Assembly (NCBI GenBank): GCA_025353925.1
Contig: JANXNV010000242.1
Span: 1 to 39,779 of the forward strand
From: Armatimonadota bacterium
Lineage (GTDB): Bacteria; Armatimonadota; Armatimonadia; Armatimonadales; Capsulimonadaceae
Length of the DNA stretch: 39,779 bases
Reading direction: 5' to 3'
Part shown: piece by piece, positions 1 through 39,779 of the stretch
How the letters are laid out: each line of letters opens with the position of its first letter
How positions within the stretch are numbered: the first letter of the stretch is position 1
The notes under the pieces: generated by a model
What the model was told of the DNA's origin: nothing
The model's input: the letters and a program-made list of their open reading frames with translations, nothing else
The model's database searches: none
Program-made: the position numbers and the translations under genes

Positions 1-498
1 ACCACCGGGACCACGGGCACCACCGGGACCACGGGCACCACCGGGACCACGGGCACAACTGGAACCACGGGCACTACGGGGACCACCGGGACAACAGGTA
101 CTACAGGTGATACTGGAACGACAGGAACCACCGGGACGACAGGAACGACAGGAACCACCGGGACGACAGGTGATACTGGAACGACCGGGACCACGGGCAC
201 CACTGGGACCACGGGCACGACTGGGACAACGGGCACGACTGGGACAACGGGCACGACTGGGACAACGGGCACCACTGGCACTACCGGCGATACAGGGACA
301 ACCGGAACTACGGGCACAACTGGAACCACGGGCACGACTGGGACCACAGACACCGGAACGACAGGCAACACGGGTAACACGGGTGGGCCTGGTCCGGTGC
401 CGGAACCCGGTACGACGACATCGTTCGCGATTGGCGGGCTTGGTGTCGCACTGCTGGTCTTGAGCGGGCGACGGCGCAGCCGCAAATCACGCGCGTAA
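1..498 (+). CDS. Collagen-like surface protein with PEP-CTERM anchor, 3' part only
   Basis: The frame is open from the first base and ends at TAA 496-498, so the N-terminus lies outside the window. About 125 residues are Gly-X-Y triplets, almost all Gly-Thr-Thr with a few Gly-Asp-Thr and Gly-Asn-Thr, a collagen-like low-complexity stalk. It is followed by VPEPG, a hydrophobic segment of about 17 residues and the basic end RRRSRKSRA. These are the three parts of a PEP-CTERM sorting signal, which in known systems is processed by an exosortase and leaves the protein at the cell surface or in exopolysaccharide. The Thr-rich stalk would be a good O-glycosylation target (inference). A strong terminator follows. 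The nucleotide repeat keeps other frames open too, but only this one has a recognisable ending. Confidence 0.85.
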
Positions 499-521
499 AC
501 GCGGTAAATCGATCATATCAG

Positions 522-555
522 CAGGCGCGGCGGGGAACTTTCCCTGCCGCGCCTG
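522..555 (+). terminator. Intrinsic terminator after the collagen-like gene
   Basis: A 15-bp GC-rich stem (522-536 pairing with 541-555, one G-U wobble) encloses a 4-nt loop and is followed by a T-rich stretch (TTGTCTTG). It lies 24 bases after the stop codon of the collagen-like gene and just before the next gene. Confidence 0.75.
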
Positions 556-589
556 TTGTCTTGTGAAGCATGAAGAGGGGAACTCGGAA

Positions 590-1360
590 ATGAAGATCAG
601 TGTCGGCACGTTTAACGTGCGCTGCGACTTTCCCGGCGATGGCTTGCAGGCGTGGGCCTATCGCCGCGAACGGTTTCTTAGCCTCCTGCACACCTGGCTG
701 CCGGATGTGGTGGGTCTGCAGGAGCCGCTTCAGCACCAGTATAGTCACATTCGGCAATCGCTAACGGACTATGACTCGGTCGGGGTCGGACGCGACGATG
801 GCCGAGAAGCCGGCGAGTTTTGCCCGATCTTTTACCGCCGGGAACGCTTCGATTTGCTGAAAAGTGGGACGTTTTGGTTCTCGGAGACGCCCGAGGTGCC
901 GGGTACCTCGGACTGGGGCAATCGGAACCGACGAATTTGCACCTGGGCAGATCTCAAGGAGCAGAGCAGCGGGACGGCATTCACGGTCTACAACCTGCAT
1001 CTGGACCACGAATCGCAGCATTCGAGGGAGAAAAGCGTGGAGCTGCTCCTGAGCCGAATTCGGGAGCGTGAGACACGAGTCTCGGTAATCGTGATGGGAG
1101 ACTTCAATGCCGAACCGGACAATCCCGCCCTGGCCCGCTTTGCAAACTCACTGGTGCCGACCAATGTGCTGATGGCTAAGCCCGGTGCGGCGGCGGGGAC
1201 TTTCCACGGCTTTACGGGCGATGTGGAAAGGGAACCGATCGACCATGTCTTTGTTTCCTCGGAGTGGACCGTCGAGAATGCCCGCGTCATTCCGGGAGAT
1301 GGACTGCGCCCTTATCCGTCGGATCACCTGCTGGTCTCGGCGGTGCTGTCTCTGAGATGA
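590..1360 (+). CDS. Endonuclease/exonuclease/phosphatase (EEP) family protein
   Basis: The 256-residue product has the EEP (DNase I-like) metal-dependent phosphodiesterase fold signature in order: TFNVRCD near the start (Asn ligand), GLQEP (catalytic Glu), GDFNAEPDNPA (catalytic Asp and Asn), DHVFVSS and the C-terminal SDHLLVSA (Asp-His pair). Members hydrolyse phosphodiester bonds in nucleic acids, inositol phosphates or lipids; the substrate cannot be read here. No signal peptide is visible, so it is probably cytoplasmic. The ATG at 590 is preferred over an in-frame GTG at 563 because GAGGGG lies about 10 nt ahead of it. The last 74 bp overlap the 3' end of the convergent acyltransferase gene. 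Confidence 0.85.
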   Translation: MKISVGTFNVRCDFPGDGLQAWAYRRERFLSLLHTWLPDVVGLQEPLQHQYSHIRQSLTDYDSVGVGRDDGREAGEFCPIFYRRERFDLLKSGTFWFSETPEVPGTSDWGNRNRRICTWADLKEQSSGTAFTVYNLHLDHESQHSREKSVELLLSRIRERETRVSVIVMGDFNAEPDNPALARFANSLVPTNVLMAKPGAAAGTFHGFTGDVEREPIDHVFVSSEWTVENARVIPGDGLRPYPSDHLLVSAVLSLR

Positions 1361-2192
1361 GCGTCGTCCCCTCGAAGATCGCGGCGTAGCGATTGGGCTT
1401 CAGAAAGATCTTTTGGAAGCGGCGCATCATCAGCCCGCCATGGACGCCGTCGGCATAGCGGTGGTCGAATGTGAAGCTGATTGTGATGCATTCAGCAGCC
1501 ACCACGGCCCCGTTTCGAACGATCGGCATCGGGCGGGTCCGGCCCATACCGACGATCAGCGGGCAGCGGCAGTACGGTGAGAGGGGGATAAGGGCATTTT
1601 CTATCCCCAGAACGCCGAAGTTGCTGATGATGGCCGAACCAAAGCGGTCATCGGGCAGGCCGAAGCGGCGCAGCGAAACATTCAGCGTGTAATGCGCGAA
1701 ATCTTCCAGGGCCATTGTCAGCCGCAGCAGCCAGACCGGCATCTTCGCCGTGATCGCGTTGATCCGCTGCGTCTCAACATCCTCCCCGCGCCGCAGCCGC
1801 CCGACGGCCTCCTCCGAATGGCGTGCAACAGTTCCCAGATCCATCGCCGGGACATCCCGAAGCACGAAGCCCGACAGGTCTTTGCCGATCGGTGTATTCA
1901 GCAGAGTCGTGATGAAGATGTCGGTTTGGGCGCGGCGGTACAGGTTGCGAGCACGCAGAAGGTGGTTCAGGTCGGGATGCTTTTCCAGGCAGTTGGCGAC
2001 AATTGCGGCGACGAAATGGGTCAGGGAGGGCTGCGTCTCGGAGGGAAATGCTTTCAGAAACATCTCCGCTTCCTCCACCGGCAGGTCCAGCCAGCTGTAG
2101 GTGCTTGGATCGCGCGGGTGACGCCAGCTCGCGATGGCGATCTTGCGGTAGGTCGTCAGCACCTGCCGGGCACCGAGAGGAATATGTTTCAT
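1287..2192 (-). CDS. 2-oxoacid dehydrogenase acyltransferase (E2) catalytic-domain protein, no lipoyl domain
   Basis: The 301-residue protein corresponds to the catalytic (chloramphenicol-acetyltransferase-like) domain of E2 acyltransferases. The diagnostic active-site segment is FTFDHRYADG near residue 240, matching the DHRxxDG motif with catalytic His and Asp; SAIISNFGVLGIENAL and PLIVGMG also fit the family. There is no N-terminal lipoyl domain and no peripheral-subunit-binding domain, so it is unlikely to be part of a normal pyruvate or 2-oxoglutarate dehydrogenase complex. Stand-alone versions may transfer acyl groups from CoA to other acceptors (inference). Its ATG lies 6 nt after the tsaD stop, so the two are probably cotranscribed. 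A Pro-rich C-terminal tail overlaps the convergent EEP gene. Confidence 0.75.
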   Translation of the reverse strand: MKHIPLGARQVLTTYRKIAIASWRHPRDPSTYSWLDLPVEEAEMFLKAFPSETQPSLTHFVAAIVANCLEKHPDLNHLLRARNLYRRAQTDIFITTLLNTPIGKDLSGFVLRDVPAMDLGTVARHSEEAVGRLRRGEDVETQRINAITAKMPVWLLRLTMALEDFAHYTLNVSLRRFGLPDDRFGSAIISNFGVLGIENALIPLSPYCRCPLIVGMGRTRPMPIVRNGAVVAAECITISFTFDHRYADGVHGGLMMRRFQKIFLKPNRYAAIFEGTTLISETAPPRPAGDPTDKGAVHLPE

Positions 2193-2198
2193 AAGTGA

Positions 2199-3203
2199 CT
2201 AGGCCAGTCTTTCCGACGCCCGCGTGTCGAGATCCAATCCATCTACTAACCCTGCTTGCCAGTGATAGTACCCGGCGCAGGCGATCATGGCGGCATTGTC
2301 CGTGCAGAGGCGGATGGGCGGGACGGTCAGCCGCAGGCACGCACGTGCACAGGCTTCCCGCATGACCGCCTGCAGGCGTGAGTTCGCCGCGACCCCGCCT
2401 GCCAGCAGCACATGGTCGACTCCGGCCGCTTTCGCGGCTTTGAGTGTCTTCGCAACAAGGGCGTCCACGATCGCTTCCTGGACCGAGGCCGCCCAATCGG
2501 GCCGTGTCACTTCCGCCCACTTCGGATCGCGGACGGCATGGCTGACGGCCGTCTTCAAGCCGCTGAAGGAAAAATCGAGTGAGTCGGGTCCGAGCTGGGC
2601 ACGGGGCAGGGGAACCGCCTTCGGATTTCCCGCGCCCTCCCGGGCCAGCTTATCCATCTCGACGCCGCCGGGGTAGGGCAGGCCGAGCAGGCGGGCGGAC
2701 TTATCGAAGGCTTCTCCAGCGGCATCGTCACGTGTTCGGCCCAGAATTTGGTAGTCTCCGTGCCCGCGCACCAGAAAAATCTCGCTGTGCCCGCCGGAGG
2801 CCACGAGGCAGACTACCGGAAAAGTGATCTCCGGGTCCACCAGCCAGTTGGCGTAAATATGCGCTTCGATGTGATGGACAGCCAGCAGCGGAACGTTCAG
2901 GGCATAAGCAAGTGTCTTTGCTGCCGAGACGCCGACCAGCAAAGCTCCCAGCAGGCCGGGCCGATTTGCGACAGCGACTGCCCCGATGTCCCCGAAGCCG
3001 ATCCCAGCGACTTCTAAAGCCTCTGCGATGACGGCGTTGATCTGCGTGACGTGCTGCCGCGACGCGACTTCGGGAACGACCCCGCCCGTCTTCGTGTGCA
3101 GGTCGATCTGAGAGGCGATGATGTTCGAGCGCAGCTCGCGCCCATCCCGGAGCACGGCTGCCGACGTTTCATCACACGAGGTCTCGATCCCTAAAATATC
3201 CAT
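2199..3203 (-). CDS. tsaD: tRNA N6-adenosine threonylcarbamoyltransferase TsaD
   Basis: TsaD transfers the threonylcarbamoyl group from threonylcarbamoyl-AMP to A37 of tRNAs that read ANN codons, working with TsaB and TsaE (not in this window). The 334-residue length is normal for the family. Visible signatures are the N-terminal MDILGIETSCDETSAAVL phosphate-binding motif of the ASKHA fold, the metal-binding HHIEAH at residues 110-115, VASGGHSE in the middle, the glycine-rich LLAGGVAANSRL, and CTDNAAMIA near the end carrying the last metal ligand Asp. It is the first gene of a minus-strand pair with the acyltransferase and is divergent from the LCP-family gene across a 158-bp intergenic region. 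Confidence 0.97.
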   Translation of the reverse strand: MDILGIETSCDETSAAVLRDGRELRSNIIASQIDLHTKTGGVVPEVASRQHVTQINAVIAEALEVAGIGFGDIGAVAVANRPGLLGALLVGVSAAKTLAYALNVPLLAVHHIEAHIYANWLVDPEITFPVVCLVASGGHSEIFLVRGHGDYQILGRTRDDAAGEAFDKSARLLGLPYPGGVEMDKLAREGAGNPKAVPLPRAQLGPDSLDFSFSGLKTAVSHAVRDPKWAEVTRPDWAASVQEAIVDALVAKTLKAAKAAGVDHVLLAGGVAANSRLQAVMREACARACLRLTVPPIRLCTDNAAMIACAGYYHWQAGLVDGLDLDTRASERLA

Positions 3204-3295
3204 AGTTTTTTGCTTTCTGCGGCGACAGCTCTTTTATACCCTAACACCCGCACTTCTTTCCAGCAGCCGCCTACTTTTCTTTCCAGTAGCGGCGT

Positions 3296-3324
3296 TTGAC
3301 ATTCGCAAATATGTGGGTTATAAT
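3296..3324 (+). promoter_or_regulatory. Consensus sigma-70 promoter for the LCP/glycosyltransferase genes
   Basis: TTGACA (3296-3301) and TATAAT (3319-3324) both match the consensus exactly and are separated by the optimal 17 bp. The predicted transcript start near 3331 gives a leader of about 30 nt with GGAGAT (3345-3350) ahead of the ATG at 3362. On the opposite strand a TATAAA is seen in the same region (about 3233-3238) and could serve tsaD, but without a good -35. Confidence 0.88.
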
Positions 3325-3361
3325 CAAGTAGTCATATTAACATCGGAGATGTAACGCCGAC

Positions 3362-4402
3362 ATGTCTTATACCCCGCGCCGTACAGCCCCGAAGTCGCCC
3401 CGCCGCCTTGCCGGCAAGGTTTTCGGATCCGCTATCTTGACCCTGCTCGCCGGAGCTTCCATTTATGGGGGGTACTTATTTCACCAGAACCGCTCGCTTC
3501 CCGCCATTTTCGGCTCACTGCTGCGAAACCAGACCGTCGCCGATGTCTTTCCAAACCAGAAGTCCGTCAATCTGATGATTATCGGCCGGGATGCCGATTA
3601 CGATGACCGCACGGACCAAGTTCTCAAGACGCGTGCCCGCTCGGATATTCTGATGGTCGCGCATCTGGACTTTGACAAAAAAAACGTCTCGCTTCTTTCC
3701 ATTCCACGGGATACGCTGGCGAAAATCCATACTCGGGGCCGAATCGTCACGACCAAGATCAATGCTGCACACCAGTTTGGCGGACCGCCGCTGTCCGAGG
3801 CGACGGTCGAGGAGAACTTCGGCATTCCGAGCGACAAATATTTGTCTTTAGACTTCACGGGCTTCGAACAGGCCATCGACATTCTCGGCGGGGTGGACCT
3901 CGTAGTCGATAAGAAGATGGATTATGATGATAACTGGGGACACCTGCATATCCACCTGAAGCCGGGGATGCAGCATCTCGACGGCAAACAGGCGATGGGC
4001 TTTGTCCGCTTCCGCCACTCCGATAATGACCTGATGCGTGTGCAGCGTCAGCAGACGTTGATCGCCGCACTCAAAGACAAGATGAAACAGCCGCAGATGC
4101 TGGCAAAGATCGGGCCGCTGCTGGATACGATCGACAAGCATGTCGACAGCGATATGTCTTCTGATCAGAAAGTCGCCGTGGCCCGGTTTGTCCATGATAC
4201 GCCGCACGAAAAGATACAGATGGTGACGCTGCCTAGCCGGGAAGCTGGAAACGCCGTCGCGACCAACTGGGAAGAGGCCGCGCCGATGATTCAAAGCATC
4301 TTCGGCGTCACCGTGCCGGAAGCGGTCGCGGAGACGGGGGACATGCGGCGGAAGCATCGCCGCCGCCGCCACCATGTCCTGCGGGTGGCCTCGCTGCCTT
4401 GA
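3362..4402 (+). CDS. LytR-CpsA-Psr (LCP) family protein, cell-wall glycopolymer ligase type
   Basis: LCP proteins move undecaprenyl-phosphate-linked glycopolymers onto peptidoglycan or related acceptors on the outer face of the membrane. The 346-residue product has a short basic cytoplasmic N-terminus (MSYTPRRTAPKSPRR), one transmembrane helix at about residues 18-40, then the LCP domain. Family motifs are NLMIIGRDADYDD, the Arg/Asp segment RARSDILMVAHLD, LLSIPRDT, and GFVRFRHSDNDLMRVQRQQ, which carry the Arg and Asp residues binding pyrophosphate and Mg. The C-terminus ends in an Arg/His-rich tail. Transcription is expected from the consensus promoter just upstream. The stop overlaps the next gene, a glycosyltransferase, by 4 nt, which suggests they act in the same polysaccharide pathway. 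Confidence 0.9.
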   Translation: MSYTPRRTAPKSPRRLAGKVFGSAILTLLAGASIYGGYLFHQNRSLPAIFGSLLRNQTVADVFPNQKSVNLMIIGRDADYDDRTDQVLKTRARSDILMVAHLDFDKKNVSLLSIPRDTLAKIHTRGRIVTTKINAAHQFGGPPLSEATVEENFGIPSDKYLSLDFTGFEQAIDILGGVDLVVDKKMDYDDNWGHLHIHLKPGMQHLDGKQAMGFVRFRHSDNDLMRVQRQQTLIAALKDKMKQPQMLAKIGPLLDTIDKHVDSDMSSDQKVAVARFVHDTPHEKIQMVTLPSREAGNAVATNWEEAAPMIQSIFGVTVPEAVAETGDMRRKHRRRRHHVLRVASLP

Positions 4403-5487
4403 CGCGCCCTGTGCGCGTGCTGCAAGTTGTTCGCCCGGCTCAGGGCGGCATCCGCCAGCACGTCTTGACTCTGCTGGAAGGCCTCGATCCGGTGACCGTG
4501 TCCAATGCCGTCGCGGCTCCGGCTGACTTCGCCCGCGCAGCACTCGCGCAGACGCAAGTCGCAGCGACAATCCCGCTGGATATCGCCCCCCGGCTCTCTC
4601 CGGTCCGAGACTTCCTGGCCGCCCGCCGCCTCGCCGGTGTGATTCTGCAGTTTGCGGATGTCGTTCACGCCCACGGAGCGCGAGCGGCCTGGATATGCGC
4701 CTTAGCGCATCGGCTGCGACCGTTTCCGCTTATCTTCACCGCCCATAATCTGGTGGCTGCCGATTGGACCGGGCGCCTCGGGATTCCCTTCATCGGTGCC
4801 CATCTTCACAAGGCACTCGCCGTTTCGCCTTCGGTCGCGGATAGCCTCGCCGCCTGCGGCTTGTCCCGCGCAAAGATTCAGGTCATTCCCAATGGTATTG
4901 ATCTCACACGTTTTGAGCCGGTCACGCCCGCCGTTCGCCGGGAAGCGCGTCTGTCACTGGGCATTCCTGAAAGCGAATTTGTGGTCGCCGCCGCCGCGCG
5001 TCTTTCACCGGAAAAGGGCCTCGACACGCTGCTGGGCGCGGCAGGGCGGCGCAAAGCGATGACTTTTCTCGTCGCCGGTGACGGCCCGGAGCACTCCACG
5101 CTTCAGCGTATGTGCCCGCCCAATGCTCGTTTACTGGGCCGCGTTACTGATATTCGCCCGCTGCTGGCCGCCGCCGATGTGTTCTCCGTGCCATCTCGCT
5201 GGGAAGGGCAGGGGATCGCGGCATTGGAAGCGATGGCCTCCGGCGTGCCGCTGGTCGCTTCGCGGGTCGGCGGCCTGGCGGACATGCTGACCGACGGCGA
5301 GACGGCCCTGCTGGTGCCGCCCGGCGACCGGGAGGCTCTCGCCGCCGCCCTAAGCCGCCTGGAGAGCGACCCGCGCCTGCGTCGGCAGCTTGCGGAGAGT
5401 GCTGATTTACTGGTGCATCAGACCTATTCGCTGCAGCCGATGCTGGAAGCGCTGACAGACGTGTATTTGGAAGCAAGCCGCGGATAA
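4399..5487 (+). CDS. GT4-type (GT-B fold) glycosyltransferase
   Basis: The 362-residue protein is a family 4 glycosyltransferase with two Rossmann-like domains. The N-terminal acceptor half starts VRVLQVVRPAQGGIRQHV, with the glycine-rich loop typical of the family. The C-terminal nucleotide-sugar half contains VIPNGIDLTRF, AAARLSPEKGLDTLL, the donor-binding SRWEGQGIAALEAMASG (E-x7-E motif) and LLVPPGD. It probably uses a nucleotide-sugar donor to build a surface glycan, retaining the anomeric configuration, as is usual for GT4. The start is a TTG that shares TTGA with the LCP stop codon, implying translational coupling; a GTG four codons later is an alternative. No membrane segment is seen. 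Confidence 0.9.
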   Translation: MTRPVRVLQVVRPAQGGIRQHVLTLLEGLDPVTVSNAVAAPADFARAALAQTQVAATIPLDIAPRLSPVRDFLAARRLAGVILQFADVVHAHGARAAWICALAHRLRPFPLIFTAHNLVAADWTGRLGIPFIGAHLHKALAVSPSVADSLAACGLSRAKIQVIPNGIDLTRFEPVTPAVRREARLSLGIPESEFVVAAAARLSPEKGLDTLLGAAGRRKAMTFLVAGDGPEHSTLQRMCPPNARLLGRVTDIRPLLAAADVFSVPSRWEGQGIAALEAMASGVPLVASRVGGLADMLTDGETALLVPPGDREALAAALSRLESDPRLRRQLAESADLLVHQTYSLQPMLEALTDVYLEASRG

Positions 5488-5531
5488 GCAGTCAATCAGG
5501 TATACTCTTTTTTGTAAAGTGCCTTGACCGC

Positions 5532-5560
5532 TTGATTTTGCCGGCGAATCCCTCTATAAT
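5532..5560 (+). promoter_or_regulatory. Promoter of the ExeA-like ATPase gene
   Basis: TTGATT (5532-5537) and TATAAT (5555-5560) are separated by 17 bp. The TTG of the -35 box is also the first possible start codon of the downstream frame; the promoter shows that this extension is not translated and that the ATG at 5616 is the real start. Confidence 0.75.
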
Positions 5561-5615
5561 AGACACATCACGAATCAAATCCGACTGTTTTCTCCCGAAA
5601 AGTGAATTTGCCCTT

Positions 5616-6458
5616 ATGTATGAAGAATTTTACGGACTGCGTGAGACCCCTTTCTCCGTTCAGCCCGACCCGCGCTACGCGTATCCCAGTGTCGAGCACA
5701 AAGTTGCGCTGGCAAAGATGCGCTATGCCGTGGATCAGAAGCGCGGCCTCGCCATCCTGACCGGGCCGATCGGAATTGGCAAGACGACTATCGCCAACTC
5801 ACTTCAGATGACCTGGGACAGCGATCCCACGAAAACCGTGGCCTTTCTGCCCGGTGCTCCGGTCCGCACGCCCGGCCAGTTCCTGCGGCTGATGCTGGAG
5901 TCGTTCGGCATCACGGCCCTGCGCACCGAAGCGCAGAACCGCGGAGAATTGGAGCGGTTCCTGCTCGATGAATATCAGGCCAACCGGCACCCGGTCCTGC
6001 TGCTCGATGAAGGCCAGAATGTGGCTTCGCGCGTGATCGACGCGATCTCCGATCTGACCAACTTTCAGACGTCACAGACCAAGCTGATCACGGTTGTCAT
6101 GCTGGCGCAGGATAACCTGCCCAAGAAGCTGGAGCGCCATGATGCGTTCCGCTCGCGCATTGCGGTTGTGGGCCGTTTAGACCCGCTGAGTCCCGAAGAG
6201 ATGCGGGACATGATTGCGTTCCGGATTACGACTGCCGGGGGCGGCCCGATCGAGACCTACTTCGAGGACGGTGCGCTGGCCGATGCCCACGCGATCACGA
6301 AGGGTATCCCGCGCGACATCTGCGTGCTGTGCGATGCGCTTTTCGTCAACGGCTATGTCCGCGACCAGCGGCTGATGAATTCGGCCCTGGTTCAGCGAAC
6401 TCTCTCCGAGATGAGCCGTGAGAAAAAGTGGCCGGTCCAGATCAAGCCGACCAAATAG
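5616..6458 (+). CDS. ExeA/MshM-like AAA ATPase
   Basis: The 280-residue protein begins MYEEFYGLRETPFSVQPDP, the characteristic opening of the ExeA/GspA and MSHA-type ATPases. It has a Walker A motif GPIGIGKTT at about residues 53-61, Walker B PVLLLDEGQNV, a sensor region LITVVMLAQDNL and an arginine segment FRSRIAV. ExeA proteins bind peptidoglycan through a C-terminal domain and help assemble secretin complexes. Here the protein stops after the ATPase lid region, so only the ATPase half is present. No transmembrane helix is seen. The next two genes follow within 57 nt and by overlap, so it is probably the first gene of a three-gene operon. A transposition-type (TniB-like) ATPase is less likely because no transposase is nearby. 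Confidence 0.82.
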   Translation: MYEEFYGLRETPFSVQPDPRYAYPSVEHKVALAKMRYAVDQKRGLAILTGPIGIGKTTIANSLQMTWDSDPTKTVAFLPGAPVRTPGQFLRLMLESFGITALRTEAQNRGELERFLLDEYQANRHPVLLLDEGQNVASRVIDAISDLTNFQTSQTKLITVVMLAQDNLPKKLERHDAFRSRIAVVGRLDPLSPEEMRDMIAFRITTAGGGPIETYFEDGALADAHAITKGIPRDICVLCDALFVNGYVRDQRLMNSALVQRTLSEMSREKKWPVQIKPTK

Positions 6459-6515
6459 AACAGTGCTGAGATAGGCTGCCGACGAAAAGTATTTGACTGC
6501 TGAGGAGACGACCCG

Positions 6516-6956
6516 ATGACCACGCTTGCCGAGCTTCGCCTCGCCAATCTGCGCGAACAGAAAAAATCCGCCCTGGACCCCGAACCTGCTGCCCCGGAAT
6601 CGATCTCCGCTCCGATTCCGTCCGTCCTGGCTGCTGAACCGATTCCTCTGCGCAAGCCGCAGGAGGATCTGGTGCTGTCGCAGTATCTGACCGACGCCGA
6701 GCAGTCTCCTGCGCCTTCGGCGAAAGAGAGCACGAAAACCGCTCCGGCAGAGAACGCCGATGCGCGGCTGATCGCCCGTGTCCACGAGTCGCTTGCCCAT
6801 AAAATGCTGCATCCGACCGGGGCCAAAGCTACCGTGGATATGTCACCCGCACTTTTTCACCGCGCGAAGCGCTACTGCCTTGACCACGGCAACGTCACCC
6901 TGCGCCAGCTCTTTCTGGACCTGATGACAGCGTTTCTGGATGAAGAGGGGTACTGA
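6516..6956 (+). CDS. Hypothetical protein with ribbon-helix-helix-like C-terminus
   Basis: The 146-residue protein has a low-complexity, Pro/Ala/Glu-rich and probably disordered first 85 residues, starting with a short amphipathic helix (AELRLANLREQKK). The last 45 residues, beginning ATVDMSPALFHRAKRYC, have the pattern of a ribbon-helix-helix fold: a short beta strand, then two helices. Such domains bind DNA as dimers and occur in plasmid partition proteins and antitoxins. A clear AGGAG precedes the ATG. It follows the ExeA-like ATPase after 57 nt and overlaps the next gene by 1 nt (TGATG). An ATPase with a small RHH partner recalls partition-like or DNA-bound ATPase pairs, but no function can be assigned from sequence. 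Confidence 0.65.
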   Translation: MTTLAELRLANLREQKKSALDPEPAAPESISAPIPSVLAAEPIPLRKPQEDLVLSQYLTDAEQSPAPSAKESTKTAPAENADARLIARVHESLAHKMLHPTGAKATVDMSPALFHRAKRYCLDHGNVTLRQLFLDLMTAFLDEEGY

Positions 6957-7243
6957 TGAACCAGCACAACGAGGCAATGCTTTCCGCTGAGAAAGCAAGT
7001 TCGCTCTCACCATTGTCCCAGCGTACCCTGAAGCTGTGTCAAGACACGCTTAAAGGCAAGCTGGAGCCTTCGGAAGAAGGCAAAGGCATCGCGATTCATC
7101 CTGACTCCGGTGACTATGTTGCTGCACAGAACCCAACTTATGCGAGCCGCGCAATGCGTCTCCGTCATCCAGCAGACAGCTTTATCACGATGCGTATCGG
7201 ACCAAGTCCTGATTATGCGCTGGCGGTAAGAGTGTTGCATTAG
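6956..7243 (+). CDS. Small hypothetical protein, third gene of the ATPase cassette
   Basis: The 95-residue product starts at an ATG that overlaps the preceding stop codon (TGATG), a strong sign of translational coupling. The N-terminal half is polar and helical (SLSPLSQRTLKLCQDTLKG). The C-terminal half, with GKGIAIHPDSGDYVAA and a later FITMRIGPS, resembles a family of small uncharacterised proteins in cyanobacteria and other phyla in which a strand-rich G-x-x-VAI-x-x-xSGDY module ends in RIG. Some of those lie beside toxin-antitoxin-type genes; this likeness is from memory and not tested. GC content looks lower than in the neighbours, compatible with recent acquisition. No membrane segment or signal peptide is visible. 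Confidence 0.6.
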   Translation: MNQHNEAMLSAEKASSLSPLSQRTLKLCQDTLKGKLEPSEEGKGIAIHPDSGDYVAAQNPTYASRAMRLRHPADSFITMRIGPSPDYALAVRVLH

Positions 7244-7308
7244 CGCGAGCGAAAGACGTGGGGATAAATTCCTACGCTCTCATCTGCCCACTCTAATTTG
7301 ACCCGGTC

Positions 7309-7338
7309 TTGACTGGCCTATTGTAAACGACATAACAT
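7309..7338 (+). promoter_or_regulatory. Possible promoter of the Gfo/Idh/MocA gene
   Basis: TTGACT (7309-7314) and TAACAT (7333-7338) with an 18-bp spacer lie 58 bp ahead of the oxidoreductase ATG. An AAAGGA Shine-Dalgarno (about 7378-7383) follows. The -10 is a weak match. Confidence 0.45.
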
Positions 7339-7395
7339 TTCCTGCTCCGCGGCAGGCAGCAACTCTCACTAAAATAACAAAGGAACTTCGAAAAC

Positions 7396-8520
7396 ATGGC
7401 AAATGCATGGGACGCAGATTTGATCTCAGGCGGGGCGAGCAGCTCCGAGTATAAGGGCAGACCGATTGGGATCGGTCTTATCGGCACCGGGGGTATTGCA
7501 CAGTCCGTACATTTACCCGCATACAAAAAGCTTCAGGACGAGGGCAAGGTTCGGATTGTCGCGCTTTGCGACATCAAGCCGAACAAGCTGGCCGAAGCCA
7601 ATGCCAAGTTTGGCCCGGCACAGACATACGAGAACTATGAAGAGCTTCTGGCGAATCCGGAGGTCGAAGCGGTCGATGTCTGCACTCCGAACTACATGCA
7701 CATGCCGCCGGTCGTGGCGGCCTTCGAAGCCGGGAAGCATGTCATCTGCGAAAAGCCCATCGCCATAGACAGCAAGCAGGGGCAGCTTATGGTGGCCGCC
7801 GCGCAGAAGGCCGGTAAAAAGTTTCAGGTCGGTCTGAACATGCGCTTCGGAGCCGGACCGCAGGCGATCAAGCGGCTGGTGGATGCCGGGAAGCTCGGCG
7901 AGATCTATTACGCCCGCGCCCAGGCCATTCGCCGCCGCGGCGTCCCGATGTGGGGCGTCTTTACTGAGAAAGACAAGCAGGGCGGCGGGCCGCTGATCGA
8001 TATCGGCGTCCATATTCTTGACATGAGCCTCTGGCTGATGGGCCACCCGAAGCCGGTCTCGGTCAGCGGGACCGCCGCCACCAAGTTCGGCCACCGGACG
8101 GGTCATATTAACCTGTTCGGTCAGCCCTGGGACCCGAACAACTTCACCGTGGAAGATTTCGCTTCCGGGTATGTCAAGTTCGAGAACGGTGCTTCGCTTG
8201 TGCTGGAATCGTCGTTCGTGCTCAACAATGACCGGGAGCGGTTTGAGACCAGCCTCTACGGCACTGAGGGCGGCGTGTTTCTCGACCTGCACAATGATGA
8301 CAACACGCGCATCTACACCGAAGAAGCCGGAACGCTGTTCGACAGCCAGCCCGTCTTTCTGCCCGGAGTCGCGACCCACGAGCAGGAGATCCGCTCCTAT
8401 GTCCAGTCCATTATTGACGACAAGGCCGTCGCCGTGCCCGGCGAGCAGGCCCTGATGGTCTCGACCATTCTGGATGCGCTGTACGAGTCGAGCGATACGG
8501 GGCGCGAAGTGCGGTTTTAA
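7396..8520 (+). CDS. Gfo/Idh/MocA family NAD(P)-dependent oxidoreductase
   Basis: The 374-residue protein has an N-terminal Rossmann domain starting at about residue 25 with GLIGTGGIAQSVHLPAY (G-x-G-x-x-A dinucleotide-binding loop), the family signature CEKPIAID with the catalytic Lys, and a C-terminal alpha/beta substrate domain with GGGPLIDIGVHILDM, where Asp and His usually take part in catalysis. Relatives oxidise or reduce sugars, inositols and amino sugars at a hydroxyl group; the substrate is not evident. It is transcribed alone. Its stop codon lies at the outer edge of a 158-bp palindrome that may terminate the transcript. A second, more distant family member is encoded on the minus strand at 18807-19826. 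Confidence 0.92.
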   Translation: MANAWDADLISGGASSSEYKGRPIGIGLIGTGGIAQSVHLPAYKKLQDEGKVRIVALCDIKPNKLAEANAKFGPAQTYENYEELLANPEVEAVDVCTPNYMHMPPVVAAFEAGKHVICEKPIAIDSKQGQLMVAAAQKAGKKFQVGLNMRFGAGPQAIKRLVDAGKLGEIYYARAQAIRRRGVPMWGVFTEKDKQGGGPLIDIGVHILDMSLWLMGHPKPVSVSGTAATKFGHRTGHINLFGQPWDPNNFTVEDFASGYVKFENGASLVLESSFVLNNDRERFETSLYGTEGGVFLDLHNDDNTRIYTEEAGTLFDSQPVFLPGVATHEQEIRSYVQSIIDDKAVAVPGEQALMVSTILDALYESSDTGREVRF

Positions 8521-8676
8521 GAACCTAACCCCGCCGCTTCGCGTCGACCCTTCCCTAGGAAGGAAGGGTGAGGAGTCAGGAAAAGAGTGAGGAGAGGCTG
8601 TCTGCTCCTGTCCTCTGCACTCTTAACCCTTCCCTCTTAGGGAAGGGTCGACGCGAAGCGGCGGGGTTAGGTTCTT
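8519..8676. repeat. 158-bp palindromic (cruciform-capable) intergenic element
   Basis: Positions 8519-8556 and 8639-8676 are perfect 38-nt reverse complements. Allowing one wobble and one mismatch, the arms extend to 51 nt (8519-8569 with 8626-8676). The 56-nt centre contains a further inverted pair AAGAGTG (8583-8589) and CACTCTT (8618-8624). The left arm takes in the last two bases of the oxidoreductase stop codon. No transposase, T-tract or protein gene is inside. It could be a REP/MITE-type palindromic unit that also ends transcription. Confidence 0.9.
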
Positions 8677-8759
8677 CTCGGTATCCGATTCTTGAAATGC
8701 AGCGCGAACCGAATCGCTCTCTTCTCCGTTATTTATAAATCAAAGAGGACCCAGCAGAG

Positions 8760-9518
8760 ATGTCAGGACATAGCAAATGGTCTAGCATTAAGCACCAGAA
8801 GGGCAAAACCGATGCCCAGCGCGGCAAACTGTTTACCAAAATCGCCCGCGAAATCATTGTCGCCGCAAAAATGGGCGGTGGCAGCCCGGACAGCAATATG
8901 ACCCTCCGCGCCGCCATGCAGCGGGCGCGGGCCGTTTCCATGCCGCAGGACAACATCAAGCGTGCCATTGCGCGAGGGATCGGCGGCGGGGATGCCGCGA
9001 ACTACGAAGACTTGACCTACGAAGGCTACGGCCCCGGCGGCGTCGCCGTGCTGGTCAACTGCCTGACCGACAACAAGCAGCGTACGGTGGCTGAAGTTCG
9101 GGCGGCATTCACGCGATCCGGGGGCCGTCTGGGGGAATCGGGCAGCGTCGCCTATTTGTTCTCACCCAAAGGCATGATCCTGATTGACCCGGATGTCACG
9201 ACGGAAGAAAAAGTCACAGAAGCTGCCATCGAAGGCGGCGCGGAAGATGTCCAGCCGACCGATGACGGCGGATTCGAGATCGTCACCGCTCCCGGAGACT
9301 TCGCCGCTGTGCAGAGTGCCCTTGAGGCCGCGAAGATTCCAGTCGCTTCGGCGGAGATGACTATGATGCCGGAAACGTCGGTCAGCCTCGTCGGCAAAGA
9401 AGCCGGCCAGGTGCTGCGGCTTGTCGACGTGCTGGAAGACAACGACGACGTCCAGAAAGTCTATGCGAACTTCGATATTGCCGACTCGGAGATCGAAGCC
9501 GCTGAAAACGGTCGGTAA
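8760..9518 (+). CDS. YebC/PmpR family protein
   Basis: The 252-residue protein begins MSGHSKWSSIKHQKGKTDA, the invariant start of the YebC/PmpR/TACO1 family, and continues with KLFTKIAREI, the helical first domain, and EGYGPGGVAVLVNCLTDN in the second domain, all at the normal family length. Members have long been annotated as transcriptional regulators; more recent work links YebC proteins to relief of ribosome stalling at difficult peptide motifs, and TACO1 to mitochondrial translation. It acts in the cytoplasm. An AGAGGA stands about 11 nt ahead of the ATG. It is transcribed after the palindromic element and is not tightly coupled to the genes that follow. Confidence 0.95.
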   Translation: MSGHSKWSSIKHQKGKTDAQRGKLFTKIAREIIVAAKMGGGSPDSNMTLRAAMQRARAVSMPQDNIKRAIARGIGGGDAANYEDLTYEGYGPGGVAVLVNCLTDNKQRTVAEVRAAFTRSGGRLGESGSVAYLFSPKGMILIDPDVTTEEKVTEAAIEGGAEDVQPTDDGGFEIVTAPGDFAAVQSALEAAKIPVASAEMTMMPETSVSLVGKEAGQVLRLVDVLEDNDDVQKVYANFDIADSEIEAAENGR

Positions 9519-9569
9519 GTACGCCCGGCCTCGACGTGCCGCGCGGGAATGTCGCGGAGGCCCCAGTTC

Positions 9570-11690
9570 ATGACCCTGCTCGCTCGCTTTGCTTTCGTGT
9601 GGCTGCTGCTCGGCCTCACCCTGACTGGAGCGTATGCCGACGGCCTGACGCTCACGGCATCCTTCGGCATCGGCGGGCGGTACCGGCCCGGGACCTGGTG
9701 CCCAGTGACAGTCACCGTGCATAACCCGAACGGCGTAACCGTCAGCGGACAGCTTCAAGTCCTGGCATCGCCAACACCCGGTCGAAACAATGCCGGGGGC
9801 AATGCGTCGCTCGGCTCCGCACTGTTCGCTCGTCCGGTCAGCATCGGCGCAGGGAATTCCCAGCAGTTCACCGTCTACACCCGAGGGATCGACCCGGGAC
9901 ATGATGCGGTGACGGTGCAGCTCCTCGATGGTTTCAAGCGGGGCGACGGGCGCGTGCTGGCCCGGACCGACAACGAGCCGACGAATGGCACGCCGACGAT
10001 CGCGGGCGGCGTAATCGCGGAAAACGATTTTCTGCTAGTCGGTCTCGGCGGCGAGATCGGTGCCTTCAGCACTTTCAACGGGCAGCAGGCGAATGCATCC
10101 CGGCTGCCCGGCGGCTCTCCTGTTCCGATCAGTGTGCTTTCTACTCCGAACCGCTATACTTCGACGACTCATGGCACGATACAAGTTGCCTCCCCGCTTC
10201 CCGTCAACCTGCCCGACAAAGCCGCCGGTTACAGCGGCGTAGATGTGGTTATTCTTCGCAGCGATGCTCCCCTGGATGCTCTGACCGAAGCGCAGTCGGA
10301 GGCGATCAAAGGCTGGGTGGCTTCCGGCGGCTGCCTGCTCGTTGTCTGTTCGGGAACGGACCCGACACCGCTGACTTCCACATTCTACGCCGCTCTGCTT
10401 CCCGCCGCTGTCGGCCCGGCAGGGGCAGGTGGAAAGCTCACTCTGACGCGGAAATCTCTTCCCGGTGCCATGGCTGTTCCCGGACAACCATTCAGCGTCA
10501 CCGGGCCGTATGGGGCGGGGCGTGTAATGATGACCACCGACCCGAATATCTCCGGCACTCAAATGCTGCAAATGACCAATGGTCGGCTTTCGTCACCACT
10601 GCTGACCCATATCGCCGTGCGTCAGGAAAATTATGCTGCCGCCTACTACGGCTCCGGACAGAACCTGCTCTCGGATGCCGTCATGCGGGCACCCTCGCTG
10701 GACGCGCCGGGGACCGAAGTGATCGGCCTCTTTCTGCTGGTCTACCTCATTGTGCTGGTCCCTGTGAACTACATCGTGCTGAAGCGTCTGGACCGCAAGG
10801 AGATGGCCTGGGTGACCATTCCGCTGCTGGTTCTGCTGTTTGCCGGAGGGACATTTGCCGTCGGCTACGCCGCCAAAGGGGGAAGCGTTTTTCTCAACCG
10901 TGCGGCCATCGTTGAGACCACCGCCGGGCACCGAGAAGCGGGTGTGTACACGGAGATGGGCCTGTTTTCTCCACACCGCACTTCCTACGACATTACCGTT
11001 TCCGGTGCCAACTCGCTAACCACTCTGCCTAACCCCGGCTATAACTACAATTACCGCTCTCAAAACAGCAGTGCGGAGATGCAGACAAATGGGCAGACGA
11101 AGTTCGTGCAATCGTCTGAAGGTACGACTCTGCTGGATACTTCGGTGAATATGTGGGCCATGCGGGCCTTTGACACCCAGGCGACGACCGATCTCGGCGG
11201 AACAATCAGCTCCAGTCTGTCGCGAACGGATACGGGAGCCGTTGGCACAGTCAGCAATCATACCAAATACGTGCTGTCTGACTGCGTTCTGCTTTACGGC
11301 GGGCAGGTTCAGAGCCTGGGCAGTCTGGGGCAGGGAGCCACTTTGCCTGTCGCTCTGGGCCGATACTCTGCTGCCGGAAACGGCAGTTTGGGACTTCCGA
11401 ACCTGCCTGGTGAGACGGCTGGGGACGAAGCCCATACGGATGTCCGCCAGCGAATGCGCTGGGCTTTGGCCGGGTATGTACGCTCACTCGGTGCTCTAAA
11501 CAGCAACAACTATTATGGCGGCGACGGCCCTCCACCGCCGCCTTACGCACCGACGCCGCATGAAGCCCTGCTGCTCGGCTGGAGCGAGAGTCCCGTCCTG
11601 GCGGGGCCGTCGCCGAAGGTCGATGGACATAGCGTACAGGAAAATGACGCGACATTAGTCGTCATCCATCTGCCGATTGCGGAGAAGTAA
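9570..11690 (+). CDS. Large membrane-anchored protein encoded with an ABC-2 exporter
   Basis: The 706-residue product has a signal peptide (MTLLARFAFVWLLLG, then Ala-Tyr-Ala), a beta-rich N-terminal region, a segment VVILRSDAPLDALTEAQ...WVASGGCLLVV that resembles the glutamine-amidotransferase-like domain found beside ABC-2 exporters (DUF4350/GldG type), two transmembrane helices at about residues 385-440 (FLLVYLIVLVPVNYIVLKR and PLLVLLFAGGTFAVGYA), and a C-terminal domain of about 260 residues with Asn/Gly-rich stretches. The ATG at 9570 is preferred over one 21 nt upstream because GGAGG lies 9 nt before it. It is followed after 9 nt by the permease and then the ATPase, so the three probably form one exporter or envelope machine. 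Its precise function is unknown. Confidence 0.75.
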   Translation: MTLLARFAFVWLLLGLTLTGAYADGLTLTASFGIGGRYRPGTWCPVTVTVHNPNGVTVSGQLQVLASPTPGRNNAGGNASLGSALFARPVSIGAGNSQQFTVYTRGIDPGHDAVTVQLLDGFKRGDGRVLARTDNEPTNGTPTIAGGVIAENDFLLVGLGGEIGAFSTFNGQQANASRLPGGSPVPISVLSTPNRYTSTTHGTIQVASPLPVNLPDKAAGYSGVDVVILRSDAPLDALTEAQSEAIKGWVASGGCLLVVCSGTDPTPLTSTFYAALLPAAVGPAGAGGKLTLTRKSLPGAMAVPGQPFSVTGPYGAGRVMMTTDPNISGTQMLQMTNGRLSSPLLTHIAVRQENYAAAYYGSGQNLLSDAVMRAPSLDAPGTEVIGLFLLVYLIVLVPVNYIVLKRLDRKEMAWVTIPLLVLLFAGGTFAVGYAAKGGSVFLNRAAIVETTAGHREAGVYTEMGLFSPHRTSYDITVSGANSLTTLPNPGYNYNYRSQNSSAEMQTNGQTKFVQSSEGTTLLDTSVNMWAMRAFDTQATTDLGGTISSSLSRTDTGAVGTVSNHTKYVLSDCVLLYGGQVQSLGSLGQGATLPVALGRYSAAGNGSLGLPNLPGETAGDEAHTDVRQRMRWALAGYVRSLGALNSNNYYGGDGPPPPPYAPTPHEALLLGWSESPVLAGPSPKVDGHSVQENDATLVVIHLPIAEK

Positions 11691-11699
11691 CCAAAGCTC

Positions 11700-12500
11700 A
11701 TGGGTATCTTCTCCAACAACCCGGTATTGGAACGTGAGATGCGTGGTCGGCTCCGGCTGCGCCGCCGGGGCGCGGGGAAGTCGTTCTTCTGGGTCGCGAT
11801 CATCTTGACGGCGGTCATCTTCTACTTTTACGCCCGTGGCCTGGCCGGCCTCTTCGGCGGGCCGCGTCAGGATGCCCGTGAATTCTGGCCGCTGCTCTCT
11901 TACGGCCTGCTGGTGATCATTGTCCTGCTTGCCCCTGCGCTGACAGCGACCGCGATCACGACGGAACGAGAGCAGCAGACCTGGGATACCCTGACCAGTA
12001 CCCGGCTGACCGGCAGCGAGATTCTTCTCGGGAAATGGCTCGCACGGCAAACCATTCCTGCGGTGCTGATTTTTCTCGCTTGCCCCTACCTTGTCGGCTG
12101 CGTGATCCGGGGTCAGATGGACCCGCTGCTTCTCCCGGCGACCCTGGCCTTCCTGGTCATCACGAGTTTATTTTACGGGGCCTTAGGTCTTCTCTGTTCG
12201 TACCAGGCGAAGCGGACCGTAGCCGCCACGGCGACCGCGTTGACCTGCATGGCATTCTTCTGCCTCGGGACTTCCCTGATCGCCTCGGTGGTGATGATCC
12301 TGAACGGGCCGCGTGATCCGGCGGTGCTGTGGCTCAATCCGTTTTATGCCCTGTCCGCGCTGCAGAACTTGCTGAACCATAGTTACCAAATGGAGCAGAA
12401 CACTTCTATCGTCTGGTTTTATTTTCTCGTCGTACCGACTTTGACTGCCGCCATGCTGCTGTTTATGCTGCGCCGGTATCGGCAGGCAGTGCGCGGCTAA
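11700..12500 (+). CDS. ABC-2 type transporter permease
   Basis: The 266-residue protein is hydrophobic with about six predicted membrane helices. The N-terminus SNNPVLEREMRGRLR is typical of the ABC-2 permease group in which an amphipathic Asn-Pro-x-x-x-x-E segment precedes the first helix (WVAIILTAVIFYFYA). ITTEREQQTWDTLTSTRLTGSEILLGKW in the middle is the conserved cytoplasmic coupling segment that contacts the ATPase. It lies 9 nt after the large membrane protein and 20 nt before the ATPase, forming an operon. Such permeases export polysaccharides, lipids, drugs or copper-related factors, or take part in gliding machinery; nothing here identifies the cargo. Confidence 0.85.
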   Translation: MGIFSNNPVLEREMRGRLRLRRRGAGKSFFWVAIILTAVIFYFYARGLAGLFGGPRQDAREFWPLLSYGLLVIIVLLAPALTATAITTEREQQTWDTLTSTRLTGSEILLGKWLARQTIPAVLIFLACPYLVGCVIRGQMDPLLLPATLAFLVITSLFYGALGLLCSYQAKRTVAATATALTCMAFFCLGTSLIASVVMILNGPRDPAVLWLNPFYALSALQNLLNHSYQMEQNTSIVWFYFLVVPTLTAAMLLFMLRRYRQAVRG

Positions 12501-12520
12501 TCTCCGAGGAGCAATCTTTC

Positions 12521-13447
12521 ATGATCCAAATCAATCACCTGCACAAACAGTATAAAGGCCTGAATGCCGTCAAAGACCTCAGTCTCACGCTCGAAGCCGG
12601 GGACATTTTTGGCTTCATCGGGCCGAATGGCGCGGGCAAAACGACTACGATTAAAATGCTGGCGACACTGCTTAAACCTACGTCGGGAACGGCGTTTATT
12701 GACGGCATCGACGTAATCGAGCAGCCGGAAGCGGTTCGTGGGCGAATCGGCTACATGCCTGCCTTCTTCGGCATTTACGACGATATGCGGGTTTGGGAGT
12801 ATCTGGACTTTTTCGCGGGGGCGTACCGTCTGCCGAAAAACAACCGGCCCCGTGTGATTGATGATGTACTAAACCTTACAGATTTAATTGGTAAAAAAGA
12901 CAATTATGTGGAAGAATTATCTACTGGCATGAAGCAGCGACTTTGCCTCGCCAAAACTTTGATTCACGATCCGAAAGTGCTTCTGCTGGATGAACCTGCT
13001 TCGGGGCTTGATCCACGTGCCCGGATCGAGATCAAAGAACTGTTTAAAGAGCTGAAGGCGATGGGGAAGACGATCATCATTTCGTCGCACATCCTGCCGG
13101 AGCTGGCGGACTTCTGCAACAAGGTCGGGATCATCGAGCGCGGCGAGATGCTGGTCTCCGGGGATGTCTCGGATATCATGGCGCAGGTCTCCGGAGGGCG
13201 TACGCTCGAAATCAAGCTAATGGGTGACGATGACCGGGCCGTTTCGCTTCTGGAAGGCGCGGACGGCGTTCTCGCCGCCCGGCAGGTGAACGGCCACCTG
13301 CAAGTCGATTTTTCGGGTGATTTGGAAGCGCAGGCGGACCTGAACAAGATGCTGATCCAGAGTGGTCTGCGCGTTCTGAGCTTCTCCGAACAGGAAACGG
13401 ATTTGGAAGATATCTTTATGAAAGTCACTAAAGGATTAGTCCAATAA
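12521..13447 (+). CDS. ABC transporter ATP-binding protein (ABC-2 exporter)
   Basis: The 308-residue ATPase has Walker A GPNGAGKTT at about residues 34-42, the Q-loop region YMPAFFGIYDDMRV, the signature LSTGMKQRL, Walker B VLLLDEPASGLDP and a switch histidine in ISSHILPEL. The last 80 residues form the extra C-terminal domain usual for drug/lipid exporter ATPases, ending DLEDIFMKVTKG. It is preceded by a good AGGAGC site. It would power the permease encoded just upstream. A short AT-rich patch (about 12868-12915) within the gene departs from the codon usage of the surroundings but does not disrupt the frame. Confidence 0.95.
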   Translation: MIQINHLHKQYKGLNAVKDLSLTLEAGDIFGFIGPNGAGKTTTIKMLATLLKPTSGTAFIDGIDVIEQPEAVRGRIGYMPAFFGIYDDMRVWEYLDFFAGAYRLPKNNRPRVIDDVLNLTDLIGKKDNYVEELSTGMKQRLCLAKTLIHDPKVLLLDEPASGLDPRARIEIKELFKELKAMGKTIIISSHILPELADFCNKVGIIERGEMLVSGDVSDIMAQVSGGRTLEIKLMGDDDRAVSLLEGADGVLAARQVNGHLQVDFSGDLEAQADLNKMLIQSGLRVLSFSEQETDLEDIFMKVTKGLVQ

Positions 13448-13471
13448 CTAACCGATGATGGGCATGCTGCG

Positions 13472-13999
13472 ATGATACGAGTCGGGTTATTAGGGCTGTC
13501 GAGGCGGCAGGGTACGTTTGCCGAGGTAGGGCTGAGGTCCTGGGATGAAGCGGGCTGCGCGGCAGTCGAACGGGTCCTTCAATCCGCAGGGCCAGGTGTT
13601 CTGGTGGTGCATCGGCCCCTTGTCATCCGTGGGTCTCGCACGGCAGTCGAAAAAGTTCTGCGCGATTGGTGCGAAGCTCCGCATCGAGAATCTCGCTGCG
13701 AATTGATACTGACGGTCGGCGGCACCGGCTTCACACCGGACGATATCGTGCCCGAGGCCACCTCCGCCCTGATCCAGCGGCCACTCCTTGCTATTCCCGA
13801 AATTTTACGGCGAGTCGGTTATGACATCGGCTATCCGCCCGCCTATCTCTCACGCGGTGTCGCTGGGTTGCGCGGCAAAATCCTCTTGATCAATCTGCCC
13901 GGCAATGCCCGCGAGCTTGCAGACGAAGCCAGTCTGGCTTCTCTGACCGAAGTGCTGCTCCTCCATTTTGCCGAACTTATCTCCTCCATTCAGGAATGA
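13472..13999 (+). CDS. MoaB/Mog family molybdopterin-biosynthesis-like protein
   Basis: The 175-residue protein shows the MoaB/Mog fold markers: ELILTVGGTGFTPDDIVPEAT with the molybdopterin-binding GGTG loop, IPEILRRVGYDIGYPPAYLSRGVAG, and the C-terminal LINLPGNARELADEA (the conserved LPG). Family members adenylylate molybdopterin before metal insertion. The first 20 residues (GLLGLSRRQGTFAEVGLRSWDEAG) deviate from the usual start, where a Ser-Asp segment is expected. No other molybdenum-cofactor gene is in the window. It begins 24 nt after the ABC ATPase stop and could be cotranscribed with it. Confidence 0.8.
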   Translation: MIRVGLLGLSRRQGTFAEVGLRSWDEAGCAAVERVLQSAGPGVLVVHRPLVIRGSRTAVEKVLRDWCEAPHRESRCELILTVGGTGFTPDDIVPEATSALIQRPLLAIPEILRRVGYDIGYPPAYLSRGVAGLRGKILLINLPGNARELADEASLASLTEVLLLHFAELISSIQE

Positions 14000-14014
14000 T
14001 TTCCCCGCTTCCCG

Positions 14015-14044
14015 TTGACCCTAACCCTCGGTAACGAGTATACT
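14015..14044 (+). promoter_or_regulatory. Promoter of glcE, predicted leaderless
   Basis: TTGACC (14015-14020), an 18-bp spacer and TATACT (14039-14044) form a good sigma-70 promoter. The -10 box ends 6 nt before the ATG at 14051, so the expected transcript start falls on or beside the start codon. No Shine-Dalgarno is present. Confidence 0.75.
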
Positions 14045-14050
14045 GACTCT

Positions 14051-15271
14051 ATGACGACTCGCGCGTACGCGGTGCTGGGGACGGACCCGAAACAGGTCGC
14101 CGCGCCTGAGACGGTCGAAGAGGCGCAGGCTGTGATCCGTGCCGCACCGGGAGCGGCCGTGGCACCGTGGGGAGGCGGAACGCGTCAGGCCCTCGGCTAT
14201 CCGCTGACTCGTTACGACCTGGCTCTTTCGACCGCGAAGCTGACAGCTATCACAGAATACGTGCCCGCCGACCTGACCGTCACCGTGCAGGCCGGGATGA
14301 CTATAGCGCAGCTCCAAAGGGTGCTTGCACTGCATGGACAGGCTCTGCCGCTCGAAGTCGCCCTTCCGGAGCAGCAGACCCTGGGCGGCGTGATCGCGGC
14401 CCGCGCGGACAGTCTGACCCGTTTTGCACGAGGCAGCGTGCGTGACTGCCTGCTGGGAGTCACCGTGATCAATGCCCGAGGCGAAGTGGTCAAAGGCGGC
14501 GGGAAAGTCGTGAAAAATGTGGCGGGTTACGATCTGCCAAAGCTCTACTGCGGCTCACTGGGGACGCTGGGGCTGATTGTGGAAGCGACCTTTAAAGTCG
14601 CCCCGTTGTCCGAGACTTCAGCGACGGCCCTTCTGCCGCTGGCTGCGGATTTCAATACCGAGGACGTACTGGACGCTTTGCTTGGCTCGGATCTCTTGCC
14701 GACGTTCTTGTTTTTACTTAACCCGGAAGCCGCCCGCGCCGTCGTGCCGGAGGCTGAACCGGTGCAATACGTCGCTGTCGGCCTGGACGGAAACGCCGAA
14801 GCGGTCGCCTGGCAATTGAAAACGCTGGGTGCGGACGCACTCGATACGGATACCGCGCAGATCGTACGCGCTCGCTTGCGGGATTTTGGCCCAGACGCCG
14901 CCCCGATGACGGCCGCGTTCCATGTTCTTTCGTCGCAGGTGGGCGCCTTCTCGCGGATGGTGGAATGGACCGCTCGCCGTGCCGGGTTTAATGCCTCGGT
15001 CGCCTCGGATGCCGCCCTGGGCCTGATGACCGCGCATTTTACGCCTGTTCGGACGGACGCTGACTGGTCGGCGTTCTATGTGGATTTGAAGGCCAAAGCG
15101 GACCGCTGCGGCGGCAGCTTTCGGATCGAGCGGATGCCGCAGGTGCTGCGGGAGCTGGATACGCCGGTGTGGTCGCCGGTCCTGCCCGATTTTCGCCTCA
15201 TGGCGCGGCTAAAAGAGCAGCTTGACCCGGGACGCATATGGAATCCTGGGCGTTTTGTGGGGCGATTGTAG
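14051..15271 (+). CDS. glcE: Glycolate oxidase FAD-binding subunit GlcE
   Basis: GlcE is the second flavin-domain subunit of the GlcDEF glycolate dehydrogenase, which oxidises glycolate to glyoxylate and passes electrons to the respiratory chain. The 406-residue protein has the PCMH-type FAD domain: VAPWGGGTRQALG (pyrophosphate loop), PADLTVTVQAGMT, EQQTLGGVIAARADS, the strongly conserved GSVRDCLLGVTVINARGEVV and GGKVVKNVAGYDL...GSLGTLGLIVEATFKV. The C-terminal end has DPGRIWNPGRF, as in other GlcD/GlcE proteins. The ATG at 14051 is chosen because a possible upstream TTG (14015) is part of the promoter's -35 box. glcF follows, but is separated by a toxin-like gene and a second small gene. glcD is not in the window. 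Confidence 0.92.
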   Translation: MTTRAYAVLGTDPKQVAAPETVEEAQAVIRAAPGAAVAPWGGGTRQALGYPLTRYDLALSTAKLTAITEYVPADLTVTVQAGMTIAQLQRVLALHGQALPLEVALPEQQTLGGVIAARADSLTRFARGSVRDCLLGVTVINARGEVVKGGGKVVKNVAGYDLPKLYCGSLGTLGLIVEATFKVAPLSETSATALLPLAADFNTEDVLDALLGSDLLPTFLFLLNPEAARAVVPEAEPVQYVAVGLDGNAEAVAWQLKTLGADALDTDTAQIVRARLRDFGPDAAPMTAAFHVLSSQVGAFSRMVEWTARRAGFNASVASDAALGLMTAHFTPVRTDADWSAFYVDLKAKADRCGGSFRIERMPQVLRELDTPVWSPVLPDFRLMARLKEQLDPGRIWNPGRFVGRL

Positions 15272-15298
15272 GAAAAGCCTGCTTATGGATGAGAAATC

Positions 15299-15529
15299 TT
15301 GAATATACTCAGTCCGAATCAGATGCAGAAGGCCGTAGAGCGCGGAAAAGCACCAGGCGGTATCGCGCGAATTGACCGGGGCAATCCTGATTTGTGGGAG
15401 CAGCCGCATGTTCATTTCGAGGATGGCACCGCCTTAAACAAAGATGGGACGTGGAAACATGGAAACACTCACCTTACCGAAGATCAAAAAAAATGGCTCC
15501 AGGAATGTGGATGGATATTACCCGAGTGA
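15299..15529 (+). CDS. Orphan polymorphic-toxin C-terminal domain (colicin E3/CdiA-CT-like, putative RNase)
   Basis: The 76-residue product starts at TTG with GGATGAG 5 nt upstream; an in-frame stop at 15290-15292 rules out a longer protein. Its pattern AVERGKAPGGIARIDRGN, EQPHVHFEDGTALNKDGTW KHG, LTEDQKKWLQECGW is that of small toxin domains found at the C-termini of contact-dependent and other polymorphic toxins; I place it closest to the Ntox21 (colicin E3-like, 16S rRNA-cleaving) group from memory, unconfirmed. Candidate catalytic residues are the His, Asp and Lys of this central segment. It has no delivery domain or signal. The gene overlaps the next one by 71 nt in another frame. An alternative ATG is at 15323. 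Confidence 0.65.
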   Translation: MNILSPNQMQKAVERGKAPGGIARIDRGNPDLWEQPHVHFEDGTALNKDGTWKHGNTHLTEDQKKWLQECGWILPE

Positions 15530-16049
15530 TCCTTCTGAGCAAAAAGTGGTCGAATGGATCAAATACGTCTTGCTGACCCGGCATGATCCGCCGCTCAGCA
15601 AGCCCTGGACGATTCATCTTGATCAACTCATCGGGACACCGACAAATCGGGAAGAGGTTGCCGCCGTATCTTTTCATTCCTTTCAAATTCTCGTTGAGCA
15701 GATGGAAGCAATGGGGATATCGGACAGTATGATGCCTTCCCTTTATATTCCATTGGTTTGCGCTGAGACTTTAGACATTTGTCATATGGACCGGAGGACG
15801 CTGGTTCCGCAAATCGATTATAATGAGCCGCCCAGCCTGTATCTCACGGATCGTACGCTTCAAACTTTAATGCGGCCCATCGAACGCTACGTTTTCCCTC
15901 TACGGGCGACGGAGTTCTTGGAAACCTCTCGGGATATTTTTGTTTACTACACAGCCACGCGCAGCTTGGAGGACATCGAACACGGATGGGAATACGGCAG
16001 AAGCATCGTTGCCGAATATTATCCGCCTACCTACCAGAACTTGTCATGA
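15459..16049 (+). CDS. Putative immunity protein for the small toxin
   Basis: The 196-residue protein (201 if the ATG at 15444 is used) is acidic, soluble and of a family I do not recognise. It starts inside the toxin-like gene in a different frame and ends with TGA overlapping the glcF start as ATGA. Position directly downstream of and overlapping a toxin domain is the classic place of an immunity gene; that is the only basis for the call. A GTG at 15546 is a start that would avoid most dual coding. The sequence is clearly less GC-rich than glcE and glcF, and has more ATT, TTT and CAT codons, suggesting horizontal transfer. No motif, membrane segment or signal peptide is visible. Confidence 0.55.
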   Translation: METLTLPKIKKNGSRNVDGYYPSDPSEQKVVEWIKYVLLTRHDPPLSKPWTIHLDQLIGTPTNREEVAAVSFHSFQILVEQMEAMGISDSMMPSLYIPLVCAETLDICHMDRRTLVPQIDYNEPPSLYLTDRTLQTLMRPIERYVFPLRATEFLETSRDIFVYYTATRSLEDIEHGWEYGRSIVAEYYPPTYQNLS

Positions 16050-17329
16050 CCATCTCGCAGCATGAAAAAGATTTGATGTCTTGTGTTCACTGCGGCCTGT
16101 GCCTGCCCGCCTGTCCAACTTATCTGGAGACGGGGAGCGAGGCCGACAGCCCGCGTGGGCGGCTGGTGCTGATGCGCAAGCTGCACGAAGGAACGCTTTC
16201 CCCGCAGGACGCCGATGTGACCCGGCATTTGGACCTCTGCCTCGGATGCAGAGCCTGCGAGACGGCCTGCCCCTCCGGGGTGCCGTATGGCCGCATCCTG
16301 GAAACGGCCCGGGAACGGATCAACGCAGCAGATGTCCGGCCAAAAACCGCCGCTTTGTCCCGCTGGGGTCTGCTGGAAACGCTGACCCACCCAAAACTGA
16401 TGACCGCCGCCCTCACAGCGACGCAAATGGTGACGGGCGGCAATGTCCCCGCACCGGCCATTCGCCTGCTATCCGGTGATCCCGCGGCACGAGGACAGTC
16501 CGTAAATCTGCCGGAAACGCTCTCGCCGCCGTTGCCGCCGACAGTTACGCCCGCCGCTGGCATCAAACGTGCCCGTGTGGGCGTTCTGACCGGCTGCGCG
16601 ATGCGGGTGCTGTTTGGGGATGTGAATTCGGACACGGTGCGTGTTCTCGCCGCCAATGGGTGTGAGGTGCTGGTCAATCGGCGTCAGGGCTGCTGCGGGG
16701 CACTGCACGCGCACAACGGCTCCATAGCTCAGGCTCAGGCCATGGCACGGGACCTCATCGACGCCTTCTCGCCGTTTGACGGCCTGGACGCGATTATCGT
16801 CAACTCGGCGGGCTGCGGCAGTCTGATGAAAGAATACGGGCAGCTCCTGGCGGGCGACGAAACCTATGCGCTGAAGGCGGAATCGTTCGCCGCGAAAGTA
16901 CGTGATGTCAGTGAGTGGCTGGATGAACTCGGCTGGGTCGCGCCGCTCAAAGAGGCACCCGGTAAAGAGTCGCCCGGAACACCCGTGACCATGACCTACC
17001 ACGATGCCTGTCACCTGGCACACGGACAGCAGATTCGGGAGGCCCCGCGTTCCCTCCTAGCCCTTCTGCCGAATGTTCGCTGGGTGGAGCTGGCCGAAAG
17101 CGAAGTCTGCTGCGGCTCGGCGGGTATCTACAATCTGACCCAGCCGGAAATGGCCCGCCGCCTGCAGGGGCGCAAGCTGGAAAATATTCTCGCGACCGAG
17201 GCCACGGTTGTAGCCACCGGCAACCCCGGCTGTCTGGCCTGGATCGCGGCAGGACTGAAGGAGCGCGGTCTGCCGGATGTCCGCGTCGTGCATCCGGTGA
17301 CACTGCTGGCGGAGGCTTTGGATAGTTAA
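16046..17329 (+). CDS. glcF: Glycolate oxidase iron-sulfur subunit GlcF
   Basis: GlcF carries electrons from the flavin subunits of glycolate dehydrogenase to the membrane quinone pool. The 427-residue protein has two 4Fe-4S clusters: CVHCGLCLPACP (Cys 13, 16, 19, 23) and CLGCRACETACP about 52 residues later. The C-terminal half has the two CCG domains of the heterodisulfide-reductase/GlcF type: QGCCGALHAHNG and EVCCGSAGIYNL, with the segment YHDACHLAHGQ. The ATG at 16046 overlaps the previous stop (ATGA), so translation is probably coupled to the putative immunity gene, not directly to glcE. gmhA follows after 3 nt. Confidence 0.93.
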   Translation: MTISQHEKDLMSCVHCGLCLPACPTYLETGSEADSPRGRLVLMRKLHEGTLSPQDADVTRHLDLCLGCRACETACPSGVPYGRILETARERINAADVRPKTAALSRWGLLETLTHPKLMTAALTATQMVTGGNVPAPAIRLLSGDPAARGQSVNLPETLSPPLPPTVTPAAGIKRARVGVLTGCAMRVLFGDVNSDTVRVLAANGCEVLVNRRQGCCGALHAHNGSIAQAQAMARDLIDAFSPFDGLDAIIVNSAGCGSLMKEYGQLLAGDETYALKAESFAAKVRDVSEWLDELGWVAPLKEAPGKESPGTPVTMTYHDACHLAHGQQIREAPRSLLALLPNVRWVELAESEVCCGSAGIYNLTQPEMARRLQGRKLENILATEATVVATGNPGCLAWIAAGLKERGLPDVRVVHPVTLLAEALDS

Positions 17330-17332
17330 CTG

Positions 17333-17899
17333 ATGCTGACAAAACACATTGAAGAATTGCAGAAAGACCTGCAAACACTCGTCGTTCACGAAGAAAAGCT
17401 GAACGCACTGGCCGATGCCGTGCTGCATGCGTTTAATTCCGACGGTAAGCTGCTGACTTGCGGGAACGGCGGATCGGCGGCGGAGGCGGCGCATCTGGCG
17501 GAGGAGTTTACGGGTCGGTTTTACCGCGAACGGAAATCTTTGCCGGGTATTTGCCTGTCTATCGACGGTACACTACTGACCTGTATTGGGAATGATTACG
17601 GGTTCGACGAAATTTTTGCCCGGCAGGTGTCGTCGCTGGGCCAGCCGGGGGACGTGCTGATCGCGTTTACGAGCAGCGGCAATTCAGAAAATATCGTACG
17701 GGCGTTAGTTGCCGCAAAGGAACGTGGCCTCGTGACCGGCCTGTTCTCCGGCAAGACCGGCGGGAAGTGCCGGGGGCTGGCGGATTTTGAGATCTGCGTT
17801 CAAAGCGTCAATCCAAGTGCCATGCGTATTCAGGAGTGTCACCAACTGATGCTCCATGCATTGTGCGAGCGCGTCGAAGTGACTTTTTTGGGGCTTTAG
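17333..17899 (+). CDS. gmhA: Phosphoheptose isomerase GmhA (SIS domain)
   Basis: GmhA converts sedoheptulose 7-phosphate to D-glycero-D-manno-heptose 7-phosphate, the first step to the heptose of LPS inner core or S-layer glycans. The 188-residue length is typical. Motifs: CGNGGSAAEAAHLAEEFTGRF (SIS phosphate loop), LTCIGNDYGFDEIF, FTSSGNSENIVRAL, and IQECHQLMLHALCE with the Glu and His that act in catalysis and metal binding. It begins 3 nt after glcF and ends 10 nt before metF, so is probably cotranscribed with both. No other heptose-pathway genes are in the window. Confidence 0.9.
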   Translation: MLTKHIEELQKDLQTLVVHEEKLNALADAVLHAFNSDGKLLTCGNGGSAAEAAHLAEEFTGRFYRERKSLPGICLSIDGTLLTCIGNDYGFDEIFARQVSSLGQPGDVLIAFTSSGNSENIVRALVAAKERGLVTGLFSGKTGGKCRGLADFEICVQSVNPSAMRIQECHQLMLHALCERVEVTFLGL

Positions 17900-17909
17900 A
17901 GAAAACACC

Positions 17910-18800
17910 ATGACTTTTTGCTCAAAACTCACGGCGGGGACGCCGACACTCTCTTACGAATTCTCGCCGCCCAAGAACCCGGCGGGGTGGGCGACTTTGT
18001 ACTCGACCCTGGGCGAGATCAGCCGCCTCTCGCCCGATTTCGTCTCCGTGACTTATGGGGCGGGCGGCTCGAATCGGCAGAAGACCGTCGATCTGGTTAG
18101 CCGGATCGAGCGCGAGCTGGATATCGAGTCCGTGCCGCACTTGACCTGTGTCGGGCACTCCAAAGAAGAGATTCGAGAGATTCTGACGACGCTGCGCTCG
18201 GCGGGCATCCATCACCTGATGGCACTGCGCGGCGATGCTCCGCAGCACGATCCGTCGTACCATCCCCACCCGGACGGCTTCGCGCATGCCAGTGACTTGA
18301 TCGAGTTCGTCAGAGAGAGCTTCGACTTCCATATTGGGTGTGCATTCTATCCCGAAAAGCACCCGGATGCGGCCCACATCGATGAGGATATTCAGTGGTT
18401 GAAGCACAAGCAGGAGTGCGGGGCGCAGTTTGCGACCTCCCAGCTTTTCTTCGACAACGATACTTTCTTTAAGTTTCGGGACAAGGCGACGACGGCGGGG
18501 ATCACGTTTCCGCTGATTGCCGGGATCCTGCCCGTGACTTCCCTCAGTCAGCTTCAGCGGATCGGGGAGCTGAGCGGTCAGGAGATTCCGAAGAAGTTAC
18601 TGGACTTCCTCGGCGAAGGCACGGATAAGGAGATACAGGAACACGGGATCGCCTATGCGACCGACCAGTGCCGCGAGCTGCTGCAGAACGGAGCGGCAGG
18701 AGTTCACCTTTACACGTTCAACCGGGCGGTCGCCGCCGTGCGTATCTCGAAGGCTTTGCGGGCGGAAGGCTTTTTTCCGGTGCAGAAAACGGCAAAATAG
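17910..18800 (+). CDS. metF: 5,10-methylenetetrahydrofolate reductase MetF
   Basis: MetF reduces methylenetetrahydrofolate to 5-methyltetrahydrofolate with FAD and NADH, supplying methyl groups for methionine. The 296-residue (beta/alpha)8 protein has YEFSPPKN with the catalytic Glu near residue 15, DFVSVTYGAGGS, VPHLTCVGHSKEEI, HLMALRGDAP, IGCAFYPEKHPDA and ATSQLFFDNDTFFKF (folate site). The C-terminal GAAGVHLYTFNRAVA is typical of the family. It lies 10 nt after gmhA. The stop is only 6 nt from the stop of the convergent oxidoreductase gene, without a visible terminator between them. Confidence 0.96.
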   Translation: MTFCSKLTAGTPTLSYEFSPPKNPAGWATLYSTLGEISRLSPDFVSVTYGAGGSNRQKTVDLVSRIERELDIESVPHLTCVGHSKEEIREILTTLRSAGIHHLMALRGDAPQHDPSYHPHPDGFAHASDLIEFVRESFDFHIGCAFYPEKHPDAAHIDEDIQWLKHKQECGAQFATSQLFFDNDTFFKFRDKATTAGITFPLIAGILPVTSLSQLQRIGELSGQEIPKKLLDFLGEGTDKEIQEHGIAYATDQCRELLQNGAAGVHLYTFNRAVAAVRISKALRAEGFFPVQKTAK

Positions 18801-18806
18801 ACTTGT

Positions 18807-19826
18807 TTAGACAGCAACCTTCTGCCCGGAGCGTGCGCTGAGGGCCACGGCGTCCAGCACGCGCATGTTGCTAACTCCGTCTTGGGCAGGCAGCAGAAAG
18901 ACGTTTTCGCCGCGTATCCGCCGGGACATCGCCTCGATTTCGCCCAGGTACATGTTTCCCGGCGGTGAGTTGTGCAGCGTGTTTTGCCCCTCCTGGGAAA
19001 CGCAGTATTCTCCCACTTCCATCCCCACGCCTACGACCTGACCATTCAGCAGAAAGCGCGAAACGTAGACGCTTCCCGCACTCCCCACGATCTCATAGGC
19101 GACCCTCTGTGTCTGCGAGAAAGAGCAGTCGATCAGTGCCATGCCACCGTCCGGGAACTCCATCAGTGCGGTGGTCGTCGTGTCGATCCCCGTCGACGGA
19201 TCGTAGAGCGACTTCGCCGTGACGACCGTCGGCTCCATCCCGAAGGCGCGGCGGGCGATATGCAGGCAGTAGCACCCGATCTCGAATAACGCGCCGCCGC
19301 CCATGCTCATATCCCGCCGCCCGTGCTCCTCTTCCGGCTGCCGGTAGGAGAACGAGGCCCGCACCAGGCGGATATCGCCCAGTGTTTCCGACTGGACCAG
19401 AGCCGCCACTTCAGTTTGCACGGGATGGTAGCAGTACATAAACGCTTCAGAGAGAATCACCCCGTTCGCTTCCGCCGTCTCCGCCATCTCCTCGGCTTCG
19501 ACTGCGTTCAAGGCCAGCGGCTTTTCGCACAGCACATGCTTGCCGTTGTTCATGGCCTCCACCGCCCACCCGAGGTGGAGGTTGTTCGGCAGAGGCAGAT
19601 AGATTGCATCGACATTCGCATCGGCGATCAGCGAATCGTAGTCCCCGTACGCCGCTACTCCCGGCCCGGCCTTGCCCGCGATCTCCGCCGCCTTTTCCCG
19701 GCTGCGCGAGGCGACAGCGGTCAGCTCGGCGTCCCCGCAGCCCAGGATCGCCGGAATAACGGCCCCCTGCGCCACCCGCGCGGTCGCCCCGATGACGCCC
19801 CAGCGTACTTTTCGTAGTTCGGTCAT
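18807..19826 (-). CDS. Gfo/Idh/MocA family oxidoreductase
   Basis: The 339-residue protein has an N-terminal nucleotide-binding domain with RWGVIGATARVAQGAVIPAI (note G-x-T-A-R in the loop), the signature CEKPLALN with catalytic Lys at about 100, LSEAFMYCYHPVQ, and GGGALFEIGCYCLHIARRAFG in the catalytic domain. That last segment, with Tyr-Cys-x-His, is closest to the glucose-fructose oxidoreductase/dehydrogenase-like and trans-dihydrodiol-dehydrogenase branch. The substrate is unknown. AAGGATC stands about 8 nt ahead of the ATG. It is divergent from the GH65-like lipoprotein gene over a 55-bp gap, so shared regulation with that glycosidase is possible. Confidence 0.9.
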   Translation of the reverse strand: MTELRKVRWGVIGATARVAQGAVIPAILGCGDAELTAVASRSREKAAEIAGKAGPGVAAYGDYDSLIADANVDAIYLPLPNNLHLGWAVEAMNNGKHVLCEKPLALNAVEAEEMAETAEANGVILSEAFMYCYHPVQTEVAALVQSETLGDIRLVRASFSYRQPEEEHGRRDMSMGGGALFEIGCYCLHIARRAFGMEPTVVTAKSLYDPSTGIDTTTTALMEFPDGGMALIDCSFSQTQRVAYEIVGSAGSVYVSRFLLNGQVVGVGMEVGEYCVSQEGQNTLHNSPPGNMYLGEIEAMSRRIRGENVFLLPAQDGVSNMRVLDAVALSARSGQKVAV

Positions 19827-19869
19827 AGCTGATCCTTTGAGTTTGCAGGACTTTACGCCCCTTCCCGCG

Positions 19870-19875
19870 TATTCT
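19870..19875 (+). promoter_or_regulatory. -10-like box directly before the GH65 gene (possible leaderless start)
   Basis: TATTCT ends 6 nt before the ATG at 19882 and no Shine-Dalgarno is present. No convincing -35 is visible at 16-18 bp, so this rests on the shared spacing with glcE, mnmE and the dioxygenase. Confidence 0.4.
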
Positions 19876-19881
19876 ACCCGT

Positions 19882-21552
19882 ATGAATGCCCGCTTTGTAC
19901 CTGCCCTCCTTTTGACTTGCCTGCTGCTCGCCGGATGCCATCATGACCCCGCCGCCCTCCCCCCGACACCTAGCACCCATGACGAAGCCGCCGCTGCCAA
20001 TGCGCTCTTTCTCAACCAGAAAACCTTCGATCCGTGGTTGCTGACTAACACCGCTTCCAATAGCCCGGTTGCCTTTTACAAAAGCGATGGGGAACACAGT
20101 TTTCTCTTGGCGTCAAATGGAATTATCACGCAGACATTCCAGGCAGGTATCTACATTGATGGGCAGCTTGCCGCAGGAGTGCCGAACCCTCTGTCAGCTC
20201 AAGGCTCTGAGGGGCGGCATATACAGAGGCTGAATATGCGTAATGGCACGCTTGAAACGAACCCCACTGTTTTCCTGGGCGAGATCTACCCGAAACCCAT
20301 GCGCCCTGCGACCGATTGGCCGCTTCTCTGGAAGACCTCCGACATCGAAATCACCGGCGACCCGGAGGCGCAGCAGGTGACACATGCGAATCTGTTTTAC
20401 CTGCTGTCATCTACCTACCCCGGCAGTGACCATTCCATTCCGCCGATGGGGCTTTCCTCCACTATCTACGGCGGGCACATTTTTTGGGACGCCGAAATAT
20501 TCATGCTTCCGGCGTTGATCGTCCAGCACCCGGAGTACGCCAAGCCGATTATCGACTATCGTTTTAAGCTGCTCGGCCAGGCGAAGAAAAACGCGGCGGC
20601 GCATGGGTTCGCCGGGGCTGAATACCCCTGGGAGAGCGCGGACACGGGAAAAGAGATGGTCGGGGCGGAGTTCGCCAAAGAGCGGCACATCACTGCGGAT
20701 GTCGGCTGGGCGGCCTGGCAATACTACCTTTGGACGGGCGACAAAGCCTACTTGAAGAAGGAAGGGTGGCCGCTATTGCAGGCGACAGCGCAGTATTGGG
20801 TGTCCCGGGTCTCGCGAAGTGCGGACGGGCGTTACCATATCAAAGGGGTGCTGGGGCCGGACGAGACGGCGGGCGTGGTGGATGACGATGCCTGGACGAT
20901 GGGGATCGTGAGCGCAAATCTGACGGCGGCGACTGCGGCGGCGTCGCTGATGGCTGATACAGATCCAGAAACAACGCGATGGGCGGAGATTGCTTCTAAA
21001 TTGGTGCTGCCGAGCGACAAGTCCCATCAATTCCCTGCCGAGAACGCCAAGCCGATGACTGAGCGGTTCGCGGCCAAGCAGGCCGATGCCCTGCTGCTCT
21101 GCTACCCCTTAAACCGCGTCTCGGACCCGGCAGTGATGGGGCCGATGCTGGACTTCTACAGCACGCATACGATCAAAAATGGTCCGGCGATGACGGCCAG
21201 CATGGAGTCGATTATCGCGGCGCGGTTAGGACGTGGGCAGTCGTCTCTGGACCTATTCCACGACTCCTACCGGCCCTTTATGCGCGGCCCGTGGGATGCC
21301 TTCGCCGAAAAGCGCACCAGCAACCGGGTGTACTTTTGCACGGGCATGGGCGGCTGCCTGCAAAGCGTGCTTTACGGTTTTGCCGGGCTGAACTTCAGCG
21401 CGAAGGGGGCACGAGTGGCCGGGGAACTGTTCGCCGACCCGCACCTGCCGCCTGGGTGGACCGGCTTGACCGTGAAGGGCGTAAAGTATCACGGCAAAAC
21501 TTATGACGTGGCGATCACAGCGGGCAGCAAAGTCGCGGTGACAGCGTTATGA
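19882..21552 (+). CDS. GH65-like glycoside hydrolase/phosphorylase lipoprotein
   Basis: The 556-residue protein has a lipoprotein signal peptide (LLLTCLLLAGC, lipidated Cys19), placing it on the outer face of a membrane. The body matches the (alpha/alpha)6-barrel family GH65: MGLSSTIYGGHIFWDAEIFM (the substrate-binding H-x-F-W-D segment), GAEYPWESADTG, ITADVGWAAWQYYLWTGD, and VLGPDETAG with Glu328 at the general-acid position of GH65 enzymes. Relatives act on alpha-glucosides such as kojibiose, trehalose and maltose, or on the glucosyl-galactosyl-hydroxylysine of collagen. Which of these applies cannot be told. The N-terminal beta-sandwich domain is short. The stop overlaps the start of a potassium channel gene as ATGA. 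Confidence 0.82.
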   Translation: MNARFVPALLLTCLLLAGCHHDPAALPPTPSTHDEAAAANALFLNQKTFDPWLLTNTASNSPVAFYKSDGEHSFLLASNGIITQTFQAGIYIDGQLAAGVPNPLSAQGSEGRHIQRLNMRNGTLETNPTVFLGEIYPKPMRPATDWPLLWKTSDIEITGDPEAQQVTHANLFYLLSSTYPGSDHSIPPMGLSSTIYGGHIFWDAEIFMLPALIVQHPEYAKPIIDYRFKLLGQAKKNAAAHGFAGAEYPWESADTGKEMVGAEFAKERHITADVGWAAWQYYLWTGDKAYLKKEGWPLLQATAQYWVSRVSRSADGRYHIKGVLGPDETAGVVDDDAWTMGIVSANLTAATAAASLMADTDPETTRWAEIASKLVLPSDKSHQFPAENAKPMTERFAAKQADALLLCYPLNRVSDPAVMGPMLDFYSTHTIKNGPAMTASMESIIAARLGRGQSSLDLFHDSYRPFMRGPWDAFAEKRTSNRVYFCTGMGGCLQSVLYGFAGLNFSAKGARVAGELFADPHLPPGWTGLTVKGVKYHGKTYDVAITAGSKVAVTAL

Positions 21553-22640
21553 AACGCCCTGCACTCATGCCGAGCCTGCGGGAAGTCCTGCGAAACCCCT
21601 TGCTGCGTCTGCGGCTGGCATTGATTGCGGGCTTCGTGCTGCTGTCGGGCGGCACGGCGGGCTATATCGGGATCGAGCACTACAGTCCGCTCGATGCCCT
21701 GTTTATGACCGTGATCACGCTCAGCAGTGTCGGGTACGGCGAAGTGCATGCGCTGGACCGGGCGGGTCAGGTCTTTACGATTATCTTGATTTTGTTTGGT
21801 TTGGGAACGGCGGCGTGGCTGTTTACGACTGTGATCGAAGCGTTTGTCAGCGAGCAGACCCTGCTCCTGATTTCGCGGAAAAGGATGGGCCGCGTGGTGA
21901 GTTCCCTGAAAGAGCATTATATCGTCTGCGGCTATGGCCGGATCGGGCAGCAGATCGCGCTGGGATACCGGCAAAACAAAGTGCCGTATGTTATTATCGA
22001 GCAGGAGCCGAGCCGACTGGAAATGCTGCGCGAAGCCAATATCCCGCATGTCGAAGGGGATGCCGCCGACGATGAAGTCCTCAAAAGTGCGGGCATCGAG
22101 CGTGCCGCTGCCCTGATCGCCGTCACGCCGACCGATGCCATCAACACCTTTATCGTGCTGTCCGCCCGGGGCCTCTGCCGGGACCTTTATATCGTCTCCC
22201 GCGCGGATACGCACCAGAATGAAGCCAAACTCCTGCGGGCCGGGGCGAATAAAGTGGTCTCCCCACATATCCTAGGCGGACGCTGGATGGCGGTGACCGC
22301 GATCAACCCGGCTGTCACCGATTTCGTGACCGCGATGACCGACACGGATCACACGGAGTTTCTGCTGAGTGAATTCACAGTGACCGACGACTCGGCCTGC
22401 GCAGGTATGACGTTCGCGGCGGCCGCCTTGAAAGAGAAAACCGGGGCACTGGTGGTCGCGATCCGCTCGAGCGGTCCAACAGGCGATTTCACACCCAATC
22501 CTCCCGACGACCGCCGCCTGGCTTCCGGGGACACGCTGATCAGTATCGGCTCACCGACCCAGCTCACGCAGCTCGCCAAGCTGCTGAGTCCGGCCCGTCC
22601 GCAGGCAATTCTGCGGCGCGGGCTGCCTGCGGTGGAATAA
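21549..22640 (+). CDS. Potassium channel protein with RCK/TrkA domains (MthK/Kch type)
   Basis: The 363-residue protein has two membrane helices (about residues 20-42 and 75-97) around a pore loop with filter TLSSVGYGE, a small variation on TVGYG. It then has a Rossmann RCK-N (TrkA-N) domain starting HYIVCGYGRIGQQIA, with ligand Glu at IIEQEP and a second acidic loop VEGDAADD, and an RCK-C domain from about residue 270. Two helices plus RCK domains fit ligand-gated K+ channels such as MthK, which work as tetramers. The ATG overlaps the stop of the glycosidase gene (ATGA), so they are translated together, though no functional link is obvious. Confidence 0.92.
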   Translation: MKRPALMPSLREVLRNPLLRLRLALIAGFVLLSGGTAGYIGIEHYSPLDALFMTVITLSSVGYGEVHALDRAGQVFTIILILFGLGTAAWLFTTVIEAFVSEQTLLLISRKRMGRVVSSLKEHYIVCGYGRIGQQIALGYRQNKVPYVIIEQEPSRLEMLREANIPHVEGDAADDEVLKSAGIERAAALIAVTPTDAINTFIVLSARGLCRDLYIVSRADTHQNEAKLLRAGANKVVSPHILGGRWMAVTAINPAVTDFVTAMTDTDHTEFLLSEFTVTDDSACAGMTFAAAALKEKTGALVVAIRSSGPTGDFTPNPPDDRRLASGDTLISIGSPTQLTQLAKLLSPARPQAILRRGLPAVE

Positions 22641-22712
22641 ATGCCGCAGGCTTTCAAATTAAATGTAAGCCTTTGAGCCAAATCGGCAATAATTCCCTGG
22701 TTTTTTGTCGAA

Positions 22713-23221
22713 ATGCCTCTTTTGTCAGATATTGTGCTAGACTGCCTTTACGATTTTACCGGAGGCACCGCAGGCATTGCCGCTCCTTGCGGCAGGGTGA
22801 TTCAGGGGCCAGGCGGCTTTCTCTACGGAACGACTGACACCGGCGGGTCAAATAACGTCGGGACAGCATACAAAATCGCACGGGACGGCAGCGGTTTTAC
22901 GCTGCTTCATGCCTCCGCCGGCGGCAGCGGCTCGGACGGGGGCACCGCATTCACAATCTCGGCTATCAACGGTCAATTCAGCAGTTCTTCGTCTTGGACA
23001 GCGGCCAGAACCTGTTTGAGACGACCGATCCCAGCGGAAACAATGCACTGGTGGCAATCGGCCAGAGTGCCGAAGGGTTCCTGGCACCCTCACAGACCTA
23101 CCGGCTAACGTCCCCCGCCTCGGTGCCGGAGCCGTCTTCGGGCCTGAGCCTTCTGGTACTCTCCGCTCTCGTCCTGATCCCGGTGGGCCTGGCGGTCCGC
23201 AAGCAGCGCAAACTCGTCTGA
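22713..23221 (+). pseudogene. Decayed GloVer-repeat protein with PEP-CTERM end (frameshifted remnant)
   Basis: The first frame (22713-23108) encodes VIQGPGGFLYGTTDTGGSNNVG and AYKIARDGSGFTLLHA, one unit of the GloVer-type repeat (GxLYGTT...GGxxxxGT...) seen in many exported proteins. Around 22975-22995 the similarity moves to another frame, in which FVLDSGQNLFETTDPSG leads to VPEPSSG, a hydrophobic segment and RKQRKLV, a PEP-CTERM sorting signal. The intact protein would need both frames, there is no signal peptide, and only one repeat unit remains instead of several. I read it as a gene remnant with a frameshift and internal deletions. Its ending shows the same sorting class as the collagen-like protein at 1-498. 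Confidence 0.7.
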
Positions 23222-23245
23222 GAACGGCGAGGCCGTGACACTCAA

Positions 23246-23276
23246 ACGGCCCACCCCTCTCATTGGGTTGGGCCGT
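23246..23276. terminator. Inverted repeat between convergent genes, possible terminator
   Basis: ACGGCCCACCC (23246-23256) pairs with GGGTTGGGCCGT (23265-23276), with a small bulge. It lies between the PEP-CTERM remnant and the end of the minus-strand gene at 23302. There is no good T-tract on either side, so termination is uncertain. Confidence 0.4.
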
Positions 23277-23301
23277 AATGATTTAGGTGTGCTGTCGTTT
23301 A

Positions 23302-23895
23302 TTATTTCAGCAGCGCATTCCCAGCAGAGACCAGCCACTCCCGATCGGCTTCGCGCAGATACTCGCCGAAGACGATCTCTTCCCCGCGTCCCTGCACCGT
23401 CAGTATTCCCGAGTCGAGACCCGGCGGGATACGCCGCAGCAGAAAGCCTCGGACATCCGGCCGTGCCAGCCGCCGCTCCGTCACTTGCCCCCAGGCCCAG
23501 TGCTGGACCGTCACCCAGGCATACCCAATCTCCACGCGTTCGTGTGCCGAGATGGGGCGCAAAATCACCGCCAGCGTCCAGAAGCCCAGACCCACCGCCA
23601 GCAGCAAGGCGAGCCAGAGCCAGAGGTCGTAGTGGTTCAGCGAAACTGGGAGGCCGCCGGGGGAGATCTGCGTCATGAAGAGAACGCTGCGATGCAGGAT
23701 CAGCAGGAGTGTCCCGGTATAGAGAGTGACCAGCAGGTTGCCCAGCAGCACGGCGGAGAAAAACCAGATGGGGGGCGAAACACCCGCCGGGGGAAGGGTG
23801 AGGACGACCGCCCCGCTGTCCTCACGTGTGATCTGTACGCGGCAGCCGCCAGGCCGCTCGCGGGCACCGGCGACTTCGTCCAGGATCGTAGTCAT
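23302..23895 (-). CDS. Membrane protein with a bacterial PH-like C-terminal domain
   Basis: The 197-residue protein has two transmembrane helices (PPIWFFSAVLLGNLLVTLY at about 41-65 and LWLWLALLLAVGLGFWTL at about 90-110), a short cytoplasmic N-terminus and a C-terminal beta-rich region ending GEEIVFGEYLREADREWLVSAGNALL. The last part, with alternating strands and a final helix, resembles bPH/DUF2244-type membrane proteins; this is pattern likeness only. It is the third gene of a minus-strand series after pspA and a J-like protein, with about 42 nt between genes, which suggests a role in the membrane-stress response together with PspA. No function can be given. Confidence 0.6.
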   Translation of the reverse strand: MTTILDEVAGARERPGGCRVQITREDSGAVVLTLPPAGVSPPIWFFSAVLLGNLLVTLYTGTLLLILHRSVLFMTQISPGGLPVSLNHYDLWLWLALLLAVGLGFWTLAVILRPISAHERVEIGYAWVTVQHWAWGQVTERRLARPDVRGFLLRRIPPGLDSGILTVQGRGEEIVFGEYLREADREWLVSAGNALLK

Positions 23896-23937
23896 GTGAA
23901 ACCGTCACAGTTCTAAATTCCGAGTTAAGATTCCAAG

Positions 23938-24414
23938 TTAGAGTTCGAGTTTGTCGAAGCGGCTTGCGCCGGGGTCAAGCGCATTTTGCAGCGTCTGGTA
24001 TGCTTCTTCGACCTTCTGCAAAATTATCTTCGCTTCCGACTGCTCCTGGGAGCCGTCGGTAAAGTGCGCCGGGGCGCAGCGATCTCGCAGCTTGTTGACT
24101 GCCGTCTGCACGGTGAGAAAGTCCGAGCCGGGAGGGATGCCGATGATCTTGTACGCCGTCTGGATCGGATCGGTCGGCACGAGAGCCGGAGACAGCTCCT
24201 GCCGCGCCGAGGAGGTTTGCCGCGCGGCATTCAGCTTGGCCTGTGCCCGCTCCATCGGATCATCCGACGACGACAAGCCCGCTTGAACATCATCGCGATT
24301 GAGTGCCCGGGTCAGTTCTTCCTGTGCCCGGGTGTCGATTTCGCCAAGCCGGTCTTTGGCGGCTTCGAGATAGGTTTTAGTCAGGCGCAGGAGACGCCCG
24401 GGAATATCGCTCAT
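23938..24414 (-). CDS. J-like domain protein beside PspA
   Basis: The 158-residue protein has a charged helical N-terminal half (about 85 residues) and a C-terminal half from DPIQTAYKIIGIPPGSD to the end that follows the J-domain pattern: helix I with Y-x-I-x-GI, helix II, a loop, helix III EAYQTLQNALDP and the closing SRFDKLEL, equivalent to the R-x-x-YD end of DnaJ. The HPD tripeptide needed to activate Hsp70 is replaced (APAHFTD), so it is a J-like and not a canonical J protein. AAGAGG stands 5 nt before the ATG. It is directly downstream of pspA (42 nt). Similar pairs are known from chloroplast VIPP1, which is remodelled by a J protein and Hsp70. Confidence 0.7.
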   Translation of the reverse strand: MSDIPGRLLRLTKTYLEAAKDRLGEIDTRAQEELTRALNRDDVQAGLSSSDDPMERAQAKLNAARQTSSARQELSPALVPTDPIQTAYKIIGIPPGSDFLTVQTAVNKLRDRCAPAHFTDGSQEQSEAKIILQKVEEAYQTLQNALDPGASRFDKLEL

Positions 24415-24456
24415 TTCGCCTCTTAGTCTGAATTCGTCCCGAATTTGACGTCGTCC

Positions 24457-25254
24457 TTAGTTCGTGCCGCTGCCGCCGACACGAGCTTCCAGCTCCTGGA
24501 GCTGCTTGTCGATCTCGCTGGTCGCGACGGGGATATGCGGCGTACTGGTCGCAGGCATGCTGCTGACAGTCGAAGCGGGCGCGGCGGCCAGGCCAAGCCG
24601 CTGCTCCATCTGTGCCAGTTCATTGTCGGCATTGTTCGATGCCTGGGCATCGTCCAGCCCGGCCAGCCGCCCCGTCAGGCTCTCGCGGGCCAACTCGGTC
24701 CGGGCCTGCCCTTCGCTGCGGGCATTGGAGATCTTCGCGGCGGCCCGCTCAAACGCCTGATCAGTCCCGTCGGCGGACATGCCCTCGAGGGCCTTGTTCA
24801 TCGAATTCTCGATCTGGGACTGCTTCCACTGCGCCTTCATCGAAAGTGCCTGGGCGGTCTTGGCCCGGATACGCTCTTCCTCACGCCGCATGGCGGTCTT
24901 GACGGCCTCGGTGGTCTCCAGTGCCTGTGTCAGAGAGGTCTGCGTCGATTGCAGCGTGGTATCGTACTGCGCCTTCTCGATTAAAAGCTGCTTGGCGAGG
25001 TCCCGGTCCCCGTTTTTCAGGGCGATCTCGGCCTTGGCCTGAAGATTGTCCACCATCTTCTTGGTCTGGTCGACCAGTGCCTGCAAATTATTCTTCTGCG
25101 TAATGGCCTGCACCGCCCGTTCCCGGTTCTTGGCCTGGGCTTCCTTCATCTCCTGCTGGGCCTGCTGCAAAAGGATCTCGGGGTCCTCGAGCTGATCCAG
25201 CTTAAATCCGAGCAGACCTTTTAGGTAACGTAGAATTCGACTGAGCATTGACAC
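24457..25254 (-). CDS. pspA: PspA/IM30 (VIPP1) family membrane-remodelling protein
   Basis: PspA/IM30 proteins polymerise on membranes under stress and help keep the proton gradient or remodel membranes. The 265-residue protein starts with the amphipathic membrane-binding helix MSMLSRILRYLKGLLGF, followed by the long coiled-coil hairpin (ENPEILLQQ-type DPEILLQQAQQEM, NLQALVDQTKKMVDNLQAK, AKQLLIEKAQYDTTLQ) through residue 190. The C-terminal tail of about 75 residues is Ala/Ser/Thr-rich and ends in a short helix (EIDKQLQELEARV), similar to the extra helix of VIPP1. GGGAGAG is 6-8 nt upstream of the ATG. It heads the minus-strand series that includes the J-like gene and a membrane protein. Confidence 0.93.
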   Translation of the reverse strand: MSMLSRILRYLKGLLGFKLDQLEDPEILLQQAQQEMKEAQAKNRERAVQAITQKNNLQALVDQTKKMVDNLQAKAEIALKNGDRDLAKQLLIEKAQYDTTLQSTQTSLTQALETTEAVKTAMRREEERIRAKTAQALSMKAQWKQSQIENSMNKALEGMSADGTDQAFERAAAKISNARSEGQARTELARESLTGRLAGLDDAQASNNADNELAQMEQRLGLAAAPASTVSSMPATSTPHIPVATSEIDKQLQELEARVGGSGTN

Positions 25255-25346
25255 TCTCCCTTAACTGAAAACCCGATAAAAAACGCGCCGCCGCAAGATA
25301 TGACACCGAATTGCACAAAAAGTCGCACTCGCGTCGTACTATTTCT

Positions 25347-25352
25347 ATTATA
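25347..25352 (-). promoter_or_regulatory. Probable -10 box of pspA
   Basis: On the minus strand a perfect TATAAT occupies 25352-25347, about 92 bp before the pspA ATG; the -35 region is a poor match, so an activator may be needed. I see no sigma-54 type GG-N10-GC box. The AT-rich 25255-25423 region otherwise holds only the mnmE start signals. Confidence 0.45.
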
Positions 25353-25411
25353 ACCGACTGACGGCATTTTTTCGCATCGGCGGCTTATTTCGCCTGAAAA
25401 TCGTTACCGGG

Positions 25412-25417
25412 TACAAT
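25412..25417 (+). promoter_or_regulatory. -10 box of mnmE, predicted leaderless
   Basis: TACAAT ends 6 nt before the ATG at 25424, and no Shine-Dalgarno precedes that ATG. A -35 is not clear (TTCGCC at 17-bp spacing). The arrangement matches that of glcE. Confidence 0.55.
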
Positions 25418-25423
25418 CCCTGC

Positions 25424-26806
25424 ATGACCGACCAAAAAAGCATCTCTGCCCAGCCCGACGATACCATCTGTGCCCTGGCAACCCCTTCCGGCGCGGGCGG
25501 TATCGGCGTGATCCGGGTCAGCGGGCTGGGGGCATTTGCAATCGCGGATCGCGTTTCTGTCCGGCGCGGTCAGAAAAAGTGCGTGGACTATTCGGGGCAC
25601 ACGCTGCACCGAGCGGAAATCACTGAGAGGGACGGCGAAGTGATCGATGATGTCCTGCTGGCCGTGTTTCATGCGCCGCGCTCCTACACCGGCGAAGATG
25701 TGGTGGAGATTTCGGCGCACGGCGGACCGGTGCCTCTGCGCCGGATTATCGCACGGCTGCTGGAGAGCGGTGCCCGGCTGGCCCGGCCCGGGGAGTTTAC
25801 CCAGCGGGCCTTTTTGAACGGCAAAATGGATCTGGCACAGGCGGAAGCCGTGGGCGATATAATCGCCGCCCAGACCGGGGCGGCGCACCGACTCGCCCGC
25901 CGTCAGAGTGCAGGGTTTCTGAGCCGCGCCGTTGCCGACATGCGCAGCGTTGTTTTGGGTGTGCTCGCCCGGATCGAAGCCTCGATCGACTTCCCGGAAG
26001 ATGTCGGCGAGCTGGATACGGAGCTGTGCCAACGGGAGATTGCCGAGGCGCAAACGCGGATCGAAACGCTGCTGGCAACCGCCGACCGCGGAATTCTGCT
26101 GCGTGAAGGCGCGAAAATCGTCCTGGCCGGGCGGCCTAATGTCGGTAAGTCGTCCCTGCTGAACGCACTGCTTCAAACCGACCGGGCGATTGTCACCCCG
26201 GTCCCCGGCACGACGCGCGATGTGATCGAAGAAACGCTGAATCTGCGTGGTATCCCCGTGCGCCTGACGGATACGGCGGGCCTGCGGGAGACGAGCGATG
26301 AAGTCGAACGGATCGGGGTCGCCCGCACCCGCGACAGCCTCTCCGATGCTGACTTGGTGGTTCTGATTCTAGATGCGACCGCCGGCGAGACCCCGGAAGA
26401 TACGGCACTGCGCACCGAGCTAGCGCAGCACGCCCCGCTGATTGTCTGGAACAAGTGGGACCTGCTTCCCCTCGAACAGGCATTTCCCGCCGAAGGCCTC
26501 CCCGTATCCGCCGCCATCTGCTGGAATATTGCGCCCCTGGAGGAAGCCCTGGCCGAGCGTATTCTGGGCGGAGCGGCACCCGCCGCCGACGGAGCCGCCG
26601 TCACGCATGCCCGGCACAAACACGCCCTAGAGTCTGCGCGAACGCGGCTCCACGATGCCCGCCAAACCCTGGAAGCCGACCTGCCCGCCGACTTCGTCTC
26701 CATCGACATTCGCGGCGCATTAGAGGCACTCGGCCTCATCACCGGCGAGACGGCGACGGAGGACATTCTGGCCGAGATATTCTCGAAGTTCTGTATTGGG
26801 AAATAG
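25424..26806 (+). CDS. mnmE: tRNA modification GTPase MnmE
   Basis: MnmE with MnmG modifies the wobble uridine (U34) of tRNAs to cmnm5U. The 460-residue protein has the N-terminal tetrahydrofolate-binding domain (TICALATPSGAGGIGVIRVSG), the helical middle domain (GEFTQRAFLNGKMDLAQAEAV), the inserted G domain with G1 GRPNVGKSSLLNAL, G2 region PGTTRD, G3 DTAGL and G4 NKWD, and the conserved end FCIGK with the catalytic Cys. The length is standard. It is divergent from pspA over a 169-bp region. The ATG lies 6 nt after a TACAAT box, implying a leaderless transcript. mnmG is not in the window. The Fic gene starts 63 nt later with its own promoter. Confidence 0.97.
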   Translation: MTDQKSISAQPDDTICALATPSGAGGIGVIRVSGLGAFAIADRVSVRRGQKKCVDYSGHTLHRAEITERDGEVIDDVLLAVFHAPRSYTGEDVVEISAHGGPVPLRRIIARLLESGARLARPGEFTQRAFLNGKMDLAQAEAVGDIIAAQTGAAHRLARRQSAGFLSRAVADMRSVVLGVLARIEASIDFPEDVGELDTELCQREIAEAQTRIETLLATADRGILLREGAKIVLAGRPNVGKSSLLNALLQTDRAIVTPVPGTTRDVIEETLNLRGIPVRLTDTAGLRETSDEVERIGVARTRDSLSDADLVVLILDATAGETPEDTALRTELAQHAPLIVWNKWDLLPLEQAFPAEGLPVSAAICWNIAPLEEALAERILGGAAPAADGAAVTHARHKHALESARTRLHDARQTLEADLPADFVSIDIRGALEALGLITGETATEDILAEIFSKFCIGK

Positions 26807-26859
26807 ACCGCCCACATGCTATACTAATTCTGCATAGATTAGTATGGAATTAGTATGGA
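26796..26859 (+). promoter_or_regulatory. Promoter and operator-like repeats of the Fic gene
   Basis: TTGGGA (26796-26801), an 18-bp spacer and TATACT (26820-26825) form a promoter that begins inside the mnmE end. TACTAAT (26822-26828) is an inverted copy of ATTAGTA at 26838-26844. A perfect 11-nt tandem repeat (26838-26848 and 26849-26859) follows, so three half-sites cover the -10, the start site and the leader, including GGAGG at 26857-26861. Confidence 0.65.
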
Positions 26860-26869
26860 GGCTGCACAC

Positions 26870-28204
26870 ATGTCGATAAAGTTCCCAAAGACACCTCCCA
26901 CTCTGGAGCTGCTGCTCCAAAAAATCGATCGGACTAGGCTCGGACAAATCCTGTTGACATTCGGCTCAGTTTATGCTGACAAAAAATATCACCACTGGAA
27001 CGACTTAATTCATTTTTCACCGCCGGGCGATCTCACACAAGAGGAATGGTGGGCAGGCATAAAAATTGCGCGTACTGCCCTGTATCAATCAGTTCCTTTG
27101 CGCGATAGTAAGCAGAACCCCTTCCAATTCCTTGTGAATGAGACCGCGATGGAGCAGCTTCATCAAATTGATTTGGGAGCAGGTGGAAATATCGGTGTTC
27201 CTGGTCCCATTCTGAATCCCGAGACGAGAGATCAGTATTATGTCTCTTCACTGCTCGAAGAAGCGATTACCTCTAGTCAGCTTGAAGGAGCGACAACAAC
27301 CCGTGAGGTCGCCAAAGACATGATTCGGACTGCGCGACCGCCACAGGACCGCAGTGAGCGCATGATCCTCAATAGTTACCGAACGATGCAGCACATCGGA
27401 AGACTAAAACGGCAGCCACTCACGAAAGAGTTGATATTTGAGCTGCATCGCCTCGTGACGGAAGAAACGCTGGATAAGCCTGATGCGGCGGGCCGTCTCC
27501 GGGGTGCGGATGAAGAAATAGTCGTTCAGGATGTCGAAGGCCGGGTCCTGCATACTCCTCCTCCATTTTATGAGCTGGACGCGCGTATGGCTGCCCTCTG
27601 CGATTTTGCAAATGGGACAGCAGAGGGCGGGTTTGTTCATCCTGTGCTGCGCTCAATGATTTTGCATTTTTGGCTGGCGTATGATCATCCCTTCGTTGAT
27701 GGCAATGGGAGAACAGCGAGGGCACTTTTTTACTGGTCTATGCTGCATCGTGGCTACTGGCTTTGTGAGTTTGTCTCTATCTCTCGCATCATTCTCCAGG
27801 CACGCGTGAAATACAGCAAAGCTTTTTTGTATACGCAGACAGACGGAAATGACTTGACCTACTTTCTGCTGTATCATATCGAAGTGCTGCGGCGTGCCCT
27901 AGAAGAGTTGCACCGCTACATCGAAAAACGTGCCTTGGAACTGGAGATCGCCGAGAGAAACCTGCAGGGGATGGCGGCTTTCAATCACCGACAGCGCACA
28001 CTTCTCAGTCACGCGCTGCGACACCCCAATCACCGCTACACCATTGAGGGGCACCGTTTGAGTCACAAGGTTGTTTACCAAACTGCGCGAGTTGACCTGC
28101 GGCAGATTGCAGAAAGTGGTTTGTTCGAGTCGAAAAAGCAGGGGCAGACCTGGTACTTCATGCCCCTGCCGAATCTTGAGGCACTCCTGGCGACTCCTCG
28201 GTAG
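26870..28204 (+). CDS. Fic family protein with inhibitory motif and C-terminal winged helix
   Basis: Fic proteins transfer AMP (or other groups) from nucleotides to protein hydroxyls. The 444-residue protein has the full motif HPFVDGNGRTAR at residues 273-284 (catalytic His273). An N-terminal segment SSQLEG at 135-140 fits the inhibitory (S/T)xxxE(G/N) helix that blocks ATP binding in autoinhibited (class II) Fic proteins, so it probably needs no separate antitoxin. The last 80 residues (VYQTARVDLRQIAESGLF) have the look of a winged-helix DNA-binding domain. ATG 26870 is preferred over 26855, since GGAGG (26857-26861) lies between them. GC is lower than in the neighbours. The 3' end overlaps the convergent dipeptidase gene by 47 bp. 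Confidence 0.9.
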   Translation: MSIKFPKTPPTLELLLQKIDRTRLGQILLTFGSVYADKKYHHWNDLIHFSPPGDLTQEEWWAGIKIARTALYQSVPLRDSKQNPFQFLVNETAMEQLHQIDLGAGGNIGVPGPILNPETRDQYYVSSLLEEAITSSQLEGATTTREVAKDMIRTARPPQDRSERMILNSYRTMQHIGRLKRQPLTKELIFELHRLVTEETLDKPDAAGRLRGADEEIVVQDVEGRVLHTPPPFYELDARMAALCDFANGTAEGGFVHPVLRSMILHFWLAYDHPFVDGNGRTARALFYWSMLHRGYWLCEFVSISRIILQARVKYSKAFLYTQTDGNDLTYFLLYHIEVLRRALEELHRYIEKRALELEIAERNLQGMAAFNHRQRTLLSHALRHPNHRYTIEGHRLSHKVVYQTARVDLRQIAESGLFESKKQGQTWYFMPLPNLEALLATPR

Positions 28205-28904
28205 GCGGGTGGGGGATACGCTGGTTTTCCGCATCCTCCACTTCGATTGCCCCGTAGTAGGCCACCGGGCTGCCGACACGCAAGGCCCAGCCCTGGTCGC
28301 CGTAGCTCCAATGCCACCATTCGCCGACGTAGTTTGTCAGACCCGCCGCTTCCATAGCCGTGATCAGCAGAATGCGATTGGCACGGGCGGTTTCGGAAAG
28401 CCGGTGATAGTAAGTCGGGGCGGCCTCCCAGCCTTCGATAGGGCTGGAAAAGTCGAGAGCTGTACCATCGGGACCGTGCAGGCCCACGTCCAGAGCGCCG
28501 CCAGTCAGGTGAGGCGGCGGGGAAACATCGTCGGGCGGGGCGACCATGCGGTTCAGCATCCGGGCCAGGGTAGCTTTGGACCATTCCGGGTGCTTTTCCA
28601 TCGCCTCGGCGGCGAGATGGTCCCGAATCCCGCGCTGCATCGAAAGTGTCCGCAGGCCCGTGCCGATAGTCAGGGTCAGGCCTTCAGGCAGAAGCTCCTG
28701 GACATGGTTGACGCGGTTCGCGACTGTCTCGCGCAGAAACGGCAGGCAGCCGGGCAGCAAGAGCACCTGCGGGCAGAATTTGCGCAGGTCGACCAGGGGT
28801 TCTACGGCATCGACAATTCTTACCCCTCGCAGTGCTTTTAGCGGCTCGCCAAACGAGCGCAGGTCGAAGCGTTTTTCAAAGCTCGGTTTCTGGGGTGGAA
28901 TCAA
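28158..28904 (-). CDS. D-alanyl-D-alanine dipeptidase family protein (VanX/DdpX-like)
   Basis: The 248-residue protein has the zinc dipeptidase pattern of the VanX family (M15D): GTGLRTLSMQ with the transition-state Arg, PPHLTGGALDVGL giving the H-x(6)-D zinc ligands, and GEWWHWSYGDQGWA with catalytic Glu and the third ligand His. VanX-type enzymes cut D-Ala-D-Ala; in bacteria without vancomycin resistance genes the role is usually recycling of peptidoglycan dipeptide as a nutrient. No signal peptide, so cytoplasmic. The TTG start shares TTGA with the dapF stop, and GGGAGA lies about 10 nt before it, so the two are translated together. No VanH or VanA-type genes are present. Confidence 0.85.
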   Translation of the reverse strand: MIPPQKPSFEKRFDLRSFGEPLKALRGVRIVDAVEPLVDLRKFCPQVLLLPGCLPFLRETVANRVNHVQELLPEGLTLTIGTGLRTLSMQRGIRDHLAAEAMEKHPEWSKATLARMLNRMVAPPDDVSPPPHLTGGALDVGLHGPDGTALDFSSPIEGWEAAPTYYHRLSETARANRILLITAMEAAGLTNYVGEWWHWSYGDQGWALRVGSPVAYYGAIEVEDAENQRIPHPPTEESPGVPQDSAGA

Positions 28905-29755
28905 AGGCCAAAGTCTCCCACAAAGATGAGATGCGCCGGGCCGACCATATCCACAGGCTGATTCTCGCCGGGCCAGGTGATTTTCAGCGTGCCGCCTTTG
29001 GAGATGATCGAAATCGGCTCGCCGGCGTCACTGAGGCCGTTGACCACCGCAGCCACTCCGACGGCGCAGGCCCCGGTGCCGCAGCCGAGCGTTTCCCCGG
29101 CCCCCCGTTCCCAAATTCGCGCTCGGAATCCATTGTCGCCAAATGGGGTCGCCCACAAGACACTGGTGCGCTCTGGGAACCGAGGGTCATTCTCGATCAA
29201 CGGCGAATCGCGCTGGAAGACTCCTTCGGTCGGCACTTCGCCGAAAATGACCGTATGCGTGCTGCCGGTGCTGACCGCCGTGATGCTGTATTCTTCGCCG
29301 CCTACTGTCAGAGGATACTGGGCGATACGCTGCCCTAAAGGGGCGTCGAAGGGAATCTGTTCGGCTGCCAGTTGCGGGACACCCATATCCACACCGACCA
29401 AAGCCGCCCGGTTTGCCTCCGCGACCTCCAGAATCCGGACCTGACGCGTCCCGTCTTTTACGGCGACGGTGAACTCCGTCTGACCTTCCAGCCAGCCCGC
29501 GCGAACGGCCCAGAGCGACACGCAGCGCAGACCATTGCCGCACATATCCTCCGTACCGTCCGGGTTAAACATCTGCATGCGGAACGCCGCGCCGGGGGTA
29601 TCCCGTGATACCACAAGCAAGCCGTCTGCGCCAATGCCGAAGTGACGGTCACAAAGACGGATTGAGAGGCTGGGAAAAGACGTCTCAGGTGGAAAGTCGG
29701 CCCGGTCCAGAACGACAAAGTCGTTCCCGACACCCTGCATTTTCGTAAAGCGCAT
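28901..29755 (-). CDS. dapF: Diaminopimelate epimerase DapF
   Basis: DapF converts LL- to meso-diaminopimelate for lysine and peptidoglycan synthesis. The 284-residue protein has two half-sites with the two catalytic cysteines: MCGNGLRC (Cys72) and GAGETLGCGTGACA in the second half; MRFTKMQGVGNDFVVLD is the standard N-terminus. ATG 29755 is chosen over one at 29779 because it gives the family start and has GGAAAG ahead of it. It is followed by the D-Ala-D-Ala dipeptidase with overlapping stop and start codons, a peptidoglycan-related pair. It is divergent from the methyltransferase gene over 97 bp. Confidence 0.97.
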   Translation of the reverse strand: MRFTKMQGVGNDFVVLDRADFPPETSFPSLSIRLCDRHFGIGADGLLVVSRDTPGAAFRMQMFNPDGTEDMCGNGLRCVSLWAVRAGWLEGQTEFTVAVKDGTRQVRILEVAEANRAALVGVDMGVPQLAAEQIPFDAPLGQRIAQYPLTVGGEEYSITAVSTGSTHTVIFGEVPTEGVFQRDSPLIENDPRFPERTSVLWATPFGDNGFRARIWERGAGETLGCGTGACAVGVAAVVNGLSDAGEPISIISKGGTLKITWPGENQPVDMVGPAHLIFVGDFGL

Positions 29756-29852
29756 GGTCTTTCCAATGCAAACCGGCAAGCCGAGGTTCCCAACCGCGAA
29801 TATTTCATCGCCGCCGCAAGGAATATCAGGCGCGGACGACGAATAAACACTT

Positions 29853-30500
29853 ATGCCCGCTTTTAGACCACCATCGGACTGGGAAACCGTCTACGCTGCT
29901 GCTGAAGGATACCACTTTGGAGAGGAGCCGAGCCAGATCGCCCGCACGGCACTGAGCTTCTACCGCCTCTTCGAAGGTCCGAGGGACGGCCTCGCGCTCG
30001 ATCTGGGCAGCGGGGAAGGGCGTGACACGGCTTTCTTGGCAGGAGCAGGGCTGAAAGTCGCCGCCCGTGATGTGTCGCCGACGGGACTTGCGAAAACGCG
30101 CATGCTGCTCGCCCGTACGGGGGTCTCTGAGGACCGGGTTGATCTGGAACAAGCGGATATCCGGGACTTCGCGTATCCCGCCGAAACGTACGATCTGGCT
30201 CTGGCGGCCAACGTTTACCAGTTTCTAACCCTAGAAGAAGCTCCACTGCATATCGCGCGGCTGCAATCTGCAACGAAACTCGGCGGCATCTGCGCGGTTG
30301 GTGTTTTCAGCCCGGCGATGGCGGGGTGGGGGGCGCAGATCGGGGATCATTTCAGCGCGACCGCCGACGAGCTGCTTGCCTATTTCTCACCCCGCAGCGG
30401 CTGGCTGCCGCTGGACCGGACAGAGTACTGGACTTACCGCCCGGTAAATGAGATGATGGTTTCGTTCGCTTATGTCGTCGCCCGGAAAGAGCTGCGCTGA
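29853..30500 (+). CDS. Class I SAM-dependent methyltransferase
   Basis: The 215-residue protein has motif I LALDLGSGEGRDTAFLAGAG, motif II VAARDVSPTGLAK, an acidic QADIRDF segment and motif IV YDLALAANVYQF, as in small-molecule methyltransferases of the TehB/UbiE-like type. The opening DWETVYAAAEGYHFGEEPS resembles TehB/thiopurine-like families, in which SAM-dependent methylation detoxifies oxyanions or thiols, but this is not decisive. It is soluble. The stop codon overlaps the start of the sigma factor gene (TGATG), so the two are translated together. An AATAAA stretch precedes the ATG; no clear Shine-Dalgarno is seen. Confidence 0.8.
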   Translation: MPAFRPPSDWETVYAAAEGYHFGEEPSQIARTALSFYRLFEGPRDGLALDLGSGEGRDTAFLAGAGLKVAARDVSPTGLAKTRMLLARTGVSEDRVDLEQADIRDFAYPAETYDLALAANVYQFLTLEEAPLHIARLQSATKLGGICAVGVFSPAMAGWGAQIGDHFSATADELLAYFSPRSGWLPLDRTEYWTYRPVNEMMVSFAYVVARKELR

Positions 30501-31237
30501 TGTTTGACCTCATGGCGATCTGTGGACTCACGGCGACTCACCTCCCGCACCGATCGGGGGAGGATGGGGGGAGCCTGAGTGACGGCGACCTCATTTCGGC
30601 GGCGCAGCGCGGGGACGTGTCGGCGTTCGCCGCCCTGCACACGCGCCATTATAAGCGCATTTATCACCTGGCCTACCTGAAAACAGGGAATATCCAGGAT
30701 GCGGAGGATGTGGCCTCGGAGACATTTGTCCGTGCTCTGGCGAATCTCAGCCGATTTCGGATGCGTGAGGACGCCACTTCGTTTTACCCGTGGCTGCACC
30801 GGATCGCGATGAATCTAATTGTGGATGGGGGGCGGCAGCGGCCGCCGTCGAGCATCGTGTCGCTGGATGCTCCGGTCATTGCCGGGATGCGTTCCCTGCT
30901 GGACGGTGCCTTATCGGATGGCCGTGCGACTCCGCAGGAGATCGCCGAGCGGCATGAAGTCCAGGCCATGGTCCGGTCCGCCATTGCCGCCCTGCCCGAA
31001 GACCAGGGGGACGTGCTGATCTACCGGTTTCTCGGCGACTTGTCCACGCGCGAGATTGCGCCGCTGCTGAAGCGCTCCGAGTCGGCGACGAAATCGCTGC
31101 TGCACCGGGCGACTCTGGCCTTAAAGTCGGAGATCACTCGCCGTGTGGATGCCGTAGATCGTCTCGAGTCGCATCGGCCCCGGACCTCGGCTCCTGCGGA
31201 GCCGTCTATTCAGGAAGCAGGCCGTCATGTCCGATGA
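30500..31237 (+). CDS. ECF-type RNA polymerase sigma factor
   Basis: The 245-residue protein has sigma region 2 (DVSAFAALHTRHYKRIYHLAY, DAEDVASETFVRAL and YPWLHRIAMNLIVD) at about residues 45-115 and region 4 (LPEDQGDVLIYRFLGDLSTREIAPLL and ESATKSLLHRATLAL) at about 165-220, with a linker of 50 residues and no region 3, as in ECF sigma factors. The first 30 residues have no counterpart in the family and the last 20 form a Pro-rich tail. The ATG overlaps the methyltransferase stop (TGATG). A 75-residue gene overlaps its 3' end by 11 nt; anti-sigma factors usually sit there, but that protein has no zinc motif or membrane helix. No target promoter could be recognised. Confidence 0.9.
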   Translation: MFDLMAICGLTATHLPHRSGEDGGSLSDGDLISAAQRGDVSAFAALHTRHYKRIYHLAYLKTGNIQDAEDVASETFVRALANLSRFRMREDATSFYPWLHRIAMNLIVDGGRQRPPSSIVSLDAPVIAGMRSLLDGALSDGRATPQEIAERHEVQAMVRSAIAALPEDQGDVLIYRFLGDLSTREIAPLLKRSESATKSLLHRATLALKSEITRRVDAVDRLESHRPRTSAPAEPSIQEAGRHVR

Positions 31238-31454
31238 ATTCGAACTGGAGATTCCGTCACTTGCCGGGACGGTCAAGCTTGCCCAGGCCGCCCTCTCCGC
31301 CCCGGAGCCGTCGCTGGTCGCCGAGTCCGAGTCCCGGCTGCAGGTGGAAATGCTGATGCAGGAGGCGGCTCTGTCCCCGAAGATTCTGCGCGAGGCGGTC
31401 GCCGGTCATCCCCGCCGTCCGCTCCTGGCCCGGCTGCTGTTTTGGAGGCATTGA
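31227..31454 (+). CDS. Small hypothetical protein overlapping the sigma factor gene
   Basis: The 75-residue product starts at ATG 31227, 11 nt before the end of the sigma factor gene, so it is likely translated by coupling; GGAAGCAGG lies just upstream. It is acidic in the first half and helical (LQVEMLMQEAALSPKILREAV), ending in a basic tail HPRRPLLARLLFWRH. No domain is recognised, and there is no HxxxCxxC zinc anti-sigma motif or membrane helix. Its position suggests a regulator or partner of the sigma factor (inference only). Confidence 0.5.
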   Translation: MSDEFELEIPSLAGTVKLAQAALSAPEPSLVAESESRLQVEMLMQEAALSPKILREAVAGHPRRPLLARLLFWRH

Positions 31455-31535
31455 TGCGGCTCGACTCGCTCTCTTATGACTAATCCACTGGTCTCAGATC
31501 CGTGGTCGATACCCACCCCACCCCAGGAGGATACG

Positions 31536-31781
31536 ATGAGTGACCTTGTGACCGTCGGCAGCTACTTCGACCGGATGGCAGCCGAGATCGCGAAAAGCGT
31601 TCTCGACGTCAACGAGATCGACTCTTACATCAGTGCTGATGACTCGGGCGGCATGCGGCCCTCCCTCCTGACTGCCACAGGCGGGGCGCGGCTCATCGTC
31701 CGGGCGGAGGACGCGGCCCGGGCGGCGGAGCTGCTCGAGGCCGCCACAGAGATGGCATCTTATGAGGATGAGCAGGTCTGA
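31536..31781 (+). CDS. DUF2007-type putative signal transducing protein
   Basis: The 81-residue protein begins MSDLVTVGSYFDRMAAEIAKSVLDVNEIDSY, has ISADDSGGM in the loop and ends with LIVRAEDAARAAELLE. This is the GlnB-like ferredoxin fold of the small DUF2007 family, whose role is unknown. AGGAGG (31525-31530) gives the start at 31536, so an in-frame ATG at 31476 is not used. It is cytoplasmic and has no cysteine. It lies between two other small genes, 81 nt after the preceding stop. Confidence 0.75.
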   Translation: MSDLVTVGSYFDRMAAEIAKSVLDVNEIDSYISADDSGGMRPSLLTATGGARLIVRAEDAARAAELLEAATEMASYEDEQV

Positions 31782-31803
31782 AGAATTTTGGGGGCGCAGA
31801 AGT

Positions 31804-32022
31804 ATGCCGAAGTTCACGATCTATGCCAATGTTGAAGAGGCACCGGAGCATTCTCCTGTCGAAGCCTGGCTGGTGAAATGGGAACACCATATCGCGTACC
31901 TCTCAGCCAATCTTGGGTGCGGCTGCTGCATCGATATTTACAATGTGGACGGTTCTGAGGAAGTAATCGCTGAGCTGCCGGAGGAAGTCGTCGTGCGAAA
32001 AGACTGGTCAGAAGGAAGTTAG
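31804..32022 (+). CDS. Small hypothetical protein before ricT
   Basis: The 72-residue protein, MPKFTIYANVEEAPEHSPVE at the start, has a compact soluble alpha/beta look and a Cys-rich patch LGCGCCIDIYN in the middle, which could bind a metal or form disulfides (inference). ATG 31804 is preferred over an in-frame ATG at 31762, as the latter lies within the end of the preceding gene. It ends 3 nt before ricT, so the two are probably translated together. I do not recognise the family. Confidence 0.55.
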   Translation: MPKFTIYANVEEAPEHSPVEAWLVKWEHHIAYLSANLGCGCCIDIYNVDGSEEVIAELPEEVVVRKDWSEGS

Positions 32023-32025
32023 AAA

Positions 32026-32943
32026 ATGCCGATAGTCATCGAAGTGGCCTTTAAGCCGCTGAGTAAATTGATCGCCTGTGCGCCGGGGCTGCTGGATCTC
32101 AAAGTGGATGAAGCCGTGCTGGTGGAGGGCGAGGCCGGAGTAGAGTTCGGGATTGTAAAAACTGGTGCTCGCGCCGTGCCGGATACTGACACCCCAACTC
32201 CCCTTCGCAAAGTGCTGCGGCGGGCATTACCCGAAGACTGGTCGCGCCGGGAAAAGAGCGAGGCGCGGCAGGCGGAGGCCTTCCGGGTCTGTAAAGAGAA
32301 AATACGCACCCTGAATTTGCCCATGAAGCTGATTGAAGCGGAGTGGGCGTTCGACGGGGCGCAGGTGACGTTCCACTTCACCGCGGAGGGGCGTGTCGAC
32401 TTCCGGGAGCTGGTTCGGGAAACCGCAGCCGTGCTGCATACCCGTGTTCAGATGCACCAGGTGGGACCAAGAGACCATGCCCGCATCTTTCCGGGCGTCG
32501 GGCCGTGCGGGCGGCCTACCTGCTGTTCGACTTTCCTGCGCGAGTTCCAGCCGGTCTCCATGAAGATGGTCAAGAACCAGAACCTGGTATTGAACCCGGC
32601 TAAGTTCTCCGGCCTGTGCGGCAAGCTGATGTGCTGCCTGCGCTACGAACAGGACGGGCCGGAGGCAAGCAAGCCGAGCCTGCCGGAAATCGGCATGGTC
32701 GTGATGACCCCGATGGGTCGGGCGAAGGTCGAGGAAGTGAATGCCGTCCAGCAGATGGTCACCGTGCAGCTCGAATCCCAGCAGTTTGTAGAGGTGCGGG
32801 CGAAAGACATCGGAGAGGTCTCGGGGTGCGTGACGCACACGGAAGGGGACTGTGACGGCTGCGCCGCCGACGGCAGCCTGAGTACCTGTGAGGTCCCGAC
32901 CCGCGATGCGCCGGTCAGCGGGAAATCTTTGCCCGTATTCTGA
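32026..32943 (+). CDS. ricT: PSP1-domain regulatory iron-sulfur protein RicT (YaaT)
   Basis: RicT, with RicA and RicF, forms the Y-complex that in Bacillus subtilis supports RNase Y-dependent mRNA maturation, biofilm formation and sporulation; each complex binds two 4Fe-4S clusters. The 305-residue protein shows the PSP1 domain: ALRGVGPCGRPTCC-type segment GPCGRPTCCSTFL, then KFSGLCGKLMCCLRYE, whose cysteines are the cluster ligands; RDHARIFPGVG precedes it. A Cys-rich end CVTHTEGDCDGCAAD is unusual. GAAGGAAG stands about 8 nt ahead of the ATG. The last 7 codons, including the stop, are repeated directly after the gene. Confidence 0.9.
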   Translation: MPIVIEVAFKPLSKLIACAPGLLDLKVDEAVLVEGEAGVEFGIVKTGARAVPDTDTPTPLRKVLRRALPEDWSRREKSEARQAEAFRVCKEKIRTLNLPMKLIEAEWAFDGAQVTFHFTAEGRVDFRELVRETAAVLHTRVQMHQVGPRDHARIFPGVGPCGRPTCCSTFLREFQPVSMKMVKNQNLVLNPAKFSGLCGKLMCCLRYEQDGPEASKPSLPEIGMVVMTPMGRAKVEEVNAVQQMVTVQLESQQFVEVRAKDIGEVSGCVTHTEGDCDGCAADGSLSTCEVPTRDAPVSGKSLPVF

Positions 32944-32964
32944 AAATCTTTACCCGTATTCTGA
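32923..32964. repeat. Tandem 21-bp repeat spanning the ricT stop codon
   Basis: Two 21-nt copies (32923-32943 and 32944-32964) differ in one base. Each equals seven codons, Lys-Ser-Leu-Pro-Val-Phe-stop, in the ricT frame, so the gene has two successive in-frame stops with identical preceding residues. Confidence 0.9.
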
Positions 32965-33030
32965 CGGGATTCTCGCGAAAAAGAGGGGTAGGGGCCTATC
33001 AATTTCTCTGAAATGCGGGTACTGTAGGGT

Positions 33031-33056
33031 CAGGCACTTCCAGGCACTTCCAGGCA
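33031..33056. repeat. 10-bp tandem repeat before the TPR gene
   Basis: CAGGCACTTC occurs twice in a row (33031-33040, 33041-33050), followed by CAGGCA (33051-33056), 20 bp before the TPR gene. The 10-bp period places the copies on one DNA face, as expected of a regulator site, but a replication-slippage repeat is equally possible. Confidence 0.8.
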
Positions 33057-33075
33057 TGATAAAGGACACCGCGCA

Positions 33076-33921
33076 ATGACGATGACCGCGTCTTCCGAAT
33101 CTCTTCTCGACACCCCTCAATTACAGCGGCGACGGCTTCAGGCCCGCGCCCGGCGACTTGCCCGCCGCGCGGAGACCCTCGCGAGTGCGGGGCGCACGGC
33201 AGAGGCGATTGCCTGTCAAAGCGAAGTCGCTTCGCTCCGGCCCGCCGACTCCGTAGCCTTTTTCCGGTTGGGCCTGTTGTACCGCGAGGCGCGGCGCACC
33301 GACCAGGCTGTCCATGCCCTGCGGCAGGCATCGACGCTCAGTCCGGCGGACCGCGACCCGCGCGAAGCACTCACCGAGACACTGGTAGAAGCCAGTCGCT
33401 ACGAGGAAGCCGTGACCGAAGCCCGCGCCCTCCTGAAGCTCGTCCCCCGCAGCCTTTTTGCCCGCGATGCGTTAAGCGTTTCCTACTTGCAGCTTGGCCG
33501 CCTTGACAAGGCCCTGCAGGTGACCGGCGAGATGGTCTGGCTCGATCCCCTGAATCCCGGACACCATTTCCGGCGCGGCCTGCTTTTTCAGCAGCAGGGA
33601 AACTTGACGGCTGCTGTTGGGGAATATAGCCGCGCCCTTGATATGGCGCATCCGGAGAGTGAGACGTACGAAGATGCCGAAGAGGCTTTGGAAGTCCTCG
33701 ATGATGGACAAACACGCCAGATTTTACTCCTCGCGTCCGAAGACCGGCTGTTTCTCCTGAAGCTGCGCCGAGACCTTTCCGAAGCGGTGCAGGACCGCGG
33801 CTTTTCGCTCAGCGAGGAAGGATTAGCACGCTTGGAGCATTTGCTGCCGCACGAATTTCCCGATTGGATCGGGGATTTGCCCGCACCGATCTCGCGCGGG
33901 GTGATGGGAATGTACCATTAG
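33076..33921 (+). CDS. Tetratricopeptide-repeat protein
   Basis: The 281-residue protein is built of TPR-type helical repeats: about five units from residue 20 to 200, for example SVAFFRLGLLYREARRTDQAVHAL, LFARDALSVSYLQLGRLDKAL and HHFRRGLLFQQQGNLTAAVGEY. The last 80 residues, LLKLRRDLSEAVQDRGF and ALPHEFPDWIGDL-like end, form a non-TPR helical domain. TPRs mediate protein-protein contacts; the partner is unknown. It has no signal peptide. AAAGGA lies 11 nt before the ATG. An adjacent ATG two codons later is an alternative start. It ends 10 nt before folP. Confidence 0.85.
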   Translation: MTMTASSESLLDTPQLQRRRLQARARRLARRAETLASAGRTAEAIACQSEVASLRPADSVAFFRLGLLYREARRTDQAVHALRQASTLSPADRDPREALTETLVEASRYEEAVTEARALLKLVPRSLFARDALSVSYLQLGRLDKALQVTGEMVWLDPLNPGHHFRRGLLFQQQGNLTAAVGEYSRALDMAHPESETYEDAEEALEVLDDGQTRQILLLASEDRLFLLKLRRDLSEAVQDRGFSLSEEGLARLEHLLPHEFPDWIGDLPAPISRGVMGMYH

Positions 33922-33931
33922 CTGGCAGAGC

Positions 33932-34762
33932 TTGATCGGAAAGCAGACTCTGGTGATGGGCGTTTTGAACGTCACGCCTGACTCGTTCTCCGATGGCGGC
34001 CTGTACGCCGATGTCGAGGCCGCTGTGGCGCATGCCCACCAGATGGTCGCCGACGGTGCCCACGTTCTTGATATCGGCGGGGAAAGCACCCGCCCCGCGA
34101 CCTTCTCCGACCAGTCTCCCCTGCCGCCCGAGGAAGAAAAACGCCGCATTCTGCCGGTCATCACCCGCATTGCTGCCGAGCTGCCGCATATTCCCCTCTC
34201 CGTTGACACCTACAAAGCCGAAGTCGCGGAAGCGGCTCTCGAAGCCGGGGCGTCGCTGATCAATGACATCAGCGGCCTGACCTATGACCCGGCCATGGCA
34301 TCACTGGCCTCTTCCACGGGTGTCCCCATCATCCTCATGCATCTGCCTGGCCGACCTCGCGACCTGCCGCTGAATCCCATTTACACGGATGTCGTGGCGG
34401 AAGTGCTCGCTTTCTTCGAGCGTCAGATTGACTATGCCGAGGCGTCAGGCGTACTCCGCTCCCATATTTGGCTTGACCCTGGCCTTGGGTTTGGGAAGAC
34501 AGCACAGCACAATTTAGAGCTGCTGCGCCGCTTGCCGGAACTTAAAGCTTTGGGCTTTCCCCTCGTTGTCGGAGCGTCGCGCAAGAAGTTTCTCGGGCGG
34601 ATCTTAGGCACGGATGACCTATCCGGCCGCCGAGACGGCACCGCCGCCGCCGTTGCCCTCAGCATTGGCGGAGGGGCCGACATGGTACGTGTCCACGATG
34701 TGCGCGAAATGGCGCGAGTCGCAAAAGTCAGTGATGCCGTCGTGCGGGGCTGGGAGGAGTAA
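33932..34762 (+). CDS. folP: Dihydropteroate synthase FolP
   Basis: FolP joins p-aminobenzoate and hydroxymethyldihydropterin pyrophosphate to make dihydropteroate in folate synthesis; it is the sulfonamide target. The 276-residue TIM barrel has LVMGVLNVTPDSFSDGGLY (signature 1), AHVLDIGGESTRPAT (signature 2), SVDTYKAEVAEAALEAGASLINDISG, DPGLGFGKTAQHN and GASRKKFLG (with the conserved Lys and Arg). The start is a TTG 10 nt after the TPR gene stop, with no better start in frame. It is the last plus-strand gene before the convergent kinase gene. Confidence 0.96.
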   Translation: MIGKQTLVMGVLNVTPDSFSDGGLYADVEAAVAHAHQMVADGAHVLDIGGESTRPATFSDQSPLPPEEEKRRILPVITRIAAELPHIPLSVDTYKAEVAEAALEAGASLINDISGLTYDPAMASLASSTGVPIILMHLPGRPRDLPLNPIYTDVVAEVLAFFERQIDYAEASGVLRSHIWLDPGLGFGKTAQHNLELLRRLPELKALGFPLVVGASRKKFLGRILGTDDLSGRRDGTAAAVALSIGGGADMVRVHDVREMARVAKVSDAVVRGWEE

Positions 34763-34775
34763 AGCCGTCGGCAGG

Positions 34776-35414
34776 TCAGAGAGTATGGCCGCCGGTGCGG
34801 CGGCGTACGAAGTCGGTCAAAAGATCGGCGATTTGCGGCAGGGGGAGAAAGCTCGTGTCGAGGCAAAGGTGATATTTCTCCGCATCATCCCACCCCCGGC
34901 CGATCATCTGGGTGATGTACCGCTTACGGGTATCGTCGGAGCGCAGCACCATCTCAAGAGCGAGTGCCTCGGTGGGGGCCGACGAGTTCTCCAAAAGGCG
35001 GCGGACTCGAAAACTTTGAGGAGCATGCAGCAGGATATTGACCATGCCGGGGTGGGGGGGCAGAACATGAGATGCCAGCCGCCCCACGATCACGCAGTCC
35101 TCAGTGGCTGCAATGCTCTTCATGACCTCAGTTTCCGCCGCAAACAGCTCTTGATCGGAGACTGAAGGTGCCAGTGGGGTATGATACAGTGCTTCCGGCG
35201 GTCCGGCACTGATGCCCCGCAGCATCCGCTCCCAGAACGGCGTGCCTCGCTCTTCACGTGCCGAGATTTCCCCCTCGTCGAGTGCGATATGCTGCGTCGC
35301 TCCGCTAACGATCTCGCGGTCAAGGCATCGAATGCCCAGGTTCCGCGCTATGCACTCGCCTAGGTAAGATCCCCCAGAGCCAAGCTGCCGGGCTAAAGTC
35401 ACCGTGATTCTCAT
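34776..35414 (-). CDS. Cytidylate kinase-like protein (Cytidylate_kin2 family)
   Basis: The 212-residue protein has a P-loop-like start, RITVTLARQLGSGGSYLGECIAR, in place of the standard GxxGxGKS/T, as in the Cytidylate_kin2 family. It also has RCLDREIV, CVIVGRLASHVL and MVNILLHAPQSFRVRRL with the lid arginines. Members are thought to phosphorylate nucleotides, but few are tested and no substrate is assigned. AAGGGA is about 8 nt before the ATG. A terminator hairpin lies 32 nt upstream of the start, separating it from the PAP2 gene, so it should have a promoter close to its start. Confidence 0.8.
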   Translation of the reverse strand: MRITVTLARQLGSGGSYLGECIARNLGIRCLDREIVSGATQHIALDEGEISAREERGTPFWERMLRGISAGPPEALYHTPLAPSVSDQELFAAETEVMKSIAATEDCVIVGRLASHVLPPHPGMVNILLHAPQSFRVRRLLENSSAPTEALALEMVLRSDDTRKRYITQMIGRGWDDAEKYHLCLDTSFLPLPQIADLLTDFVRRRTGGHTL

Positions 35415-35445
35415 CGGTCGAATCCCTTACACGTTTCAGACAACA

Positions 35446-35478
35446 AAAAAGCGTCAACCCCTCGGGCTGACGCTTTTT
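35446..35478. terminator. Bidirectional intrinsic terminator hairpin
   Basis: The arms AAAAAGCGTCAACCC (35446-35460) and GGGCTGACGCTTTTT (35464-35478) pair with one mismatch around a 3-nt loop. T-runs follow on both strands. It is the only classical terminator near the kinase gene start, 32 nt away. Confidence 0.85.
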
Positions 35479-35479
35479 A

Positions 35480-35720
35480 TTACACTACTTTGGTCTTCGC
35501 CATTAATTTTGGCAACGTGGATACAGTATATCACAGAACCGATGGGTTGTCAATGGACTGCTTATCGTAGGACGTATCAGTAGAGGCACACAATACACGG
35601 AGACAAGCGGTTTATTTATGGCGAATTAGAGGCCATATGGCGAGAGTTTAGCAGAAAGATACTCAAATTATGTCTCGTGATTGTCGCAAAATAGTGGGCC
35701 GAGTGGTTGAAAACCACCCC
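35480..35720. other. AT-richer intergenic stretch with no recognised gene
   Basis: Together with the terminator and the kinase leader this gives about 306 bp without a gene between the kinase start and the PAP2 stop. It is AT-richer than the surroundings. No RNA gene, coding frame or mobile element could be supported; a short tRNA-like string near 35700 does not fold into a tRNA. Confidence 0.6.
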
Positions 35721-36251
35721 TTAGGTTCCGACACGCTCCCGCAAAAAATAACTTATCCCCCAACTGATACCTGTGCCGATCACGGCTCCGACCAAGACTT
35801 GATAGGGGAAATGCGCATGGCCCTCTACACGCGACCACCCGATACTGATTGCGGATGCGTACCAGAGGGGGGACAAACGTGGAAACGCTCGGGTCAGTAG
35901 GCCCGCGACGGCGAAGGAGAGCGTTGTGTGACCGCTGGGGAAACCTGTCGGTTCGCCATCGGGCCGAGGGAGGCGCGTGGACTGTTTCAGCCCTTCGACG
36001 CAGAGAAGCGTGAGAAGCGCGGCGGCGGGCGGCCACCAATAGAGCTTTTTTTGTCCGTTTTGACAAGCACGCCACAAAATTAGAACTGCGCCGAGAATAT
36101 TGAAAGTCAAATAAAACGTATGGCTGAGGAAGTCACCGGTGAGCTGGGCAGATCTTATTCCCCATAGGGGATGCGCATCGGCGACAGCCAGCAGCGCGAT
36201 GCTGAGCGGCGGCCAAGACACGACCGCTGTGAGGCGTGGAGATCTCGTCAA
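35721..36251 (-). CDS. PAP2 superfamily phosphatase
   Basis: The 176-residue membrane protein has about five helices and the PAP2 active-site motifs: KQSTRLPRP (K-x6-RP), FPSGHT (PSGH) and SRVEGHAHFPYQVLVG, with the catalytic histidines. The third motif usually ends in Asp (SR-x5-H-x3-D); here Gln is present, as in glucose-6-phosphatase. PAP2 enzymes act on lipid or sugar phosphates at the outer membrane face, for example undecaprenyl pyrophosphate. The TTG start shares TTGA with the stop of the upstream dioxygenase gene, so translation is coupled. The C-terminus is complete. Confidence 0.85.
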   Translation of the reverse strand: MTRSPRLTAVVSWPPLSIALLAVADAHPLWGIRSAQLTGDFLSHTFYLTFNILGAVLILWRACQNGQKKLYWWPPAAALLTLLCVEGLKQSTRLPRPDGEPTGFPSGHTTLSFAVAGLLTRAFPRLSPLWYASAISIGWSRVEGHAHFPYQVLVGAVIGTGISWGISYFLRERVGT

Positions 36252-37192
36252 AGCGGACGCAAACCCGCCTCGATCTGTGCCCGGCGCGGCTCCAGGAACG
36301 GCGGCAAGGATAGGGATTCGCCCAAATGTGCCGGATCTTCGTCCGTGGCAAACCCAGGACCATCGGTAGCAATCTCAAACAAAATGCCGTTTGGCTCCCG
36401 GAAGTAGATGGATTCGAAGTAAAAACGGTCGATTTGTTCCGATACCGGAAGGCCCGCACCGATAATTCGCCGCCGCCACTCCGACTGCTGGTCGCGGTCA
36501 GGCACCCGAAACGCCACATGGTGTACTCCGCCCGCTCCCTGACGTGCGGGCGGCAGATCGGGCCTCTCGGCAACATGGACTTCCGTTCCCGGACCGCCCC
36601 TGCCGGTCTCGAAGACAACCACCACATGACCTTCCGCGTCTTTGTACTCGTGAGTCTGCCGAAATCCAAGCGTGTCCGTTAGGACTGTTGCCGTCAGAGC
36701 GAGTCTTTGCACGGTGAGTGTCACGGCGTCCAAACCTTTGATGCCCCGTTCCACCGGAACCGGACTGCCTTCCCAAGGTATGCCGCCGGGAGCACCGTCG
36801 TCGGCGACCAGGCTGAGTGCCTGCCCCTCCGGATCGGTGAATTGCAGGGTCGGGCGACCAGTGATCTCCGTGATCTCTCCACGGGGAATGCTGAAGCTGT
36901 CCAGCCGCGCCGACCACCAGATAAGTGTCTCCCGATTCGCAACGCGCAGGGCGGTCGCGGAAATCGCGCCGATGCCGTTTCGATTGGGGGCGGCCTGTGC
37001 CCAGTCAAAAAAGGTCATTTCCGTCCCGGCATGGCCCACGGAGTCACCGTAGAAGAGGTGGTACGCCGAAACGTCGTCCTGGTTGACCGTCTTTTTGACC
37101 AGGCGCATGCCCAGCGTTTTCGTGTAAAAGTTCACGTTGTTCGCCGCGAGACGCGTGATTGCAGTGACATGGTGCAGGCCGGTGAGTTCCAT
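36248..37192 (-). CDS. Ring-cleaving dioxygenase, VOC family (MhqO-like)
   Basis: The 314-residue protein has two VOC (glyoxalase-fold) halves: [14 protein letters not shown] with the first metal His, [23 protein letters not shown], then [16 protein letters not shown] with the second His and [18 protein letters not shown] with the Glu ligand. This is the arrangement of the MhqO/PcpA/LinE group, Fe(II) ring-cleaving dioxygenases acting on hydroquinones. B. subtilis MhqO serves in quinone detoxification. A TAAACT box ends 6 nt before the ATG with no Shine-Dalgarno, and PAP2 follows by a TTGA overlap. It is divergent from the cyanase gene. Confidence 0.9.
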
Positions 37193-37198
37193 AAAACT

Positions 37199-37204
37199 AG
37201 TTTA
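37199..37204 (-). promoter_or_regulatory. -10-like box before the dioxygenase gene (possible leaderless start)
   Basis: Read on the minus strand, TAAACT occupies 37204-37199 and ends 6 nt before the ATG at 37192. No Shine-Dalgarno is present, and the -35 region is weak. Confidence 0.4.
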
Positions 37205-37213
37205 CCCAATACA

Positions 37214-37233
37214 GCAGTGTTCGGGTACACTGC
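37214..37233. promoter_or_regulatory. Inverted repeat over the cyanase promoter
   Basis: GCAGTGT (37214-37220) and ACACTGC (37227-37233) are perfect inverted copies 6 nt apart. The right arm overlaps TACACT (37226-37231), a likely -10 box for cynS. The repeat also lies upstream of the divergent dioxygenase start. It may be an operator for either or both genes. Confidence 0.5.
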
Positions 37234-37265
37234 AGAAGCTGGAAATCAACACCCAAGGAGTTACT

Positions 37266-37706
37266 ATGTCACTTCCCCCGATCACGGAAATGCTGCTGGC
37301 CGCGAAAAAAGAAAAAGGTCTCAGCTTCGCAGACCTCGAGCCGATTGTCGGCCTCGACGAGATCTGCATCGCCGCAATTATCTACCGCCAGGCGACGGCA
37401 TCCGCAGAGGAAGCCCGCAAGCTGACCGGCGCACTCGGTCTCAGCTCCGACTTCGTCGCCGCGCTCACGGAATACCCGGTCAAGGGCCTGGGGCCGCTCG
37501 TGCCGACGGACCCGCTGATCTACCGTTTCTACGAGATCATGCAGGTTTACGGACTGCCGCTGAAATCCGTCATTCAGGAGAAGTTCGGCGACGGTATCAT
37601 GAGTGCAATCGACTTCACGATGCATGTGGAAAAAGAGGAAGACCCGAAAGGTGACCGCGTGAAGCTGACCATGAACGGCAAGTTCCTGGCGTACAAAAAG
37701 TGGTGA
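37266..37706 (+). CDS. cynS: Cyanate hydratase (cyanase) CynS
   Basis: Cyanase converts cyanate and bicarbonate to ammonia and CO2. The 146-residue protein has the helical N-terminal domain and the catalytic C-terminal domain with Arg87, Glu90 and Ser113 ([11 protein letters not shown] and MSAIDF), matching the Arg96-Glu99-Ser122 triad of the E. coli enzyme at a constant offset of 9. It forms decamers in known cases. AAGGAG (37255-37260) stands 5 nt before the ATG. No carbonic anhydrase (cynT), transporter (cynX) or regulator (cynR) lies next to it, so it may serve general cyanate detoxification and nitrogen supply. It is convergent with metG. Confidence 0.97.
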
Positions 37707-37723
37707 TCCGGATCTTGCTCTGC

Positions 37724-39718
37724 TTATCGTACCTGTGCCCCCGGCGGGACGGCATCTGGGTCGGCGGGGTGAAGGAGTATCGCATGGCCTTCGGCATCGG
37801 TGGCGGCCATCAGCATGCCCTGCGACTCTAGGCCGCGCATCTTGCGAGGAGCAAGATTTGCGACCACGACGATCTTTTTGCCGGGCAGAGATTCGGGCAG
37901 GTAGCTCTCGGCGATACCCGCCAGTATCTGCCGGGGCGAACCTTCTCCAATATCTACCGTCAGCTTCAGCAGCTTGGTCGCTCCTTCCACGCGCTCGGCA
38001 GTTTTGATCTCACCGATTTTCAGCTGAATCTTCGCGAAGTCGTCGATGGTGATATAAGCCGGGGCGGCGGGGGCTTCGGCTACTTCTAAAATCGGCGGTG
38101 GGGGCGGCATATTTTCGGTCACAGGCGTGAGTTCTTTCTGTTTTGTGGCTGTATTTTTCGTGTCGATACGCGGGAAGATCGGCTGTGCTTCGGCTGTCTT
38201 TCTGCCGCCGGGCAGACCGCCCCAGTGAGTTTCGTGTGCCCAGTCGCCAAGCGGCATTTCGCCCAGGCCGAGCTGCTCCCGCATCACGCTCGCCACATGC
38301 GGCAGGAGCGGTGTCAGAAGGACGCTGATAATACGAACGGCTTCCAGGGCGGCATAAAGGGCATCGGCGACGCCCCGCGTGTCACCGGCCTTGTGCCGCT
38401 TCCAGGGGGCAGTCGTATCAATATCCCCGTTGCCTGCCTCGACGAGCTTCCAGATTACCGAGAGGGCTGCGCCGGGATCATAGGCGAGCATGCAGCGCTC
38501 GACATCCTGCACGATCTCGCGGGAGAGGCTTGCCAGCGTCCCGTCCGCCGTCCGCTCCGCTCCGCCCTCCGGCACCACTGCTCCGGCATACTGCGCCAGC
38601 ATCTTCAGGGTACGGTTCAGCAGATTGCCCAGCTTATTGCAGAGGTCGGCGTTATAGCGGCTGATCAGGTGGCTTTGCGAGTATTCAGCGTCGCCGGTAA
38701 ACGAGATGTCGCGCAGGAGGTAATAGCGCAGAGCGTCTTTCGCGATTTCTGGGGATGCCCCGCTCAGCTCCACCAACTCCGCCACGACTTCCTGCGGGGT
38801 CGGGATATTGCCTTTGGACTTTGCGCCCTTTTCGCCGTCGACCAGCCACCAGCCATGCCCCAGCACCGTACCAGGCAGCGGCAGGCCGAGGCCCATCAGC
38901 ATGGCGGGCCAGAGAGTGGCATGGAATCGGGTGTAAATCTCTTTGCCCACCAGGTGCAAATCAGCCGGCCAGCGGCTGTCCCAAGCCGCATTGCCTGGCC
39001 ATCCGGTCGCCGTAAGATAATTGATGAGTGCATCGAACCAGACATAAACTACCTGGGATTCGTCCCCGGGTACGCAAATGCCCCAGCCGCTGTTGCGGCG
39101 CGAAACCACAATATCTCGTAGGCCGCCCTTTATGAATGCCAGCACTTCATTGCGCCGCGTCTCCGGCTGCAAAAACTCCGGGTGTGACTGGATATGGGCC
39201 AGCAGGCGATCCCCGTAGGCGGACAGCTTGAAGTAGTAATTGTCTTCGGAGACCCATTCCACTGCCGCTCCGCTTTCGATTGCTTTCCCGTCCTTGACTT
39301 CCGATTCACGAAAGAAAGTCTCGTCAGCGACCGAGTACCAGCCTTCATATTTGCCGCGATAGATGTCGCCGGTTGCTTGGAGCCGACGGAAGACTTCCGC
39401 GACTACAGCGCGATGGCGCGGCTCGGAAGTCCGGATGAAGTCATCGTTCGAGATATTCAGGTATTCCCAGCAGTCGCGAAATCGCCCCGCCACCTTGTCG
39501 GCGAACTCCTGGGCCGGCATTCCAGCTTTTGCCGCGGCATCGGCCACCTTCTGGGCGTGTTCATCCGTCCCGGTCAGGAAGAAAGTCTTCTCCCCTTTGA
39601 GGCGGTGAAATCGGGCCAGCGCATCACACAGAAGAGTGGTGGTCGCCGAGCCGACATGCGGAACGCCGTTGACGTAATAAATAGGGGTCGTAATATAAAA
39701 AGTCTTGTCGTGAGCCAA
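37724..39718 (-). CDS. metG: Methionyl-tRNA synthetase MetG
   Basis: MetRS charges tRNA-Met. The 664-residue protein has the Rossmann catalytic domain beginning FYITTPIYYVNGVPHVGSA, where HVGS stands in place of HIGH, then FLTGTDEHAQKV and GWWLVDGEKGAKSKGN, where KGAKS stands in place of KMSKS. It also has the anticodon-binding helical domain and, after a Pro-rich linker, a C-terminal EMAPII/Trbp111-like tRNA-binding domain (AKIQLKIGEIKTAERVEGATKLLKL, then ILAGIAESYLP). No zinc-knuckle cysteine motif is seen, as in the short-insert type. It starts at TTG 39718; an in-frame stop upstream (about 39766) excludes a longer start. Confidence 0.93.
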   Translation of the reverse strand: MAHDKTFYITTPIYYVNGVPHVGSATTTLLCDALARFHRLKGEKTFFLTGTDEHAQKVADAAAKAGMPAQEFADKVAGRFRDCWEYLNISNDDFIRTSEPRHRAVVAEVFRRLQATGDIYRGKYEGWYSVADETFFRESEVKDGKAIESGAAVEWVSEDNYYFKLSAYGDRLLAHIQSHPEFLQPETRRNEVLAFIKGGLRDIVVSRRNSGWGICVPGDESQVVYVWFDALINYLTATGWPGNAAWDSRWPADLHLVGKEIYTRFHATLWPAMLMGLGLPLPGTVLGHGWWLVDGEKGAKSKGNIPTPQEVVAELVELSGASPEIAKDALRYYLLRDISFTGDAEYSQSHLISRYNADLCNKLGNLLNRTLKMLAQYAGAVVPEGGAERTADGTLASLSREIVQDVERCMLAYDPGAALSVIWKLVEAGNGDIDTTAPWKRHKAGDTRGVADALYAALEAVRIISVLLTPLLPHVASVMREQLGLGEMPLGDWAHETHWGGLPGGRKTAEAQPIFPRIDTKNTATKQKELTPVTENMPPPPPILEVAEAPAAPAYITIDDFAKIQLKIGEIKTAERVEGATKLLKLTVDIGEGSPRQILAGIAESYLPESLPGKKIVVVANLAPRKMRGLESQGMLMAATDAEGHAILLHPADPDAVPPGAQVR

Positions 39719-39779
39719 AATGGTGACCGCCGGTGAGTGGATTGAGAGTATCGTGCTGAAACAGCATTATGTTACCCTA

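Follow-up and report, generated by a model that had tools for sequence, protein, structure and literature searches.

A candidate orphan toxin-immunity cassette at the glcE-glcF junction of an Armatimonadota oxidase operon

We report here on a 39,779-nucleotide stretch of DNA from an Armatimonadota bacterium (called the window below), in which two short genes lie between the genes of two oxidase subunits. In our best explanation, to which we assign a probability of roughly 0.6, these two genes form an orphan cassette of toxin and immunity gene. It would belong to a polymorphic-toxin family for which no Pfam or NCBIfam model was found, and it would reside within the operon in the manner of a toxin-antitoxin module. 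Judged by sequence comparison, the first gene encodes a domain with homologues among the C-terminal tips of large RHS and hemagglutinin-repeat proteins, the layout seen in polymorphic toxins. On the same kind of evidence, the second encodes a homologue of the protein whose gene follows several of these tips, i.e., an immunity-type partner. The initial annotation of the window had proposed a transferred toxin/immunity cassette between glcE and glcF. The tip homology and the empty site found in relatives speak for that proposal, but the toxin could not be assigned to any named Pfam family.

Locus layout and insertion site

The features of the locus are collected in Table 1. On re-reading the sequence, we recovered the layout as first noted, including the coordinates, the in-frame TGA (15290-15292) that closes the toxin frame upstream, the ATGA, and the 71-nt overlap with the toxin ORF that results when the second gene is read as 196 residues from ATG 15459 to the stop at 16049. 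A longer in-frame ORF of the second gene has 201 residues and begins at ATG 15444, and the glcE-like gene ends with TAG at 15269-15271. The lower GC content of both inserted genes is likewise confirmed, with 0.50 for the toxin and 0.49 for the second gene as compared to 0.64 in both flanking genes; the corresponding GC3 values are 0.51 and 0.55, vs 0.72 in the flanks.

Table 1. Features of the cassette and its surroundings (positions in the window)
Feature	Position	Strand	Basis
glcE-like FAD-binding subunit gene, upstream flank	14051..15271	+	PF01565 E 1.3e-25; NF008439 GlcE 162 bits
Insert, 778 bp vs empty site of G024/G022	15268..16045	+	junction comparison
Candidate 5-codon mini-cistron, TGA overlapping toxin TTG as TTGA; speculative	15285..15302	+	sequence
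Toxin-type domain, standalone, 76 aa, TTG start at domain boundary	15299..15529	+	family alignment/profile; pLDDT 94.8
Immunity-type gene, probably 180 aa from GTG; other possible starts ATG 15459, ATG 15444	15507..16049	+	relatives' starts, model, profile
ATGA, immunity stop over glcF-like start	16046..16049	+	sequence, junction comparison
glcF-like iron-sulfur subunit gene, downstream flank	16046..17329	+	PF02754 E 2.1e-31; NF008434 GlcF 298 bits

The flanking proteins contain FAD-binding and CCG/iron-sulfur domains (Pfam). Their earlier description as products of glycolate oxidase genes is thus right at the level of GlcE/GlcF-like domains, but it does not extend to the equivalog level, where GlcE reaches 162 of the 284 bits required by NCBIfam and GlcF 298 of 333. 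Because both scores fall under these cut-offs, the enzyme can be called glycolate-oxidase-like at most, glycolate not being established as its substrate. Elsewhere in the window, an ORF at 26855-28204 contains the peptide HPFVDGNGR, which we take to resemble the Fic-domain motif.

The edges of the insert can be placed by comparison with two related genomes, G024 and G022, in which glcE and glcF share an ATGA that serves as stop of the one and start of the other, with zero spacer. G024 belongs to the same genus as the window, and its GlcE and GlcF are 81% and 84% identical to those considered here. The junction in the window corresponds to the G024/G022 junction split after ...CGATT. At the left edge, 'G TAG' restores the final leucine and the stop of glcE, and at the right edge ...TTGTC abuts the ATGA, which means that the immunity stop takes the bases that would otherwise form the glcE stop. 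It is this split, with both gene ends restored, that defines the extent of the insert in Table 1. A comparison of the glcE-glcF spacing in related genomes had been suggested, and it gives a clear difference, with a 0-nt spacer in G024 and G022 vs the 778-bp insert in the window. Neither a target-site duplication nor inverted repeats could be recognized convincingly at the insert edges. The premise that glcE and glcF are normally adjacent holds for G024 and G022, with their ATGA overlap, but not universally: at 29 further glcF loci in relatives, a GlcE match is present within ~1.5 kb upstream in 13, and there is none in 16.

Other DNA occupies the same junction in further relatives. The spacers of G021 (218 bp; L030 2761-2978) and G023 (166 bp; L031 2776-2941) have stops that close all frames, and they fold as long hairpins. 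Both are repeated in their own genomes, with at least 93 matches, counted over both orientations, for G021 (40 of 175 candidates scored) and at least 66 for G023 (40 of 148 candidates scored, with a query one base longer), and they resemble REP- or MITE-like elements. A spacer is also present at the glcE-glcF junction of G010. Since G021, which has a spacer, and G022, which has the empty site, are of the same genus, the junction changes within a genus.

The toxin domain, on the other hand, was not encountered again among close relatives. Its profile is found in one of 291 phylum genomes, namely the window's own, and in one of seven in the family, with the best 19 candidates or fewer scored per genome. 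Conservation of the pair across the phylum, which would have pointed to a metabolic role, is thus not observed in the other 290 genomes at this depth of scoring. A wider search of 398 genomes of G299's phylum returned G299 alone. The best reading of the locus is that the cassette was acquired horizontally, as an orphan toxin-immunity pair at the glcE-glcF junction.

The initial annotation had also stated that there is no delivery module, and we concur: the flanks are glcE-like and glcF-like, and no match to RHS_repeat was obtained in the window's own genome, in a search whose control was positive in 2 of 14 cases. A TPS search of the same genome was empty, as were all of its controls. The genome is a draft of 312 contigs, with 94% completeness and 4.4% contamination.

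The toxin-type domain and its partner

In a leave-one-out test, the toxin ORF of the window matches the family profile with an E value of 1.7e-30, while the best of 2600 shuffled proteins reaches 0.17. Across the 13 toxin members the values range from 1.4e-19 to 1.9e-34, with the best shuffled proteins at 0.095-0.48. The relatives were found by scanning 84,980 species genomes, with 13 loci confirmed out of 67 pattern matches; as the scan requires exact peptide patterns, this number is a lower bound. According to the record titles, they span eight phyla and belong to Micromonosporaceae, Fibrobacter, Candidatus Aquarickettsia, Myxococcota, Planctomycetales, Bacteroidales, Bacteroidia, Campylobacter, Sporomusa, Pelosinus, an alphaproteobacterium, Clostridium and Anaerosolibacter. 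In addition, a 48.6%-identical stretch on a plasmid of Candidatus Bandiella woodruffii is the extreme C-terminus of a hemagglutinin repeat-containing protein.

The alignment consists of the window and 12 of the 13 relatives, L021 (2936-3153, a Campylobacter sp. MAG) having been dropped because its toxin-domain reading frame is broken. Ten columns are invariant among these 13 sequences (H37, V38, H39, F40, L46, N47, G50, T51, L67 and W72), and the toxin of the window retains them all. Ten of the upstream proteins were scanned against Pfam, i.e., all except those of L019, L020 and L021, with L014 and L023 represented by their last 1500 residues alone. Delivery architecture is present in five of the ten, and none was recognized in the other five. 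The five consist of RHS with PT-HINT (L014), RHS (L015 and L017) and hemagglutinin repeat (L016 and L023), and they fall in five phyla by record title. Because the protein in the window begins at the domain boundary, it can be described as a naked tip.

The description of the 76-residue protein as a toxin-like domain of polymorphic toxins is therefore upheld by its homology to RHS and hemagglutinin-repeat tips, but not by membership of Ntox21, Ntox24 or another Pfam toxin family. The Pfam check against Ntox21, Ntox24 and their relatives gave no match at E<=1, and the same threshold returned no family at all from Pfam, NCBIfam or PADLOC for the window protein. When the 13 aligned members were compared with Pfam, the only families to appear were DUF4224, T3SS_HrpK1, Lsr2_DNA-bd and SEP, none of them a toxin family, with a best E value of 0.0085. 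Among PDB sequences, 7br0_A was considered (E 0.0066) and rejected, as its best stretch gives 0.29 alone and the match is gone with the family profile.

The structural model of the toxin has a pLDDT of 94.8 and is made up of one helix, four strands and one further helix. In a search of solved folds, the best Foldseek E value was 1.3 and the best VIA Z score 2.9, a missing match that excludes no fold. The same applies to the BECR fold (Barnase/EndoU/colicin/RelE), with no Foldseek match at E<=0.001 and the same best Z score of 2.9. We regard the protein as a small alpha/beta toxin domain with an invariant HVHF...LN..GT core, probably a nuclease, a guess prompted by its conserved polar residues and histidines.

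The toxin had no match in viral contigs or phage records. Single-sequence matches in four other phylum genomes (E 4.3e-5 to 0.009) were discarded, since all have in-frame stops; none of the four genomes was recovered by the family profile (best 19 candidates or fewer scored per genome), and one of the matches, L004, seems to coincide partly with a long ORF of a different frame.

We now turn to the second gene. Its leave-one-out E value in the window is 1.1e-14, with 6.9 for the best of 2800 shuffled proteins, and the partner genes of L014, L015, L016, L017 and L024 give 8.9e-12 to 1.7e-20; the partner profile is thus strong in six of the nine set members, the window included. The L018 partner (E 1e-3) is intermediate between these strong members and the weak partners of L019 (0.073) and L020 (0.021), which are slightly better than their best shuffles (0.9 and 2.2, respectively). 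The partner gene on the Bandiella plasmid is also homologous to the second gene (E 2e-8).

In the relatives, the gene next to the toxin domain overlaps it, except in L018 and L021, where it follows close behind. Four Firmicutes loci (L022, L023, L025 and L026) have instead an unrelated gene of 86-87 residues after the toxin. Of the three such proteins scanned (that of L025 left out), two resemble Imm32, though below the threshold (0.011 and 0.014). The downstream gene of L021, which entered the immunity profile test as a non-member alone and was included in the Imm32 scan, differs again and has no match to the immunity family. We infer that such a variety of partners for a single toxin domain would be in keeping with immunity genes.

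Three branches of the family deserve a remark of their own. The Firmicutes loci may represent an exchange of partners beside one toxin domain. In L020 (7977-9171, a Bacteroidia MAG) the toxin is an 81-residue frame, and by eye there is no delivery part nearby; its partner of 322 residues, which matches the immunity profile weakly, gives the impression, by eye, of an immunity protein in duplicate. In L024 (5493-6399, an alphaproteobacterial MAG) the pair lies directly 3' of genes that by eye are recF-like and gyrB-like, and a signal-like, charged stretch takes the place of the toxin domain's N-terminal half.

The start of the second gene needs to be reconsidered. The partners of L016, L017, L020 and L024 begin with MDG within the toxin GW codons, with overlaps of 20-26 nt, and that of L019 overlaps the toxin by 23 nt. 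In the window, GTG 15507 opens an MDG-like kind of peptide, which yields 180 residues and a 23-nt overlap, and residues 1-22 of the 196-residue form are modelled with a pLDDT below 50. The 196 residues and 71-nt overlap given originally are correct as an ORF reading, but the start is probably better put at GTG 15507 than at ATG 15459. Such a start is the majority pattern and not a rule, because L014 and L015 lack an ATG exactly there and L018 has no overlap.

The immunity protein of the window has no Pfam match at E<=1 and, searched alone, no significant NCBIfam match. The whole family yielded one chance-level Pfam match (0.084), and no DNA-binding domain was recognized. Against PDB sequences the immunity profile reached 0.32 and 0.85 at best, and a fold search with the model found no known fold, although a missing match tells little in this case. 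PADLOC returned no match for the window proteins and weak ones in relatives, namely for the L015 immunity protein (0.02) and the 86-residue protein of L023 (0.0014). Matches on Komagataeibacter plasmids (E 0.01-0.03) were set aside, as the profile comparison gave no support. Single-sequence matches to the immunity protein occur in three other phylum genomes (E 1.2e-4 to 0.0047), two with in-frame stops and one (L011) without.

Expression and alternative explanations

In the mechanism that we favor, the cassette would be co-transcribed with the oxidase operon, and toxin and immunity protein would be translated in series from one transcript. The immunity protein would then bind and block the toxin, such that the pair, which has no delivery part, would act within the producing cell as toxin-antitoxin modules do, and retaining the operon would retain the immunity. 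Re-initiation after the immunity gene is proposed for the translation of glcF because there is no ribosome-binding site ahead of it: the site is undetectable, at +0.2 kcal/mol vs a random median of -2.6. The glcF of G024 also relies on ATGA coupling and has a weak site (-3.3), so dependence on an upstream gene is not a novelty of the insert.

Upstream of the toxin TTG, the anti-Shine-Dalgarno pairing is -3.1, near the random median of -2.6, and upstream of the mini-cistron it is -4.2, which equals the 25% quantile of random sites. One may speculate that the TTGA of the mini-cistron could couple toxin translation, with pairing energies not distinct from those of random sites. Between 13400 and 17400 there are four promoter-like sites, where 1.2 are expected. 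One is ahead of glcE (14015) and one in the immunity gene (15721, 9 of 12), and there is none at the cassette start. Terminator-like sites in the same range also number four, vs 3.6 expected, including a weak one within the toxin gene (15393).

What argues against the orphan-cassette explanation is that L021 and the four Firmicutes loci have another downstream gene, and that the L019 and L020 partners are weak. Further points against it are the toxin TTG with its near-random upstream pairing, the lack of a fold match that would indicate a catalytic class, the toxin-first order, and the ATGA coupling of glcF in G024; moreover, intact frames would say little about selection in a young insert. 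A more far-reaching proposal, that the cassette is an addiction lock on the oxidase operon, we consider doubtful. Here, translation in series would make glcF dependent on termination of the immunity gene, and disruption of the operon would expose the cell to its own toxin.

It is also conceivable that the second gene alone matters, as a captured immunity against a related toxin of neighbours, the toxin ORF being a scarcely translated remnant. The weak site at the toxin TTG and the missing RHS_repeat match are in line with this option, and the part of PMC4927057 used here proposes that orphan modules are retained for their immunity function. However, the toxin ORF extends in full to the domain boundary and has lost none of the 10 invariant columns, whereas pure capture would not need this ORF, and we find the option unlikely.

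Another scenario is a recent, neutral insertion without selected function, tolerated since the junction accepts foreign DNA and the flanking genes are intact. The repeat hairpins that G021 and G023 hold at this junction are compatible with it, as is the occurrence of the toxin profile in a single genome of the family and phylum samples (best 19 candidates or fewer scored in each). The intact coding frames and the precise restoration of the glcE end as well as the glcF end make it distinctly unlikely, with the reservation that intact frames say little on selection because the insertion may be recent.

That the toxin continues to reach neighbours through a delivery route unrecognized here is very improbable. 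Although RHS or hemagglutinin-repeat proteins carry several of the relatives as their tips, and parts may be missing from a 94% complete genome, the 76 residues equal the domain length and leave no room for a trafficking region, and the own genome has no RHS_repeat match. An assembly chimera is hardly credible either: the draft state in 312 contigs and the 4.4% contamination would allow for it, but two false joins would be needed, both exact to the gene ends at one natural junction. Finally, a metabolic accessory pair belonging to the oxidase, to which the position between the two subunit genes might point, can be dismissed, as the homologues include toxin tips and neighbours of tips, and as none of the 290 further phylum genomes matches the toxin profile (best 19 candidates or fewer scored in each), the relatives with glcF loci included.

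Comparison with known systems

The orphan-cassette explanation can be compared with three kinds of known systems. As in polymorphic toxins, the domain of the window pair is elsewhere the tip of a trafficking protein and is directly followed by a conserved immunity-type gene. Standalone toxin-immunity cassettes with toxin-first order are described in PMC3482391. In the part of that paper used here, the likeness lies in a C-terminal toxin domain common to RHS and hemagglutinin-repeat proteins, in the toxin gene coming first, and in the trafficking domains missing from the cassette. Those cassettes adjoin a full toxin locus, whereas that of the window lies between oxidase subunit genes, and neither Pfam nor NCBIfam showed a model for it.

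PMC4927057 describes cdi and rhs pairs that are orphans. In Salmonella, according to PMC7043789, one such rhs pair is made inside the cell, has a CTG start and acts as a type II toxin-antitoxin. In the portions of these two papers drawn on here, the orphan rhs-CT/rhsI and cdiA-CT/cdiI modules share with the window a toxin tip and an immunity gene with the delivery part missing. They differ in lying beside rhs genes or downstream of cdi genes, while the window genome has no RHS_repeat match and the pair adjoins no full-length rhs or cdiA, its flanks being glcE-like and glcF-like.

The initial annotation regarded the arrangement as undescribed. In our literature search, which covered titles and abstract starts and few subscription journals, a polymorphic toxin-immunity pair in a metabolic operon did not appear among the papers listed, which is no proof of its absence. 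The exact combination may thus be new, but its components are not, since orphan cassettes (PMC3482391, PMC7043789) and toxin-antitoxin pairs in operons (PMC7167474) have already been described, as far as the parts of these papers used here go. Residence in an operon junction is apparently unusual, with precedent, and the toxin/immunity family is apparently uncatalogued. The locus offers a short toxin-type domain of 76 residues, confidently modelled and with no curated family found, together with its partner, and both should be easy to express and to test. It also makes the retention of orphan toxin-immunity pairs testable in surroundings free of a neighbouring delivery gene that could blur the outcome.

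The closest parallel in location is provided by type II toxin-antitoxin pairs at operon junctions. The part of PMC7167474 used here describes pairs within operons (relA-mazEF-mazG and dinB-yafNO-yafP), and it places ccd between folA and apaH. Other strains have these operons uninterrupted, and REP sequences occur at the folA-apaH site. The likeness consists in the intercistronic insertion, the undisturbed relatives and the repeats at the site elsewhere, and here too related genomes carry repeat elements at the same junction. The window pair differs in its polymorphic-toxin ancestry, in a partner with no recognized DNA-binding domain, and in its order, with the toxin first, while in type II pairs the antitoxin is usually upstream. 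The comparison points to operon junctions as places where polymorphic-toxin cassettes, too, may settle in the manner of classical toxin-antitoxin modules.
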